A stretch of 64,000 bases of DNA from positions 62,001 to 126,000 of the forward strand of contig JALONG010000001.1 of NCBI GenBank assembly GCA_025455065.1. Reading direction: 5' to 3'. The notes below the pieces were generated by a model. The model worked only from the letters and a program-made list of their open reading frames with translations. It searched no databases and was not told the DNA's origin. Below, in pieces: positions 1 through 64,000 of the stretch. Position 1 is the first letter of the stretch, and every line of letters begins with the position of its first letter. Origin of the DNA: Candidatus Kapaibacterium sp. (lineage in GTDB: Bacteria; Bacteroidota; Ignavibacteria; Kapaibacteriales; UBA4661). Made by a program: the position numbers and the translations under genes.

Positions 1-854
1 CCCAGAACAAGGCTTGTACGCTGCGATTCATTGCCAAATTCCGCACGAACATAACCGCTCACAAAGTCCACCGCACTCAGTTCTCCTGCATCTTTCGCCG
101 CCGTAACATTCACTTCAAAAAAGCCGACCGAATCCACGCGCAGCGATGCGGTGAGCCGTTGGTAGAGTTCTAATGCAGAGCCTTGAAATTGCTGACTTGC
201 GGTTGCTTGCGGGGTGAAACCGCGCTGTGGGGTTGCCCAAAACCGTGTGCGAGTGCGATACCACAAAGCACTATTTTTAGGCAATAACGACAACACAGGC
301 AGTGGTTCTATGCGCTTTTTGGGCTTTGGTGGAGAGGAAACTTGCGGTGAAGATATTTGTGGTGATGATGTTTGTGGTGATGATGTTTGTGGTACTTTTC
401 CGCCGGAAACGGCTTCTTTTGGTTCTTCGAGCTTCTCGTCAGCTACTTCGATTGTCGTACAAAATTTCAGCAGATACGTTTGTGCAAATGATAAGTTCAA
501 GGTGTCTTGGAGCATGGTAAAATCAGCTTCGGGGCGACGTTTGAGAAAACGTTTCAAGGAAATCGCGGTTTCGAGGGAAATGCCCGGAAGCGTCTGTAGT
601 TCTCGCACGGATGCGGTTTTGAGGCGTAAAGGAAAGCGATGGTAATACTCCAGCAAATCAAGACTCGGCACAGCGATGTTTGCTTGAGCTAAAAACTCCA
701 AAACCTGCTCTAATTCTTGGGTGGAGGGCGTTGCAGAAGATGATTGTGCAAGACAAATACCAGCGTTTGCAAACAGCACAACGACTGATGGGACAAGAAA
801 AGTAAACGTTTTTCGGAAAAAAATCGTCAGAACAGATGAATAGAACTTGCTCAT
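1..854 (-). CDS. Helix-hairpin-helix (ComEA-like) exported protein, 3' end missing
   Basis: The reading frame opens at the ATG complementary to 852-854 and stays open to the window edge, so about 284 N-terminal residues are visible and the C-terminus is missing. Residues 13-36 form a hydrophobic export signal ending ICLAQ. Residues 78-105 (LKTASVRELQTLPGI, then a second helix) match a helix-hairpin-helix motif. Residues 155-175 are a low-complexity linker of four Q-T/I/V-SSP units. The visible end (VSGYVRAEFGNESQRTSLVL) resembles the long HHH proteins of Bacteroidota/Ignavibacteria that continue into an outer-membrane-like region. DNA binding or competence is possible but unproven. It is divergent from porD, with 109 bases between them. 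Confidence 0.7.
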   Translation of the reverse strand, partial: MSKFYSSVLTIFFRKTFTFLVPSVVVLFANAGICLAQSSSATPSTQELEQVLEFLAQANIAVPSLDLLEYYHRFPLRLKTASVRELQTLPGISLETAISLKRFLKRRPEADFTMLQDTLNLSFAQTYLLKFCTTIEVADEKLEEPKEAVSGGKVPQTSSPQTSSPQISSPQVSSPPKPKKRIEPLPVLSLLPKNSALWYRTRTRFWATPQRGFTPQATASQQFQGSALELYQRLTASLRVDSVGFFEVNVTAAKDAGELSAVDFVSGYVRAEFGNESQRTSLVL

Positions 855-872
855 ATCGGCACAAGAGCCTAA

Positions 873-902
873 TTTGTGAAACATTTTGGCTACATATCTT
901 GA
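873..902 (+). promoter_or_regulatory. Candidate promoter for porD
   Basis: TTTG at 873-876 lies 18 bases before TATCTTGA at 895-902. This roughly fits the Bacteroidota -33/-7 pattern, and the start codon follows 62 bases later. Placement is by eye in a 109-base divergent gap. Confidence 0.25.
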
Positions 903-963
903 ACTCAAGTAACGCCGAAAAAGTAGTAAAATCATCGTTTTTTTCATCAAGTATTTTGTTGTT

Positions 964-1935
964 ATGCTCAAATACCGCTTCATTGCTTGTTTTACAGCTC
1001 TTTCGTGCTTTCTTGCCGCCTCAACGATTCTTCATGCCCAAGAAATTCGTGCAACGGTGAATGTTGATTTTGCACCCGGTTTCGAGATTAACGAACAGGA
1101 CAATTTTGCTTCATTTCGGCAGGAAATCCAAGCCTATTTCAACACCCAAATTTTTACCGGAAAAGAATGGAAAAATGAGGCGGATAAAATCTTGTGGAAA
1201 GATGAACCTGTGCAAATGAATGTCACCATTACACTTCTGAACGGCACCCAAACAAGTTACTACAACGCGACGATGCTTGTTGTAGCAAAACGGACACTTT
1301 TTGGCACAAAAAAGCAATCAGTTACGATGCAAATTTTGGATACGAAGGTGAAATTTCCCTATCAGCGCGGTGCTTCTTTTTCCTTTCAGCCCTTGCGATT
1401 TGACGATTTGCTGAGTGTTTTGGACTATTATGCAATGTTGGCTATCGGCTATGACCTTGATTCGTTCTATCCTCTGGGTGGAACGCCCTACTTTCAAAAA
1501 GCGCAACAAATCTTGCAACTTGGCGCAAACACCCAAAGCCAATATATGAGCATGAGCGTAGATAACGGTTGGCGCGAAACGGCAATCGAACCCGGAAAAA
1601 TTTCCCGTACCAGCATCGTGGGCGAACTCTTGGAATCGCGCTACAATGATTTCCGTACGCTCAATGCCGCATATTACCTGAACGCGCTGGATTTTCTCGG
1701 CGACAAGCCCGATGAAGCAAAAGCAACAGTGGATGAATTACTGACAAAATATGCTGATTTTAAGGATAAACTTCCCAATCGCAGTGCGATTTTTCAACTT
1801 TTTTTTGACAGTAAATTTCGTGAACTTGCAGACCTCTTTCGCGGTTACAAAAATGACAAAGTGTGGGATAAACTCAAGTATAACGACCCTTCGCGGACAA
1901 TCATTTACGAGGATACTCGCACAGGCAGAAAATAA
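964..1935 (+). CDS. porD: PorD-like protein, DUF4835 (type IX secretion associated)
   Basis: This 323-residue protein begins with a signal peptide (cleavage probably near LHA-QE, residue 25). It matches the DUF4835 family, known as PorD, of usual length about 300. Family hallmarks visible are the early TVNVDF strand, the YQRGASFSFQPLRF stretch, the central SVLDYYAMLAIGYDLDSF segment, and GGTPYFQKAQQI. PorD is required for or linked to type IX secretion and gliding in Bacteroidota; its biochemical role is unknown. The usual neighbours in that phylum (dfp/coaBC, recN) are not visible here, where it is flanked by an HHH gene and signalling genes. The family assignment is firm and the functional claim rests on the family. 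Confidence 0.85.
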   Translation: MLKYRFIACFTALSCFLAASTILHAQEIRATVNVDFAPGFEINEQDNFASFRQEIQAYFNTQIFTGKEWKNEADKILWKDEPVQMNVTITLLNGTQTSYYNATMLVVAKRTLFGTKKQSVTMQILDTKVKFPYQRGASFSFQPLRFDDLLSVLDYYAMLAIGYDLDSFYPLGGTPYFQKAQQILQLGANTQSQYMSMSVDNGWRETAIEPGKISRTSIVGELLESRYNDFRTLNAAYYLNALDFLGDKPDEAKATVDELLTKYADFKDKLPNRSAIFQLFFDSKFRELADLFRGYKNDKVWDKLKYNDPSRTIIYEDTRTGRK

Positions 1936-1988
1936 CCGCACAGGATAATAACAAGTGTTTTTGGGGTAACTGAAGAAGCAACGTGTGT

Positions 1989-3935
1989 ATGAAGTACGGC
2001 AAGACCATACGAATTTCAACAACCCATCAAACCGTTTGTTCATGGGCTTTCTGTCCGATAAACAGACGGTTTTTGGTGTTGTGGTTTGGATTGCTGTTCT
2101 TGTCGTTTCATTTCCCTGCACTTTCGCAAAAGCCCGCTCTGCCATTACGCCCTCCATCTGCGGACAGTCTCGAAAAAATTCTCGCTCAGTCCTTGCCGGA
2201 TACCGTCCGTGTGAAAATTCTCATCGAACTCGCCAGAGCGCTGTGGGCGACAAACCTTCAAGAATCAAGGAAATACGCCACTGACGCGCTTACGATTGCA
2301 AATTTGATGGATTACAAAAAAGGTCGTGCCAACGCGCTGAATACTATTGGCGTAACCTATTACTATCAAGGTTGGTACGATATTGCTCTGGGGTATCATA
2401 AACAAGCCCTTGAGATACGCAAAAGCATCAACGATACATCAGGCATTGGACACTCGACAAATAATATCGGCATTATTTACTTGGGACAGCGCAAAAACCG
2501 TGAAGCGTTGAACTATTTGTTTGAAGCACTGGAAATATATAAAACAGTAAAACTGCGCAGTAGCATTGCTGTTGCCTACAATAACATCGGCACGATTTAT
2601 CGTCGGGAAAAAAAGTTAGATTCCGCAGCCTTAATGCACCGAGCGGCACTAGATGTCTTGAAAGGCGCAAATAATCTCACCGGCGAAGCACTAAGCTATA
2701 ACAGCATGGGCGGTGTTATGGAAGATTTAGGCGTGTACGATGATGCCCTGCGCTTTCAACGTGAGGCGTACAAACTTTATTCGGATGTTACCAATCATAA
2801 AGGGATGGTCAATGCACTTACGGGAGAAGCAAGCGCACTGTTCAAACTGAAACGGTATCCTGAGGCACTCACGCAAATTCGCACAGCTTTAGATCTCGCA
2901 AGCAGTATGAACTCTCGACCCGAACTGCGTGACTGTTACGAACTTCTCGCCCGAATTGAAGAAGGTATCGGCAATTTTTCGGGAGCATTACAAAATTACA
3001 AACGCTATGAAGCGCTTAAAGACTCGCTTCTCTCCGAAGAGGCAAGTTCCCGTACTGCCGAATTTAGCGCACAATACGATTCCGAGCGCAAAGCAAAACA
3101 AATTGAACTTTTGACCGCTCAACGTAAAGGGCAGCAAATTCAACGGAATCTGCTCATAACAATCATATTTGCGAGTTTTATTGCCGTAGGGTTGGTGTAC
3201 GTGCGCTACCGCACGAAACAACGCTCTGAAGCGGCACTACAAGACGCGAATGTGCAATTACAAGAAAAAAATGCTCTCATAACCGAAGCCCGTTCAACAG
3301 TAGAAGCGCTCTTGCTCAATGTCCTTCCTAAGCCCATTGCCGAGCGAATGCAAGCAGGAGAGCGCCGTATAGCGGAAAATTTTTCTGACGTTACCGTTCT
3401 TTTTGCCGACATCGTAGATTTTACGCACCTTGCAGCAGGTTTGCCGCCGGAAGAACTTGTTGCTTTTCTGGACGCAATTTTCTCCGATTTCGATGCGCTG
3501 GCAGAGCGCCACAATCTTGAGAAAATCAAGACCATCGGCGATGCTTATATGGCTGTTTGCGGCATACCGGAGCCGAATCCTCATCATTGCCTTAATGTTG
3601 CTCTTTTTGCATTGGATATGTTGCGCGTCATTGAGCGTTACAACATTCATCCCGAAGCGACTTCACCGCTTCAAGTCCGCATCGGTATTCATACGGGCAG
3701 CGTTGTTGCAGGCGTTATCGGCAAAAAGAAATTCAGCTATGATTTGTGGGGAGACACCGTAAACATCGCATCACGTCTGGAATCACACGGGCAAGCAGGA
3801 GCGATTCTTTGTTCAAGTGAAGTTTATGACATACTGAAAGAATCATGTATTTTTGAGCAATGCGGCGAAACAGCACTCAAGGGGAATATCACACTGACAA
3901 CGTATTTTCTGCGGTCTGTGAAACAACAGTCATAA
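1989..3935 (+). CDS. Periplasmic-TPR transmembrane adenylate cyclase (class III)
   Basis: The start is taken at ATG 1989; a GTG lies two codons earlier. Order: signal sequence about residues 28-46, about six TPR repeats from 55 to 365, coiled linker, one membrane helix about 386-404, a short coiled coil, then a class III nucleotidyl cyclase domain about 466-645. Both metal-binding Asp sites are present (FADIVDFT and the Asp of TIGDAYM). The base-recognition Lys in EKIKTIGD and Asp in YDLWGDTVNIASR are those of adenylate rather than guanylate cyclases. I infer that the TPRs face the periplasm and cAMP is made inside. It is followed by a histidine kinase and a second cyclase of the same plan. 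Confidence 0.88.
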   Translation: MKYGKTIRISTTHQTVCSWAFCPINRRFLVLWFGLLFLSFHFPALSQKPALPLRPPSADSLEKILAQSLPDTVRVKILIELARALWATNLQESRKYATDALTIANLMDYKKGRANALNTIGVTYYYQGWYDIALGYHKQALEIRKSINDTSGIGHSTNNIGIIYLGQRKNREALNYLFEALEIYKTVKLRSSIAVAYNNIGTIYRREKKLDSAALMHRAALDVLKGANNLTGEALSYNSMGGVMEDLGVYDDALRFQREAYKLYSDVTNHKGMVNALTGEASALFKLKRYPEALTQIRTALDLASSMNSRPELRDCYELLARIEEGIGNFSGALQNYKRYEALKDSLLSEEASSRTAEFSAQYDSERKAKQIELLTAQRKGQQIQRNLLITIIFASFIAVGLVYVRYRTKQRSEAALQDANVQLQEKNALITEARSTVEALLLNVLPKPIAERMQAGERRIAENFSDVTVLFADIVDFTHLAAGLPPEELVAFLDAIFSDFDALAERHNLEKIKTIGDAYMAVCGIPEPNPHHCLNVALFALDMLRVIERYNIHPEATSPLQVRIGIHTGSVVAGVIGKKKFSYDLWGDTVNIASRLESHGQAGAILCSSEVYDILKESCIFEQCGETALKGNITLTTYFLRSVKQQS

Positions 3936-4125
3936 AGCCGATGTTTTCTTTGCAATGTCGTTGCTAACGGTGGTTTTACCACACTTCTACCACAGAGCGC
4001 ATAGCACCTCAACATACCCTCTCATTTTTCAGAGAATTCTCTTTGCTCTGTGGCTGACTAAATCAAGGTTTTCAATACTGCGTTTGGTATGAAAGGTTTA
4101 CCTGACCAATAATTTCTTCGCTACT

Positions 4126-5709
4126 ATGCCTCACCAACAGCACAAACACTACTATTCCGCAGCAACATTACTCTCCTTACTGCTTTTTGCTGCCATTGTT
4201 TTGGTAACACTAGCGCATATCGTCATTACGACGTGGCAACAAAGTAAAGCAAGCCGCGAATTTCTCCGTGCGCAAGCCTTTTCCATCGGGCAATTAACGG
4301 CAGCAGGAAGCGCAAACGGGGTGATTTTCCGTGAGCGTGACCTTTTGGAACGTGCCGCTTACGGCGCGGAAACCTTATCGGGCTTTCAATGGCTTATCAT
4401 TCGGGACATTAGCGGAGACACGCTCTATACCAAAAATTTCGATGCTGCCCCGGAGACATTTCGTCAAGGTGCATCGGTCATGCCGTTTGATTCTATCCGT
4501 ATTTTACCGCAACCGACGGGAGAAGTCTTGGTGCTGGCTCCGGTGCGAGGTCCGGTGGAAACTGACCGCAGAGGCGAAGTGCTGATAATGCTCAAAACCA
4601 ATGAAATTATCGAAATGAGTAATCGCACCCGAACAGGCATTATTTCAAGCGGCATTGCGGCTTCAGTAGTACTGCTCTTTTTCGGATTTTTTGCTGTACG
4701 TCGCATGGCAAAAACCACGCAAAAACACGTAGAAGTGGCAAATAAAGCTACACAGGGCGATTTAACGCAGCGCGTGAGTGAAAATTTTTCGTTGCTTACA
4801 CCGAAAGAAACTGTCGTTATTCGCCGCTCGTTTAACCGAATGTTGGACAGTTTGGAACAGCATCAAGAAGAAATGCGTATTAAAAATGAGCGCCTCCAAG
4901 AACTGAGCAATGGTCTGTTGCAATCGAACATCCAAATGGAAATTTACACGAAAGAACTTGAGATAAAGAACAAGCAGATTGAACAACAAAATTCCGAATT
5001 ACAAATGCTGAATGTCGAAAAGAATGAGTTTTTAGGCATAGTTGCGCATGATTTGAAAAACCCGATTGCGGCATTTCAAGGGCTTGCCGCAGTGCTTCTT
5101 GAGACCAGTGAATCACCGGAAATGGTACAGCAAATCGGAACAACAATGCTTCAGAGCGCGGATAAGATGTTAGAATTGGTAAAAAATTTGCTGGATGTGA
5201 ATCAAATTGAGCGTGGTGGTCGCAAATACGATATTCAGCCCGTCAATACCGCTTGGATGCTAATGCCAATAGTAGAATCGTATATGCCCAGAGCAGAAGA
5301 AAAAAATATTTGCCTCCATTTTTCTCCTTCAGAAGAAGCATTTATCTGTTTTGCCGACAGCCTAGCCTTCTCCCAAATTATGGACAATATCGTTTCCAAC
5401 GCTGTTAAATACTCACCTCTGGGGAAAAATGTATGGCTGGACATTGAGCGCGTACCCGATGCGTTGCGTATTTCCGTCCGAGATGAAGGTCCGGGCTTTT
5501 CGGAAGAGGATAAAAGGTTACTTTTTGGTAAATTTGCAAGACTTTCGGCACAGCCGACAGGTGGCGAACACAGTACCGGTTTAGGGTTAAGTATCGTCAA
5601 AAAAATGGTTGAGGCAATGAACGGAAAAGTTTGGTGCGAATCCGAATTGGGTAAAGGTGCAACTTTTTTTGTAGAATTTCCTTCTGTACCTCCTGCAACG
5701 GTGATTTAA
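4126..5709 (+). CDS. Membrane sensor histidine kinase with HAMP domain
   Basis: The 527 residues have membrane helices at about 12-35 and 171-191, enclosing a periplasmic sensor of about 135 residues. A HAMP domain (about 192-245) and coiled coil follow. The HisKA domain has phospho-acceptor His308 in AHDLKNP, and the ATPase domain has N box DNIVSNAVKYS, G1 DEGPGF and G2 STGLGLS. The catalytic half closely resembles the receiver-kinase at 39886-41133 (shared FGKFARLSA-PTG-EHSTGLGLSIVKK signature), so the two are recent paralogues. It lies between two TPR-cyclases on one strand, with 190 bases before it and 47 after. No cognate response regulator is adjacent. Confidence 0.9.
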   Translation: MPHQQHKHYYSAATLLSLLLFAAIVLVTLAHIVITTWQQSKASREFLRAQAFSIGQLTAAGSANGVIFRERDLLERAAYGAETLSGFQWLIIRDISGDTLYTKNFDAAPETFRQGASVMPFDSIRILPQPTGEVLVLAPVRGPVETDRRGEVLIMLKTNEIIEMSNRTRTGIISSGIAASVVLLFFGFFAVRRMAKTTQKHVEVANKATQGDLTQRVSENFSLLTPKETVVIRRSFNRMLDSLEQHQEEMRIKNERLQELSNGLLQSNIQMEIYTKELEIKNKQIEQQNSELQMLNVEKNEFLGIVAHDLKNPIAAFQGLAAVLLETSESPEMVQQIGTTMLQSADKMLELVKNLLDVNQIERGGRKYDIQPVNTAWMLMPIVESYMPRAEEKNICLHFSPSEEAFICFADSLAFSQIMDNIVSNAVKYSPLGKNVWLDIERVPDALRISVRDEGPGFSEEDKRLLFGKFARLSAQPTGGEHSTGLGLSIVKKMVEAMNGKVWCESELGKGATFFVEFPSVPPATVI

Positions 5710-5756
5710 TCTTGATTCCTCAACGAGGAGCATTACTTTCATTGGACAAGACTACT

Positions 5757-7715
5757 ATGCAAACACTCTTACCCCCAAAATCGCTTTTTCGCTTGCACAA
5801 AGCCTACCGACTTGGACAGCGCTTCCTCACTTACGTGGGTGTTATTGTCTGTATTTTTGCAGCTTCCACCGTCTTCTCTCTTCAAACCACATCAGCACAG
5901 CAATCCCATATTGCTGACAGTTTACAACGTGCCTTACTGAGCAATCCCCACGACACCATCAAGGTTCGACTTTTGAACGGTCTGGCATGGGAATTTCGCG
6001 GCTTGCAAATGCTCCGAGCGTTGGAATATGGAAAACAAGCGCTGGAAATGGCAACAAAACTGGAAATGCGCGATGAAATGATAAACAGTCATAATTATAT
6101 TGGGGTTGTCTATCGTAATATGGGCAACTATACCCAAGCAATGACGGCGTATTTACGGGCGTTGGAAATAGCAGAACACGACAAAAACGACAAGCAAATT
6201 GCCTATTGCTACAATAATATCGGCAATTTGTACATGAAACAAAAGCAGTACAAACAAGCATTGGAGAACTGTTTGAAGGCACTCGCCGCATTTGAGCGCC
6301 TTTCCGACACGCGTGGAACGGCATACGCCCATTTACGCATCGGGGAAATCTACGAAAAGCAACTTCAAAACGAGCAGGCTATTGAGCATTATCAAGAATC
6401 CATGCGGCTTAGAACGGAACTTGCCGACAAAGAGGGGTTGATTACCCCACTCATCAACATTGCAACGGTGTATCGGCAAATGGGTAATGATAGTTTGGCG
6501 TTTGATTATTACAACCAATCGTTGGTGCTTGAGCGCGAGTTAAATCACCACAAAGGATTTGCAGGTAGTTTGGTTGGTTTGGGATTGCTTCACCTTCGGC
6601 GCAATAATTATCCCGAAGCGATTCGTTCCGCCGAAGAAAGCCTTTACCATTCGCGCCGTGCCTCAGCGATTCAGGAAGAAATTGCGGCATTCAAACTCCT
6701 TACCGAAGCATACAGCAAACAAAATGACTATGCCAAGGCGTTTCAATGGCAGGAGGCTTTTTTGCGTTTGAAAGATTCCCTGCAAAATGACGAAACATCA
6801 AGCCAAATGGCTTCACTCCGTGCAGAATACGAAGCAGAAAAACGCGAGGCGGAAATTGTGCTGCTGAACCAAAATCGGCAAATGCAAAATTGGCTGCTTA
6901 TCGGTGCAGCGCTCACACTTGTGGTGTTTATCGCTCTTAGTATCGTGTTGTTCCGCTTGAATAAACAACGGCTTCAGGCGAACGGCGAATTAGTTATTCA
7001 AAATAACCGCATCGAAGAAGAGCGCATCCGCTCCGAAAAACTCCTGCTCAATATTCTTCCCGCAGCAATCGCTGAACGCATGAAACGCGGCGAAACAACG
7101 ATTGCAGAGTATTTTGACGGCGCTACGGTTCTTTTTGCCGATATTGTCGGGTTCACGGAATTAGCTTCACAGCTTGCCCCGGGAGATTTGGTCGGTATGC
7201 TTGATGCGATTTTTTCCGATTTGGATGCCCTTGCCGAAAAATATGGTCTGGAAAAAATCAAAACTATTGGCGATTCGTATATGGTTGTTTCCGGCGTTCC
7301 GCAGCCCCGCGCAGACCATGTTCATCGCGTCGCGCTGTTTGCCTTAGAGGCTATTGAAATAATGCAAAGCTATAATGACCCGAACAGTATCAGTCACGGG
7401 CATATTGCCCTTCAAATTCGTATCGGTATCCACACCGGTAAAGTTGTTGCAGGCGTTATCGGAAAGAAAAAATTTGCGTATGACCTTTGGGGCGACACCG
7501 TAAACATCGCCTCCCGCATGGAATCTCACGGTATGAGCAGCCGCGTTCACGTATCGGAAGATGTTCGCCAAAAACTGCTGGAACACCCGCAAGCCGCTTC
7601 AGCAAATGCTATACAGTACCAACCGCAATTTGAATTTATTGAACGTGGCGAAATTGCCGTCAAAGGCAAAGGTATGATGAAAACGTATTTTCTTGAATTG
7701 CAGCACACATCCTGA
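5757..7715 (+). CDS. Periplasmic-TPR transmembrane adenylate cyclase (class III), second copy
   Basis: I prefer ATG 5757 because upstream in-frame codons are only TTG; this gives 652 residues. Architecture repeats the cyclase at 1989: signal sequence ending near TTSAQQ, TPR repeats, membrane helix (WLLIGAALTLVVFIALSIVLF), coiled coil, cyclase domain. Key residues are the FADIVGFT Asp, EKIKTIGDSYM and YDLWGDTVNIASR, again the adenylate cyclase type. The first TPR unit keeps the ADSLQ-ALL-P-DT-KVRLLNGLA pattern shared with three other TPR sensors in this window. It is probably cotranscribed with the kinase just upstream (47-base gap). Confidence 0.88.
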   Translation: MQTLLPPKSLFRLHKAYRLGQRFLTYVGVIVCIFAASTVFSLQTTSAQQSHIADSLQRALLSNPHDTIKVRLLNGLAWEFRGLQMLRALEYGKQALEMATKLEMRDEMINSHNYIGVVYRNMGNYTQAMTAYLRALEIAEHDKNDKQIAYCYNNIGNLYMKQKQYKQALENCLKALAAFERLSDTRGTAYAHLRIGEIYEKQLQNEQAIEHYQESMRLRTELADKEGLITPLINIATVYRQMGNDSLAFDYYNQSLVLERELNHHKGFAGSLVGLGLLHLRRNNYPEAIRSAEESLYHSRRASAIQEEIAAFKLLTEAYSKQNDYAKAFQWQEAFLRLKDSLQNDETSSQMASLRAEYEAEKREAEIVLLNQNRQMQNWLLIGAALTLVVFIALSIVLFRLNKQRLQANGELVIQNNRIEEERIRSEKLLLNILPAAIAERMKRGETTIAEYFDGATVLFADIVGFTELASQLAPGDLVGMLDAIFSDLDALAEKYGLEKIKTIGDSYMVVSGVPQPRADHVHRVALFALEAIEIMQSYNDPNSISHGHIALQIRIGIHTGKVVAGVIGKKKFAYDLWGDTVNIASRMESHGMSSRVHVSEDVRQKLLEHPQAASANAIQYQPQFEFIERGEIAVKGKGMMKTYFLELQHTS

Positions 7716-7814
7716 GAATTTGAAGAACGATTCAAACTACAAGCTCTAGCAAGGTTCTAACGTTACCACCAAAACCAATGAATTTCACAACAATACGAGA
7801 CTTCAGAACACATT

Positions 7815-8456
7815 ATGTCTTCCACAGCAGAACTTATCGAAAACGTATATCACGCTCCTAATGTTGCATTTATCCTGCAAAGTGTGAGTGAGCGTTTGAA
7901 AACAGAGGCTATAAAACGGCGCGAATATTATGCTCTCGTTCACGAAGACACCAAAGCAGAGTTTATCAATGGCGAAATTGTCTATCAATCGCCTGTCCGG
8001 ATGCGGCATTGGGACGCTTCGATGCAACTTTCCGCACTCCTTCATTCTCATGTCCTAAAGTATAAATTGGGCAAAGTTGGCGTAGAAAAAGTGATGATTT
8101 CACTTTCGCGCAATGACTACGAACCCGATATTTGCTTCTTTTCTGCTGAAAAAGCTGCCGAGTTTGCGCCTGACCAAATGCACTTTCCTGCACCGGATTT
8201 TATCGTGGAAATTGTTTCCAAATCTACTGAAAAAATTGACCGAGGCATAAAATTCACGGATTATGCAGCTCATGGAGTCAGTGAATATTGGATTCTCGAT
8301 CCTGAGAGGCAAACGTTGGAACAGTACATACTCACCACCAACAACGACGACGGAGAAGCAGCATTTGAACTGCGTCAAAAACTCACCAAACACGGTCTCT
8401 GTACTTCGGTGATTATCCAAAATTTCACGATTGAACTTGCTGAACTTTTTGTATAA
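7815..8456 (+). CDS. Uma2 family (DUF820) restriction-endonuclease-fold protein
   Basis: This 213-residue protein has the Uma2/DUF820 pattern: E-INGEIVYQSP near residue 55, YEPDICFF, PDFIVEIVSKSTEKIDRG-KF, and GVSEYWILDPE. The family adopts the PD-(D/E)XK fold and is annotated as a putative endonuclease, but its biological role is unsettled; it is strongly expanded in cyanobacteria and some FCB bacteria. An N-terminal extension of about 35 residues precedes the core. It is the first of four Uma2 genes here and ends convergently with the phosphorelay locus at a bidirectional terminator. Confidence 0.85.
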   Translation: MSSTAELIENVYHAPNVAFILQSVSERLKTEAIKRREYYALVHEDTKAEFINGEIVYQSPVRMRHWDASMQLSALLHSHVLKYKLGKVGVEKVMISLSRNDYEPDICFFSAEKAAEFAPDQMHFPAPDFIVEIVSKSTEKIDRGIKFTDYAAHGVSEYWILDPERQTLEQYILTTNNDDGEAAFELRQKLTKHGLCTSVIIQNFTIELAELFV

Positions 8457-8640
8457 TATGTTCAAAAGTTGTAACGCAGATTAGCCAATTTGTTCACCTG
8501 ATTTTGGTGGAGAAAGTATGTGTGCGGTTATTCAAGCCTCAAGAAACCTATATTCCAGTGGCTTTTACGTTTTGTGAACAATAATTTCTCTGGCATTGTG
8601 TGGGTATTCACCTTGTTCATTAGAGTTTCACCCAAAGACT

Positions 8641-8679
8641 GCAAAAGCCGCTCAAACACGTATTTTGAGCGGCTTTTGC
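8641..8679. terminator. Bidirectional intrinsic terminator
   Basis: A perfect 16-base inverted repeat (8641-8656 and 8664-8679) encloses a 7-base loop. The A tract at the left and T tract at the right of the stem let it work on both strands. It lies between the convergent Uma2 gene (ends 8456) and response regulator (ends 8702). Confidence 0.85.
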
Positions 8680-8701
8680 CATATTCCCTTCTAACGAATG
8701 T

Positions 8702-9094
8702 TTACGCAATTCCCAATCCCTGCAAGGTACTCACAACCTTTTCGCGGTCAAGCGGCTTAATAAGATACGCCTCACACTGGTTTTTGAACGCAGTTTTTAC
8801 GTTGTTAAAATCCCCCAGAGCAGTGGTCATTACCACTTTCGCACCGGCAAGAGCAAATACCCCATGTTGCTGTTCAATTTCCCGCATATTGCGCAAGACA
8901 TCCTGTCCGTTCATTTCAGGTACCATAATGTCTAAAAATACAATATCGTATTTTGCATTGGTTTGAAGCGCCTTGAGGAACTTTTCTAACGCTTCGCGCC
9001 CATTTTCGGCAGCATCCACCTGACCGTAGGGAGAAAGAATTTCCGTCAGCACGTTGCGGCTGACAAACTCGTCTTCCATGACAAGCATTTTCAT
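8702..9094 (-). CDS. Single-domain response regulator
   Basis: The start is set at the ATG complementary to 9092-9094 (MKMLVMEDEF), because AGGA lies 8-9 bases upstream and the frame further upstream runs into the hybrid kinase. It has 130 residues, all receiver: acidic pocket MEDE, phospho-acceptor Asp55 in FLDIMVPE, switch Thr in MTTAL, and Lys in LIKPL. The receiver resembles that of the Hpt-receiver protein at 11880-13115 (shared F-QCDAYLIKP-like end), so both may serve the same phosphorelay. It is last in the minus-strand chemotaxis/phosphorelay locus, 67 bases after the hybrid kinase. With no output domain, it probably acts by protein contact. Confidence 0.88.
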   Translation of the reverse strand: MKMLVMEDEFVSRNVLTEILSPYGQVDAAENGREALEKFLKALQTNAKYDIVFLDIMVPEMNGQDVLRNMREIEQQHGVFALAGAKVVMTTALGDFNNVKTAFKNQCEAYLIKPLDREKVVSTLQGLGIA

Positions 9095-9161
9095 AAATAT
9101 CATCCTTTGAATTTGTAGTGTTATGGTATGTCTTGGGCTATGGTTGTTGACTATATAATTG

Positions 9162-11627
9162 TTATTTCCATGCGCCGGAACGGAAATATCGGTCGAGCAA
9201 CGATAATTCATCCTCCAACATCGCCAAAAGCGACGGAGCTTCGTGCAACATACTATTTTTACCGACCTTTTCCAACTGCCCACATAAATCCATTGCCGTT
9301 TCCGCACCAAAATTTCCGACTGCCGATTTCAATTTGTGTGCAGCACTCTGCACCTGCACCGCGCTGGATTGTGCAACGGCTTCCTGAATAGCGGAAACAT
9401 CCGATTGATAGTTATTCAAAAAATACAAAATGAGCTTTTCGACAACATCTGCTTTTCCGTTGACCGCTTGTAATAACCGCGATATATCAGCAGGCTTTCG
9501 TTCAGTCCATCCCGCATCATTAGTCTCAGCAGTACTGTTGCCATCCTGTGCATGGGCATTGCCGGTCCCGATGCCGGATTTCGCTGATTGCTTGTTTTGC
9601 AACTGACTCCAAATGGTATCGTAGAGTTTGGTGAAATCTATTGGTTTGGTAACAACCGCATCCATTCCCGCTTTGCGGCAAAGTTCCGCGTCATGCTGGG
9701 TTGCATGTGCAGTTATGCCGATGACAGGCAGATGCTTCCCCGTTGTTTGCTCGTGTGTACGAATAGCGGCAGTTGCCGTTAAACCATCCATTATCGGCAT
9801 TTGGACATCCATGAGGACAATATCAAACCCAAAATTTGTGTCGCCCAATGTATCAAGCGCTTCTTGACCATTATTGACCAAAGTAACGTTCCATTCTTGC
9901 AACGATAACATTTCTTGAAACACGGCTTGATTTATTGGGCTGTCCTCAGCAAGCAAGATCCGAAGACGTTTTGGACGATCCTTTATGCCTTCCTGCCCGA
10001 TCGTTGTTGTTTGCGCATGATGTTCATTTGAGCTGACCGAGCCTTCCACAGGAAGCGGCAACCGCACCGAAAAGCCAAAGGTACTTCCTTCACCAACGTT
10101 GGATCGGCACCAAACCTGCCCGTTCATCAGTTCTGCTAATTGCCGTGCAATCGCTAATCCAAGCCCTGTTCCGCCATATTTGCGTGTGAACGACGGGTCA
10201 ATTTGACTGAAACTTTTGAACAGTTTCTCCATTTTTTCTTCCGCAATGCCAATGCCTGTGTCGGAAACTTCACATTCTATGAGTACATCGCCACCGGAAA
10301 TTTCCGGTACGCGCACATCCAAACGGATACTACCCTCGTTCGTAAATTTTACTGCATTAGCAAGGAAATTCGAGAGAATTTGCTTGTATCGTACACTGTC
10401 GCCAATAATTTGCTCCGGCAAACGCGCATCAATATTCGCCGAAAACGATAACCCTTTTTGCTCAATTTGGGGTCGAAATACCCCGATTATCTCATTGAAT
10501 ACATCAAGAATATTGATTTGAATATGTTCAAAATCTAACTTCTGCGCTTCAATTTTGGAAATATCTAAAATATCGTTAATGATATACAAAAGTGAATCTG
10601 CTGAAACCCGCATCATTCGGATATAGTCTTGCTGTTTTGTGTTCAAATTATCGCTGTTCGCCAGTAAACTCGACATCCCGATAATGCCGTTTAATGGTGT
10701 GCGCAATTCGTGGCTCATATTCGCCAAAAAGCTGCTTTTTGCTTGGTTCGCCGATTCCGCAACTTCTTTTGCACGGAGCAGCTCAACGGTTCTGTCGGCT
10801 ACGCGCCGCTCCAATTCTTCGTTTACCGTACGCATTGCCTCTTCTCCGGCTTTGCGGTCGGTGATATCAATACCCACCAATACCGCCTGCTCTCCACCGT
10901 GATATTTTCTGCCCATTATCAAATATGTTCGCGGTCCCTCTTTGGAAAGTATCGGTATTTCAAACTCCGCTTCTTCGTCATCAGTTTGAAAGAATTGTTC
11001 GACCATATTCCGAAAATCCAGATTCGCAAACGAACCATCGGCATTCGCGGAACCAACCTCACGCCCGATGTAATCTGCCGGAACAATACCTGTTAATCGC
11101 TCATAATACCCGTTCATACCCTTATACCGCAAATCCTTCCCAATCCATGAGATAACACCCGGAACAGCATCCAGAACCACTTCTAACTGCTCTTTCGTTT
11201 CTTGGATAATACGTTGCTGCTCAGCAAGTTGTCGGCTGGCAAGTATCGTGCTAGCAACTTTATCAACCACCGTATAAAGTTTGTCCTGCTTGACGGGCTT
11301 CAAAATATAGTGGTCAATTCCCAGATCGATGGCATTGAGCAAGAAGTCTGTTCTGTCGTAGGCAGTGGTCAGAATGATAGGAATAGCGGGGTTTTCAGCT
11401 TTGATAAGGCGTGACATTTCCATTCCGTCCATTATCGGCATCGCAACGTCGCTTACGATTATATCAGGTTGGTACTTGCGAAAGAAATCCAATCCTTCGC
11501 TCCCGTCTTGTGCCAAAAGAACTTTTTCAACGCGCTTTTCTAACAGCATTTTCGTCAGAAGCCGAATAGCTGCATCATCCTCAACGTATAAAACGGTAAT
11601 AGGTAATTTTGTGGTTACATCACTCAT
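9162..11627 (-). CDS. Hybrid histidine kinase: receiver-PAS-HisKA-HATPase-receiver-Hpt
   Basis: Domains in order over 821 residues: N-terminal receiver (Asp60 in VSDVAMP), PAS-like domain about 145-260 ending in VGIDITDRK, coiled coil, HisKA with His306 in [11 protein letters not shown], ATPase with G1 SDTGIGI and G2 GTGLGLA, second receiver (Asp607 in LMDVQMP), and Hpt domain with His764 in [10 protein letters not shown]. There is no membrane segment, so the kinase is cytoplasmic. The first receiver may gate the kinase; His306, Asp607 and His764 can form an internal relay toward the small regulator encoded next. It lies 252 bases downstream of the Hpt-receiver gene. Confidence 0.92.
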
Positions 11628-11879
11628 ACAGTAGAAAAATAATTGAACATCAAAACTACGACCTGCAAGGCGAAATCTTGCCTCTGAGAAAAAAGCGTGA
11701 TATTGTTTTTACTTCATATGTCTTTTCCAAAACTACGGTACTCGGTCAACGTTCTCGACGCGCTCATGTTGAAGAGTTCTTCAAACTCACACTGAGGGTG
11801 CCGAAGTGGTACTGGGAAAACTTCTGTCAATGTCCTTTGGTGTGCATATCTTTTATTCCAAACGATAGAGGCGAATTCC

Positions 11880-13115
11880 TTATTCGATGATATGTAACTT
11901 CCTCAATTGGTTCAGCACTTTTGCTTTGGTTATTGGTTTAATCAAATAAGCATCACACTGAAGGCGAAATGCTTTGAATACTTGATCCATACTATCTAGT
12001 GCGGTAGTCATCACAATTTTTGCCCTCTCACTACCAATAATACCGTGTTTAACTTCAATTTCTCTAATCCTCTCCAACGCTTGCGTTCCGTCCATAACAG
12101 GCATCATAATATCCAAACAAATCACATCGTAGCGGACACCTTCTTTGAGCGATTCTTCAAACGCCAAGAGCGCCTCGCGTCCGTCTGCCGCTAGATCACA
12201 CGTTCCAAAGGGCATGAGAATTTCGTGAATCACTGTTCTGCTCACAAAGTCATCCTCAGCAACCAGGATTGTGAGCGGCTTTGCTGCATGAATTCGGTGA
12301 ATGGGTGCGGAATTTTCCTGCTCTGTCGTCGTTGCCTTTTTCGATTGCAAAGTGTTTGATTGCCTGTTCGGGGTATCAATCTGTGCTTCTAACAGATCTT
12401 CAGGATTGATTGGGCGGAAGGAATCAAAAATGTGCAAGCCAAGTTCTTCTTCCCCGAAAGTGGTGGCAAACAATATTTTCATTACTGTTTCTTCGTCCGA
12501 ACCGATCTTGAGTTGGCTGAATTCTGGCATCGTTGCAATATGAATCCCCACCTCACGAATATCATCGTAAATCGGCAAGTTTTCGTAGGTCTGCGCCGAC
12601 ATTCCTTTAGGAGTAATAACTTTATCAATTTGGAACAATAAGAATTTTTCGTTCACCATCCCCCTGACCAGTTTTTTTTGGCGCTCGGAAAGAGTAAATG
12701 AGGTTTTGGCGGCATCCTTCGTTTTGGTTTTGCTTGCTTCGTGAAAAAGTCTGTCCAGCTCTCGTTGAAGCCGCTCCAAATCATCGCTGCGCTCCTCTGG
12801 AAGAAAGATATTGAAACGCATAGCGTCTACAGCGAGAAGCGATTGGTGGAGCAGATATGCCGTTGGCTTGGCAAAACCATTACGGATAAGGTCAAAGTTT
12901 GATTCAATTGCATGAACAAGCTGAGAGGAAGCCTCGCGGTGAATCATCCCAAACGAACTTTTAAGGTTGTGTGCCGTTCTGAAAGTACGGTGAATAATGT
13001 CGGTGCAATCTTTGGTCGTATCAAGAAATTCTTCGAGCAGAAGTAAATCCTGCTCTAAAAGTTCGACCAATTCGGCGATAACACTGAGATTTACGTCGTG
13101 TGCTTCGGTATTCAT
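11880..13115 (-). CDS. Hpt domain-receiver protein
   Basis: The 411 residues start with an Hpt domain (His49 in TAHNLKSSFGM) and end with a receiver (about 281-411, Asp335 in CLDIMMPVMDG). Between them, residues about 145-235 form an alpha/beta region (VNEKFLLFQIDKVITP, then VGIHIATMPEF) that I do not recognise with certainty; similar segments occur between Hpt and receiver domains in gliding and chemotaxis proteins. Its place between cheY and the hybrid kinase suggests a branching or phosphate-sink role. The receiver is related to the regulator at 8702-9094. No membrane segment is seen. Confidence 0.82.
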   Translation of the reverse strand: MNTEAHDVNLSVIAELVELLEQDLLLLEEFLDTTKDCTDIIHRTFRTAHNLKSSFGMIHREASSQLVHAIESNFDLIRNGFAKPTAYLLHQSLLAVDAMRFNIFLPEERSDDLERLQRELDRLFHEASKTKTKDAAKTSFTLSERQKKLVRGMVNEKFLLFQIDKVITPKGMSAQTYENLPIYDDIREVGIHIATMPEFSQLKIGSDEETVMKILFATTFGEEELGLHIFDSFRPINPEDLLEAQIDTPNRQSNTLQSKKATTTEQENSAPIHRIHAAKPLTILVAEDDFVSRTVIHEILMPFGTCDLAADGREALLAFEESLKEGVRYDVICLDIMMPVMDGTQALERIREIEVKHGIIGSERAKIVMTTALDSMDQVFKAFRLQCDAYLIKPITKAKVLNQLRKLHIIE

Positions 13116-13154
13116 ACAAATTGCTGAAAGGAGTAGTGTTTTTTTCGGTGCAAA

Positions 13155-13517
13155 TTAAAATCCAACCGCCTGCAAAGCCGTTTTCATCCTATCACCGGAG
13201 AACGGCTTGACCAAATAATGATTCGCGCCTAATTGTTTTAATTTTGTTTGCATTTCGGCGCTGTCCAGTGTAGAAAGCATCACAACAGGGGTTTTTCCGG
13301 CTGTAGCGTGCTTGCGAATACGCTTTAGGAGTTCCATGCCATTCATATTGGGCATTTCTATATCGGAAAAAATCACATCGAAGGTCTTTGCATCCAAGAT
13401 TTTGAGGGCTTCGATACCATCTTGGGCAATTTCTACCTTGAAACCGGACATGGAAAGAAACGTTCGTGTTGCAGAACGGTGAATTTCGGTATCATCAACG
13501 ACTAATGCGGTTTTCAT
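13155..13517 (-). CDS. cheY: CheY-like response regulator
   Basis: The start is the ATG complementary to 13515-13517, giving MKTALVVDDTE and 120 residues. It is a single receiver domain with acidic pocket Asp8-Asp9, phospho-acceptor Asp52 in FSDIEMPNMNG, a Ser at the switch position (MLSTLDS) and Lys in LVKPF. Position directly after cheB and the receiver-CheD gene suggests this is the CheY of the pathway, controlling a motility output. No flagellar or pilus genes are visible in the window, so the output is unknown. Confidence 0.82.
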   Translation of the reverse strand: MKTALVVDDTEIHRSATRTFLSMSGFKVEIAQDGIEALKILDAKTFDVIFSDIEMPNMNGMELLKRIRKHATAGKTPVVMLSTLDSAEMQTKLKQLGANHYLVKPFSGDRMKTALQAVGF

Positions 13518-13578
13518 ATGAACATTTCTAATGGTTAAGTAAAGTAATAGTAGTAATTTGCTGTCTTCCACACTCGCC

Positions 13579-14586
13579 TTACAATATATGCATCTTGCGC
13601 TCCGGCGAAGAAATATGCACTGCCTTTGACCCAACTTGGATAAAGACCGTTCTACTGAAAGCATCACCAACATCTTCGGCAAGGAGAGAAATACTCAGTG
13701 CTTGTAATAACGTTTTTACAGCAGTGATATTTTTCTCACCGATTTTGAAATAATTATTTGCATCGGCGCTTGTCTGTGCGCCTCCGGCAATCTTTGCAAC
13801 AAGTTGCGAAACCGGCTTACGGAAGCCGACTGCACGCATTTCGTTTATCAGCACAGGTATAGCAGTGTCGGCAAAATACCCCGGCAGAACCTTTGCCTTG
13901 TCGGGTGAGGTTGTCGAAGACGCTAAAGCAATATGCACCATACCTACAACATCAAACGTGGGACTGAATAAATTTACCGCTATACACGAACCGAGAGCAA
14001 AGGTTTTTATCATCTTGCCGTATTCGTTGGAAGCCGCATATTCACCCACACCGATAATGCTTTGTGGTATTCGCTCTTCGTAATTTGGAACTGACAATGA
14101 ACTTTTCTTTGGAATCTGCGGCAGTGGTAAACTTGGAACAACAGCAGGTATGGGAGGTTGAGCCTGCTGAGCAATAACAGCAACACGCGATGCTGCTTTG
14201 ATTTTAGCCACTAAACGACTTAGTGTTTCCTGAAACCCTTGCGGATTGAGCGCCGAAGGCTTCGGGATAAAGTCGGCTGCGCCTGCTTCCAAGGCTTGCA
14301 ACGTTATGGATTTGTCATTTTGCGTCCAAGAACTCAAAACAATGATGGGGAGAGGAGACCGCACCATTGCTTGCCGAATAAACTCCAAACCGTTCATTAT
14401 CGGCATATCCATATCCGTTACGACAACATTCGGCTTCAACATGAGCAGTTTTTCCAGCCCGTCTTGACCATTGACAGCCGTACCGACGATGTCTATGCCC
14501 GAATCAGGAACGGCAAGCGATTTGACCAGTAAATCTCGCACAAGCGAGGAATCATCTATCAAGAGAACACGTACTTTTTCACTCAT
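13579..14586 (-). CDS. cheD: Receiver-CheD fusion (phospho-regulated receptor deamidase)
   Basis: Chosen start MSEKVRVLLIDD mirrors the start of the adjacent CheB; an upstream ATG at 14604 is possible. Of 335 residues, 1-130 form a receiver (Asp58 in VTDMDMP, SSW switch, PKP loop) very like that of CheB. A Pro/Gln-rich linker (140-165) leads to a CheD domain: Cys201 in FALGSC, His218 in GMVHIAL, the IAGGAQ turn, and KIGEKN. CheD deamidates chemoreceptor glutamines with a Cys/His/Thr centre; both Cys and His are present. CheD is usually a single domain of about 160 residues, so an attached receiver is unusual and suggests control by CheA phosphorylation. Confidence 0.88.
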   Translation of the reverse strand: MSEKVRVLLIDDSSLVRDLLVKSLAVPDSGIDIVGTAVNGQDGLEKLLMLKPNVVVTDMDMPIMNGLEFIRQAMVRSPLPIIVLSSWTQNDKSITLQALEAGAADFIPKPSALNPQGFQETLSRLVAKIKAASRVAVIAQQAQPPIPAVVPSLPLPQIPKKSSLSVPNYEERIPQSIIGVGEYAASNEYGKMIKTFALGSCIAVNLFSPTFDVVGMVHIALASSTTSPDKAKVLPGYFADTAIPVLINEMRAVGFRKPVSQLVAKIAGGAQTSADANNYFKIGEKNITAVKTLLQALSISLLAEDVGDAFSRTVFIQVGSKAVHISSPERKMHIL

Positions 14587-14639
14587 TTCATTCAGTTTTA
14601 ACATTTTTGTACAGCGTTGAGAATGTTCCAAAGGCGCTT

Positions 14640-15737
14640 TTATGAACCTTTGAGCGCATTAAAGATATTTTCTGCCATAACATCCAAAGACACTACTTTT
14701 TTTACGGCTCCGGCTTCAAACGCCGCTTTCGGCATACCATAGACCACTGATGAAGCCTCATCTTGCGCCAATGTCATCGCACCGGCATCCAACATCGCCT
14801 TCAGCCCAAGTGCGCCGTCCGAACCCATTCCCGTAAGAATTACTCCAATAGCATTTCTGCCCACATTTTGCGCCACAGAGCGCATCATTACATCCACCGA
14901 AGGGCGATGACCATTCACTTTTTCTTCTTGCGACAGCGCGATTTCATACCGTCCGCCGGAACGATTGATTTTCATGTGCATATCACCCGGAGCTATCAAA
15001 ATTTTTCCGTTCATCACTCTATCGCCGTTTGCCGCCTCGACGACCTGCATTTCACATTCGTCATTCAAACGGTCGGCAAAGGTCTTGGTGAAGCCTGCTG
15101 GCATATGCTGCGTGATTACAATACCCGGCATGGTTGCAGGTAAATTCCTCAGCACCTTCCGCAGTGCCTCTGTGCCGCCTGTAGATGAACCAATAGCAAT
15201 AACTTTATCGGTTGATTCTGATAACGCTGCACTCTTGGCGATTAGCGGTGTACCTGTGCCGGCAGAAGGACTTACAGCCGACTTGCCCATTGCATTAAAC
15301 AGTTCTTCACGCTTGTTTTTCCAATGCGCTACATTTGCCGTTGAAGCAATTTTCACTTTTGTTCTCAGCTCAAACATCATTGATTGTAAGCCCTGTGCTA
15401 CGTTGGATGTCGGCTTGGCAACAAAATCTACTGCCCCTGCTTCCAAGGCTTGCATCGTGATTTCTTTTCCACGTTGTGTGAGTGATGAAACCATAACCAC
15501 CGGCAAAGGATACTGCGGCATCAAACGCCGCAAAAACTCAACGCCGTCCATACGAGGCATTTCCACGTCCAATGTCAACACATCGGGGCGCAGTTCCACA
15601 ATTTTATCCCTTGCTACAAAAGGGTCTTGCGCTGTGCCGACAACTTCAATATTCGGGTCAGCACCAAGCCCTTGCGCTAAAATATCGCGGACTAAGGCAG
15701 AATCATCAACAATGAGTACTCGAACTTTTTTGGTCAT
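14640..15737 (-). CDS. cheB: CheB, receptor methylesterase/deamidase
   Basis: The 365 residues are the standard CheB plan: receiver (Asp57 in TLDVEMPRMDG), linker, and C-terminal methylesterase. The catalytic triad is visible: Ser185 in IGSSTGG, His211 in TQHMPAGFT and Asp307 in TGMGSDGA. It removes methyl groups from receptor glutamates once phosphorylated by CheA. It follows cheR (76-base gap) and precedes the receiver-CheD gene (53 bases to the chosen start), so the three receptor-modifying enzymes are contiguous. Confidence 0.95.
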   Translation of the reverse strand: MTKKVRVLIVDDSALVRDILAQGLGADPNIEVVGTAQDPFVARDKIVELRPDVLTLDVEMPRMDGVEFLRRLMPQYPLPVVMVSSLTQRGKEITMQALEAGAVDFVAKPTSNVAQGLQSMMFELRTKVKIASTANVAHWKNKREELFNAMGKSAVSPSAGTGTPLIAKSAALSESTDKVIAIGSSTGGTEALRKVLRNLPATMPGIVITQHMPAGFTKTFADRLNDECEMQVVEAANGDRVMNGKILIAPGDMHMKINRSGGRYEIALSQEEKVNGHRPSVDVMMRSVAQNVGRNAIGVILTGMGSDGALGLKAMLDAGAMTLAQDEASSVVYGMPKAAFEAGAVKKVVSLDVMAENIFNALKGS

Positions 15738-15813
15738 ACTGTGTATTACTCCAAATGCAGGTATGATGCGGTTTTTAGTGGTACATTTCTTTCATTATTG
15801 GGCTTCACGTACG

Positions 15814-16692
15814 TTACAAGGGCTTTCTGTACAGCGCCGGCATGATGTACTGAAACGCAGACTGGGCGCGGTCTATCGTTTCAGAATGTCCGATAAACAA
15901 GTATCCGCCCGGAACAAGATTATCATAAAAACGCCGAATGAGCGCATCACGAGTGGGTTTGTCGAAATAAATCATAACGTTACGGCAGAAAATCACGTGA
16001 AATTGCCGCTTGAAAGGAAAAGTAGGATTCATCAAATTTAATTTCCTGAATGTTACTTCCTTGTGCAATGCCGGTTTGACTTTCCATTCGTTATTTGCAA
16101 CACGTTGGAAATATTTTGTTTTGTATTCTTGCGGCAGAAGATTGATTCGTTCATCGGGATACACCCCTTCCATGCCGATTCCAAGCGCTTTTTCCGAAAT
16201 ATCAGTCGCCAAAACCCCCGCTTTCCAACGAGAATAATCCGCACCCCAAAATTCCATCATCAGCATTGCCAGCATATACGCTTCTTCTCCCGAAGAACAT
16301 CCCGCACACCAAAGCCTGAAGTCCATTTCATGGCGTTGTTTGAGATGTTCGCTTATTTCGGGCAAAATGTGTTTGACAAGATAGTCGAAATGCTCTTTTT
16401 CACGAAAGAAAAACGTATGATTTGTGGTAATATGATTCGCAAACTCAATGAGCGGCTCATTACTAGGGCTTTTAATGAGATATTCGTAATACTCATGGAA
16501 CGATTTCATGCCCATTTTGCGCAGTACCTTCTGCAGACGCACCGTTACCATCGTACGCTTTTCCGACGCAAGATGAATACCGAATCGGTCATAGACAAGT
16601 TGGCGCAAATTTTCAAACTCCTGCTCCGAAAGAGCGACAGCGACAATATCATCTACTTGGTTTGTTGTGGGAAATTGACCGAATTGTTGCAT
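15814..16692 (-). CDS. cheR: CheR, receptor glutamate methyltransferase
   Basis: The 292 residues hold the CheR N-terminal helical domain (LRQLVYDRFGIHLASEKR), the TTNHTFFFRE segment, and the SAM-binding domain (WCAGCSSGEEAY-LAM, LATDISEKAL, FCRNVMIYFD, LFIGHSE). It methylates receptor glutamates, opposing CheB. The neighbouring chemoreceptor (ends 16920) is the obvious substrate. An unusual 14-base tandem repeat separates the two genes. Confidence 0.95.
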   Translation of the reverse strand: MQQFGQFPTTNQVDDIVAVALSEQEFENLRQLVYDRFGIHLASEKRTMVTVRLQKVLRKMGMKSFHEYYEYLIKSPSNEPLIEFANHITTNHTFFFREKEHFDYLVKHILPEISEHLKQRHEMDFRLWCAGCSSGEEAYMLAMLMMEFWGADYSRWKAGVLATDISEKALGIGMEGVYPDERINLLPQEYKTKYFQRVANNEWKVKPALHKEVTFRKLNLMNPTFPFKRQFHVIFCRNVMIYFDKPTRDALIRRFYDNLVPGGYLFIGHSETIDRAQSAFQYIMPALYRKPL

Positions 16693-16823
16693 GAGAAATG
16701 GGTGTGATACAGTTCAAGCTGTAAACGGTTCAAGCGTTGATGCGGCTTTGTGGCAGAAGAAGGAGAGACGCGACGCATCGCGTCTTTTCCATGCCGTGCC
16801 GATTCCATGAGTAAATTTTCAAT

Positions 16824-16920
16824 TTCATATTTCCTACTTCATATTTCCTACTTCATATTTCCTACTTCATGTTTCCTACTTCATATTTCCTACTTTATAC
16901 CTCCTACTTCATACCTCCCT
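16824..16920. repeat. 14-bp tandem repeat, seven units
   Basis: Seven imperfect copies of a 14-base unit (plus strand TTCATATTTCCTAC, two 7-base halves) run from 16824 to the last base of the chemoreceptor stop codon. The first three and the fifth units are identical; the last two drift. It fills nearly half of the 227-base gap between the receptor and cheR. Confidence 0.95.
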
Positions 16921-19028
16921 TAATACCGTCCAAACTCGGAATCATCTAATTTAATTGTTTCGCTGGCGGTCAGCATTTTGAGGTTTTTTGTTGGCGCATC
17001 TTCTAGGGTTTCGGGACGAGCAGAAAATGATGTGGATTCAGCTTGAACACTTGGTTTTCGGGTGCTTTCCGCAAAGCGTGAAGATTGTGCTTGTTGTGCA
17101 TACCTGTTCCGCGAATCCCGCACCTGAAAACGTGCTACTACGCTGCTGAGTTCCGTAGCTTGGGCGGAAAGTTCCGAAGCCGCAGCAGCACACTCTTCGG
17201 CGGCAGCGGTATTTTGCTGGGTAACGTTGTCAATTTGCGCCAAACCGATATTGATTTGCCCGATTCCTTGTGCTTGTTCATTGGACGAAGCAGCAATTTC
17301 ACCGACAATATCACGCACCTTGACCGACGTTGCCATAATCTGCGACAGAGCAGCAGCAGTGCGCTCTGCAATGCGACTACCGTTCTCCGCTTTTGCCACA
17401 GCACCTTCAATAAGCTGCGCTGTTTCTTTTGCTGCTTTTGCGCTGCGAGCCGCTAAATTCCTCACTTCTTCGGCAACAACGGCGAAACCTTTTCCGTGCC
17501 TTCCCGCACGAGCCGCTTCAACAGCCGCATTCAAGGCGAGAAGATTGGTTTGGAAAGCGATTTCGTCAATAACACGAATTATTTTCGAGATATTTTGACT
17601 TGACTCGTTAATTTCACGCATTGCGACACCCAAATCCGCCATCTCAGCATTTCCTCGCTCTGCTGCACTTTGCGAATCCGTTGCAAGCGTGTTTGCCTGC
17701 GTAGCATTTTCAGCATTGATGCGGGTTTGTGCGGCAATTTCCTGCATTGAACTGGAAATTTGCTCCAACGAAGCCGCTTGTTCGCTTGCACCATGTGAAA
17801 GGGAATTACTTGCGGCTGATACCTGCGTTGCACCGTTTGCCACTTGCTGAACAATTTCCACAACGTGCAACAAGAGTTCATTCATTGCCCTCAATGTCGA
17901 ATTCAAGTTCGATTTCAACATTGCGTGGTCGCCTCTGTAATCGCCCTGCATTTCGGGACGAAAATCACCGTCAGCCATGCTTTGCAACACCGTTACCGCC
18001 TCTTGAATCGGCGTTATCATCGCATCCAGCGTTTTATTCACACCAGAAATAATTCTGCGATATTCGCCTTTGAATTTCTCTGCATCGCCACGCACTTTCA
18101 AATCTCCACCGATAGCGGCTTTGGTCAGTGTTGTGGTTTCATCAGCTAAATCTGCAACTGTTTGAACGATTTTGCGTTTTGCATTTGCTAAAGCGCCCAT
18201 TTCGTCGTTGGTAGCAATGTCAATGTGAATCTTCTCAAAGTCCCCATTAACTAAATGTGCATTGACATTTTGCAGTTTTTGAACGGGCTTGATAACGACA
18301 TTGGCAATAAAAAACAATGCTAACACAATCAAACCTGAAGTCAGTGCAGAAATCCCGGCAATCACCAGCGATTTTTCATTTGCCGCACGTTGCATCGGGG
18401 ATAAATCCACCAAAACTTCAAATGCACCATGCACTTCGCCGACTTTCCAATTTTCCATTGTTGCGCCCGTAATGTCTTTTCCGTCGGCATTTCCCCAGAA
18501 CTCCTGTGATTGTGCAGGGTCGCCGTGGCAGCGCATACACTCTTGCGTGAGTTTCACGGGGCGGAAATAGCGCAATCTGTTGTTCGTTTCATCAATCTCG
18601 AAGTGTTCTTTCACGTCGCCAGATTCTAACAGGCGCAGCACTTTTTCTTCAAATTTATCGGGCTGATTGTCAGGATTACGCGGCTGAAATTTCGGTACTT
18701 TCAAGGTAAAACCAAGTTCCGAAGCCTTCTTTTTTGCGACTTCCATTGCCGAAAAAATCGGAACGGTGCGCAAAACCTGTTCAATAGTCATATTACTTGC
18801 TTTTGCATCTTGAAAAACACCAAAACGAATCTGGTCAGCGGTGTATTCACGTGCCGCTTCCGCCGCTAAAACCAGCGTTCTGGATTTATCCACCAGCCCG
18901 GCTGTTGCTGTGTCGCGGTACAGATTCGAGAAATACCAAAATGTGGCAACTCCAGAAATGAGGGAAATAATCATCGCAGGCAAGATAATTTTCCAACGCA
19001 CAGACAAACTCGACCAAAAAATTTTCAT
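16920..19028 (-). CDS. Methyl-accepting chemotaxis protein with Tll0287-like c-type heme sensor
   Basis: Start chosen at the ATG complementary to 19026-19028, directly before the first membrane helix; 702 residues. Order: membrane helix about 11-33, periplasmic sensor 34-215 of the Tll0287-like (DUF3365) type with heme-c motif Cys164-x-x-Cys167-His168 (ECMRCHGDP), membrane helix about 221-246, HAMP and HAMP-like segments (about 247-410), then the cytoplasmic signalling hairpin with tip [21 protein letters not shown]. It should couple CheA to a redox, gas or ligand signal sensed at heme. It sits between cheA (138 bases upstream) and cheR, so it is probably the dedicated receptor of this pathway. 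Confidence 0.92.
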
Positions 19029-19166
19029 AGTTGTTTCCGAAAAAAAATTTGAGAGGTAAGGACTTCCAATAACTTGTTGCACAAAGACCGAATTTGAAAA
19101 AAAATCTCTTGTTTGAAAGTACCAAATATTGATTTTTCAAGTATTTATTGGCGATACGCCTTGTCA

Positions 19167-21794
19167 CTAATCATGCAAAAGGTTGAATGCCAAGCTGCCC
19201 GACATCATCTGCAAGAGCATATCTACGTCAATAATCAAGCCTACTTCGCCGTTACTTTGAATCATACAACCCGTGATTCCTTCGACATTTCCGACGTAAT
19301 CCGAAAGATTTTTTACCACGATTTGTTGCTGCCCTATGATTTCATCTACAAACAAACACGCCTTGCGCTCCCGCGCTTCGACAATCACCAAAATCCCTTC
19401 GTGAAGCAAGGTTGTATCCGGTGTTCGGTCATAGAGTTCATGCAACCGTACAACCGAGAATAATTCGTCACGCACCCGCACAACTTCCTGACCGTCCATC
19501 GTAATAGTGATTGCCTGCTCTTGCGGTCGGAATGATTCTTTGATTGCCAGAATCGGCAGGGCATAAATTGATTGACCGACACGAATCATCATTGCGTCCA
19601 TAATCGCCAGCGTAAGCGGAATTCTCAGTGTGAAGCGCGTTCCTTTGCCATCCCGCGTATCTACGGTGATGCTACCTTGCAGTTTTTCGATATTGCGCTT
19701 CACAACGTCCATACCCACACCACGCCCCGAAATATCGGTAATTTTTTCCGCCGTTGAAAAACCCGGCTCGAAAATGAGCATATTCACTTCGCGGTCAGTC
19801 ATTTTGTCAGGCGCAACCTTCAAAATGCCCTTCGATGCTGCTTTTTCAAGGATTTTCTCACGATTGATGCCGCCCCCGTCATCTTCGATAATAATGAGGA
19901 TTTCGTTCCCTTCGTACCGCGCTTGTAATTTCACTGTTCCTGTTTCGCTTTTGCCAGCTTTCAAGCGGCGCTCACGGGATTCAACGCCGTGGTCAATAGC
20001 GTTGCGAATGATGTGCATAAGCGGATCGGAGACCTCTTCTATCACATTTTTATCCATTTCCGTTTCCGCGCCGGAAATTTCCAGATTGATTTTTTTGTCA
20101 AAGCGCATGGATAAATCCCGCACAAGCCGTTTCATCTTGTTAAACAAGCCGTCAAGCGGCATCATGCGGATTGACATTGTTACTTCCTGAAGTTCGCGGG
20201 TGATTTTGTTTAACATCGCAGCAGCTTTATTAAAACTTTCCAATTCAAGCGCTTGCACTTCAGGATTACTTGTAACCATAGATTCAATCGTGATAAGTTC
20301 ACCGACTAGGTCAAAAAGTTTGTCCAATTTTTCCATATCCACGCGAATATCACGGCGTTGCAACATACCGGCAACAGCTTCGGCTTTAGCGGCAGCTCCC
20401 ACTAGCTCTGTGGGTTGTGTCTGTTCTCCGTTACCGTGTGTTTGTTCATCCAAAGCGCTTTTCTCTGCTATGGAAGCTGATTCGTTGGTAGTTGAAGGCG
20501 TAATGCTCTGAACATCCTCCTGGTGGGGCGCTTCCCAGATCTGTTGCAAAAATTCATCATTCAATGCAGATTCAATAACAGGCGGCGCTAATGGTTGCTT
20601 CGTTTGCTGCGGAGAGGAAACAGGCACAGGGGCGGTCTTTGTACGCTGTTTTGGTATAGGCTGCAAGGCAAAATTTTGTTGAGCAGCAAGTTCGGCGACT
20701 GCACTTTTTATGATGTCAATGTTCGTCAGAAGCATGGAAATAAGCCCCGGATAGACTTCCAACGTTTTTGCGCGGACAGCATCCAAGATATTTTCTAAGT
20801 CTGTACTCATACCTTCAATATCTGCAAAACCCATAAACCCTGAGTTCCCTTTCAGGCTATGCACTGCGCCAAAAATCGTTCCCACGACGGTCATATCATT
20901 CGGGTTTTGCTCCAAACGCAAACACCCATCTTCAGCGACAGAAACCAATTCAAGGGCTTCGGTGAGGTAACGCTGCAAAATATCTGGCGCAATGACCGCA
21001 GGAGAAAATGCCGTATTTTGCTCGCTTGCCGTTAGCGAAGAAGAAAGAGAAAAAGGCTCTTGGGAAGCACGGTTAGGCATGTTTTCAAGAGTGGCAAGTT
21101 GTGAATCGGAAAAGAAGAAATCATCGGGAAAGGTTTGCTCCGAATTTTGGGATACTTCTGAGGTTTGTACGGTAGCTTGTGCATCAAAAACCTGCGCCAT
21201 CGAGGCTTCCAACTCTTCTTCGGACATATTGTCCACATCCAGATTTGCAAAAAAATCATCAGCAGGCTCTGCACCTGCCGGAAAGACGGGAGGGATTTGC
21301 GGAGGGGCAATAGTGCTGTTTATTGCCGACGGAGAAGGTGCATGAATACTTGGTTGCGGTGGTGCTATTGCTTGTTTGCCTTGCAAAGCAACGCCTGATT
21401 TTATACTGGTTATGCCCTCTTGCAACTTGGAAATAAGCGCCCTAACAATCTCCTCATTTCCGGTGTCTTTCATCACCGAAGCGACGGTGTTCAACAGTGT
21501 TCGCAGCACATCGAAACTTTGGTAAATCAAATCAATTACTGGCTCGGAAACGGCTTCAGGCTTGTTGCGCAGAAGGTCTAAGAGCGTTTCAGCTTCATGC
21601 GTAACGGTATTCAACGTGTTAAAATTCAAAAACCCCGACAGCCCCTTAATAGTGTGAAAAACCCGAAAGATAGCATTAATACTCTCTTTCGAGCCTGTGT
21701 CAAGAATATCCTGAATTTTTCCTTCCTGCTCATCAAGTGAATCCAAGGATTCAATGACAAATGCACGAACAATTTCCAGCGTCTCACGATCCAT
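19167..21794 (-). CDS. cheA: CheA, chemotaxis histidine kinase with two Hpt domains
   Basis: Start is the ATG complementary to 21792-21794; a GTG lies two codons earlier. The 875 residues contain Hpt1 (His47 in FHTIKGLSGF), an acidic Pro-rich linker, Hpt2 (His312 in VHSLKGNSGF), another linker with no obvious P2 domain, the dimerisation helices (about 480-545), the ATPase (NAIDHGVES, DDGGGI, GRGVGMD) and a C-terminal CheW-like domain. Two Hpt sites allow phosphate transfer to several receivers, fitting the five receiver proteins encoded downstream. No separate cheW is present in the window. Confidence 0.95.
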   Translation of the reverse strand: MDRETLEIVRAFVIESLDSLDEQEGKIQDILDTGSKESINAIFRVFHTIKGLSGFLNFNTLNTVTHEAETLLDLLRNKPEAVSEPVIDLIYQSFDVLRTLLNTVASVMKDTGNEEIVRALISKLQEGITSIKSGVALQGKQAIAPPQPSIHAPSPSAINSTIAPPQIPPVFPAGAEPADDFFANLDVDNMSEEELEASMAQVFDAQATVQTSEVSQNSEQTFPDDFFFSDSQLATLENMPNRASQEPFSLSSSLTASEQNTAFSPAVIAPDILQRYLTEALELVSVAEDGCLRLEQNPNDMTVVGTIFGAVHSLKGNSGFMGFADIEGMSTDLENILDAVRAKTLEVYPGLISMLLTNIDIIKSAVAELAAQQNFALQPIPKQRTKTAPVPVSSPQQTKQPLAPPVIESALNDEFLQQIWEAPHQEDVQSITPSTTNESASIAEKSALDEQTHGNGEQTQPTELVGAAAKAEAVAGMLQRRDIRVDMEKLDKLFDLVGELITIESMVTSNPEVQALELESFNKAAAMLNKITRELQEVTMSIRMMPLDGLFNKMKRLVRDLSMRFDKKINLEISGAETEMDKNVIEEVSDPLMHIIRNAIDHGVESRERRLKAGKSETGTVKLQARYEGNEILIIIEDDGGGINREKILEKAASKGILKVAPDKMTDREVNMLIFEPGFSTAEKITDISGRGVGMDVVKRNIEKLQGSITVDTRDGKGTRFTLRIPLTLAIMDAMMIRVGQSIYALPILAIKESFRPQEQAITITMDGQEVVRVRDELFSVVRLHELYDRTPDTTLLHEGILVIVEARERKACLFVDEIIGQQQIVVKNLSDYVGNVEGITGCMIQSNGEVGLIIDVDMLLQMMSGSLAFNLLHD

Positions 21795-22287
21795 AATCAC
21801 AATACGAAATAATTTGAAGCAAAAGAATTTGGTAAAGGCGCATCAATTCTACCGATGAAGGAGCAATATCGGTTTTGTGCAGCGAAAATGCGGGTAACAT
21901 TGTATTCACTCACAACAAAGCCGGAACGACCAATGGCAACAATGAAATGTGCTGTATTTGGGCAAAAATTGACTCCGTAATCTACACAAAAGTCTTGATT
22001 TCTTGTAATTTTCTTACAAGTGACGCACACAATTATTCCGAGTTGTTCGTTTTGTACTACAAAAACAATCTCGAACTATATGTTGAAACGATAGAATAGC
22101 GCTCAAAACCGACATATTGATTGCTGCAATCTACAAAAAATTATGATTTCACCACGAAAAGTGTATATTTAATTCTTGACAAAAAAGTTACGTGAAACAC
22201 TGAGTCTTGGGAAAAATATCGGAAAAAATATAGGCATGAACATCATTCATTAGCAGTTTTTTCGTAGTTTGGAGGAAATGACCAACC
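21795..22287. other. Divergent intergenic region between cheA and subtilase
   Basis: This 493-base gap separates divergent genes and should hold both promoters. On the plus strand I see a promoter-like pair at 22141-22171 and a GGAGG Shine-Dalgarno at 22271-22275. I see no convincing gene, RNA or repeat in the rest; small open frames inside have no recognisable protein character. Confidence 0.6.
22141..22171 (+). promoter_or_regulatory. Candidate promoter for subtilase gene
   Basis: TTA at 22141-22143 lies 20 bases before TATATTTA at 22164-22171, the same pattern as at 27552, 30466 and 46087. The start codon lies 117 bases downstream of it. Confidence 0.3.
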
Positions 22288-23463
22288 ATGTCCACATTTG
22301 AGTCTGCATCCGTGATAAAAAAACAGGACAGCGCTCGCGCATATGCGATTTCGCTCTTTCCGGCATTGTCTATTCCGACACGAATGCGTTCGGAGACCCA
22401 TTACTCCGGTAAAGGTGTTTGTATTGCTATGATAGATTCAGGTTTTGTGCAGCACCCTGACCTCACAAAGCCCGAAAACCGTATCGTACGCTATTACGAT
22501 GCCGTAAAAAAGGAAGAAAGCGACCTGCCCCCCGAAAAACCGGAATTTTACTCGTGGCACGGTACAATGACCGCCTGCACAGCCGCAGGAAACGGTACGC
22601 TTTCTCGTAAACTCTACTCCTCGTTGGCATACAACGCCAACGTTGTGCTTGTGCGTACAATGGACGACAAAGGCTCAATTCCTACCACCCGCATCGCACA
22701 CGCGCTGGAATGGTGCTTGCAGCACGCACACAAGTACGGCATCAACATCATCAATTTGTCCGTCTATGCCGATGAAATGGACACTTCACTGGAGCATCCC
22801 GTTACGAAACTCGTGGAAGAGGCTTCACGACGCGGGATTGTCGTCGTTGCTGCATCGGGTAATAACCCTCGTGTTCCGCTCTACCCGCCTGCCTGTTCGC
22901 CTTCTGCGATAACCGTGGGCGGCTTGGACGATAAAAACAGTATGCTCGAAGATGACGGTTTGTATCATTCAAGTTTTGGTAGAACGATTGAAGGCTTGGT
23001 CAAACCTGAGGTTATCGCTCCAGCTATCTGGCTCCCCGCGCCAATCCTGCCCGGAACGCCTACACACGAAGAAGCCGCCGCACTCTCCGCGCTCGACAGT
23101 ATGTTGGATGATATGATGATGAAAACGCTACCACTGCTCATTACAAAAACCAATCTCCCGCTTGAACTCTTGCGTTCCGGCAATGTGGAAGAGATTCGCG
23201 GAAAAATTTCAGAACGGCTTACGGCAGAAAAAATTATCTCCCCAAATTACAAACACGTGGACGGAACTTCGTTTGCAGCGCCGATTGTCTGCTCGGTTAT
23301 CGCACAAATGCTCGAAGCAAACGACCGCCTCACTCCGGCAAAAATCAAGGAAATCCTCACCACAACGGCAAAACCGCTTGAAAACTACCCTTCCGAACCG
23401 CAGGGATTCGGCGTTGTTCAAGCCACCGCAGCAGTCGAGGCGGCAGCAGTAGCGACATTGTGA
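22288..23463 (+). CDS. Subtilisin-like serine protease (S8), no signal peptide
   Basis: A GGAGG ribosome site 12 bases upstream supports this ATG. The 391 residues hold the S8 triad: Asp50 in AMIDSGF, His91 in SWHGT, Ser327 in DGTSFAAPI, with oxyanion Asn191 in AASGNN. There is no export signal or propeptide, so it probably acts in the cytoplasm. Between the oxyanion Asn and the Ser lies an extra helical, Met-rich stretch of roughly 75 residues (about 245-320) that could bind a substrate or partner. It is followed by a Uma2 gene 40 bases later. Substrate unknown. Confidence 0.88.
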   Translation: MSTFESASVIKKQDSARAYAISLFPALSIPTRMRSETHYSGKGVCIAMIDSGFVQHPDLTKPENRIVRYYDAVKKEESDLPPEKPEFYSWHGTMTACTAAGNGTLSRKLYSSLAYNANVVLVRTMDDKGSIPTTRIAHALEWCLQHAHKYGINIINLSVYADEMDTSLEHPVTKLVEEASRRGIVVVAASGNNPRVPLYPPACSPSAITVGGLDDKNSMLEDDGLYHSSFGRTIEGLVKPEVIAPAIWLPAPILPGTPTHEEAAALSALDSMLDDMMMKTLPLLITKTNLPLELLRSGNVEEIRGKISERLTAEKIISPNYKHVDGTSFAAPIVCSVIAQMLEANDRLTPAKIKEILTTTAKPLENYPSEPQGFGVVQATAAVEAAAVATL

Positions 23464-23503
23464 TGTTTCTCCGACTACATTTTTATTTGTTTTTTGAATC
23501 ACT

Positions 23504-24319
23504 ATGGCGACACAAACAGCACAAATACAGGAAATTCAGGAAGAAGATCTTTCCTCCAAGAACACCATCGTTATTGATATTTCTCATCTTATCACTGAAG
23601 ACGACGAGCCTGTGGATAATGTTTTTTCTGCACACCAGCAGCGCCTCCTTGTGGAGCCGCTTTATACCAATGTTTCGCTTTGGAATCCCGAAGGGCGCAG
23701 TTTTGTAGCCAATGCAAATGTGGGAGTTTTTATTTCGGCGAAAAACCCCGCTATTGTTCCTGATGCGTATTTGAGCATGGATATTGACCTTGAGACGGTT
23801 GATGAGCATGGGAAGCCCATTCCAACGAACTTCCAAGAACACCGTTCATACTTTGTCTGGGAAATGGGCAAAGTGCCGGATGTTGTGATTGAAGTAGTTT
23901 CTAATCGCAAAGGGGGTGAAATGAGCCGAAAAATGCGGGAATACGCGAAGATGCACATACCCTACTACGCTGTTTTTGACCCTTTTCACGAACTCGGCAC
24001 GGAAACTTTCAAAATCTATAAACTCACTGCTTTCAGCTATATTCCTCATAGCGATTTCTGGATGGAAGAAATCGGCATTGGTCTCAGGCTTTGGCAAGGT
24101 GTGTATGAATCGCAAGAAACTGAATGGCTGCGCTGGTGTGATGACAGAGGCAACGTTATACCAACGGGTGCGGAAAAATCTATGCTCGCAGAGGCAAAAG
24201 CCGAACAAGAACGCATCAAAGCCGAACAAGAACGCATCAAAGCCGAACAAGAACGTGAACGGGCAAATCGTCTTGCGGATAAACTCCGTGAAATGGGCGT
24301 AAATCCTGATGAAATCTAA
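23504..24319 (+). CDS. Uma2 family (DUF820) protein with charged coiled-coil tail
   Basis: The 271 residues carry Uma2 features: VANANVGVFIS-KNP-IVPDAYLSMDID, GKVPDVVIEVVSNRKGGEM-RKM-EYA, and IPYYAVFDPF. The C-terminus is a charged helix with a tandem seven-residue repeat (AEQERIK, three copies) ending LREMGVNPDEI. It is a close paralogue of the gene at 27621, with the same length, an alignable tail and a shared exact 29-base run of DNA. The two copies lie in direct orientation 4.1 kb apart, flanking the LysE and S9 peptidase genes. The fold suggests a nuclease; its role is unknown. Confidence 0.85.
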   Translation: MATQTAQIQEIQEEDLSSKNTIVIDISHLITEDDEPVDNVFSAHQQRLLVEPLYTNVSLWNPEGRSFVANANVGVFISAKNPAIVPDAYLSMDIDLETVDEHGKPIPTNFQEHRSYFVWEMGKVPDVVIEVVSNRKGGEMSRKMREYAKMHIPYYAVFDPFHELGTETFKIYKLTAFSYIPHSDFWMEEIGIGLRLWQGVYESQETEWLRWCDDRGNVIPTGAEKSMLAEAKAEQERIKAEQERIKAEQERERANRLADKLREMGVNPDEI

Positions 24320-24343
24320 ATTTTGCAACAAACTACCCTCACT

Positions 24344-24976
24344 ATGATACCCCTTTCCGAACTCACAATTTTCGCTCTCGCCGCATTAGGTCTTGTTCTT
24401 ACGCCGGGACCGAACATGATGTACTTAGTTTCGCGCTCTCTTTGTCAAGGGCGTTTCGCAGGACTGATTTCGCTGGGCGGCGTTATTACCGGCTTTTTCG
24501 TGCATATTCTGTCGGCATCCTTCGGCATTACTGCACTACTCATGGCAATTCCTTTGGGATACGAAGTGCTGAAATTCTCAGGAGCGGCGTATTTGCTCTG
24601 GATGGCTTGGCAATCTGTGAAGTCGGGTTCAGGGGGAATGTTCACAACCCAAGTATTACCGCATGATTCCACACTTAAACTCTTCCGAATGGGCTTTTTG
24701 ACAAGCGCTCTTAATCCCAAAATTGCCGTCTTTTACCTTTCGCTTTTTCCGCAATTTATCAAACCCGAATACGGTTCAATTCTCTCGCAAAGCCTTACGC
24801 TGGGCATCACACAACTGAGCGTTAGCGCTACGGTGAATTGCCTGATTGTGTTGTCTGCAAGTGTTGTTGCTGCTTGGTTTCAAGGTCGCCCTCTTTGGGT
24901 GCGCGTTCAGAAATATGTCATGGGGACAGTTTTGGCAGCGTTAGCAATACGGCTTGCTTTTAGTGAGCGGAAATAA
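24344..24976 (+). CDS. LysE/RhtB family amino-acid exporter
   Basis: ATG 24344 gives 210 residues with about six membrane helices. The family signature LTPGPNMMYL lies in the first helix and ALNPKIAVFYLSLFPQF in the middle. LysE/RhtB proteins export amino acids such as threonine, homoserine or lysine; the substrate cannot be read from sequence. It lies 24 bases after the Uma2 gene and 36 bases before the peptidase, so cotranscription is likely. Pairing with a secreted peptidase suggests peptide or amino-acid handling, but this is inference. Confidence 0.88.
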   Translation: MIPLSELTIFALAALGLVLTPGPNMMYLVSRSLCQGRFAGLISLGGVITGFFVHILSASFGITALLMAIPLGYEVLKFSGAAYLLWMAWQSVKSGSGGMFTTQVLPHDSTLKLFRMGFLTSALNPKIAVFYLSLFPQFIKPEYGSILSQSLTLGITQLSVSATVNCLIVLSASVVAAWFQGRPLWVRVQKYVMGTVLAALAIRLAFSERK

Positions 24977-25012
24977 CCCACACATCTTATCATTTTTACC
25001 GTAAATTCCACT

Positions 25013-27460
25013 ATGAATCGTTCCCTGAAAACCGCTCAACGCCTTGGTTTATTGGCTGTGATCGGTTTCCTCTCTCTTTCGGCGCTGAACGCGCAGACAC
25101 CCTATAAACTTCCTCCTGCCGACATAGCCTCCGTTGTGGATTCGCCGGTATTCCCGACTGCCCTACGCAGCCCAAGCGGTGATGCGCTGTTGCTTTTGGA
25201 AGCAAAACCCAATCCGAGCATCGGACTTTTGGCAGAACCCATCGTTAAACTCGCCGGAGAGCGTATCAATACTGCGATTAACGCTCTTCAACGCCGCGTG
25301 GAAATTAGCGGTATGACCGTACAATCGCTGACAAGCAAAACAACCGTCCGCATCAGCGTTCCCGCCAATTCTCGTTTGGGTAACCCTGTTTGGTCAAATG
25401 ACGGCACAAAAATTGCCTTCACCCGCGATGCTGTCGGCGGCATGGAACTGTGGATTGCTGACGCAAAAACAGGCAAAACCACGCAAATACAAGGTGTTCA
25501 GCCCGTTGATATTTTCGGTGATGCAATTTCGTGGATTAACGACAATAAATCGCTTCTCGTCAAAGCTATTCCGCCCAAACGTGGCGCTGCACCTGCAATT
25601 TCACCGATTCCCACAGGTCCCGTCGTGGAAGAATCTGTTGGCAAATTGGCGCAAGTCCGCACCTACCAAGATTTGCTCAAAAACCCTGATGACGAGCGCC
25701 TTTTCGAGTATTATTGTACACTCCAACTGATGACGGTGGATATTGCAACAGGAAAAGCTGCACCCCTCGGTGAGGCAGGTTTGATACCGTCTGCGGAGTT
25801 TTCACCCGACGAAAAATACCTGCTTGTGAGCAAACTCAAAAAGCCGTTTTCTTACCGCGTAACGTGGGGAGAATTTGCTAAAACGATAGAAATTTGGGAC
25901 AAAACGGGCAAACTCATAAAAACCCTTGCCGACCTCCCCGTCGAAGACCAAACACCGCGACAAGGCGTACCAATGGGCGTGCGCGATATTACGTGGCAAG
26001 CGCTCCAACCTGCAACACTTCTTTGGGTGGAAGCACTCGACGGAGGCGACCCGATGAAAAAAGCCGACGCACGAGACCGCATGAAAAGGCTCTCTGCGCC
26101 CTTCACTGCTGAAGCCACGACACTGTTCGACATTAAACACCGCTTTGCAGGCATTGGTTGGACAGCAACACCAAACGTCGTTGTTTATACCGAGTTCGAC
26201 CGTGACCGCCGTTGGCGCACGACCTACCTGCGCGACCTTGCCAAAGCTGATTCCGGCAAAGTTCTCTTTGACCTCAGCATACGCGACAGTTACAACGACC
26301 CGGGAACGCCAGTATTGGAGCGCCGCACAAACGGCGACCTTGTGTTTGCACAAGACGGTGATTGGATGTATTTATCGGGAACAGGCGCTACACCGCAAGG
26401 AGACCGCCCATTTTTGGATAAATTCAACCTCAAAACCCGCGAAAAGCAGCGTCTTTTCCGTGCAACCGAAAGCCGTTACGAAACATTTGTCGGGTTTGTC
26501 GGTAAGTCCCGTAACCGCATCATTACTCGTGCGGAGAGCAAAACCGAATATCCGAATTTTGTGAGCGTGGAACTCGCAGCAAAACCGGATGAAAAAACCG
26601 AGAACGGCACAAAGCGCGAAAATATCACCACCTTCACCGACCCCGCACCGAGCCTCGCGTCGCTCAAGAAAGAACTTATCAAATACAAACGTGCCGACGG
26701 CGTTCCGCTTTCCGGTACGTTGTATTTACCGCCCAACTACAAACCCGGAGAGCGCTTGCCGCTTATCGTTTGGGCATATCCGCTTGAGTACAACGACGCG
26801 GCGACGGCAGGACAAGTACGCTCACAACCTAACCGCTTCACTCAGCGCTCACGGTCATATTCCACCGTTTACCTTGCACTGCAAGGTTATGCGGTCTTAC
26901 AAGACGCAACCATGCCGATTGTGGGCAGTCCCGAAACGGCAAACGACACGTTTATTGAGCAAATTACCGCCGCAGGCAAAGCCGCGATTGACCATTTGGA
27001 TTCGCTTGGAATCATAGACCGCAAGCGGGTTGGCGTAGCAGGACACAGCTACGGTGCGTTTATGACGGCGAATTTGCTGGCACACACCGACCTATTTGCC
27101 GCAGGAATGGCTTGCAGTGGCGCGTACAACCGCTCGCTTACGCCCTTTGGTTTTCAAGGTGAACGGCGCTCGTATTGGGAAGCAACCGACATTTACACGA
27201 AACTTTCCCCGTTTACATGGGCGAACAAAATCAAGAAACCGCTTCTGCTCGTGCATGGCGCGGATGACGATAATCCCGGCACATTCCCGATTCAGTCCCA
27301 ACGGCTTTACTCCGCAGTTTCCGGCAATGGCGGCATTGTACGTTTGGTGATGCTCCCCTACGAACCGCACGGATACACGTCTCGTGAGTCGGTGCAGCAC
27401 GTCATGGCGGAACTTCTTGAGTGGGCAGACAAATACGTGAAAAATGCAAAGACGAATTGA
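25013..27460 (+). CDS. Secreted S9 family peptidase (glutamyl-endopeptidase-like)
   Basis: The 815 residues start with a signal peptide ending near ALNAQ. A long beta-propeller-like region (about 90-560) precedes the alpha/beta-hydrolase domain. The catalytic triad is Ser679 in GHSYGAF, Asp752 in HGADDDNPGT, and His786 in EPHGYTSRES. The overall layout, with the LPPA-I--VVDSP start and the catalytic-His segment, matches the glutamyl-endopeptidase-like branch of S9. It is probably periplasmic or outer-membrane associated; no type IX C-terminal signal is seen. A strong terminator follows 38 bases after the stop. Confidence 0.9.
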   Translation: MNRSLKTAQRLGLLAVIGFLSLSALNAQTPYKLPPADIASVVDSPVFPTALRSPSGDALLLLEAKPNPSIGLLAEPIVKLAGERINTAINALQRRVEISGMTVQSLTSKTTVRISVPANSRLGNPVWSNDGTKIAFTRDAVGGMELWIADAKTGKTTQIQGVQPVDIFGDAISWINDNKSLLVKAIPPKRGAAPAISPIPTGPVVEESVGKLAQVRTYQDLLKNPDDERLFEYYCTLQLMTVDIATGKAAPLGEAGLIPSAEFSPDEKYLLVSKLKKPFSYRVTWGEFAKTIEIWDKTGKLIKTLADLPVEDQTPRQGVPMGVRDITWQALQPATLLWVEALDGGDPMKKADARDRMKRLSAPFTAEATTLFDIKHRFAGIGWTATPNVVVYTEFDRDRRWRTTYLRDLAKADSGKVLFDLSIRDSYNDPGTPVLERRTNGDLVFAQDGDWMYLSGTGATPQGDRPFLDKFNLKTREKQRLFRATESRYETFVGFVGKSRNRIITRAESKTEYPNFVSVELAAKPDEKTENGTKRENITTFTDPAPSLASLKKELIKYKRADGVPLSGTLYLPPNYKPGERLPLIVWAYPLEYNDAATAGQVRSQPNRFTQRSRSYSTVYLALQGYAVLQDATMPIVGSPETANDTFIEQITAAGKAAIDHLDSLGIIDRKRVGVAGHSYGAFMTANLLAHTDLFAAGMACSGAYNRSLTPFGFQGERRSYWEATDIYTKLSPFTWANKIKKPLLLVHGADDDNPGTFPIQSQRLYSAVSGNGGIVRLVMLPYEPHGYTSRESVQHVMAELLEWADKYVKNAKTN

Positions 27461-27498
27461 GGCTTGCAAAGAGAAGTACACTGCTAACAGTAGTTTAT

Positions 27499-27536
27499 AT
27501 GCGGCTTACAGGACACCTTGTAAGCCGCATTTTTTT
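27499..27536 (+). terminator. Intrinsic terminator after S9 peptidase
   Basis: A 12-base perfect stem (27499-27510 and 27519-27530) with an 8-base loop is followed by a run of seven T. Confidence 0.93.
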
Positions 27537-27551
27537 ACATTTTCCCAAAAG

Positions 27552-27582
27552 TTGATAAATCCCCGCAAAACCTCTATATTCG
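27552..27582 (+). promoter_or_regulatory. Candidate promoter for second Uma2 copy
   Basis: TTGA at 27552-27555, 19 bases, then TATATTCG at 27575-27582. It follows directly after the terminator, and the ATG lies 38 bases downstream of it. Confidence 0.4.
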
Positions 27583-27620
27583 TGAAGTGAGTTTTCTCCA
27601 CTTTGTATGAAAGTATTGTT

Positions 27621-28418
27621 ATGGCAGCACAAACCTCATCACTACAAGAAGTTCAAGAAGAAACACCTTCTCTGAACGGAACAATCATTGTTGATACTTC
27701 TCACCTTATCACGGAGGACGACGAGCCTGTGGATAATGTTTTTTCCTCACACCAACAGCGCCTCCTCGTCGAGCCGCTTTACGTCAATGTCTCTGTATGG
27801 AACCCCAAAAACCGTCCGTTTGTGGCTGATGCGAATGTTGGCGTTTTTATGGCTGCGCGAAACCCCGCCATCGTGCCAGATGCGTTTTTGAGCATGGACA
27901 TAGATTTTCCGCTCACTGACGAAGCGGGTAATCCCGTCAAGCCTGATTTTACCAAACTTCGCTCGTATTTTGTCTGGGAGTTCGGCAAAGTTCCCGATGT
28001 CGTTGTGGAAATTGTCTCGAACAGAAAAGGTGGCGAAATGCGCCATAAAATGCAGGAGTACGCGAAAATGCACGTTCCGTACTATGCAGTATTCGACCCG
28101 TTTTTGGAGTTGAAAGGTGAGGTGTTCCAAATCTACCGCCTGGAGCGATTTGCATACGTGACACACGGGGATTTTTGGATGGAAGAAATCGGTGTAGGAT
28201 TGCGACTCTGGGACGGTGTTTATGAAACCTATTCAGGAACTTGGTTGCGTTGGTGCGATGAGCGTGGGAACGTCTTCCCGACGGGAAAAGAAGGTGTTGC
28301 TGCCGAGCGGCAACAAACAGAGAAAGAGCGTGAACGTGCTGAGAAAGAGCGTGAACGTGCTGACCGCCTTGCAGCAAAACTCCGTGAACTAGGCATCAAT
28401 CCTGATGATGTAGCCTAA
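27621..28418 (+). CDS. Uma2 family (DUF820) protein, paralogue of 23504-24319
   Basis: Start ATG 27621 (MAAQTSSLQEVQEE) aligns with the start of the other copy; 265 residues. Core motifs: VADANVGVFMA-RNPAIVPDAFLSMDID, GKVPDVVVEIVSNRKGGEM and VPYYAVFDPF. The tail has the ERERAEK repeat and ends LRELGINPDDV. The DNA run 27717-27745 is identical to 23600-23628, showing recent duplication or gene conversion. Unlike its partner it has its own terminator-promoter unit upstream. It ends convergently 6 bases from the helicase gene. Confidence 0.85.
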   Translation: MAAQTSSLQEVQEETPSLNGTIIVDTSHLITEDDEPVDNVFSSHQQRLLVEPLYVNVSVWNPKNRPFVADANVGVFMAARNPAIVPDAFLSMDIDFPLTDEAGNPVKPDFTKLRSYFVWEFGKVPDVVVEIVSNRKGGEMRHKMQEYAKMHVPYYAVFDPFLELKGEVFQIYRLERFAYVTHGDFWMEEIGVGLRLWDGVYETYSGTWLRWCDERGNVFPTGKEGVAAERQQTEKERERAEKERERADRLAAKLRELGINPDDVA

Positions 28419-28424
28419 AGGCAC

Positions 28425-30242
28425 TTACGCAATTTTCTTTTCCTTGATGCAGAGCCTGAGCCAATCACGCTTTGCAAGCAATTCCTGCGTATTCATCACT
28501 TCAGGAGATTTTGAAAAGCGTTGCATTGATTCGGTATGTACAAGCATAAACGCGCTGGAATGTCCATTCCACGCAGTGTTGGGAAGTGTTTTGGTGAGTT
28601 TCATCGTCAGTTCGGAACATTCCTGACGCAGTTCCCTTTCACGCGCAGCCTGTGTTACTGCAATTTCCACAGCCGAGCGGTCAGAATTTACCACAAACAT
28701 CGTTTCGGGGCGTGTTCGCGGTCTGCCGCGTCCGCGCTTAGTTTCAAGTTCGATGTGCTGCAACGTGCCATTGTGCATTTCGAGGGTGTGCGAAGCTGTT
28801 TCGTGATGTTCGACAGCGAGTAATTCCCATTCCTCATGAGGTAACGCCCCGGCAACACGTGATTTTGTGCCGCCTGCGGAACTGTGTTTAGGCAGCGTAA
28901 CACCGATTTGTTCCTCGCTTGTCAGCCACTCCAAAATCCGCACCACTTCTGCATCGTTGGACGTATAAACATCGCAGATATTCCCTTTCGCTCCAAAAGG
29001 CGCATAATACCTCATTCCGCGAAAGAGTTGTTGCAGAGTTTTCGACCAAGCACGCACCAAATCTGCTTTCACAATTACACTTATCGGCTTAATATCCGTG
29101 CCTTCGCCAATCATATCCACCTGCACCATTACATCAATCGCGCCTTCGCGGTACTCCTTCAAAAGCCGCGCTCTGTCTGCTTCGGGGATGTCTTGACCAA
29201 TCCGCGCCGAGCGCACGTGCGGGAAATTCGTTTGCACAAACTCCAGAATTGATGCGGCGTGGAGGTTGCTCATCGCAATAATGAGCATTTGGTGTTTTGA
29301 GGGAACTCTTACATCATCAGGCTTTTCAGCACATTTGTCCGCAAAGCGCTCAAATGCAGGCACCAAAAGCGCTTGCAAATAGACCTCGTGAAAGCGCAGT
29401 TTTTTTCGTGTGAGGAACGTGTCAATGTCCGCAGGAGCGTTGCTTTCAGCTTTTTCGGCAAGTTCCGAAAGCGTCAGTTCCACGACTGCTCCTGTTTCGG
29501 TATTTTTCAGTTTCACGGCATAATCAATTACGTGTGCTTGAACGAGCTTCAGTATGCCGCCTTCAGCGTGAGCGTCACGCAAAAGCACCTCGTGGAGGGG
29601 CTTGTAGAACTGCGTCAATTTCCCTGTTTCGTCTTCGGAAATTTCGAGCGGTATGCCGAAAATGGACTTGTTATCCGACCGCATCGGCGTTCCCGAAAGT
29701 GCGACACTGCACGCAAAAGGAAATTGCTTGATTTTTTCCGCCCACGTGCCGCCAAGCGAGAGATGATGCACTTCGTCGAAGACAAACATACACCGCGCAC
29801 GGCTGCAAAACTGCTTCAGAGCGTCATTGCCGCCGCGCCCGCTTGCGTATTGGTAGGTTGTGATAATGACATCTGTTCCCAAGTGCTGCAAAAATTTTTT
29901 TTCTGAATCGGCAACGCAGAAGGTAAGCGGCGGAGCGCCCAAATTATGCATGAGTGCTGCAAGTTCTTTGGGGTCAGCGTATTGGTCGCGCAAATTGCCG
30001 CGCGGCACGAAAATCACCAATTTTTGTGCTACCGACAGCGCCCGTGCAACAAGAAACGACGAGAGTGCAGTAATCGTTTTGCCATACCCCGGCACAAACA
30101 CGCCCAAACAATTCCGCTCTCCGGCAACAAGTGAAGTCGCAAGACGGCGCAAAAACTCAGCTTGCCCTTTGCGAAAATGAAAGTTTCCGCTCAGAGTTAT
30201 TCCGGGAAGATGTGTGCTGTATGAATGGTGTGGTTGCTGCAT
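28425..30242 (-). CDS. SF2 DEAH-type helicase with AT-hook
   Basis: The 605 residues contain helicase domain 1 with Walker A PGYGKT (51-56), motif II DEVHH (156-160) and motif III SGTPMR, and helicase domain 2 ending in QQLFRGMRYY, a variant of the usual Q-x-x-GR-x-x-R motif VI. Residues 502-509 (KRGRGRPR) form a classic AT-hook, which binds the minor groove of AT-rich DNA; this is unusual in bacterial helicases of this size. Ends are a short N-terminal basic stretch and a helical C-terminus. It stands alone, convergent with Uma2 and divergent from a kinase. DNA repair or defence roles are possible; function unknown. Confidence 0.85.
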   Translation of the reverse strand: MQQPHHSYSTHLPGITLSGNFHFRKGQAEFLRRLATSLVAGERNCLGVFVPGYGKTITALSSFLVARALSVAQKLVIFVPRGNLRDQYADPKELAALMHNLGAPPLTFCVADSEKKFLQHLGTDVIITTYQYASGRGGNDALKQFCSRARCMFVFDEVHHLSLGGTWAEKIKQFPFACSVALSGTPMRSDNKSIFGIPLEISEDETGKLTQFYKPLHEVLLRDAHAEGGILKLVQAHVIDYAVKLKNTETGAVVELTLSELAEKAESNAPADIDTFLTRKKLRFHEVYLQALLVPAFERFADKCAEKPDDVRVPSKHQMLIIAMSNLHAASILEFVQTNFPHVRSARIGQDIPEADRARLLKEYREGAIDVMVQVDMIGEGTDIKPISVIVKADLVRAWSKTLQQLFRGMRYYAPFGAKGNICDVYTSNDAEVVRILEWLTSEEQIGVTLPKHSSAGGTKSRVAGALPHEEWELLAVEHHETASHTLEMHNGTLQHIELETKRGRGRPRTRPETMFVVNSDRSAVEIAVTQAARERELRQECSELTMKLTKTLPNTAWNGHSSAFMLVHTESMQRFSKSPEVMNTQELLAKRDWLRLCIKEKKIA

Positions 30243-30541
30243 GATTCGTAGAGTTCTGTTGCTGAATTACCTTGCAACATTGATATTTACTCTTTTGCTG
30301 CCGATGGATGCGTTGGGGGAGCAAATATAGGTGGTTTTTCGCGGGAAAAAAACTTGTGTATGAATTTTTTTTGACTTGATACAACCAAACACAACATCAC
30401 CCCAAAACCGCATCAATACAAAGCATTTTAGCTATTGAAGGATATTTTACAATAATTCGCAAGGCTTTAGGCTTGTTTTCCTTTTTTCTGTATATTCGTC
30501 TGTCACGCTAGCTAAATTTTACTTGATATTGCGATTGTTCC
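30243..30541. other. Divergent intergenic region, helicase / PAS kinase
   Basis: These 299 bases are AT-rich and contain no gene I can support. The only structure seen is a candidate plus-strand promoter at 30466-30498. Confidence 0.6.
30466..30498 (+). promoter_or_regulatory. Candidate promoter for PAS kinase
   Basis: TTTAG at 30466-30470, 20 bases, then TATATTCG at 30491-30498. The core is identical to that at 27575. The ATG lies 43 bases downstream of it. Confidence 0.35.
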
Positions 30542-32062
30542 ATGATTACTTCGATTGATTCCTCCGTGATTTTCGGGGTTATTGACCACGTTGAGGGGCT
30601 AGGGCTGTTTGAATACAACACATCAACAGGGGCGCTATACCTTTCTCAAGGGTGGCGCAATATTTTTGACGTTGAGTCTGATGCTGAATTAACTATCGGC
30701 GAAACGCTCCAATTCTATAACGAACCCTACAGAAGCCTCTTGCGTAAAGAGGCAAACGAGCGAGCCTCCAACCCAAACGCGCCCATAAATTTTCACCCCT
30801 TCACTCTTGAAGCTGCCATTACCACAGCGCGTCAAAATCAGCGTTGGGTGAGGATGTATCGTCAATTAGCGCAAGCAGACGGGATTGTTATCAGCAGAGG
30901 GTTTGTGCAAGACATTACCACAGAAATAGCCCAACGCGCCTTGCGCGAGGAATACCAATCCCTCTACGACAATGCCCCGTGCGGCTATTTTTCCGTGACC
31001 CGCGACGGCACGATACTCCGCATCAATAATACGCTTTTGGACTATCTCGGCTATCGGCGGGAGGAAATTATCGGCAAAAAATCCATTACCAATTTGATTA
31101 CCCAAAGTTCGGAAGCCATTCGTGAACAACTTGTGAAAATTCTTGATAATGGAGGTGATGATAATTTTGGGGAATTGGAGTTCATTCGCCGAGACAGCAC
31201 GACATTCTGGTGCATGGTAACAAGCAAACCCGTGTACGAACAAGGCACGGAGACTATTCTTTATGCCAATGTTACGGTGATTGATCTCACTGACAGAAAA
31301 GAGTTAGAAGCAGCGCGAAAGCATCAAGAATTTGTTTTGGAATCAAGCCGCATCAAAACTGAGTTTCTGAATATTCTTGCACACGAATTTCGCACACCGC
31401 TTGGCATTATCGTCAGTGCAAGTGATGTTTTGGAAGATTTTATTGCTGCGGGGGGAGAAGAATTTTTTCACCTGCTGAAATCAGGCACAGAGCGCTTAAC
31501 GGTACTTTTGAACAATATCATCACACTGGCAAAAATTGAGTTTGATTCCGAAGGTGTGATTACTGAAGGCAGAACAAATGTACGGAATGCGGTGCGAACG
31601 ATTATCTCGGAATACAGCCCTCATGCGTATCACAAGGGTTTAGAACTTCGGTTAGTTATTGCCTCAGACGTTCCTACAGAGGTAATCCTCGACAGTTTAC
31701 AAGTAGTACGCGTGGCTTCCTTGCTGCTGGACAATGCCATAAAATTCACTGACAGCGGCTCTGTTACTTTAACGGTGGACATTGTACGCGAGCCGGTAAC
31801 ACGGTTGCCGTTTTTACGATTTTCCTTTGCAGACACGGGCATTGGTATTGACGAAAAAGAGTTGGAGTTGATTTTCAGACCATTTTTTCAATCGGAGCGA
31901 GGAATTACGCGGTCTTTTGAAGGTACAGGCATAGGATTGACGATTGCACGGCATCTTGTTCGGAAAATGGGTGGAAGGCTCACGGTGGAAAGTACTTTGG
32001 GACAAGGCACAACGGCGGCTTTCACGATTCCCCTGCAAGAAGAAGTTCTTTTGAACACTTGA
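30542..32062 (+). CDS. Cytoplasmic PAS-PAS sensor histidine kinase
   Basis: The 506 residues have no membrane segment. A first PAS-like domain (about 20-125, ending RGFVQDITTEIA) and a second PAS domain (about 135-250, APCGYFSVTRDGTILRIN ... VTVIDLTDRKE) precede HisKA with His281 in LAHEFRTPLG and the ATPase with N box DNAIKF, G1 ADTGIGI and G2 GTGIGL. No response regulator is adjacent; the gene stands alone and converges with the TPR chemoreceptor, with 15 bases between stops. Signal unknown. Confidence 0.9.
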   Translation: MITSIDSSVIFGVIDHVEGLGLFEYNTSTGALYLSQGWRNIFDVESDAELTIGETLQFYNEPYRSLLRKEANERASNPNAPINFHPFTLEAAITTARQNQRWVRMYRQLAQADGIVISRGFVQDITTEIAQRALREEYQSLYDNAPCGYFSVTRDGTILRINNTLLDYLGYRREEIIGKKSITNLITQSSEAIREQLVKILDNGGDDNFGELEFIRRDSTTFWCMVTSKPVYEQGTETILYANVTVIDLTDRKELEAARKHQEFVLESSRIKTEFLNILAHEFRTPLGIIVSASDVLEDFIAAGGEEFFHLLKSGTERLTVLLNNIITLAKIEFDSEGVITEGRTNVRNAVRTIISEYSPHAYHKGLELRLVIASDVPTEVILDSLQVVRVASLLLDNAIKFTDSGSVTLTVDIVREPVTRLPFLRFSFADTGIGIDEKELELIFRPFFQSERGITRSFEGTGIGLTIARHLVRKMGGRLTVESTLGQGTTAAFTIPLQEEVLLNT

Positions 32063-32077
32063 ACTCAAGACAGTTAA

Positions 32078-34417
32078 TCACCCAACATCAAAACGGCTGA
32101 CGAGTTCTTGCAGGGCAATCATCAAAGCACGTAAATCCTCCGTTGCACGGGCAATTTCCCCAAGGCTTGCTGTTGTTTGGTTAACCGACGAGGACACCTG
32201 CTCGACATTTGTTGCAATCTGCGCCGCCGTTGAAGATTGCTGGTGCAAGGCGCTTGCCGTCTGCTTTACTTTGCCTTCCACTTCTTTTGAGCCACTCACA
32301 ATGCCTTTCAGCGCCTCGCCTGCCCTTTGAGCCAGCGCCAATCCTTCCTGCACTTCGGAATCGCCGCGTTGAATACCGCGCACAGCCTCTGCGGTATCAC
32401 GCTGGATGTGTTTGATGGTACGGCTTATTTGCTTAGTTGCTTCGGCGGTGCGTTCGGCGAGTTTACGCACTTCGTCTGCAACAACAGCAAACCCGCGCCC
32501 TTGGTCGCCCGCACGGGCGGCTTCAATAGCGGCGTTGAGCGCCAAAAGATTCGTTTGGTCAGCAATTTCTTCAATCACTTCGACAATTTCCCCAATCTCC
32601 GCGCTGGAATTGCCCAATTTCTCGACAATCTGTGCTGCCCCGCTCACGACCTGCGCGATATGTTCAATCTTCTGCACCGCCACGCCAACTACCTCTGCGC
32701 CTTCGGAGGCATTGCGCTCGTTATCGTGCGTGATGCGGCTCACGGATGCTGTATTTTCCGCATTTTCGCTAACGGTCTGCGCCATTTCGTCAATCGCTGC
32801 CGCTATTTCCGTCACCTGCGACGATTGCTCTTCGCTTGTTGCTGCCATTTCGCCCGAAGCCGAAGTGATATGCGCCGCGATAACGCTTGTTTTCTCGACA
32901 TTCTCCACAACAATTTCGACAAGTTCCCGCACCGCCGCTACACTGCGATTAAATCCGGCAATAATTTTTGCAATGTCATCCTCTTCACTCGAAGCAGCAT
33001 GAACCGAAGCCGTCAAATCACCCCGCGAAAAGCGCTCCATTGCTGCAAGAATAAGCCTCGCACGTTCTTCCAACGAGGCTTGTTGCGCTCTGACCAAGCG
33101 CAAATTTTCCGCGTCTTTTTCTCGTGTAAGTTGCTGTTCATGCTGCAATTCTGCCCGTGCTTCTTCGACTTTGCGCTCCACCGAGGCTTTTTCTTCCTCA
33201 ATTTGCCGCATGAGTCCTTGCTGGACAGCCAACCGCGCTTTTGTTTGACGAGAACGCACAATCAGCAATCCGATTATCACCAGCAATACCACTCCCGCAA
33301 TAACGGCGTTTCGGAGCGTGTCGCGTTTGCGCTGCTCTTCCTCCCAAAGCCTCGCTGCGGCTTCTTGGCGCTGCAAATCGGAGGATTGGCGGAGTGCTTC
33401 CTGTTTTTTGTTGTTTTCTTCGTTGTAAAGGTCATCCGACACAGCAATGAAGCGCTTTTGGAGCGAAAAAGCCTGTGCAAAATTTTTCCCCGCAGCCGCA
33501 CTTGCAATAAGAATTTCTAACGATTCTTTTTGCCGCAATTTGAAGCCCGAAGAACTGTCAATTCGGTATGCCTCAGAACCATACTCGAAGGCTTTTTGGA
33601 AATCTTTTTTGTCCAGCATAAGCCGCCCCAAGCCTGATAAAATCTCAGACCGCGAGTATAAATCTCCTCCAAGTTTCAACGCCTCGGTGTAATACACCTG
33701 TGCGCTGTCGTAACGCTCCATTCTACGGTATGTTTCGGCAATATTTGCCAAATCTTCCGCCATGCCGGAACGGTCATTGTAAGCGGTTTCTATTGCCAAT
33801 GTTTGAAAAAAATACGGCAACGCCTCAGCGTTTTTGCCCTGAGAACGGTAGGTTTCACCAAGATTATTCGTCGGCGCAGCCATACCGAGCGTGTCGCTAA
33901 TAGTGCGAAAAAGGCGTAGCGACTCGTTTAATGCGGTGATTGCTTGGTCGTATTGCTTTTGGTTTTTGTAGAGCGTGCCAATGCGGTTGAGGCACTGCGC
34001 AATTTTTTTCGTATCGCCCAATTCTTCATATTCTTTCCGCGCTTTTAAGGCAAATTCCAACGCCGGAACGTAGTTCCCAAGCCGATACTGCGCATTGGCA
34101 ACGCTGTACAGCGCAAGCGCCTGATGCCGCTTCGAGCCAAGTTTCTGTGCAAGTTCCCATGCGGTATTGCCGTATTGCAGGCTTTGTTGCGGAAATGTGC
34201 GGGCGAGATTATTGGAAAGCGTACAAAGCAGTTGCACTTTTACCGTGTCGTCGGGGCACTGCTGAATGAGGTTTTTCAACGAGTCGGCGGTATCGGCAAA
34301 AGAAGGGCGCGGCACTGCAATAATGCCGATACAAAACAAAGAATACAGTAAATATCGAGTGTTTGTAAATTTTTTTTCGGAATAACAGCGTGAAACATCC
34401 ATAAAAAGTTGTATCAT
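32078..34417 (-). CDS. TPR-sensor methyl-accepting chemotaxis protein
   Basis: ATG at 34417 is chosen because GAGGGGG lies 8 bases upstream; this gives 779 residues. Order: signal sequence about 21-42, TPR repeats about 45-345, coiled linker, membrane helix ([18 protein letters not shown], about 370-388), coiled coil, HAMP-like segment ([11 protein letters not shown]), and the receptor signalling domain with tip [40 protein letters not shown]. Chemoreceptors normally sense through Cache, four-helix or PAS domains, so a TPR sensor is unusual. The first TPR ([21 protein letters not shown]) matches the TPR-cyclases here. It probably signals to the CheA encoded at 19167-21794. Confidence 0.88.
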
Positions 34418-34425
34418 TAAATGTA

Positions 34426-34432
34426 CCCCCTC
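34426..34432 (-). promoter_or_regulatory. Strong ribosome binding site for TPR-MCP
   Basis: GAGGGGG on the minus strand is 8 bases before the ATG at 34417 and decides that start over an ATG 48 bases upstream that would overlap the bestrophin stop. Such a strong site is rare in this window. Confidence 0.7.
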
Positions 34433-34461
34433 GTAACGTTGATAAATACTCCTTTTGCTCG

Positions 34462-35361
34462 TCAAAATTCTTGCACAGGGTCTTCGTTGATGTGTACGCC
34501 TAAAATTTCGTGAACGTTCAAATAAATTGTCCGCGCCATCGAATCAAGCGGCAAATCGTTTGCATCCAAGCCAAACGGCTCTTCGATTTCGCGGGCAATC
34601 ATCTCTATTCCCATGAGCGCATATGCGGCAAACATAATTGCCGGAATTGTGTAATAGCCGTATTTGTCCAAGAGTAAAAATGGCAGCAAACACACATAGA
34701 CCGTGATAAACAACTTGATGTAAAACCCATATGAAAACGGAATCGGTGTGCGTTTAATACGCTCACAAACTCCTGCAATGTCAATCAGCGCGTCATGGTG
34801 CGGCTTGACCGAGCGCAAGTGCGGGTCGGCAATAAGTTTTTGCTTGCGGAGCATTTCCACCCGTGCAAAAAGTTCTGCGCCGATGATATTCGGAATGTGC
34901 ATCACCGACGGCAAACGCTCTAACAATGCGGGGTCTAAGCCTTCTAATTCTTCGTAATGCACTTTATCCCGCAAATGCCCTTTGAGAGCGTGTGCGTAAG
35001 CAGCGATATATTTGGCGAAAAACGTGCGGTTTTCTGCGTCATCCCGCTCCAAAATACCATGCACAATCATTGCAAAACTGCGACTGTTATTGATAAGCGA
35101 CCCCCATGCCTTGCGCCCTTCCCAAAAGCGGTCGTAAGCCGTGTTGGTACGAAAAACCAGCAACAAACTGAGCAACGTTCCCAACAGCGAAAGCAAAATC
35201 GTGTCAATTTTCAGCGAAACAGGAAAATAGTTTTGCAACACAAAGACCAGAACCCCTGTGTACAAGCCGAACAGCACAACACGTTTCAGCAAAATTTTGA
35301 TTGCATCGGTTGTGTGAAAACGAATAAATGCGCGGAAGACTTCGGCGATATTACTGAACAT
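34462..35361 (-). CDS. Bestrophin family anion channel
   Basis: The 299 residues match bacterial bestrophin (formerly UPF0187). They include the early helical segment, the conserved [17 protein letters not shown] segment, the membrane helices [15 protein letters not shown] and [18 protein letters not shown], and the C-terminal [14 protein letters not shown]. Bacterial members form pentameric inner-membrane ion channels. It lies just upstream of the TPR-MCP (44-base gap) and 59 bases after the dihydroorotase stop; whether it is functionally tied to either is unknown. Confidence 0.92.
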
Positions 35362-35420
35362 GGGTTTTCCTCCTTAAATAGTGGGATGAAAGTAGATACT
35401 TGATAAAGTGTGAACCGAAC

Positions 35421-36716
35421 TTACAAATCACATTCCCAGATTTGTCCGCGATTGATAGCAAATTTCGGTTTTCCCCTAAGGACAAAGCCGCCAAACGGCG
35501 TATTTTTTGATTTTGAGAGGGATTTTGCGGCAGAAAACGTCCATTCTTCGTGCAAATCGGCAATAGTCAGATTCGCCAAAGCCCCTTCCACACAAGACAC
35601 TTGCTGCAAACCCAAGATTTCACGCGGCATGGTGGACATTAGTTCGACAAGCCGCATCATTCCTATATGTCCGGCGTGAACAAGATGTGTCATCGAAAGC
35701 CCGAAGGATGTTTCCAAGCCCGTGATACCGTTTGCAGCCTGCGCAAATTCGAGTTCTTTTTCGTGAACGGCGTGTGGTGCGTGGTCTGTGGCAATGGCAT
35801 CCACTGTGCCATCTTTGACTGCGGTGATGATTGCCTCTATATCTTGTTTTGTGCGGAGTGGCGGATTCATTTTCGCATTGGTGTCGTAATGCCGCACTGC
35901 CTCATCGGTGAGCGTAAAATGGTGCGGTGTTACTTCACAGGTAACGCGCTGACCGCGCAATTTTGCTTGCCGCACAAGGTCAATACTGCCTGCGGTGCTG
36001 AGATGCGAAACGTGATAACGGCAATTCCCATTATGCGCCGCAAGCATAATATCCCGTGCGACGATGATTTCTTCCGCAATAGACGGATAGCCCTTCAAGC
36101 CCAGAATCGCCGAGACTTCCCCGTCGTGCATGGCAAAACCTTCGGTGAGCGTGTGTTCCTCGCAGTGCTGCGAAATCAAGCCATCCACAGGCTTCAGATA
36201 CTTAAACGCCCTGTTCATCACTTCCGCGTTCATCACACACGCACCGTCGTCCGAAAACATCACTGCGCCGTGCTGTTTCAACTCAAGCATTGGTGCGAGT
36301 TCTTTGCCTTCGCGCCCCTTGGTGATGCTGGCGCAAACGTGGACTTCCGTCAGCGTCGTTTTTCCGCGATTGATGATGTATTCCACCGTCGGGGCGTTGT
36401 CAATGGCGGGAATCGTGTTCGGCATACAGCAAACACCCGTAAAACCGCCGTTTTTCGCACTGTCTGTGCCGGTTTGAATCGTTTCTTTGTATTCCTGCCC
36501 CGGTTCGCGCAAATGCACGTGCATATCAAACAAGCCCGGCATTGCCGCTAAAGAGCGTGCATCTATGCGCTTTGTAGCCTTTTCTGCTTTGACAGGTGCG
36601 CTTGTGCAAGCCTGAATCGTGTCACCTTTAATCCAGAGATTGCGGCGTTCATGGAAATTATCGGAAGGGCTGTAAATATCAATGTTTTCAAAGAGAATGT
36701 TGAGCGATTCGGACAT
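35421..36716 (-). CDS. pyrC: Dihydroorotase
   Basis: The 431 residues are a full-length type I (allantoinase-like) dihydroorotase of the amidohydrolase superfamily. Metal ligands are visible in DMHVHLREPG (about 64-73), in HVSHLS, and in ATDHAPH. It catalyses reversible cyclisation of N-carbamoyl-aspartate to dihydroorotate, the third step of pyrimidine synthesis. No other pyrimidine gene is nearby. A GGGATAA-type short repeat lies in its leader just upstream of the start codon. Confidence 0.93.
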   Translation of the reverse strand: MSESLNILFENIDIYSPSDNFHERRNLWIKGDTIQACTSAPVKAEKATKRIDARSLAAMPGLFDMHVHLREPGQEYKETIQTGTDSAKNGGFTGVCCMPNTIPAIDNAPTVEYIINRGKTTLTEVHVCASITKGREGKELAPMLELKQHGAVMFSDDGACVMNAEVMNRAFKYLKPVDGLISQHCEEHTLTEGFAMHDGEVSAILGLKGYPSIAEEIIVARDIMLAAHNGNCRYHVSHLSTAGSIDLVRQAKLRGQRVTCEVTPHHFTLTDEAVRHYDTNAKMNPPLRTKQDIEAIITAVKDGTVDAIATDHAPHAVHEKELEFAQAANGITGLETSFGLSMTHLVHAGHIGMMRLVELMSTMPREILGLQQVSCVEGALANLTIADLHEEWTFSAAKSLSKSKNTPFGGFVLRGKPKFAINRGQIWECDL

Positions 36717-37058
36717 GGCGACAGGGATAAAGGAAAATGGATGAGGGATAAGGGCTGCCGTGATTTAGGTGTGAATGCAAGATACGACGCACTTTTGAGG
36801 TATGCAAAAAGGAAATAGCACGAAAAGAACTAAGCTCTCGAAATTGGAAGCGCATTTTTTGGATAAATCTGGAATCCGATTCCGGATTTGTCCTAAACGA
36901 ACAAGAGAAAGCGCTTCAATGCTTGGTTTCAATTTCATAACGTAAAACAATCTCATTCAACACTATTTCATTTCATGGCAAAATTGACCGAAAAGCCGAT
37001 AGTAGCAGTGTGCGGGTGCGGTCGTGGAGAACATTTTTTGAGGGTTAAACAATGCGCT
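36717..37058. other. Intergenic region with nested inverted repeats
   Basis: No gene is supported in these 342 bases; a 63-codon minus-strand frame has no protein-like character. The notable structure is a nested inverted repeat. An imperfect palindrome at 36861-36893 (core 36865-36889, 11 of 12 bases paired around one central base) lies inside an outer pair at 36843-36853 and 36911-36920 (GGAAGCGC against GCGCTTC). It could be a folded RNA leader for pyrC, a terminator remnant, or a protein-binding site. Confidence 0.6.
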
Positions 37059-39845
37059 TTATGAAAATTCCTGTTTTTCTTCAGGAGACTTTCTACCCGC
37101 AAAGTAACTGTGCAAGCGCTTCTCCAAAGGGACAAGTGCGAAATAGATGATGACCACTTTGATTAACAGGGCTGAAATCTGCTCTGCTCCTTCGTTGCGG
37201 GGAAAAAGTGACTTCATTATCGGGTTGAGCATAAGTTCACTGATGAGTTCGGAAATGAGCAACACAGAGAGCGTTGCAGCAGAGGCACTTGCAAGAGAAA
37301 CGCGCCCTGAACGATTGAGAACAACAATAACGGCAATAGCAGCGCAAAATGACAACAATGCGGCACGAAACCACCACGTAGCATAAAACGGCGGTAAAAT
37401 TTCAATATCCAGCATTGCACCGGAATCTACCCATAACCCGTCATATAAACGGCTTTCGACACGAAAACGATACAATCCGATGTCAAGGTTTGTGTACCGC
37501 GCATCATACTGTGCTGCTTCAGCATAATGCCACGTATTTTCAAATCCTTCAAGTTTGTAGCGGTAGCGAGTGCGAGAGGAAAAACTAAAATTGAGCGCGG
37601 CAAATTGAATTTCAAAGGAGTTGTTGTTGTGAGCAAGAGCAATACTACGTTTCTCCGTGATGACCGTATCAAGTGGCACAAGTTTACCAAAGGAGGTAAA
37701 TCCCGTAAAGGCAATCCTAGGCTTGCTTGAATTTTTGCGCAAACTATCGGGGTGAAAGACGCTAAAACCGTTTGTCCCGCCGAAGAACATTGTGCCGTTT
37801 TTGCTTGTTAATGCGGCACCGGTGATAAATTCATCGCCTTGTAATCCGTCGCGCTCTTCGTACAGGCGCATTTCGCCGGATTGAGGTACAAAGCGCACCA
37901 AACCGTGATTGGTACTTAGCCAAAGCGTTCCCGATTTATCTTCCTGAACGCGCATAACCGTGCTTTTAAGCACTTCTAAAAGTTTTGCGTCGCTGCCTTC
38001 GACAGACACTTCCACAACAGAAAATTTTTCCCTTTCACGGTCGAATTTATTTAATCCGCCTTCAGTTGCAAGCCAAAGATTCCCCGCTTTGTCCTCGTAA
38101 ATAAACTGAATCGCATTATCACTCAAACTTTCCGGACGACCGTTTTCCGAGCGGTAAATTTTTGTGTCGCCCGTTTTCGCATCAAGCCTCGTCAAACCGT
38201 TCTCCGTGCCAATCCACATCAGCCCTGCACGGTCTTGACACATTGCCAACACAATAGGGCTGGAAAGTGATTTTGCAGGAACGTCTTTGTTGTAGGTAAA
38301 CCGCGTGAACTGCGCTTTACCACTTGCGTCTATGCTTTCCAGACGGCACACACCGCCGTAAGTGGCAACCCAAATTTTGCCGTCGCGGTCTTCAATAATT
38401 TTACTGACCGAATTGCCTGTAAGCGATGCAGCATCACCTTCTTCGGCGACATAATGCTCGAAACTTGCATTTCCGAACACTGCTGTTTGACGAAGTGCAT
38501 ATACCCCGCTTCCGTCCGTACCTATCCATAGCGTACCGTCGCGGGCAACACACAATGTGGAAATAAAATTTTCTTCAAGTTGCTTTGGTGCGTTATTTGC
38601 CTTCCATACAGAAAAAATGCCCGAACCGCCGTCTAATGGTCGTGTTTCCATGCGATTGAGACCATCTTCCGTTCCCACCCAGATTTTGCCGTTTTTATCC
38701 TCGGCAAAAGCCCAGACCGCGTTATTGCTTAAACCTTGGGGAAAATTTGGCTGTGCGCGATAGGAGATAAATTTTCGAGATTGCGGGTTAAAAAAGCTGA
38801 TTCCGTCTCGTGTTCCCACCCACACAGTACCATCGCGGTCTTCGTAGAGCGACAGCACTTCATCGTTTACAAGACTTTCTATGGTAGTTCTTTCTTTGCG
38901 ATATGTTTTGAACTCACCCTGAGTTTTGTTCATCATAGAAAACCCGTTGTCCGTTGCAGCGAAAAGATTGCCGTTGCGCGTTTCCCAAACAGCAGAAACC
39001 TTAGAACTGGCGATACTTGCGGGATTTGAAGGGTTGTGAGGAAAATGGGTAAATACTGCCTTTTTCGTCGTAGGGTTGTATTCTACGCGCCATAGTCCTG
39101 AGCGGTTTGTACCAATCCAAATTTTTCCCAGTCGGTCGGAAGAAATTGCCTGCAAATCGTTAACACGCCATGCCTGAGCTAATGATGAATCAGGCGTAAA
39201 ACGGAGAAAATTATTGGTGGCTGGTTGATACTGATACAGACCACCGTCATAACTGCCAACCCAAACCTGTCCTGAAGCAGTAACGTGAACACGCCAGATA
39301 ATATCGCTTTGGAGAGCATTATTTTGTCCTGCCTGTTTTCTGTAATGAACAACCTCGCCCGTAGCCTTGGTCAATCGGTTCAAACCACCGCCATATGTTC
39401 CAATCCATAAATACTTTCTGCTTGAATCTTCGGCAATAGACGTGATGTAACCATTGGTCAGCCCACGTTGATTGTCTCCTGTTTTGTAATTCTGAAAGGA
39501 TTCAGAATAGGGATTGTAGCGCGAAAGCCCGCCTTTTGTCCCAACCCAAAGTGTTCCCTCGCTATCAACACATAACGCTTCAACATAACTGCGAGGTAGT
39601 GAGGAAGTATCACGGGAATTTGCCCTAAAAATCTTGAATGAATGACCATCCCAGCGATTTAAGCCATCTTCCGTGCCAAACCACATAAAGCCACGGTTGT
39701 CTTGCACCATAGACAAAACCGAGCCTTGTGACAACCCTTGTTGCGTCGTCAGTCGCTCAAAAGCAATTTCATCTGATTGTGCAAATAATGAAGCCGCGCA
39801 GAGGCACAGCACAAATATCCAAGTATGCACAAATGTCCTATTCAT
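37059..39845 (-). CDS. Two-component regulator-propeller/Y_Y_Y sensor protein without output domain
   Basis: The 928 residues start with a signal peptide ending SLFAQ. At least twelve regulator-propeller repeats follow (pattern ED-x-G-x-WVGT-x-GL-R), forming two beta-propellers up to about residue 690, then a Y_Y_Y domain (YRYKLEGFENTWHYAEA). The C-terminus has hydrophobic helices (WWFRAALLSFCAAIAVIVVL, a second at about 860-875, and a third at KVVIIYFALVPL) but no kinase, cyclase, LytTR or AraC domain. Such sensors normally continue into a kinase. Here the kinase is a separate gene ending 40 bases upstream. It probably senses a periplasmic ligand and signals through that kinase. Confidence 0.88.
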   Translation of the reverse strand: MNRTFVHTWIFVLCLCAASLFAQSDEIAFERLTTQQGLSQGSVLSMVQDNRGFMWFGTEDGLNRWDGHSFKIFRANSRDTSSLPRSYVEALCVDSEGTLWVGTKGGLSRYNPYSESFQNYKTGDNQRGLTNGYITSIAEDSSRKYLWIGTYGGGLNRLTKATGEVVHYRKQAGQNNALQSDIIWRVHVTASGQVWVGSYDGGLYQYQPATNNFLRFTPDSSLAQAWRVNDLQAISSDRLGKIWIGTNRSGLWRVEYNPTTKKAVFTHFPHNPSNPASIASSKVSAVWETRNGNLFAATDNGFSMMNKTQGEFKTYRKERTTIESLVNDEVLSLYEDRDGTVWVGTRDGISFFNPQSRKFISYRAQPNFPQGLSNNAVWAFAEDKNGKIWVGTEDGLNRMETRPLDGGSGIFSVWKANNAPKQLEENFISTLCVARDGTLWIGTDGSGVYALRQTAVFGNASFEHYVAEEGDAASLTGNSVSKIIEDRDGKIWVATYGGVCRLESIDASGKAQFTRFTYNKDVPAKSLSSPIVLAMCQDRAGLMWIGTENGLTRLDAKTGDTKIYRSENGRPESLSDNAIQFIYEDKAGNLWLATEGGLNKFDREREKFSVVEVSVEGSDAKLLEVLKSTVMRVQEDKSGTLWLSTNHGLVRFVPQSGEMRLYEERDGLQGDEFITGAALTSKNGTMFFGGTNGFSVFHPDSLRKNSSKPRIAFTGFTSFGKLVPLDTVITEKRSIALAHNNNSFEIQFAALNFSFSSRTRYRYKLEGFENTWHYAEAAQYDARYTNLDIGLYRFRVESRLYDGLWVDSGAMLDIEILPPFYATWWFRAALLSFCAAIAVIVVLNRSGRVSLASASAATLSVLLISELISELMLNPIMKSLFPRNEGAEQISALLIKVVIIYFALVPLEKRLHSYFAGRKSPEEKQEFS

Positions 39846-39885
39846 ATCGCGTTACAACGTTGAGAAAATGTGAAAAAAACTATGA

Positions 39886-41133
39886 CTATTCTATTTCCGC
39901 ACCAGCCTTCGGCAAGACCACCACAAACATCGCACCCTTGCCCAATTCCGATTCGCACCACACGCGCCCGTTCATTTCTTCTACAATTTTTTTTACAATG
40001 CTCAGTCCCAGACCGGTACTGTGTTCGTCGCCCGTCGGACGTGCCGAAAGGCGGGCAAATTTTCCGAAAAGTTTTTTCATGTCTTCTTCAGACAGTCCCG
40101 GACCTTCGTCCTGCACTTCAATCCGAATTGCCCCTGAAGCGCTTGAAATCTGCGCTTCCACCGAACTCACCTCACGCAGCCGCACATAAACGTTTTTGTC
40201 TTTCGGGGAATACTTCACCGCGTTGGAAATCATATTGTCCAAAACCTGCATGGATGCAGACTCATCGGCAAATACCGTCAATCCTTCGTGATATTCGTAG
40301 TGCAGCCTGATGGATTTAGCTTCGGCACGTTGCCCATACATTTCCACAATCTCCTGCACTTGCATCCCAATATCAAACGGAATCGGGTGCAGCCTCATTC
40401 CGCCGCGCTCCAGCATATTGACATCCAGCAGATTTGTAATGAGTTCAAACATCCTGTCCGACGAATTGATGATAGATTCCAACATCTCATTCATTTGCAC
40501 TTCGTCAATCGTCTCCCGATATTGCAACAAAATTTCCGCCAAACCACGAATACCGCCAATCGGGTTTTTCAAATCATGCGCTGCAATGCCCAAAAACTCA
40601 TCTTTTTCATCGGTCAATGCTTTCAATTTCAAATGTGCTTCGGCAAGGTTACTGTGCGCTTCTTCCAACTCCGCATGGCGCGAGAGCATATCGTAATGCT
40701 CAAAACAAAGGCGAACTGCTTCTTGTATTTCGTCACGTTGCCAAGGCTTGGTCATAAAGCGATACACATTCCCAAGATTGATGCTGTCTATAATGTCCTG
40801 CACATCGGTATAACCCGTCAGCACAACCCGTACTGCGCCCGGCAAAACATCAATACTTCGTGCCAAAAACTGCGCTCCCGACATATTCGGCATTCTCTGG
40901 TCTGCAATAATGACTTCAGGATGAAAACCACTCTGAATGACCTTTAACGCCTCGTCGCCCGATGATGCCGTTCGCAAATCGTAGGTTTCATCAAAAATTG
41001 CCGCAAGCACTTCCAAGAGCATTCGTTCGTCATCCACAATCAACAAACGCCTGCGAGAGGCTTTATTGCTTGGTTCTGAGCCGGATGAGACAGTTTTTTC
41101 TGTGGAAGAAGATAAATGTAATTGAAGTGCCAT
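39886..41133 (-). CDS. Receiver-histidine kinase protein
   Basis: The 415 residues have an N-terminal receiver (about 28-145, Asp78 in IIADQRMP, Lys in MTKPW) of the RpfG/HD-GYP-associated style, a coiled coil, HisKA with His186 in AAHDLKNPIGG, and ATPase (DNMISNAVKYS, DEGPGL, STGLGLS). It is soluble. The kinase part is a close paralogue of the membrane kinase at 4126-5709. It lies between the TPR-kinase (33-base gap) and the propeller sensor (40-base gap), so the three are almost certainly one transcript, and it is the best candidate to link the two sensors. Confidence 0.9.
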   Translation of the reverse strand: MALQLHLSSSTEKTVSSGSEPSNKASRRRLLIVDDERMLLEVLAAIFDETYDLRTASSGDEALKVIQSGFHPEVIIADQRMPNMSGAQFLARSIDVLPGAVRVVLTGYTDVQDIIDSINLGNVYRFMTKPWQRDEIQEAVRLCFEHYDMLSRHAELEEAHSNLAEAHLKLKALTDEKDEFLGIAAHDLKNPIGGIRGLAEILLQYRETIDEVQMNEMLESIINSSDRMFELITNLLDVNMLERGGMRLHPIPFDIGMQVQEIVEMYGQRAEAKSIRLHYEYHEGLTVFADESASMQVLDNMISNAVKYSPKDKNVYVRLREVSSVEAQISSASGAIRIEVQDEGPGLSEEDMKKLFGKFARLSARPTGDEHSTGLGLSIVKKIVEEMNGRVWCESELGKGAMFVVVLPKAGAEIE

Positions 41134-41166
41134 AGTCTATGGGGAATAATCACTGGAGAAAAGAAA

Positions 41167-43614
41167 TCAAGAAATGGGTGCCAATTCGCGTGAAAACTCT
41201 TGTGCAGCGTGATTTGGCGCAGCAAAGCACAACGTAAAGGTTGTTCCCTTCCCAGGCTCTGATTCTACACGAATGGACGCGGAATGTCGTTCCAAAATTT
41301 GCTGTGTGATGCTTAACCCTAAGCCACTATTACTGCCATCGCCTTCGGATTCTTTGGTTGAGAAAAACGGTTCAAATATACGCGAAATAATCCTGGATTC
41401 CATACCGTTGCCGTTATCAATCACGTCAATCTCCACTGCGCCACCTTCAAGGCTTCGGCAACGAATGGTGATAACCGTCGCGGCTGCTTGTGCGGCATTC
41501 ACCAGCAAATTGAGAAACACTTGATTTATTTCCGCGATATTGCCCACAATCGTCAGTTCCTGCGGGCAGTCCAGTTCAACACGAACATCCTTGAATTGAT
41601 ACCGAAAAATCTCCGTTGTCGCCTGAAGTTCTTGCAATAACGCTGTTTTCTTAAAGCCTGCTTCTTGGTGTTTGGTAAATGTTCGGAGCGAAGCAACGAT
41701 GTGTTTTACCCGCTCCGAACCCAAAAGTGCAACTGTAATCATTGACGAGGCGCGGTCGCTGAGGCGCACAAATTCTTGCGCTTCCGGCGATTGTTTGCTT
41801 TCTTCGTCTAACAAAGCTAGGAAAAAACCGCGAATGTCCTTGTTGGTTGTTTGAAGCGATTCCAAAGCCCCATACACGGCGGCATTAGGGTTATTGATTT
41901 CGTGCATTACCCCCGCAGTCAGCATTCCCACTGCATTTACACGGTCAGCAAGAACGAGTTGTGATTGCGTTTGATGTAATTCCTGAATCGTGGAATCAAG
42001 TTCGGAGTTGATTGCCTGAAGCCGCATGGAGGTTTGTTTGTTGCGTTTGTTGGCACGAAAAATAAGCAATGTCAGAGCAAATGTGGCAATAAGCGTAACG
42101 GAAACGGCAATAACAGCAAACGTTTGACGAGCAATCACGGCTTCTTTCACAAGGTTTTCCTGTCGCAGGCGTTCATTTTCGGCATTGCGCTTTTCACTGT
42201 CGTGTGCGGCTTGCAGGCGCTCAAGTTGCGTCTTTTTTTCGAGGCTGTTCAGACTGTCGTGAATGGTAACATAATTCGTCAAAAAGATGTATGCCGAATC
42301 ATTCTTTCCCGCAAATCGCAAGGCAAATGCTTTTGTTCGAGCGGCAATTTCCCGCGCTCTCGGATTATTCAGTTGCAACGCCAAATTCCAAGACTTATCC
42401 GCAAAAAACATCGTTTGCCTTTTGTTACCTTTTTCGGCGTGTAATCTGGCAATTTTTTCAAAAACAATGAGAGTGTAAAAATTTTTTTGTGTCGGCAAAG
42501 CAAGAATACGGTCATACCAAACAAGTGCCGAATCAAGATTATTCCTTGCTTCAAAGATCTCTGCAATAGCACGGTAATTCCCGCGAAGCCCATTCAAACT
42601 TTTATACATTTCCGGTGATGTTTCTTGTAACTCCGCACCCTTCCGCGCCCAAACCAAGGCTTCATCGGTACGCCCAAGTTGCCGTAGAGCATTGGCAATA
42701 TTTTTGCAGCTATTCGCTAAACGATGCCGCCCTTTATTGCCCAAAGCACGTAAAATCGCATACCCTTCCTGATAGTATTGAAGCGCAGTTGCGCTTTGTT
42801 TCATGTTTTCATACAAAAAACCGACATTATCAATTTGCAAAGCAAGCCAGCGTTTATCGGGTATCATGCGGTGAATGGCGAGTGATTGCTGTGCATACTG
42901 CAAGGCTTTTGCAGGTTCCCCGATTGCAAAATACTCCTCCGAAATAGCATTCAGCGTCCGCGCAAGTTGGAAACTGTCCTTTGATTGTTCGGCATAGTCC
43001 AGCGATTGCAAAAGGTAGGAACGTGCCTGTACATACTCATTTTTTGAACTCGTCGCCAAGCCCAGATTATACAGCGCCCGCGAAACACGACTCACATTGG
43101 AGCGCGATTGAAAAATGTGCAATGCTCGCATTGAGGCTTCTGAAGCGTGTTGGTAGTCACCTTCCAGACGTGCGATAAAACCTTCATTCAAATATGCCTC
43201 CGCAATACCAAGCGAATCGCTGTATTTTCGGGCAAGTTGAAGTGCTGAACCCTGATGATACCGCGCTTTTTCGAGAGAAATATAGTAAAATTCAAAGGAG
43301 AGAAGGTTGTGCAATGCCACCCTTTCCCGCTCCTGAACACGCGGGAGCAGCATCTCCAAACTGTCAAGAACAGAAATATCCTGCGATGCTGAAACAACGG
43401 GACGTTGTTGTAAATGTGGTGGATTCAATTGAGCAATGGTGCGCTCTGCAAGGAATAGGAACAAAAAACAGAAAAGCAAACAACAAGACCATAATCTTGC
43501 AACCGTATTCCCCGCAAGATAAGCATTACAGCACCTTTGGCGTGAATACGTGCGTAAAGTAGCCCCTAACAATGACAGAACAGTCTCAATTTCTATGATG
43601 CGGATGCTACTCAT
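41167..43614 (-). CDS. Periplasmic-TPR sensor histidine kinase
   Basis: Start uncertain; ATG 43614 gives 815 residues, and an in-frame ATG at 43707 is also possible. A signal-like helix at about 50-62 (LLFCFLFLFLAERTIAQ) is preceded by an unusually long basic leader. TPR repeats run from about 75 to 440, followed by coiled coil, membrane helix (FAVIAVSVTLIATFALTLLIF), and a kinase core with His571 in GVMHEINNPNAAV, N box LLVNAAQAA, G1 DNGNGM and G2 NSGLGLS. The HEINNP motif is the NtrB/ZraS style. It is the first gene of the three-gene sensory run. Confidence 0.85.
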   Translation of the reverse strand: MSSIRIIEIETVLSLLGATLRTYSRQRCCNAYLAGNTVARLWSCCLLFCFLFLFLAERTIAQLNPPHLQQRPVVSASQDISVLDSLEMLLPRVQERERVALHNLLSFEFYYISLEKARYHQGSALQLARKYSDSLGIAEAYLNEGFIARLEGDYQHASEASMRALHIFQSRSNVSRVSRALYNLGLATSSKNEYVQARSYLLQSLDYAEQSKDSFQLARTLNAISEEYFAIGEPAKALQYAQQSLAIHRMIPDKRWLALQIDNVGFLYENMKQSATALQYYQEGYAILRALGNKGRHRLANSCKNIANALRQLGRTDEALVWARKGAELQETSPEMYKSLNGLRGNYRAIAEIFEARNNLDSALVWYDRILALPTQKNFYTLIVFEKIARLHAEKGNKRQTMFFADKSWNLALQLNNPRAREIAARTKAFALRFAGKNDSAYIFLTNYVTIHDSLNSLEKKTQLERLQAAHDSEKRNAENERLRQENLVKEAVIARQTFAVIAVSVTLIATFALTLLIFRANKRNKQTSMRLQAINSELDSTIQELHQTQSQLVLADRVNAVGMLTAGVMHEINNPNAAVYGALESLQTTNKDIRGFFLALLDEESKQSPEAQEFVRLSDRASSMITVALLGSERVKHIVASLRTFTKHQEAGFKKTALLQELQATTEIFRYQFKDVRVELDCPQELTIVGNIAEINQVFLNLLVNAAQAAATVITIRCRSLEGGAVEIDVIDNGNGMESRIISRIFEPFFSTKESEGDGSNSGLGLSITQQILERHSASIRVESEPGKGTTFTLCFAAPNHAAQEFSRELAPIS

Positions 43615-43983
43615 CCTGAGAAATGCAAGAATTGGACAATGTGATGAATTATTGCGCCGCTTCAGAAAGAAATTCAGAAAGAAACAGCATTGTGCGTAAG
43701 TTAGCAATAATTCTTTTCTTGATGCTAAAATAAGTCGAGCAGTTTTCCGAGAAATGACAGGTACCTTGATGATGTTGCCTTGGTTCTAAATGGTTTTAGT
43801 TGTAAACATACCGGAGACCAACCCCGACACAAGCAATGAGGCGCTCTTTGTAACAAAGGACTCGAATTCCTTGCCCCACAAACAAGCGCTGACAAGGGGC
43901 TAAAGCCGCCTTGTGACTTGCATGGTAAAGGCAATTCCGTACAAACACTATTCCAACGACATCCAAGCAGAACTGTTGCTTTC
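43615..43983. other. Intergenic region, no gene seen
   Basis: I see no supported gene. A short hairpin lies at 43892-43914 (ACAAGGGGCT paired with AGCCGCCTTGT). The region leads into the reductase remnant and may itself contain decayed coding sequence. Confidence 0.5.
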
Positions 43984-44253
43984 GTGCTGAAAGTTAGATA
44001 AAATTTATAATGCGCATAAGACTCGCTCACAGCCGTTTCGCTGGCGTGGTTGCTCACCAAACCGTACGCTTCGACGATTTTGATTTGTGTGAGCAAAATA
44101 GAGCAGTTGCAAGCTAATTTTGACAGCCTGAATGTGAGCCTCAATGCCTATGAAATCAAGATTCTGGACGACATCACCGCACCACAACTGCGCTATCCGA
44201 AGACGTTCACCAATCTGCACGACCAGACCTTGCTCAATGCAAAAGTATGGTAA
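43984..44253 (+). pseudogene. Aldo/keto reductase C-terminal remnant, frameshifted
   Basis: Three pieces in successive frames read as the end of an aldo/keto reductase: VLKV (from 43984), then LDKIYNAHK (from 43994), then DSLTAVSLAWLLTKPYAS...SKIEQLQANFDSLNVSLN (from about 44020), ending at the stop at 44253. This is the family's conserved LD-IA--H--S--AVALAWLL-P segment and following SK-EQL--N helix. The NAD(P)-binding loop is therefore partly present, but at least two frameshifts and the absence of the upstream three quarters of the gene show it is dead. Neighbouring intact genes are also NAD(P)-dependent reductase-like. Confidence 0.75.
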
Positions 44254-44275
44254 ATTCCGAACGACGAAATGATAC

Positions 44276-44312
44276 AAAAAACGGCGCAAAATCTCAGATT
44301 CTGCGCCGTTTC
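44276..44312 (-). terminator. Intrinsic terminator after NmrA-like gene
   Basis: Read on the minus strand, it begins two bases after the stop codon. A stem of about 14 base pairs (one mismatch), with GGCGCA/TGCGCC at its base, is followed by six T. Confidence 0.9.
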
Positions 44313-44314
44313 CG

Positions 44315-45208
44315 TTATACCCATGTTTGTTTATTCCGTTCCAAAAAATCTTCGATTGATGTCGGCGGATGCCCCAGAAGCCTCTCCAAATCTGGCGCAT
44401 AGCTATCGGCTTTACCATTGATAGTTTGGTGATACAAGTATATCATCACCAGTACAAACGAGAGTGGAAGCCGCTCTTGGAAGTGTTTTTGGAAGAAAAA
44501 ATGTAGTTTGGAAGGATTTTTGTAAACAATTTTGCGCCCAAGTTTTTGGCTTATCAGTTCCGCTACTTCATTGTAGGTATAACTTTTCGCACCGGTCAAT
44601 GAATACGCAGTATTGATATGCTTTTCAGCGTGAAGCAGCACCCTTGCAGCCGCTTCGCCAATATCCTGCACGTCAATAAAATTTGTTTTGCCATCACCCG
44701 CAGGCACAAATATCTCGTTTCGTCGTGCAATCTCTTCGCGGTGCGTCGTTGTGAGGTTTTGCATAAAAAAACTTGGTCTGAGAAACGTCCATTTCATGAT
44801 GGTTGCACGCAAAACCTGCTCAATAGCGTAGTGCGGAGTGCGGGTTTGCTCCTCGACACCCTTCAACGACAAAAACACCACGTGCCGCACTCCTGCTCGC
44901 TCTGCGGCTTGCACAATCGGCTGAATGTATTTTGGTACGTCGGAAATTTGCGGCGGACGCATGAGAAAAAGATACTCCACATCCTTGAATACCCAGTTTG
45001 ATTCGGCAGAATCAGGATTCATCATATCCAACTCACGGTATTCCAATCCGCTCAAACCCTTACTTTCTAAAAGTTTTTTTGCAGAATCAGCCCTCTGCAC
45101 AGCAGCAATGATGCGGATTTCAGGGTTTTGCTGTTGAGCTGCAATGAGAAAGCGGAGAGTTTCAATGCCAACATTGCCCGTCGCTCCGGTAATACAAAGA
45201 GTTTTCAT
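44315..45208 (-). CDS. NmrA-like NAD(P)-binding protein
   Basis: The 297 residues open with the Rossmann motif ITGATGNVG (6-14) and keep the NmrA/atypical SDR pattern: conserved VRHVVFLSLKGVE, the YAIEQVL segment in place of the SDR Tyr-Lys pair, and a C-terminal substrate lobe (FIDVQDIGEAAARVL). Members act as NAD(P)H quinone reductases, redox sensors or isoflavone-type reductases; substrate unknown. A neat terminator follows. It is 198 bases downstream of the next reductase-like gene on the same strand. Confidence 0.85.
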   Translation of the reverse strand: MKTLCITGATGNVGIETLRFLIAAQQQNPEIRIIAAVQRADSAKKLLESKGLSGLEYRELDMMNPDSAESNWVFKDVEYLFLMRPPQISDVPKYIQPIVQAAERAGVRHVVFLSLKGVEEQTRTPHYAIEQVLRATIMKWTFLRPSFFMQNLTTTHREEIARRNEIFVPAGDGKTNFIDVQDIGEAAARVLLHAEKHINTAYSLTGAKSYTYNEVAELISQKLGRKIVYKNPSKLHFFFQKHFQERLPLSFVLVMIYLYHQTINGKADSYAPDLERLLGHPPTSIEDFLERNKQTWV

Positions 45209-45376
45209 GGGTCAAAGGAATTATGCCGTTTCTGAGAAAACATTTGGTATAGTATGCTTAGTACATGATTCTTAAATTAAGAGGTTATTTTTAGCCAAGT
45301 ATTTATTCGGTGTTGCAAAATCAAAGTGTCTTCAATGCTTATTTTCCAATAGTTATTTATTTCAAGAATAACGTAC

Positions 45377-45421
45377 TTAGTGACTCACAAACTAGCGATT
45401 CACAAACTAGTGGCTCACAAA
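45377..45421. repeat. 15-bp tandem triplication over a stop codon
   Basis: Three 15-base units (45377-45391, 45392-45406, 45407-45421). Each reads on the minus strand as Phe-Val-X-X-stop, so the NAD(P)-binding gene ends in three successive in-frame stop codons (TAG, TAG, TAA). Confidence 0.9.
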
Positions 45422-46045
45422 CGGCATAGAATGGATATGTTTGCCCTGTTCCAATTCGTCGGCAATGAACTGTGCCAAATCTCCATAGGTAATCGCCGTG
45501 CTTGCATTCACGCCAACGAACCCCACTCGGTACGAACCGACAGGCGGCTTTTCCAAAAGACGAGGACCGCGCACGACCGTCCATGCCGTGCCGGATTTTG
45601 CGATTTTTTCTGCGTGTGCTATTGCATCATTGAGCGTTTCTTTTGCGACAAGATTCATAATAAATTTGATGGCTTTATCGGGAAACTTCGGCTGGTCTTT
45701 GCTGTACGGCACTGCGCCGCCAGTGAGGCTGATAATACGCTTCACGCCGTGCTTTTGCATTGCTGAGAGAATATGCGCCGTACCTTCGGTCTGCACCATT
45801 GGGGATTGTGCATCACCTTTGACATGACCAATGACGCTGACGACAGCATCTACGCCTTGTACAACCGTTTCAACATCACTGGCATTCAGGATATTTCCTT
45901 TCATGAGTTGAAGTTGTGTGTGTTTCGTAGTGATGCTTTGCGGATTGCGCACGAGTGCCTTGACGGTATAACCTTTACTCAAAAGTAAGGCGATAAGCGG
46001 CTTTCCGGTACGTCCACTTGCTCCGAAGAGTGCAATAGTTTTCAT
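45407..46045 (-). CDS. NAD(P)-binding SDR-like protein (NmrA/SDR_a5 type)
   Basis: ATG complementary to 46043-46045 gives MKTIALFGASGRTGKPL and 212 residues. A Rossmann GASGRTG motif, a DAVVSVIGH strand, ISLTGG and VVRGPRLLE are typical of small NAD(P)H-binding oxidoreductases. It is divergent from the HxlR regulator with 159 bases between, the classic layout for HxlR-controlled quinone or aldehyde stress genes. Its last codons lie in the first unit of a 15-base tandem repeat that copies the stop codon. Confidence 0.85.
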   Translation of the reverse strand: MKTIALFGASGRTGKPLIALLLSKGYTVKALVRNPQSITTKHTQLQLMKGNILNASDVETVVQGVDAVVSVIGHVKGDAQSPMVQTEGTAHILSAMQKHGVKRIISLTGGAVPYSKDQPKFPDKAIKFIMNLVAKETLNDAIAHAEKIAKSGTAWTVVRGPRLLEKPPVGSYRVGFVGVNASTAITYGDLAQFIADELEQGKHIHSMPFVSH

Positions 46046-46086
46046 TATTTGGTGGAAATTGGTGAGAGAGTTGTAAAAAATAATCA

Positions 46087-46117
46087 TTGCAAATCTACAC
46101 CAAGTACAGTATATTTA
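46087..46117 (+). promoter_or_regulatory. Candidate promoter of hxlR-type gene
   Basis: TTG at 46087-46089, 20 bases, then TATATTTA at 46110-46117, directly followed by the palindromic operator. Confidence 0.4.
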
Positions 46118-46120
46118 GCA

Positions 46121-46144
46121 AGTACCTACCAAAAAGTAGGTACT
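46121..46144. promoter_or_regulatory. HxlR operator candidate, perfect palindrome
   Basis: AGTACCTAC at 46121-46129 and GTAGGTACT at 46136-46144 are perfect 9-base arms around six bases. HxlR/YodB-type regulators bind GTAC/TACT-containing dyads of this size. Extra AAGTAC half-sites begin at 46102 and 46120. Placement just after a promoter-like motif fits autorepression and control of the divergent reductase gene. Confidence 0.7.
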
Positions 46145-46204
46145 CCCATAAGTCTGCAAGTTGATATTTCTCAACAGATTTATTTTTACATTGTTTTTTG
46201 CACT

Positions 46205-46552
46205 ATGAAAAAGAATATCAATCAATTCCCACAAAACACGTTAGATGAAGCGTCCTGTCCTGTTCGCAAAGCAATGGAAATTGTCGGCGGAAAATGGCGT
46301 TTGTTTATTATTCAACAACTCGGTAAAAAGACGCTGCGCTACGGCGACATCAAACGCGCCATTCCCGACATCAGCGAAAAAATGCTCATTCAAGAACTCA
46401 AATGCCTTGTAGAAATGGACGTTATCGAAAAAAAATCCTTCGGCGAAATCCCGCCTCGTGTGGAATACAAACTCACGGACAAAGGTAAATTGGCACTTCC
46501 TCTTTTGAAACATATCACGAAGTTTGGTCAGAAACTCCAGATGTATCAATAA
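46205..46552 (+). CDS. HxlR family transcriptional regulator
   Basis: ATG 46205 gives 115 residues, the normal family length. The HxlR hallmark is CPVRKAMEIVGGKWRLFIIQQL with the redox-candidate Cys18 near the N-terminus, then LRYGDIKRAIPDISEKMLIQELK-L recognition helices and the wing RVEYKLTDKG. Members sense quinones, aldehydes or hypochlorite through the N-terminal Cys. It is divergent from an NAD(P)-binding gene, and a strong palindrome lies in the shared region. Confidence 0.92.
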   Translation: MKKNINQFPQNTLDEASCPVRKAMEIVGGKWRLFIIQQLGKKTLRYGDIKRAIPDISEKMLIQELKCLVEMDVIEKKSFGEIPPRVEYKLTDKGKLALPLLKHITKFGQKLQMYQ

Positions 46553-46651
46553 TTTTCGCTATACTGCTTGAACTATGATTGTTACAATGTTACAACTTTG
46601 CACAGTATTTGAAGTAAACGAAGAATTTCTTGTTCCCACAACATTTTTTCC

Positions 46652-47278
46652 ATGACCACACTCATCCAACACCTCCCTTTTTTACGCCATTCTTCGGCAG
46701 TTCTCACACCGCTTCCCGCCGGAACGCCTGTTTTTACCGAAGGTTCGGGCTGCGGAAAAATCGGTTTTGTCCAAAGCGGCGTAATTCGCGTTTTCAAACT
46801 CAGCGAAACAGGGCGCGAAATCACGCTCTACCGCTTGGAAGCCGGTGAAAGTTGCATTTTGTCCATGTCCTGTGCGCTCTCCAATCCGATTCATCAAGCC
46901 TCTGCGGTGGTTGAAGAAGACGCGGAGGTACTTATTCTGACGACGAGTGATTTCCAACATCTCATCGAAAAATCCCACGAAGCGCGTAATTACGTCTTCG
47001 GGCAGTTTGCCTCGCGCCTGACCGATGTCATGATTGTGGTGGAAGAAGTAGTGTTCAAGCGCATGGATGAACGCCTCGCAAGCCTTCTGGCTGAATTTGC
47101 TTCTACGCAAGCAACCATTACCAAAACCCATGAAGAACTCGCCGTTGAACTCGGTACAGCGCGTGAAGTGGTGAGCCGCACACTGAAAGAGTTCGAGCGA
47201 CAAGACCTCGTGCGGCTTGGACGTGGCACAATCACTGTTCCCGATAAAAAAGCACTGTTGCATAGCGTCCGCAGATAG
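46652..47278 (+). CDS. Crp/Fnr family regulator at head of sulfur cluster
   Basis: The 208 residues have a cyclic-nucleotide-binding-like beta-roll (about 10-125) and a C-terminal winged helix (EELAVELGTAREVVSRTLKEFERQDLV, about 152-178). The cAMP-binding RSA motif is not evident. Two Cys (GESCILSMSCAL) lie in the beta-roll at about 69-74 and could sense persulfide or redox state. The adjacent target is the CstB-like gene 226 bases downstream, preceded by a TGTG-N9-CACA dyad. I infer it activates this cluster. Confidence 0.88.
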   Translation: MTTLIQHLPFLRHSSAVLTPLPAGTPVFTEGSGCGKIGFVQSGVIRVFKLSETGREITLYRLEAGESCILSMSCALSNPIHQASAVVEEDAEVLILTTSDFQHLIEKSHEARNYVFGQFASRLTDVMIVVEEVVFKRMDERLASLLAEFASTQATITKTHEELAVELGTAREVVSRTLKEFERQDLVRLGRGTITVPDKKALLHSVRR

Positions 47279-47373
47279 GTTTTGTGATGGTTTCAGGTCT
47301 TCCCGTCCTACGACTTCTTAGGCGTAGAGCGGGTTTCACGAAAATTTGAAAATATTTCGGAAGAAAAACAGCG

Positions 47374-47419
47374 TTTGTGATAAAGTTACACACTTCTCTT
47401 TGTGGAGGTTGTATTTTTG
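47374..47419 (+). promoter_or_regulatory. Candidate Crp/Fnr site and promoter for CstB-like gene
   Basis: TGTG at 47376-47379 and CACA at 47389-47392 form an imperfect dyad, 9 rather than the usual 8 bases apart. TATTTTTG at 47412-47419 matches the Bacteroidota -7 consensus TAnnTTTG. The dyad centre falls near -40, as for class II activation. Confidence 0.35.
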
Positions 47420-47504
47420 TATGGTGATGATAGCAAAATCGTCGCACACTGCAAGAATCTACGCAAGAATCTACTGTTTCTCCACCCTTTTCACAAAAAG
47501 CATT

Positions 47505-48926
47505 ATGTTTTTCCGAATGGTCTATGACAAAGGCTTGGCACAAGCAAGTTACATTATCGGCTGTCAAGCAACAGGCGAAGCACTCGTCATTGATGCAAAA
47601 CGCGATACCGACGAGTATGTGCAGATTGCCGCCGAAGAAAAACTCCGCATTACCCACATCGCCGAAACACACATCCACGCTGATTTCCTCACGGGTTCAC
47701 GGGAATTAGCCCGTCAAACAGGCGCAGAACTGTACCTTTCCAACGAAGGCGGAGCCGAATGGCAGTACGCTTTCCCGCATATTGCCTTGCGCGACGGCTC
47801 GTCGTTTATGGTCGGGAATGTGAACATTGATGTGTGGCACACGCCCGGACACACGCCGGAGCATATTTCCTTCCTTATCACCGACACGAAAAATTCTGAT
47901 GTTCCTGTGATGATGGCGACGGGTGATTTCGTTTTTGTGGGCGATGTCGGCAGACCTGATTTGCTGGAACGCGCAGCAGGCTACAAAGGCACGATGGAGC
48001 GCGGTGCGCGGCAGATGTTTTACTCGCTCAAACGCTTCAAAACCTTGCCCGATTTTGTGCAGATTCTTCCCGGACACGGCGCAGGTTCTGCCTGTGGAAA
48101 GTCTTTGGGAGCAGTTCCCTTCTCAACGGTCGGCTATGAAAAGCTGACGAATTGGGCGCTCAAAATCACCAACGAAGAAGAATTTGTTAATGAAATTCTT
48201 CGTGGACAACCCGAACCGCCGGTGTATTTTGCCATGATGAAAATGCTGAATAAATCAGAGCGCAACGTCCTCTCAAGCCTTCCCGAACCGCGAAAACTCA
48301 CCATTGCCGACCTCAAAAACGCTCTCAGCGACGGCGCGATGCTCGTGGATACACGCGGAAAACTTGCCTTCGCAGGCGGTCATATTCCCGGCAGCCTCAA
48401 CATTCAAGACAATAATTCCTTTTCGACATGGGCAGGATGGATGCTTTCCTATAACAAACCGATTGTGCTTGTTGCGCCGGAACACCGCGTGAATACTCTT
48501 GTTCGCGCACTTGTCCGCATTGGCTTAGATTCTGTCGTGGGCTTTATTTCCGATATTGACGAATGGTCGTATTTGGGCAATGAAACGCAGATGTTGGAAC
48601 AAATTCACGTCCGCGATTTGCACCAAACCATGCTTATCTCGAATATGGAATTGCTGGATGTTCGCGCAAGAACAGAGGTTGAGCAAGGTTGCATCGGCGG
48701 TGCGGAGCATATTCACGCAGGATATTTGCCTCGCAATCTGGAACGCCTCGACAAAAGCAAAACCTACGTTATCTACTGCGCAGGTGGAGACCGCTCTTCG
48801 ATTGCATCAAGTTTCCTCCAGCAGCAAGGCTTTAAGCACGTAATTAACGTCGTTGGCGGCTTTAATGCGTGGAAAGAAGCGGAGCTGCCGATTGCAATGG
48901 AAGAGCAGGAACTTGTATCTGCATAA
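47505..48926 (+). CDS. CstB-like persulfide dioxygenase-rhodanese (MBL-RHOD-RHOD)
   Basis: ATG 47505 gives 473 residues. The N-terminal metallo-beta-lactamase domain has HIHAD (56-60), HTPGHTPEH (112-120), GDFVFVGDVGRPDLL (140-154) and PGHGAGSACGKS (His191, Cys197), as in iron persulfide dioxygenases. The first rhodanese domain (about 275-360) has no active Cys (IVLVAPEHR). The second (about 380-473) has Cys425 in YCAGGDRS. This is the domain order of staphylococcal CstB, which oxidises low-molecular-weight persulfide to thiosulfate. It should be cytoplasmic and detoxify sulfide or persulfide. Confidence 0.88.
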   Translation: MFFRMVYDKGLAQASYIIGCQATGEALVIDAKRDTDEYVQIAAEEKLRITHIAETHIHADFLTGSRELARQTGAELYLSNEGGAEWQYAFPHIALRDGSSFMVGNVNIDVWHTPGHTPEHISFLITDTKNSDVPVMMATGDFVFVGDVGRPDLLERAAGYKGTMERGARQMFYSLKRFKTLPDFVQILPGHGAGSACGKSLGAVPFSTVGYEKLTNWALKITNEEEFVNEILRGQPEPPVYFAMMKMLNKSERNVLSSLPEPRKLTIADLKNALSDGAMLVDTRGKLAFAGGHIPGSLNIQDNNSFSTWAGWMLSYNKPIVLVAPEHRVNTLVRALVRIGLDSVVGFISDIDEWSYLGNETQMLEQIHVRDLHQTMLISNMELLDVRARTEVEQGCIGGAEHIHAGYLPRNLERLDKSKTYVIYCAGGDRSSIASSFLQQQGFKHVINVVGGFNAWKEAELPIAMEEQELVSA

Positions 48927-48956
48927 ATCACACAGTATGCGAATTAAACGCTCAGA

Positions 48957-49085
48957 ATTTTTTGACACGGATTTGACGGATGACACGGATTTCACGGAAG
49001 CAACGAGAGATTTAGACCAATATGATATTTGCTGTCAAACAGCCCTACAATAATCCGTGAAATCCGTGTAATCCGTGTCAAAATT
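48957..49085. repeat. Long imperfect inverted repeat
   Basis: Left arm 48957-48998 and right arm 49054-49085 pair over about 30 bases, apart from a 10-base insertion in the left arm, around a 55-base loop. Each arm is built of CACGGATT/CCGTG-type short words. It lies between the CstB-like and thioredoxin genes and could act as a transcript-stabilising hairpin, attenuator or small non-coding element. Confidence 0.85.
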
Positions 49086-49150
49086 CGTTATCAGAGTAAA
49101 CCTTTCATTGGCGTATAGTTACTTTTCCACTTCATTTTTCAACAACAACC

Positions 49151-49555
49151 ATGACCGAAAACCTCACCAAAGAAACCTTTTTGCAAAAGGTCTTTAACTA
49201 CGAAACCCAGCAAGAATGGGCTTACGCTGGCGACAAACCCTGTATCATTGACTTTTGGGCGGCGTGGTGCGGTCCCTGCCGTGCCTTCGCACCGACGTTT
49301 GAAGCACTTTCCAACAAGTACGCGGGCAAAGTCCATTTTTACAAGATTGATACCGATGCAGAGCAGGAATTATCCGCCGTTTTTGGTATTCGCAGTATTC
49401 CCAGCATCTTGTTTATTCCTGCACAAGGGCAACCGCAAATGGCTATGGGTTCGCTACCGGAAGCCGCATTAGAACAGGCTATCGAAGAAATCTTCTTTAC
49501 GCCGATTTCCACCGAAGCCGCATTAAAAGACGCTTCTCACCTTGCCACCGCATAA
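49151..49555 (+). CDS. Thioredoxin
   Basis: The 134 residues are a cytoplasmic thioredoxin with active site WCGPC (Cys40, Cys43), the FYKIDTDAEQELSAVFGIRSIPS segment with cis-Pro, and no signal peptide. A tail of about 20 residues (FFTPISTEAALKDASHL) is longer than usual. It is followed 4 bases later by the YeiH-type gene. In this context it probably reduces persulfides or regenerates the rhodaneses. Confidence 0.92.
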   Translation: MTENLTKETFLQKVFNYETQQEWAYAGDKPCIIDFWAAWCGPCRAFAPTFEALSNKYAGKVHFYKIDTDAEQELSAVFGIRSIPSILFIPAQGQPQMAMGSLPEAALEQAIEEIFFTPISTEAALKDASHLATA

Positions 49556-49559
49556 AGCC

Positions 49560-50582
49560 ATGAGCCAAACTTCTTTATCTTCACCAATGATACAAACTGC
49601 ACATTCAGACCCCTCTGGGACAACGCTTCGTAAACCCCTCTTCGGGCTAGGAATTGTGCTAGTTTTGGGCAGTTATTGGATTCCACAAATTTCCCCGCCG
49701 CTTGCACTGGCACTAGGTTTGGTGTTTGCCCTCACGGGAGAACATCCCTACCGCACACAAAGCACTCAAGCCATGAAATGGCTCTTGCAGGCTTCAGTGG
49801 TGGGCTTGGGCTTTGGCATGAACATTATGAGCGTCATAAAAGCAGGACAAACAGGCTTTTTCTTTACACTTGCCTCCATTCTGGGAACGCTCGGAATCGG
49901 CATGATGCTCGGAAAATTGCTTGGTGTCCGCAAAGGCGCATCACAGCTTATTTCCGTAGGTACGGCAATTTGCGGCGGCAGTGCGATTGCTGCTGTCGCG
50001 CCGGTTATCAAAGCAGAGGAAGCAGAAATTTCCGTTGCACTTGGAACGGTCTTTGTCTTGAACGCACTGGCACTCTTTATCTTTCCACCTCTGGGAGCGG
50101 CTTTGGGACTAACGCAGGAGCAGTTTGGCATTTGGGCAGCGATTGCCATTCACGACACAAGTTCCGTTGTGGGTGCAGCCTCGAAATACGGTGCGGAGGC
50201 ACTTTCCATTGCCACAACGGTTAAACTGAGCCGTGCGCTCTGGATTATCCCGATAACGCTCGGCGCAGCACTGCTTCTGCACCGCAATCACCGTCAAGGC
50301 GCACAGGAAAACTCCCCGAAAACTAAGATTCAAATTCCGTATTTCATCGGGTTCTTCGTTCTTGCTTCGCTGGTGAATACCTTCCTTCCGGGCGCATCGG
50401 TGCTTGGTCTTTGGCTTGTTCCGCTTGCGAAAACAGGTCTCACGCTGACACTGTTTCTCATCGGTACAGGGCTTTCGCGCACAATGCTTGCCAGCGTCGG
50501 TGTGAAGCCGCTCGTGCAAGGTGTGGTGCTGTGGATTGGTATTAGTGTGGCTGCGCTGTGGGCGGTACGCTCCTTTGTGTAA
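49560..50582 (+). CDS. YeiH/UPF0324 family membrane protein (putative sulfate exporter)
   Basis: ATG 49560 gives 340 residues and about nine to ten membrane helices. The UPF0324/YeiH pattern is visible: TGEHPYRTQST-AMKWLLQASVVGLGFGMN, GAS-LISVGTAICGGSAIAA and IAIHDTSSVVGAASKYG. The family is annotated as putative sulfate exporter and is often linked to sulfur or cysteine regulators. Its near overlap with thioredoxin and position among sulfur genes support removal of oxidised sulfur, though transport has not been shown for most members. Confidence 0.88.
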   Translation: MSQTSLSSPMIQTAHSDPSGTTLRKPLFGLGIVLVLGSYWIPQISPPLALALGLVFALTGEHPYRTQSTQAMKWLLQASVVGLGFGMNIMSVIKAGQTGFFFTLASILGTLGIGMMLGKLLGVRKGASQLISVGTAICGGSAIAAVAPVIKAEEAEISVALGTVFVLNALALFIFPPLGAALGLTQEQFGIWAAIAIHDTSSVVGAASKYGAEALSIATTVKLSRALWIIPITLGAALLLHRNHRQGAQENSPKTKIQIPYFIGFFVLASLVNTFLPGASVLGLWLVPLAKTGLTLTLFLIGTGLSRTMLASVGVKPLVQGVVLWIGISVAALWAVRSFV

Positions 50583-50634
50583 GCACGGTATTGAACCAAA
50601 ACAACTTTCCTTTATCATCATTTTCCTTAAAATC

Positions 50635-51045
50635 ATGCTCCATTTCTCTCGTTATATCAGGCAATTTGTTGTTGCCGCGCTCGTATCACTTGTTTTTATC
50701 GGCTGTGCAGCAGCTCCAAGCGGATTTCGCTCACTTTCGGTACAAGAAACAAAAACGTTTTTGAGCAATAACCCAAACGTACTTGTGCTGGATGTTCGCA
50801 CGGCGGAAGAATTTTCAAGCCCGACAGGACACTTGGAAAATGCAACCCTCATCCCTGTTCAAGAACTTGAGCAGCGCATTGGCGAATTGCAACAGCATAA
50901 ATCCAAACCGATTGTGGTGTATTGCCGGACGGGTGGGAGAAGCGCACGGGCAAGCGATATGCTCACCAAGCAAGGTTTTACGGCGATAAACATGGTCGGT
51001 GGGATTTTGGATTGGAACGCGGCGAATTTTCCCGTCGTTAAATAA
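50635..51045 (+). CDS. Rhodanese-domain lipoprotein
   Basis: ATG 50635 gives 136 residues. A signal sequence with lipobox FIGC (Cys24) predicts a lipid-anchored periplasmic protein. The rest is one rhodanese domain: VLVLDVRTAEEF, GHLENATLIPV, active Cys97 in YCRTGGRSARA, and VGGILDWNAANFPV. It can transfer sulfane sulfur in the periplasm, complementing the cytoplasmic rhodaneses nearby. It follows the YeiH-type gene by 52 bases. Confidence 0.9.
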   Translation: MLHFSRYIRQFVVAALVSLVFIGCAAAPSGFRSLSVQETKTFLSNNPNVLVLDVRTAEEFSSPTGHLENATLIPVQELEQRIGELQQHKSKPIVVYCRTGGRSARASDMLTKQGFTAINMVGGILDWNAANFPVVK

Positions 51046-51069
51046 CCCTTCACCATATGCAAACACCCC

Positions 51070-51753
51070 ATGAACAACTATATTCACAACCGCATAAAAT
51101 CTCGCTTGAATAGGCGAAACGGTTTCCCATCTCCAACAGGAATCGCGGGAAGTATTCTCACTCTTGGTGCGCTGACGCTCTCGATTTTTTCTATGGCAAT
51201 TTTTTCTATGGCATTTACTCGTCAAGACCGCATGAATACTATTCCCACTGAAGTTCGGGCAAAATCGCAAAAAGCTGCCGGAACGTTTATGGCGACGTTG
51301 AAAGGTGTGCTGGTGCAAAGTATGGCACAAGGTATTCCCGCAGCAGCCGCAACCTGCTCCGACACCGCACAAACACTGACAAAAACGATTGCCTCAGCGC
51401 ATGGCGTGGAGATGCGGCGCATTTCTTTGAACGCAAGAAACAGCCAAAACATACCGACTGCGCAAGAAAAGGCATTACTCCTTAAACTAGATTCTGTGCG
51501 GCTTGCGGGACGATTAACCGATTCAACGGTCGTGTGGGAAATTATTGAGCGACAAGGCAAACAGTACGCGCTCCATATTAAGCCGATTGTTCTCAATAAC
51601 GCACTCTGCCTGCAATGTCATGGCAAAGACGCGGACATAGCCCCCGAAACCCGCACCGTGCTTGACAAACGCTATCCGGGCGATAAAGCGCGTGGATACA
51701 GCATTGGTGAGATTCGCGGAGCGGTGAGTGTTATGACGGCACTTGTTCCTTAG
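51070..51753 (+). CDS. Tll0287-like (DUF3365) c-type heme protein
   Basis: The 227 residues have an N-terminal membrane helix or signal anchor (about 24-48, with the five-residue repeat SIFSM-AIFSM), then a Tll0287-like sensor domain with heme-c motif Cys180-x-x-Cys183-His184 (ALCLQCHGKD) and the terminal IGEIRGAVSVMTAL strand. The same fold forms the sensor of the chemoreceptor at 16920-19028. Stand-alone members are periplasmic heme proteins of unsettled role. Between two rhodanese genes it may take electrons from or sense sulfur compounds; this is inference. Confidence 0.87.
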   Translation: MNNYIHNRIKSRLNRRNGFPSPTGIAGSILTLGALTLSIFSMAIFSMAFTRQDRMNTIPTEVRAKSQKAAGTFMATLKGVLVQSMAQGIPAAAATCSDTAQTLTKTIASAHGVEMRRISLNARNSQNIPTAQEKALLLKLDSVRLAGRLTDSTVVWEIIERQGKQYALHIKPIVLNNALCLQCHGKDADIAPETRTVLDKRYPGDKARGYSIGEIRGAVSVMTALVP

Positions 51754-51838
51754 CATTGACTAGAGATGTATCACTGAGGAAGTATCACAACATTCTACAC
51801 AAAACAACGATTTTTTTTACCCTAAATGTACCAACACT

Positions 51839-52171
51839 ATGCTTAATTTTTTGAGTAGTATTCTCGGCGGCGGTGGCTCTGCTGCTTCTATTTCGGCACA
51901 AGAACTCAAACAACAACTAAAATCTCCGCAAAAGCCCATTTTGCTGGATGTTCGCCAGCCGGAAGAACATCGCAACCGCAATATCCCGCAATCCATTCTC
52001 ATTCCTTTGGGCGAATTATCGTCCCGCATGAGTGAATTGGAAAAGTACAAAAACCGTGAAATCATTGTCTATTGCGCAAGCGGCTCCCGTAGTTCGTCTG
52101 CGTGTAGAATGCTCACCAATGCTGGGTTTTCGGTCAAAAATCTTTCCGGCGGCATGATGATGTGGAACTAA
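51839..52171 (+). CDS. Single-domain rhodanese
   Basis: The 110 residues are a cytoplasmic rhodanese domain: LLDVRQPEEHRNRNIPQSILIPLGEL, active Cys79 in YCASGSRSSSA, and LSGGMMMW. A short N-terminal LNFLSSILGGGG stretch is hydrophobic but too short to be a clear membrane anchor. It is the last plus-strand gene of the sulfur cluster, 85 bases after the heme protein. Confidence 0.9.
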   Translation: MLNFLSSILGGGGSAASISAQELKQQLKSPQKPILLDVRQPEEHRNRNIPQSILIPLGELSSRMSELEKYKNREIIVYCASGSRSSSACRMLTNAGFSVKNLSGGMMMWN

Positions 52172-52365
52172 TTTCGACCAATCACCACCACCACCCCACC
52201 ACCACCACTATTCGCGTGCGCCATTTTCGGTTTTGCGGGATTTCACTCACCTTCTCCCGCCAATGCAGCAACACCATTCTCTACAACGCTGATTTTATAA
52301 GGCTTTTAGGGAATGGTGTTGGTATATTTTGGTCTATTGTTGAGAAAAGATTTTTGCTTGAAATT

Positions 52366-52710
52366 TCAAATCGTTCCCAAATGTGTGTCCTTAAAGCCGC
52401 TCATGTATTTGAGACCATATCCTGCAATTCTGTCCATTGCGCTGTGTCCGAACAGTATCACTCCGGCAAGTTGTAGTGCCGTGTTCAGGGAATAAAGCCC
52501 CAAGAACCAGACCACAACGGCAAATGCTTTATGGTGAACAAGGTTATACAACGATGCTCCAACACGAGGATTGATGAGGTATCCGAGCATACTCACATCG
52601 GGAAGAAGTATCAGCGCGGGATACCACCACCAAGCGTAGGGTAATTGGGCAAAAGCGACAAGCGATAATGCAAAAAGTGCGGTTTCTTCGAGTTTCAAGA
52701 GTGTTTTCAT
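52366..52710 (-). CDS. DUF4260 family membrane protein
   Basis: The 114 residues match DUF4260: KLEE-ALFALSL start, YAWWWYPALILLPDVSMLGYLINPRVGA, YNLVHHKAFAV, and HSAMDRIAGYGLKY--GFKDTHLG. About three membrane helices are seen. Function is unknown; the His residues near the membrane (LVHHK, GHS) are conserved in relatives I recall. It follows the Crp/Fnr-type gene by 94 bases on the same strand. Confidence 0.85.
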   Translation of the reverse strand: MKTLLKLEETALFALSLVAFAQLPYAWWWYPALILLPDVSMLGYLINPRVGASLYNLVHHKAFAVVVWFLGLYSLNTALQLAGVILFGHSAMDRIAGYGLKYMSGFKDTHLGTI

Positions 52711-52804
52711 AACGATATTCCGAACAAATGAGATAAACAGTTTCTATGCTGCAAAGTTCGGAAATTCGCTCTTTGTGGCTCTTTACAAATGTTAAGAAAT
52801 GTGG

Positions 52805-53410
52805 TTATGCGCTGCGGGCAAGGCGATTTCTGATTCGGCTGAGAGAAACAGGTGTCATGCCCAGATACGATGCGATATACTGCTGCGGAATACGCTCCAA
52901 AATGCGTGTTTTGTTACTCTTGATGAGAAGGTTGTAGCGCTCTTCGGGAGAATACATGAGATGCTCGACCAGCCGCATTTCCAAGCCAATGGCAATGTAT
53001 TCGGCAATCTTTCGCGCAAAGGTATTCCACGCAGGAAATTCCCCACAAAGCCGCTCCAATACGTCATAGTTGAAGACCAGTAAACGTGTTTCCTCAAGAG
53101 TTTCAAGCGTTAGCAAACCGGGCTGTTTGGTCAAACACGAGATGTAATCAGCAACGAGGTTGTTTTCAAAGTAAAAGTAGGTTGTTTTTTCGTCGCCATC
53201 GCGTGTATAAAACTGCCGCAAAGAGCCTTGCAGCACGAATCCGACGAGGTTTGCACGTTTTCCTTCTTCGGCAAAAAGCTGTTTTCTCCCAAGGGTCATT
53301 TCTCGTAAATGTGGCTCTAGCCCTTGCCATTCGGCATCGGTAAGTGGCGTGAATTGTTGGACGTGTGTCCTGAGAGCAAGGATTGATGAGGTGTTCCGGG
53401 GCAAGAGCAT
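52805..53410 (-). CDS. Crp/Fnr-like regulator (Bacteroidota type)
   Basis: The 201 residues have the cyclic-nucleotide-binding-like beta-roll (about 15-125) followed by a short degenerate winged helix (RIPQQYIASYLGMTPVSLSRIRNRLA, about 172-198), the common Bacteroidota form. Residues that would bind cAMP are not obvious. Its ATG shares one base with the TAA of the preceding Uma2 gene (TAATG), a translational-coupling arrangement. It probably controls itself and DUF4260. Confidence 0.87.
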   Translation of the reverse strand: MLLPRNTSSILALRTHVQQFTPLTDAEWQGLEPHLREMTLGRKQLFAEEGKRANLVGFVLQGSLRQFYTRDGDEKTTYFYFENNLVADYISCLTKQPGLLTLETLEETRLLVFNYDVLERLCGEFPAWNTFARKIAEYIAIGLEMRLVEHLMYSPEERYNLLIKSNKTRILERIPQQYIASYLGMTPVSLSRIRNRLARSA

Positions 53411-53907
53411 TACTCAAACACCTCGTCAATCGCAATACGAATATCCAGCACGTCATCAACAAGGTCGCCGTCAGCAACGAAGCGGGGTTTGCGCCCATTG
53501 TGAAAGAGCATTATGCCCCCCAAAGCGGGCATAACCAGCCACACAGATTGCACTCCCGCAGCCAAGTATTGGTGGGCTTTTTCGGTCATTTCATTGGTTG
53601 ATTGCAATGGAGATTCTATTTCAATCGCCAAAAGTGGCGGCACGGTCATTTCGATTTCTTCTTCACGCCAATCAGAGGCATTTTTATCGTAGAGGGCAAT
53701 ATCCGGCACATACTTGTCGTCAAGTAAACGGATGGAAAGTTCCGATAAAACCTTGAAGCGGTGTTTGTGATTGTATTTCAAACTCGTTGCGATGTTCGTT
53801 TGAATAGCTGAATGCAATTTACTCGGCATAGGTTTTCCTCGCTCCAATTCGTAATCGGAAATCGTTTCAGGCATTTCTGCTTCATCAAGCATTTGTGCGG
53901 TTTCCAT
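53410..53907 (-). CDS. Uma2 family (DUF820) protein, coupled to Crp/Fnr gene
   Basis: ATG complementary to 53905-53907 gives METAQMLDEAE and 165 residues. The Uma2 core is recognisable: YELERGKPMPSKLHS, YVPDIALYDK, PPLLAIEIESPLQSTNEM-EKAHQYLAAGVQSVWLVMPA. It is the shortest and most divergent of the four Uma2 genes here, with VEIVS replaced by AIEIES. Its stop codon overlaps the start of the Crp/Fnr gene, so the two are probably translated together; the functional reason is unknown. Confidence 0.85.
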   Translation of the reverse strand: METAQMLDEAEMPETISDYELERGKPMPSKLHSAIQTNIATSLKYNHKHRFKVLSELSIRLLDDKYVPDIALYDKNASDWREEEIEMTVPPLLAIEIESPLQSTNEMTEKAHQYLAAGVQSVWLVMPALGGIMLFHNGRKPRFVADGDLVDDVLDIRIAIDEVFE

Positions 53908-53954
53908 AGAATATTCTCTAAAGTGTATGTATAAAATTTTCACGAAAACGGCTC

Positions 53955-54004
53955 ATAAAAAAGCCGCGCTGTGGAGGAATAATTCCCCCCAAAGCTACGG
54001 CTTT
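53955..54004 (-). terminator. Intrinsic terminator after gabT
   Basis: Read on the minus strand, a long interrupted hairpin (AAAGCCG, AGC, GG-GGAAT paired with their complements) ends in six T. It lies 38 bases after the gabT stop. Confidence 0.75.
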
Positions 54005-54041
54005 CTTGCTTGTTTTCCAATCGGTTTTGCAATGCGTTTTC

Positions 54042-55355
<1,314 letters not shown>

Positions 55356-55382
55356 GGTTTTTGGAAAAAATGATGATAAAAA

Positions 55383-55403
55383 CTGTTGATTGCTGATTGT
55401 TGA
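55383..55403. repeat. Short heptanucleotide repeat upstream of gabT
   Basis: Three consecutive 7-base units (TGTTGAT, TGCTGAT, TGTTGAT) lie 28 bases before the gabT start codon, with a weaker copy (GGTTGAT) further on. Confidence 0.7.
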
Positions 55404-55431
55404 TGGTTCTGTTTACGGTTGATGTGTCTTT

Positions 55432-55893
55432 TTACGCTTCCATCCGCATTGTGTACATATACCGCATAAAACCTACCTTCTCGTAAGCCCGAACAGCTTT
55501 TTCGTTCTCGCAATACACCTCCAAACGAAGTTCCGTCACGCCCTGCTTTTTCGACCATTCGCGTAAATACCCCATAACATGAGCATTGATGCCTTTTCCG
55601 CGATGTTCCGGCACGACGTACATAAATCCCAAATACGCAAACTGCTCAAATTTTTTGTAGGGCTTCGCTTTCTCAAGACGCGCATACCCTGAGCCAACGG
55701 TGATTCCGCCCAGTTCAGCCACAATAAGTTCCACAAGTGGGCTTTCAATCATTGCCGGAAGGTCGTAGTAATGAATCGTCTCGTCTTTATGCGTCGGGTC
55801 AAAAGGGCGTTCATCGCTGATGATTCCTTGCTCGAATTTCAGCAATGTTGGTAAATCCTGTGTTGTTGCGGGGCGGAGGGTGAGGGTGTGCAT
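55432..55893 (-). CDS. GNAT family N-acetyltransferase
   Basis: The 153 residues follow the GNAT fold: RPAT-QDLPTLLKFEQ start, AELGGITVGSGYARLE, LGFMYVVPEHRGKGINAHVM (acetyl-CoA motif A, V-P-x-R-G-K-G), and NEKAVRAYEKVGF. Small amine or protein substrates are typical; given gabT and putrescine genes nearby, a polyamine or amino-acid substrate is conceivable but unproven. It lies 8 bases after the toxin gene. Confidence 0.85.
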   Translation of the reverse strand: MHTLTLRPATTQDLPTLLKFEQGIISDERPFDPTHKDETIHYYDLPAMIESPLVELIVAELGGITVGSGYARLEKAKPYKKFEQFAYLGFMYVVPEHRGKGINAHVMGYLREWSKKQGVTELRLEVYCENEKAVRAYEKVGFMRYMYTMRMEA

Positions 55894-55901
55894 AGCATTG
55901 T

Positions 55902-56363
55902 TTACGGTGCTTCTTTGGCTACAATGAGCGCTTCGGCAAGAACGCTCACGGATAATCGAAAATTAGTTTGTTGAATTTTCTCAAGCAATGGCTTTATGCT
56001 TGGAACAAAGCCCATTTGCTTTGCTTTGAGAAGAACGCCGAGTGTTCCGGTCATACGCAGATGAAGTAGATATGCAATTTTTCTTGCTTTTGCATCATCC
56101 AAAATCAGCAGACAATCTGGTGTCTCAAGTGCAAGCGCAATAGCGCTTGATTCGCCTCTATCAATTTGCAAGCACAGTATTTCTTGTCTTACAAGATCTT
56201 GGACTTCCTTTACAAGAACCCAATCAGGTAGCGGCTTCTCATACTCATCAGCAATTTCCTTTGTAGTATAAATTTCACCATAGACCTTTTGAAGTAGGTG
56301 TAATTCTCCAATCTTATCCAAAAGAATGAAACAGCTCGTATCGGCAATTATCACTTCACGCAT
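55902..56363 (-). CDS. DUF3368 PIN-like toxin
   Basis: The chosen ATG complementary to 56361-56363 (MREVIIADTSCFILLDKIG) overlaps the antitoxin stop by 8 bases; an ATG 12 bases upstream is also possible. The 153 residues show PIN-domain acidic positions: Asp in IIADTS, Glu in TTKEIADEYE, DRGESSAIALA and LILDDAKARK. DUF3368 proteins are predicted ribonuclease toxins paired with UPF0175 antitoxins, as here. The core acidic residues appear complete. Confidence 0.85.
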   Translation of the reverse strand: MREVIIADTSCFILLDKIGELHLLQKVYGEIYTTKEIADEYEKPLPDWVLVKEVQDLVRQEILCLQIDRGESSAIALALETPDCLLILDDAKARKIAYLLHLRMTGTLGVLLKAKQMGFVPSIKPLLEKIQQTNFRLSVSVLAEALIVAKEAP

Positions 56364-56583
56364 TGGCAAGGTCATTCGCTAATTCCGAAGCGGAATAGTT
56401 GAAAATAGAAACACCGTAATCACCCAAACGTTCAGCAAACGTACGCTTTGTCAGCCCGGCAAGTTCTGCTGCCTGCCCTAACGAAAGTTTTCCGCTTTCA
56501 TAAAGTCTGGTTGCGAGAATCATGGTTATTTCGCGGGAATCAGCCTCAAGGCTGTCTGGAACTTGTATTGTGATAGTTTTCAT
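56356..56583 (-). CDS. UPF0175 antitoxin
   Basis: ATG complementary to 56581-56583 gives MKTITIQVPDSL and 75 residues. The UPF0175 pattern is a short N-terminal strand, EITMILATRLYESGKLSLGQAAELAGLTKRTFAERLGDYGVSIFNYS. The helix-turn-helix-like segment should bind DNA for autoregulation. The stop overlaps the toxin start. It lies 30 bases downstream of gabD, so it may ride on that transcript. Confidence 0.87.
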   Translation of the reverse strand: MKTITIQVPDSLEADSREITMILATRLYESGKLSLGQAAELAGLTKRTFAERLGDYGVSIFNYSASELANDLANA

Positions 56584-56613
56584 TATGTTTTCTCCGTTGG
56601 TACGACAGAACAA

Positions 56614-58002
56614 TTATTCGTAAATAACCACCGTTTTCACGTTCATAAATTCCTTCATCCCAAAATACGAAAGTTCGCGCCCATAGCCCGATTTATTAAT
56701 TCCACCAAAGGGCAGTTGTGGTGTGGATTTCACCAATCCATTCACAAAGACCGCTCCGGCGTTGATGTTGTGAGCTATCCGCGTAGCCCTCTCTAGGTCT
56801 CGCGTCCAGACCGATGCACCCAAACCGTAGCGTGTCAAATTTGCCAATTCTACCGCTTCATCTGCATCCCGAACCCGCACCACTGCTGCCATTGGACCAA
56901 ACGTCTCTTCGTTAAAAGCAGGAGAATGTTGCGGGACATCCACCATGAGCGAGGCTTGCATATTTGCTCCTTCCCGCGAACCGCCCACAAGCAGCTTCCC
57001 GCCTTGTTGTTGCGTGGTTTGGAGTTGTGCATGAAGTTTTTCGGCTAAATCCACTCGTGCCATAGGAGCAGTCGTGGTGCTGTTTTCAAGCGGATTGCCT
57101 TGTTTCAAGGCAGCAATTTTTTCCTCGCAACGATGCACAAAATCGTCATATAACGCCGATTCCACTAAAAAGCGTTTCGATGCAATGCACGACTGCCCCG
57201 CGTTTTGCATACGCGATTGCACTGCCACCGTCGCAGCCCGCTCCACGTCTGCATCCGCAAGCACAATAAGCGGGTCGCTGCCGCCCAGTTCCAACACCGA
57301 GCGTTTGATGTGCTTTCCCGCCAGAGCCGCCACGCTGGAACCCGCATATTCGCTGCCCGTCAGCGTTACGCCCTGCACCGCATCATGCGCGATGATGCTT
57401 TCGACGACATCCACATCCACAACGAGCGTTTGAAAGATTGTTGTCGGCAAAGCAAGTTCCAATGCGGCTTCCACGAATATCTTCTCAATCGCCAAAGCGC
57501 ATCCGACCACATTGGGTGCGTGTTTGAGCAACGCCACATTCCCCGCCATGAGTGACGGTGCGGCAAAGCGAAACACCTGCCAAAATGGGAAGTTCCAAGG
57601 CATAATTGCGAAAATCACACCAAGCGGTTCGTAAGCAACCGTTCCAAGCCGCATATCGGCAGGCTTGAAGTGGGTTTCAAGCGTTTCCTCCCGGATATAT
57701 TCCTCACCATGCTCTGCGTAAAAATCACACGTCATTGCGCATTTTTCTACTTCCGCACGGGATTCGGCGAGGATTTTCCCCATTTCCATGGTTATCAAAA
57801 GCGCAAGGTTGTCAATATCTGCTCGAAGGCGCATTGCAACTCGTTTCAGCAAGTCGGAGCGCTCTTGCATGGTAGTTTTTTTCCAAGCAAGAAAACCCTG
57901 AGCAGAAGATTCTAAGCGGCTTTCGAGCGTTTTGCCGTCCATAATCGGATATTCGGCAATAATGCTTTGGTCGTAGGGGTGGATAGAACGGAATGGTGAC
58001 AT
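56614..58002 (-). CDS. gabD: Succinate-semialdehyde dehydrogenase
   Basis: The 462 residues are an aldehyde dehydrogenase of the short SSADH (Sad/GabD2) type: IMPWNFPFWQVFRFA (about 133-147), ELGGSDP with catalytic Glu238, and catalytic Cys272 in GQSCIASKR. It oxidises succinate semialdehyde from gabT to succinate with NAD(P)+. Immediately upstream of its ATG lies a tract of about six heptanucleotide units. The next gene upstream on the chromosome is an antisense nuclease-like gene. Confidence 0.87.
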   Translation of the reverse strand: MSPFRSIHPYDQSIIAEYPIMDGKTLESRLESSAQGFLAWKKTTMQERSDLLKRVAMRLRADIDNLALLITMEMGKILAESRAEVEKCAMTCDFYAEHGEEYIREETLETHFKPADMRLGTVAYEPLGVIFAIMPWNFPFWQVFRFAAPSLMAGNVALLKHAPNVVGCALAIEKIFVEAALELALPTTIFQTLVVDVDVVESIIAHDAVQGVTLTGSEYAGSSVAALAGKHIKRSVLELGGSDPLIVLADADVERAATVAVQSRMQNAGQSCIASKRFLVESALYDDFVHRCEEKIAALKQGNPLENSTTTAPMARVDLAEKLHAQLQTTQQQGGKLLVGGSREGANMQASLMVDVPQHSPAFNEETFGPMAAVVRVRDADEAVELANLTRYGLGASVWTRDLERATRIAHNINAGAVFVNGLVKSTPQLPFGGINKSGYGRELSYFGMKEFMNVKTVVIYE

Positions 58003-58043
58003 TGGTTACTTGGGGCTTGGGTACTTGGGGCTTGGTTGCTTGG
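58003..58043. repeat. Heptanucleotide repeat directly before gabD start
   Basis: About six imperfect 7-base units of CTTGGGG/TTGGTTA type begin at the base after the gabD start codon. On the gabD sense strand the tract is C/A-rich and nearly G-free. Confidence 0.9.
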
Positions 58044-58125
58044 ATTTGAGTGGTTTTGGTGCATCATTGCCAAAACTTTTCGTAGATTTGGAAAAGTGCT
58101 TGTTGAACATACGGTAGCAATCGCA

Positions 58126-58821
58126 ATGAAATCTTCCAACGGAAAAACACTATCGTTCAAACCATTTGAAAAATGGAACATTGACGAACTTTTTGTAGAG
58201 TTCGGGCTTCAACGTCTTCAAAAATTGCCCCGCCTCGAAGAGTGGATAAACACTGCTCTTTCGCGGACAACAACCGATGTATCGGAAAAACACTTTGTGG
58301 TACGATTGCAAGAATTTTTGCGGGAAAATATAGATTACTGGAACGAAGAAGAACTCAAATTTAAGTTCATCGGACCACTTATTTCCACGATTAATCTTGA
58401 TTCCGCCCGATACTCATCGTTTTTGGACAGGAAACTGTCGGCAGAACTTCATGGCAAAAAAATCTCCGGCGTTGTAGATTTTATCGTAGCCACAGGCAAG
58501 GTAGAGCCTCGTGAACCGTTCTTTTTTCTGCATGAATACAAGAAAGAGCGCGGAGGCGATAATGACCCGCTCGGACAACTCATTATTGCCATGTATGCCG
58601 CACAAACACTTAATTCTACAACACATCCCGAAGAAGTTCATCCAATGTACGGCTGTTATGTTGTTGGTCGAAACTGGTTTTTTGTTGTGTTGGATGGCGC
58701 GAAATTCGCCACCAGCAAGGCTTTTGATGCTACTGAAGATGACATTTTTCAAATTATTGCGATTCTCCAAGAAGCGAAAATCTATATTGAAGAAATCCTT
58801 GCAAGACGGCTTATTTCCTAA
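58126..58821 (+). CDS. Stand-alone HsdR-N-like nuclease domain protein, copy 1
   Basis: ATG 58126 gives 231 residues. I do not know a named family, but the core reads as a PD-(D/E)XK nuclease: Glu in NEEELKFKFIGPLI (73-86), Asp118 in GVVDFIVAT, Glu137-x-Lys139 in FLHEYKK, and Gln in PLGQLIIAMYAAQ. This order resembles the N-terminal nuclease domain of type I restriction HsdR, but without helicase or partner subunits. The distinctive start is FKPFEKWNIDEL. A close paralogue lies at 62857. It is plus-strand among minus-strand putrescine genes. Confidence 0.75.
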   Translation: MKSSNGKTLSFKPFEKWNIDELFVEFGLQRLQKLPRLEEWINTALSRTTTDVSEKHFVVRLQEFLRENIDYWNEEELKFKFIGPLISTINLDSARYSSFLDRKLSAELHGKKISGVVDFIVATGKVEPREPFFFLHEYKKERGGDNDPLGQLIIAMYAAQTLNSTTHPEEVHPMYGCYVVGRNWFFVVLDGAKFATSKAFDATEDDIFQIIAILQEAKIYIEEILARRLIS

Positions 58822-58835
58822 ATTCTTCGAGAGTA

Positions 58836-59414
58836 TTACTTTTTCTTGGCAAGGTAGTAATAGTTTTCACCGATGTCAAAATGTTCTTTCAAAAGCTCAC
58901 AATTACTTGCTTCCAAGACTTTACGATATTCCTCCGCACCCAGCGAAAAATACTGAAACTCCTCGCTGTACATCATTCCAAGCCTCATTCCTGCTTCTTT
59001 GCCTGAGGTAAAAAGAAATAATCCTCGCGGAGCAAGGTGAGAAGTGATGTTGCGGATGACGCTGCGCTGCTCTTCAGGCGAAAGATGAAACATCATGCCC
59101 CATGAAACAACGGCATCAAAGGTGCGCCCAAAGTAGTCAAACTCCTGTATCTGTGCGCATTGTACAGGTACATTTGGAAAATTTGTGCGCAACTCTTCCA
59201 GCATTATTTCCGAGCTATCCACACCAAACACCTGAAATGATTCGGGATGTAGAAGTATTGCCTCCGTAATGGGTTTGCCCGTGCCACAGCCAACATCAAG
59301 AACTGATGCGCCTTTTGGGAGGCGTTCGAGTAAATCATCCAGTTCTGCCAGACCAACAGCGCTATATTGCCTATCAGCTGCATAAAACCTTGCAATCTGA
59401 TTATACGATTCCAT
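58836..59414 (-). CDS. SAM-dependent methyltransferase (class I)
   Basis: The 192 residues contain the SAM-binding motif VLDVGCGTGKP (about 38-48), the acidic FGVDSS strand end, FDAVVSWGMMFHLSPEEQ, and LAPRGLFLFTSG. It matches small UbiE/Tam-like methyltransferases; substrate unknown. It ends 14 bases from the convergent nuclease-like gene. Confidence 0.85.
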   Translation of the reverse strand: MESYNQIARFYAADRQYSAVGLAELDDLLERLPKGASVLDVGCGTGKPITEAILLHPESFQVFGVDSSEIMLEELRTNFPNVPVQCAQIQEFDYFGRTFDAVVSWGMMFHLSPEEQRSVIRNITSHLAPRGLFLFTSGKEAGMRLGMMYSEEFQYFSLGAEEYRKVLEASNCELLKEHFDIGENYYYLAKKK

Positions 59415-59519
59415 CTATAACCCTTGAAAAATCCGACAGCCCGCTAAGAAGCGGACAGCCGGAACAAAAAAATCTATCGCTCAGAATTAGCCAATGACCA
59501 AGAAACCAATGACCTGCTC

Positions 59520-60974
59520 TCAATACCACCCAACGGGCGCAGTATCAAGATTGATGTTAATTTGTTTGGTCTCCAAATACGCTTCGATGCCGTACAGCCC
59601 TAATTCACGCCCTGTCCCGCTTTGTTTGTAGCCACCCCAGGGCATTTCGTTGTAGGTGGGGTGATAATAATTTATCCACGTAATTCCTGCGCGGAGTTCA
59701 CGAATGACGCGGTGTGCGCGGGTGATGTCCTGCGTGAAAATGCCCGCAGCCAAGCCGTAATGCGTGTCGTTGGCAAGGGCAACAGCTTCTTCGTCGGTGG
59801 AAAATTTCATAATTGCCGCAACGGGTCCGAAGATTTCTTCACGGACAATGCGCATAGTCGGCGTAACATCCGTGAAAACGGTCGGATTCAGGAAATATCC
59901 CGTTGTAAGGTGTGCCGGGCGGTCGCCGCCGTAAGCTAGTGTTGCACCTTCTTCTTTGCCAATAGCAATGTACTTTTCAACTTTTGTGCGGTGTTCAGCA
60001 CTTACCAGTGGACCCATTGTTACGCCATCCTCCAAGCCGCTTCCTACCTTGATGTCTTGGATTTTCGCCAAATAGCGTTTCATAAATTCGTCGTAAATGC
60101 CCTCTTGTACAAGCAAGCGCGTTCCTGCTGAACACACCTGTCCGGTGCCTGCGAAGGTCGCAAACAAGCCCCAATCAATCGCCAAATCCATGTTGCAATC
60201 GTTGAAAAAAATCGCCGGGCTTTTGCCGCCGAGTTCGAGTGTAACGCGCTTGAGTTGTTTGGAAGCGAGTTCCATGATGCGCGAACCAGTTACAGTGCCG
60301 CCGGTGAAGGCAACTTTGTCCACGTCGGGATGCGTTACAATTGCTTCTCCGGCAGTTTTACCATCGCCTGTAACAATGTTCACAACGCCAGCCGGAAAGC
60401 CAACTTCGTGAATAAGTTTCGCAAGTTCAATCGCTGTGAGCGGTGTAAGTTCGGAGGGCTTCAACACCACACAATTCCCCGCAGCCAGCGCCGGCGCGAG
60501 TTTCCACGCTGCCATGAGAATCGGGAAATTCCAAGGAATGATTTGCCCGCACACACCCAACGGCTCACGAATCACGTAAGAAAGAGCGTTTGCGGGTGTT
60601 TGCATTGTTTCGCCATGCACTTTTGTTGCCAAGCCTGCGTAAAACTCAAAACACGCCGCAGCGTCGAAAACATCACCTTCCGCCTCGCGCCGAGCCTTGC
60701 CGTTATTCAACACTTCAAGCTCAATCAGCATAGCGGCATTGTCCTGAATTTTCTGCGAAAGCCGCATCAAAAGGCGGCTGCGATCGAGAGCCGTTGTTTT
60801 GCTCCACGTTGCAAAGGCTTTTCGTGCTGCTTTCACGGCGGTATCAACGTCGTCCGGTCCTGCTTCGGGAACAACGGCAAATGCCTGTTCTGTTGCGGGA
60901 TTCAGGACTTCGCGGGTCTTGCCCGATGCGGCGTTTACAAACTCGCCGTCAATGTACATTTGATAGGATTTCAT
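59520..60974 (-). CDS. NAD-dependent aldehyde dehydrogenase (aminobutyraldehyde/PuuC-BetB type)
   Basis: The 484 residues are a full-length ALDH: IIPWNFPILMAAWKLAPALAAGN (about 145-167), Glu247 in TLELGGKSP, Cys281 in GQVCSAGTR, and the C-terminal EMPWGGYKQSGTGRELG. This is the betaine-aldehyde/gamma-aminobutyraldehyde dehydrogenase branch. Between gabD and a PotA-type importer, oxidation of an aminobutyraldehyde from putrescine to GABA is the most economical role, but the first step (oxidase, aminotransferase or ligase) is not in the window. A long heptanucleotide tract ends two bases before its ATG. Confidence 0.85.
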   Translation of the reverse strand: MKSYQMYIDGEFVNAASGKTREVLNPATEQAFAVVPEAGPDDVDTAVKAARKAFATWSKTTALDRSRLLMRLSQKIQDNAAMLIELEVLNNGKARREAEGDVFDAAACFEFYAGLATKVHGETMQTPANALSYVIREPLGVCGQIIPWNFPILMAAWKLAPALAAGNCVVLKPSELTPLTAIELAKLIHEVGFPAGVVNIVTGDGKTAGEAIVTHPDVDKVAFTGGTVTGSRIMELASKQLKRVTLELGGKSPAIFFNDCNMDLAIDWGLFATFAGTGQVCSAGTRLLVQEGIYDEFMKRYLAKIQDIKVGSGLEDGVTMGPLVSAEHRTKVEKYIAIGKEEGATLAYGGDRPAHLTTGYFLNPTVFTDVTPTMRIVREEIFGPVAAIMKFSTDEEAVALANDTHYGLAAGIFTQDITRAHRVIRELRAGITWINYYHPTYNEMPWGGYKQSGTGRELGLYGIEAYLETKQININLDTAPVGWY

Positions 60975-60976
60975 TG

Positions 60977-61073
60977 TTTTTGGTTTTTGGTTTTTGGTTT
61001 TTGGTTTTTGGTTTTTGGTTGTTGGTTGTTGGTTGTTGGTTGTTGGTTGTTGGTTGTTGGTTGTTGGTTGTTG
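60977..61073. repeat. Heptanucleotide tandem repeat before aldehyde dehydrogenase start
   Basis: About fourteen 7-base units: five to six of TTTTTGG, then about eight of TTGTTGG, almost perfect. On the dehydrogenase sense strand it reads CCAACAA then CCAAAAA, ending at the start codon. Confidence 0.97.
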
Positions 61074-61138
61074 ATGCCGAACACTTCTTGACCTCAGAAG
61101 CGCGGAGAAATGAAGGAATTTCTCACGAATAATCTGCT

Positions 61139-61570
61139 TTACGAGGCTTTCGCATTTTTTTCATCATACTTTTTCCAAGCACCAAGCATTGCACCGCACG
61201 CAATAGCATTCAGCAACACACCACCGCCGTTTATCAAACTTAACTGAATCGGGCGCAAGGAAAAAAGGTCAGTTTGCGCAAGCGGGAAATAGGTATAACC
61301 AAGCCACAACAAGGCTGCAAGCAAGATTCCGTCTCGCACGTTGTCAATGTTGAGTTTGGTAAAAACCCATGCCGTAACGTAGCACGAGACCACTTCACCC
61401 GCAAACGAAACCACGTAGGCAAAGACTGACGTTGCTTCAAAATCTGCTGCTTGTTTCGCCAAAAGCTGCATCCATTTATTGCGCAAAAGGCTATACCAAG
61501 TTACATCAATAACTTGCTGAATGAGAATTACCGCTCCAACGGCAAGGTGGTTTATACGAAGTTTTTTCAT
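61139..61570 (-). CDS. DUF1761-like membrane protein
   Basis: ATG complementary to 61568-61570 gives MKKLRINHLAVGAVIL and 143 residues. Four membrane helices are seen (about 7-27, 48-72, 78-98, 113-133). The INHLAVGAVILIQQVIDVTWYSLL start is that of DUF1761 proteins (usual form NWLAV-VAA-V-F-LG-LWYS). Function unknown. It lies between potA and the aldehyde dehydrogenase on the same strand, 37 bases after potA. Confidence 0.75.
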   Translation of the reverse strand: MKKLRINHLAVGAVILIQQVIDVTWYSLLRNKWMQLLAKQAADFEATSVFAYVVSFAGEVVSCYVTAWVFTKLNIDNVRDGILLAALLWLGYTYFPLAQTDLFSLRPIQLSLINGGGVLLNAIACGAMLGAWKKYDEKNAKAS

Positions 61571-61607
61571 TGGTTTGGTATGTAGGTAAAAAAAATGTTC
61601 TTCTCCA

Positions 61608-62717
61608 TTACGCAAAAATGCTGCAATCTTCCGGCTTCCATGACAAGGCAACTTCATCTCCAACAGAATACGATGCCTCGCCAAGCGTGGTTTCAAGAGC
61701 TGTCAAGAGCAGTTCTCCTTTGAGGTCAATACGATATTTCCGCGTCGAACCAACGAAAATAATTTCTTGTAGTATTCCCTTCAATGCCCCTTCATTCCTT
61801 GTGTTTGCAGGGTGAATGCGAATAGCTTCCGGTCGCAAAAACACGATTACTTTTTGTCCTTCGCGCAAGGGATCTTTGTGCGTAGATGCGCTCACAGGAA
61901 AGTACACACTACCCGCACTTATACTTGCGCTGCCGTCGTTTTGTGTTTTGGTTGCACGCGCCTCAAACTTGTTTGATTCGCCAATAAATTCAGCAACGAA
62001 GGGCGTTTCGGGATGGTAGTACATTTCATTGCTTGTGCCGATTTGCTCCAAATTCCCACCGTTCATAACCGCAATGCGGTCGCTCATCGTCAGAGCCTCT
62101 TCTTGGTCGTGCGTAACATACACAAACGTCTTTCCAAGCCGCTTTTGGAGGGATTTGAGTTCGGATTGCATCTGCTTTCTTAGTTTCAAATCTAATGCGC
62201 CCAGAGGTTCATCCAAAAGCAAAATTTCAGGATTATTCGCCACAGCCCGCGCTATTGCTATGCGTTGCTGCTGTCCGCCGGAAAGTTCTTGGGGTTTACG
62301 CCGTGAGAAATCGGTCATCTGTACCATTTGCAACATCTCTTCAACACGTTGTTGTATCTGGCTTGCAGACATTTTCTCCGTACCTTTTTTTTGCTTCAAA
62401 CCAAAAGCGATATTTTGCTCAACGTTCATGTTCGGAAAAAGCGCGTAGTTCTGAAATACCGTGTTTACATGACGTTTATAGGGCGGCAACAGCGAAATAT
62501 CTTCGTCTTTGAGCGTTATTGTGCCACTTGTAGGGAGTTCAAAACCGCCAATCATGCGCAAAGTCGTGGTTTTACCACATCCCGAAGGACCAAGAATTGT
62601 GAGAAATTCCCCCGCTTCTATGGCAAGATTTAGATTTTTCACGACGTGCGATGCGCCGTAGTATTTTTCGATGTTGGAAAGCGTGAGAATGGGCATTGGT
62701 GTTAGTTTATCGGTCAT
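61608..62717 (-). CDS. potA: Polyamine ABC transporter ATP-binding protein
   Basis: The 369 residues have Walker A GPSGCGKT (43-50), signature LSGGQQQR, Walker B ILLLDEP, the HDQEEA switch, and a C-terminal TOBE domain (FLRPEAIRI ... VGSTRKYRIDLKG), matching PotA. It energises spermidine/putrescine import with the PotC-like permease at the window edge. An in-frame ATG at 62696 (MPILTLSN) is an alternative start; the ATG at 62717 itself continues the ATGACC words of the upstream repeat, so the shorter form may be original. Confidence 0.88.
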   Translation of the reverse strand: MTDKLTPMPILTLSNIEKYYGASHVVKNLNLAIEAGEFLTILGPSGCGKTTTLRMIGGFELPTSGTITLKDEDISLLPPYKRHVNTVFQNYALFPNMNVEQNIAFGLKQKKGTEKMSASQIQQRVEEMLQMVQMTDFSRRKPQELSGGQQQRIAIARAVANNPEILLLDEPLGALDLKLRKQMQSELKSLQKRLGKTFVYVTHDQEEALTMSDRIAVMNGGNLEQIGTSNEMYYHPETPFVAEFIGESNKFEARATKTQNDGSASISAGSVYFPVSASTHKDPLREGQKVIVFLRPEAIRIHPANTRNEGALKGILQEIIFVGSTRKYRIDLKGELLLTALETTLGEASYSVGDEVALSWKPEDCSIFA

Positions 62718-62764
62718 GAGTCATTTAGTCATTGGTCATTTGGGCATTGGTCATTGGTTGTTCT
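62718..62764. repeat. Heptanucleotide repeat directly before potA start
   Basis: Six or seven imperfect 7-base units of GGTCATT type (sense strand AATGACC) begin at the base after the annotated potA start. Confidence 0.9.
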
Positions 62765-62856
62765 TGGAGCATGATTTGATGCGGTTTTGCTTTGAAATTT
62801 TTTGTAACTTAGTGTTTACTGGATTTTGCGAACAACTTCATTCAAAGGAAAGCACC

Positions 62857-63528
62857 ATGAAATCAACGAAAGAAAAAGCGCAAATGCTCAAACCATTTGA
62901 AAAATGGAATATTGACCAGTTAAAAAAACAGTTTGGGCTTCAAAGCCGAACAAGTATTCCACTACTCGAAGCATGGATGACAAGCCCGAAAGAGCCCCTT
63001 TCTATGCTGGTAAAGCAAACTGTTCTCAAACTGCAAGAGTTTTTGCGTCTGCGCATTGATTATTGGAATGAAGAAGAACTCAAATTCAAGTTCATCGGTC
63101 CACTTATAGCCACGATTCCTTTTGATACCGAAGAGTATTCCGCGTTTTTAGACAGAAAACTTCCTGCAGAACTCAATGGCGAAAAAATCACCGGAATCGT
63201 TGATTTTATGGTCGCTACGGGCAGAGTTGAACCACAAGAACCATTTTTCTTTTTGCATGAATACAAAAAAGCTCGTGGTAGCGATAATGACCCGCTAGGA
63301 CAGCTCTTGATTGCCATGTATGCCGCACAAACACTCAATTCTTCCAAACACCCGATGTATGGTTGCTTCGTGGTCGGTCGCAACTGGTTTTTTGTCGTGC
63401 TGGACGGCTTGGAATACGCCACCAGCAGGGCTTTTGATGCAACGGAAGAAGATGATGTGTTTCAAATCATTGCGATATTGCAGCAAGCAAAAAACTACAT
63501 TGATGAAATCCTTTCCAAGCCGCGTTAA
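62857..63528 (+). CDS. Stand-alone HsdR-N-like nuclease domain protein, copy 2
   Basis: ATG 62857, preceded by AAAGGAAAG, gives 223 residues. It is a close paralogue of 58126-58821: the NEEELKFKFIGPLI segment is identical, with Asp116 in GIVDFMVAT, Glu135-x-Lys137 in HEYKK and PLGQLLIAMYAAQ. The putative nuclease centre is intact in both copies; differences lie mainly in residues 20-60. It sits antisense between potA and the permease gene, which are normally contiguous, so it appears inserted into the transporter operon. Function unknown. Confidence 0.75.
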   Translation: MKSTKEKAQMLKPFEKWNIDQLKKQFGLQSRTSIPLLEAWMTSPKEPLSMLVKQTVLKLQEFLRLRIDYWNEEELKFKFIGPLIATIPFDTEEYSAFLDRKLPAELNGEKITGIVDFMVATGRVEPQEPFFFLHEYKKARGSDNDPLGQLLIAMYAAQTLNSSKHPMYGCFVVGRNWFFVVLDGLEYATSRAFDATEEDDVFQIIAILQQAKNYIDEILSKPR

Positions 63529-63550
63529 TACTTGTTTGCTTGGGGCTTCG

Positions 63551-64000
63551 TTACTTGATTACTTTGTCATTTGAAGTGCGCATCAAACGTAGAGAGATGA
63601 CCAAAATGACAACCGTTGCAAGAAAAATGAGCGTCGAAATCGCGTTCACCTCAGGCGTGATGCCGCGCCGCATCATGCCATAAATCTCAATCGGCAACGT
63701 GTTATCGCGGGCAATGAGGAAAAACGTAACGGGAATTTCATCCATCGAAAGCACCAAACAAAGCAGTGCCGCGCCGATAATTGCCGTGCGGATGTTGGGA
63801 ATAATCACGGTAAAAAATGCTGTAAGCGGCGTTGCGCCTAAGTCGTAGGCGGCTTGTTCCAAATTCGGGTCGAGCCGTTTGAAGCGTGATAACAGCTGCG
63901 TTACCACGATTGCCAACAAAAATGTGACGTGTCCTATGCCCACCGCCAAAAGCGACAATTCCACACCGATTCGCGGGAAAAAACTTAACATCGCTACACC
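63551..64000 (-). CDS. potC: Polyamine ABC transporter permease (PotC-like), 5' end missing
   Basis: The frame is open to the window edge; about 149 C-terminal residues are visible. It shows IGHVTFLLAIVV, the permease EAA loop (LEQAAYDLGATPLTAFFTVIIPNIRTAI), DEIPVTFFLIARDNTLPIEIYGMMRRGITPEVNAIST and a final helix (LIFLATVVILVISLRL), as in PotC. It passes polyamine across the inner membrane with PotA. The last codons (NDKVIK) lie in a TTACTTG/ATTACTT heptad-like stretch shared with the flank of the antisense nuclease-like gene. Confidence 0.88.
   Translation of the reverse strand, partial: GVAMLSFFPRIGVELSLLAVGIGHVTFLLAIVVTQLLSRFKRLDPNLEQAAYDLGATPLTAFFTVIIPNIRTAIIGAALLCLVLSMDEIPVTFFLIARDNTLPIEIYGMMRRGITPEVNAISTLIFLATVVILVISLRLMRTSNDKVIK

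Follow-up and report, generated by a model that had tools for sequence, protein, structure and literature searches.

A CheB-type receiver fused to CheD in Kapabacteria: a possible phosphorylation-switched receptor deamidase

A chemotaxis cluster of Candidatus Kapaibacterium sp. encodes a protein in which a CheB-type receiver and a CheD domain are joined in one chain (REC-CheD). The window, meaning the whole stretch of 64,000 nucleotides that was analyzed, carries the fusion gene in the same cluster as cheA and cheB; the fusion is conserved in relatives with intact phospho-acceptor and catalytic Cys and His residues, and no CheC was detected in the genome. The reading favored here, held tentatively and at just short of an even chance, is that the fusion is a phosphorylation-switched CheD, in which CheA would pass phosphate to Asp58 and glutamines of the MCP would be deamidated without CheC and beside CheB.

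The features of the protein and of its cluster are given in Table 1. On the minus strand, the order of the cluster is cheA, MCP, cheR, cheB, REC-cheD, CheY-like receiver, Hpt-receiver protein and hybrid histidine kinase. The sensor domain of the MCP contains a CxxCH motif at residue 182, as in c-type haem sites.

Table 1. Features of the REC-CheD gene and its che cluster (positions in the window)
Feature	Position	Strand	Length	Basis
REC-CheD fusion gene	13579..14586	(-)	335 aa	Open frame and Pfam, conserved in relatives
CheB-type receiver, residues 1-112	14251..14586	(-)		Pfam, sites, tree
Phospho-acceptor Asp58	14413-14415	(-)		Site alignment
Disordered linker, residues 141-169	14080..14166	(-)		pLDDT <50, AlphaFold model
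CheD domain, residues 176-326	13609..14061	(-)		Pfam 221-326; phmmer to 2f9z_C from residue 176
Catalytic Cys201	13984-13986	(-)		Site alignment
Catalytic His218	13933-13935	(-)		Site alignment
cheA: two Hpt motifs (His49, His314), ATPase and CheW domains	19167..21800	(-)		Pfam, motifs
MCP with Tll0287-like sensor domain	16920..19082	(-)		Pfam
cheR	15814..16692	(-)		Pfam
cheB (receiver and methylesterase), directly upstream of REC-cheD	14640..15737	(-)		Pfam
CheY-like single receiver, directly downstream of REC-cheD	13155..13517	(-)		Pfam (scanned from 13514); start codon from sequence
Hpt-receiver protein, same cluster	11880..13115	(-)		Pfam
Hybrid histidine kinase (two receivers, HisKA, ATPase, Hpt)	9162..11627	(-)		Pfam

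The frame of the fusion begins with ATG at 14586 and its stop ends at 13579 on the minus strand; a TTG at 14631 is also open in frame upstream, and the alignment of relatives begins at the ATG. Pfam places Response_reg at residues 7-112 (E 2.5e-20) and CheD at residues 221-326 (E 1.7e-24), the PF03975 score being 86.5 bits against a curated cut-off of 25. No match to the methylesterase domain PF01339 was found by Pfam in the fusion. When the predicted model of the fusion was searched with Foldseek, Thermotoga maritima CheD (2f9z_C) ranked first (E 6.5e-17) and the CheB receiver of T. maritima (3t8y_A) ranked second (E 2.9e-11). The union of receiver and CheD in one protein, proposed earlier from the sequence alone, is borne out by both searches. 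The AlphaFold model contains two confident domains with residues 141-169 disordered and has a pTM of 0.50; thus, no fixed packing of the receiver against CheD is predicted. Two NCBIfam models also matched below their cut-offs: the CheB model at residues 3-157 (131.3 bits, cut-off 293) and the T. maritima-type CheD model (102.8 bits, cut-off 240). The latter is named "deamidase/glutamate methylesterase", and from this name demethylation by the fusion is conceivable.

The genome of the window (5.6 Mb in 131 contigs, 99.5% complete) contains one CheD. In the sample of the phylum, CheD was present in 33 of 395 genomes (34 matches); six matches, from the order of the window, shared their frame with a receiver, whereas the frames of the other 28 did not exceed 229 aa. 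Within this order (Kapabacteria), 25 of 123 genomes carried CheD, and the 26 matches comprised 23 REC-CheD fusions, one fusion cut by a contig end and two standalone proteins. The cut CheD (G439, 193 aa) begins within the last helix of the receiver at the contig end, and the standalone CheDs (G429, G456) are divergent. All eight CheD matches of the window's family were fused to a receiver. Named genomes were also scanned with the CheD domain. The best 80 of 137 loci comprised 19 that were fused, one that was cut (L047, the same protein as G439) and 60 without receiver. Every one of the 19 fused proteins was identical to a fusion from the order of the window; the loci are labelled mostly Kapaibacterium, Kapabacteria or Ignavibacteria, with L067, L079 and L095 labelled Bacteroidetes or Chloroherpeton.

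CheC (PF04509) had no match in the genome of the window, the same search being positive in four of 14 control genomes, and none in ten genomes of the window's family. The earlier remark that no CheC is visible in the window thus holds across the genome and the family. In the order as a whole, CheC matches occurred in six of 123 genomes, of which G420, G439 and G160 also carry CheD; where CheC matches and CheD occur in one genome, in three genomes of the sister family, the CheC match is weak. CheX was likewise without a match in the ten family genomes and had matches in six of 123 genomes of the order, two of them above the cut-off. The FliM/FliN C-terminal domain was found in one of the ten family genomes (G471, without CheD); it had no match in the genome of the window or in any of the eight CheD-bearing genomes of the family. 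Since no FliM/FliN match accompanies a full che cluster, the output is probably not a flagellar switch.

The functional residues of both domains were compared in 23 distinct fusions. In the receiver, D12, D58, S85 and K109 were each present in 23 of 23, and D11 was D in 22 and E in one. The catalytic Cys and His of CheD were also kept in all 23. The residue numbers given for Asp58, Cys201 and His218 in the sequence-only reading proved right, and these residues do not vary among 20 aligned fusions. According to PMC7022378, the third residue of the catalytic triad of T. maritima CheD is Thr21. Thr occupies this position in the window and in eight of the 23 fusions (all eight of the window's family), and Ile occupies it in 15 (sister family). 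The position of Met101 (B. subtilis numbering) is Thr in 22 of 23 fusions and Ile in one; that of Phe102 has no aromatic residue in the fusions, the alignment there being unsure owing to a gap. In PMC3513319, Met101 and Phe102 are reported to be conserved only in the presence of CheC and are tied to CheC binding, F102E having bound roughly a tenth of CheC; deamidation by B. subtilis CheD was near-normal in F102A/E and little in M101A/E. The change at the Met101 position fits with loss of CheC, yet the 60 nearest standalone CheDs (among the best 80 of 137 loci) are also mostly without Met (Val 43, Ile 15, Met 2). Given the little activity of M101A/E, Thr at this position puts efficient deamidation by the fusion in doubt and warns that deamidase activity should not be assumed.

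In the large receiver tree, whose bootstrap had yet to settle, the receivers of the fusions clustered as one clade (99/97) and fell within a broader group (100/95) that holds 68 CheB rows. In a reduced receiver tree, five CheBs of the same order stood beside the fusions (95/86), and the full tree does not single out a donor CheB. The resemblance to the receiver of the adjacent CheB, noted earlier, reaches residue 137, beyond the receiver proper. The CheD domains of the fusions also formed one clade (100/98), and a wider group (93/92) unites it with 31 sampled nearest standalones. Desulfuromonadales contribute many of the standalone CheDs nearest to the fusions among the best 80 of 137 loci, and in most of these cheB is the gene directly upstream. 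The trees and gene order suggest that the fusion probably arose from a cheB-cheD pair whose cheB copy lost the methylesterase part, so that the receiver was joined to CheD.

For a phosphorylation-switched CheD, we infer the following course of phosphotransfer, gating, deamidation and feedback. CheA of the same cluster would most likely hand phosphate to Asp58 in the organism of the window, and the phosphorylated receiver may then free or position the CheD domain on the MCP helices by means of the flexible linker. The CheD domain would deamidate encoded glutamines of the methylation pairs of the MCP, and the fusion could act as a second feedback arm alongside CheB, without need of CheC. This course is supported by the conservation of the fusion and of its acceptor and catalytic residues, by the CheB-type receiver, by the nearest standalone CheDs that mostly follow a cheB, and by the lack of CheC and CheX matches in the ten family genomes. 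Further support comes from the Hpt, ATPase and CheW domains of the cluster CheA, from the Gln encoded at positions 435, 441, 447 and 603 in candidate methylation/deamidation pairs of the cluster MCP (motif scan), and from a separate planctomycete fusion of CheD and receiver, for which cheA is the gene directly upstream in 10 of the 26 regions. Weighing against it are the Thr at the Met101 position, the replacement of the triad Thr by Ile in 15 of 23 fusions, the CheA-like proteins without kinase in two relatives (L036 and L037), the lack of fixed packing in the model, and the three sister-family genomes with CheD and a weak CheC match.

Gene neighborhoods of the relatives bear on the source of the phosphate. 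Five of the seven named loci of the family (L033, L034, L035, L038, L039) share the order of the window, with cheB placed after cheR and before the fusion, and L034, L035 and L038 also have, like the window, a CheA with a kinase-region match and an MCP in the cluster. The other two, L036 and L037, are sisters in the CheD tree; in them REC-cheD directly follows cheR, and no cheB or MCP match was found within about 7.4 kb upstream or 6.4-8 kb downstream; the cheB matches of these genomes (G469, G468) are on other contigs. The CheA-like proteins of the two loci (L036:4981-6423, 481 aa; L037:5052-6416, 455 aa) keep the first Hpt histidine and have lost the second. No match to the ATPase or CheW domain was found in them, a dimerization region was found in that of L037, and a hybrid kinase lies just after REC-cheD in both loci. 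In the sister family (f5), none of the 12 named loci had a cheA, cheR or cheB match in the flanks searched, which ranged from 134 to 8000 bases. In L062, L064 (a kinase of 1439 aa), L067 and L072, the fusion comes after hybrid-kinase matches, and in L095 after a transporter gene. The phosphodonor may therefore vary among lineages.

CheB-type receivers are normally phosphorylated by CheA. That a hybrid histidine kinase and an Hpt relay, not CheA, mainly feed the receiver, coupling a two-component relay to receptor modification, is considered somewhat unlikely. The CheA-like proteins of L036 and L037, with a hybrid kinase next to the fusion, agree with such a donor, as do the four loci in which the fusion stands behind hybrid-kinase matches; the cluster of the window also has a hybrid histidine kinase, a possible alternative phosphodonor, and an Hpt-receiver protein. 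However, CheA with a kinase region is found together with an MCP in the clusters of the window and of L034, L035 and L038, and the receiver is of the CheB type. Phosphorylation of REC-CheD by CheA is plausible, and not universal.

A second alternative concerns the CheD domain, which might act chiefly by binding receptors and tuning CheA and do little enzymatic work, while the receiver takes the place of CheC and CheY-P in regulating that binding. The argument in PMC3513319 that binding by B. subtilis CheD matters more than deamidation would favor this, as would the substitutions at the Met101 (22 of 23 Thr) and triad Thr positions; it is nevertheless unlikely, as the catalytic Cys and His are kept in every fusion and the triad Thr in every fusion of the window's family. 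It is quite improbable that the receiver serves passively, for targeting or as a phosphate sink, and has no control over CheD. The unfixed domain packing of the model would suit such a role, but the receiver and CheD are both strongly conserved (receiver NG86 omega 0.06-0.18 in the four pairs, of five, that computed, with dS saturated or failing in many pairs), and the two domains have been joined in two opposite orders. The chance of an assembly or frameshift artefact joining two genes is practically nil, and the sequencing frameshift that the sequence-only reading had named as its own refutation is excluded, since 23 of the 26 CheD matches of the order are single open frames with the receiver and represent distinct fusions in separate genomes of two families.

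The fusion had also been proposed to be an analogue of CheB, phosphorylated directly by CheA. The part of this proposal that stands is the CheB-type receiver with its acceptor intact throughout, together with the missing CheC, the replaced Met101 and Phe102, and the place of the fusion after cheR without cheB in L036 and L037. The part that does not extend to all relatives is the donor, considering the kinase-less CheA of the same two loci and the sister-family loci without cheA, cheR or cheB matches, and doubt about deamidation comes from the Thr at the Met101 position. Moreover, as cheB still adjoins the fusion in the window, the fusion there adds to CheB and does not replace it.

Proteins with the two domains in the opposite order (CheD-REC) were found in the planctomycete phylum, where CheD occurs in at least 96 of 343 genomes. 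At least 26 such proteins from 25 genomes were recognized among 40 listed frames of at least 292 aa (loci L185-L224), two of the 26 being confirmed by Pfam; nine further listed frames look like read-through. The acceptor residues are intact in all 26. Besides the upstream cheA, the neighbors include a downstream cheR in L197 and in L201; none of the 26 had a cheB match within about 1.2 kb on either side. A single CheD clade for REC-CheD and CheD-REC was rejected (p 0.0007; 47 rows, reduced set), whereas a single receiver clade was borderline and not rejected at 0.05 (p 0.059; 48 rows, reduced set, leaving out the six long-branched rows F_L038, F_L039, B_L004, B_L137, B_L133 and B_L118). A single origin of both receiver fusions is thus rejected on the CheD tree. 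A broader reading, possible though somewhat short of probable, is that receiver-gated CheD is a CheC-independent form of control that may have arisen at least twice, in Kapabacteria and in planctomycetes, giving a phosphorylation-driven deamidase arm that could outlast local loss of CheB, MCP and CheA kinase by taking phosphate from hybrid kinases. The window's family would then use this arm without a detectable flagellar switch.

The fusion can be compared with several known systems. It shares the receiver, the start of the linker and the place in the operon with CheB (receiver 3t8y, whole protein 1a2o), and has CheD where CheB has the methylesterase. With standalone CheD of the B. subtilis/T. 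maritima type (2f9z), it shares the fold and the catalytic Cys and His; standalone CheD is regulated by CheC and CheY-P, whereas the fusion has a receiver, no detected CheC and changed Met101 and Phe102 positions. The planctomycete proteins resemble it in combining CheD and a CheB-like receiver with intact acceptor in one chain, and differ in domain order and in the rejected common CheD clade. A paper on the CheC-CheD structure reportedly appeared in 2006. What controls CheD in organisms without CheC is not known to have been settled. In searches of the open-access literature, no report of a receiver-CheD fusion was found among the papers listed, and the planctomycete proteins had no published name there. 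The covalent joining of receiver and CheD in two opposite orders makes phosphorylation switching of CheD directly testable. If phosphorylation does switch CheD, deamidation would be a signal-driven step like demethylation by CheB and not only a one-time maturation of receptors.

Other arrangements of CheD were met in these searches. The Bdellovibrio plasmid hit H1 was rejected as REC-CheD because CheD precedes the receiver. This protein (L031:7977-9029, Bdellovibrio sp. HAGR004 plasmid), annotated as hypothetical, also differs from the fusion of the window in that, by eye, an apparent short start of the CheB catalytic domain follows the receiver. The Comamonadaceae plasmid hit H2 was rejected as a fusion and consists of two separate genes. 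In the planctomycete phylum, CheR and CheD share one frame in L210 (Pfam), and L212, L215 and L218 look alike by eye. In L214:1143-2246, the region after CheD matches CheX below the threshold (20.5 bits, threshold 27) and is perhaps a phosphatase domain of the CheC/CheX type joined to CheD. The phylum of the Spirochaetota genome G488 has CheD in 238 of 373 genomes, and no frame among the matches listed exceeds 244 aa. In that of the Desulfuromonadales genome G485, CheD occurs in 195 of 345 genomes; no REC-CheD was seen in the 12 longest frames among the matches listed, eight of which show, by eye, apparent open-frame read-through upstream of CheD. Fusions of lower frequency may lie outside the matches listed for these two phyla. 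The other four of the 12 frames (L173, L174, L176, L180) are CheD-HDOD proteins by Pfam.
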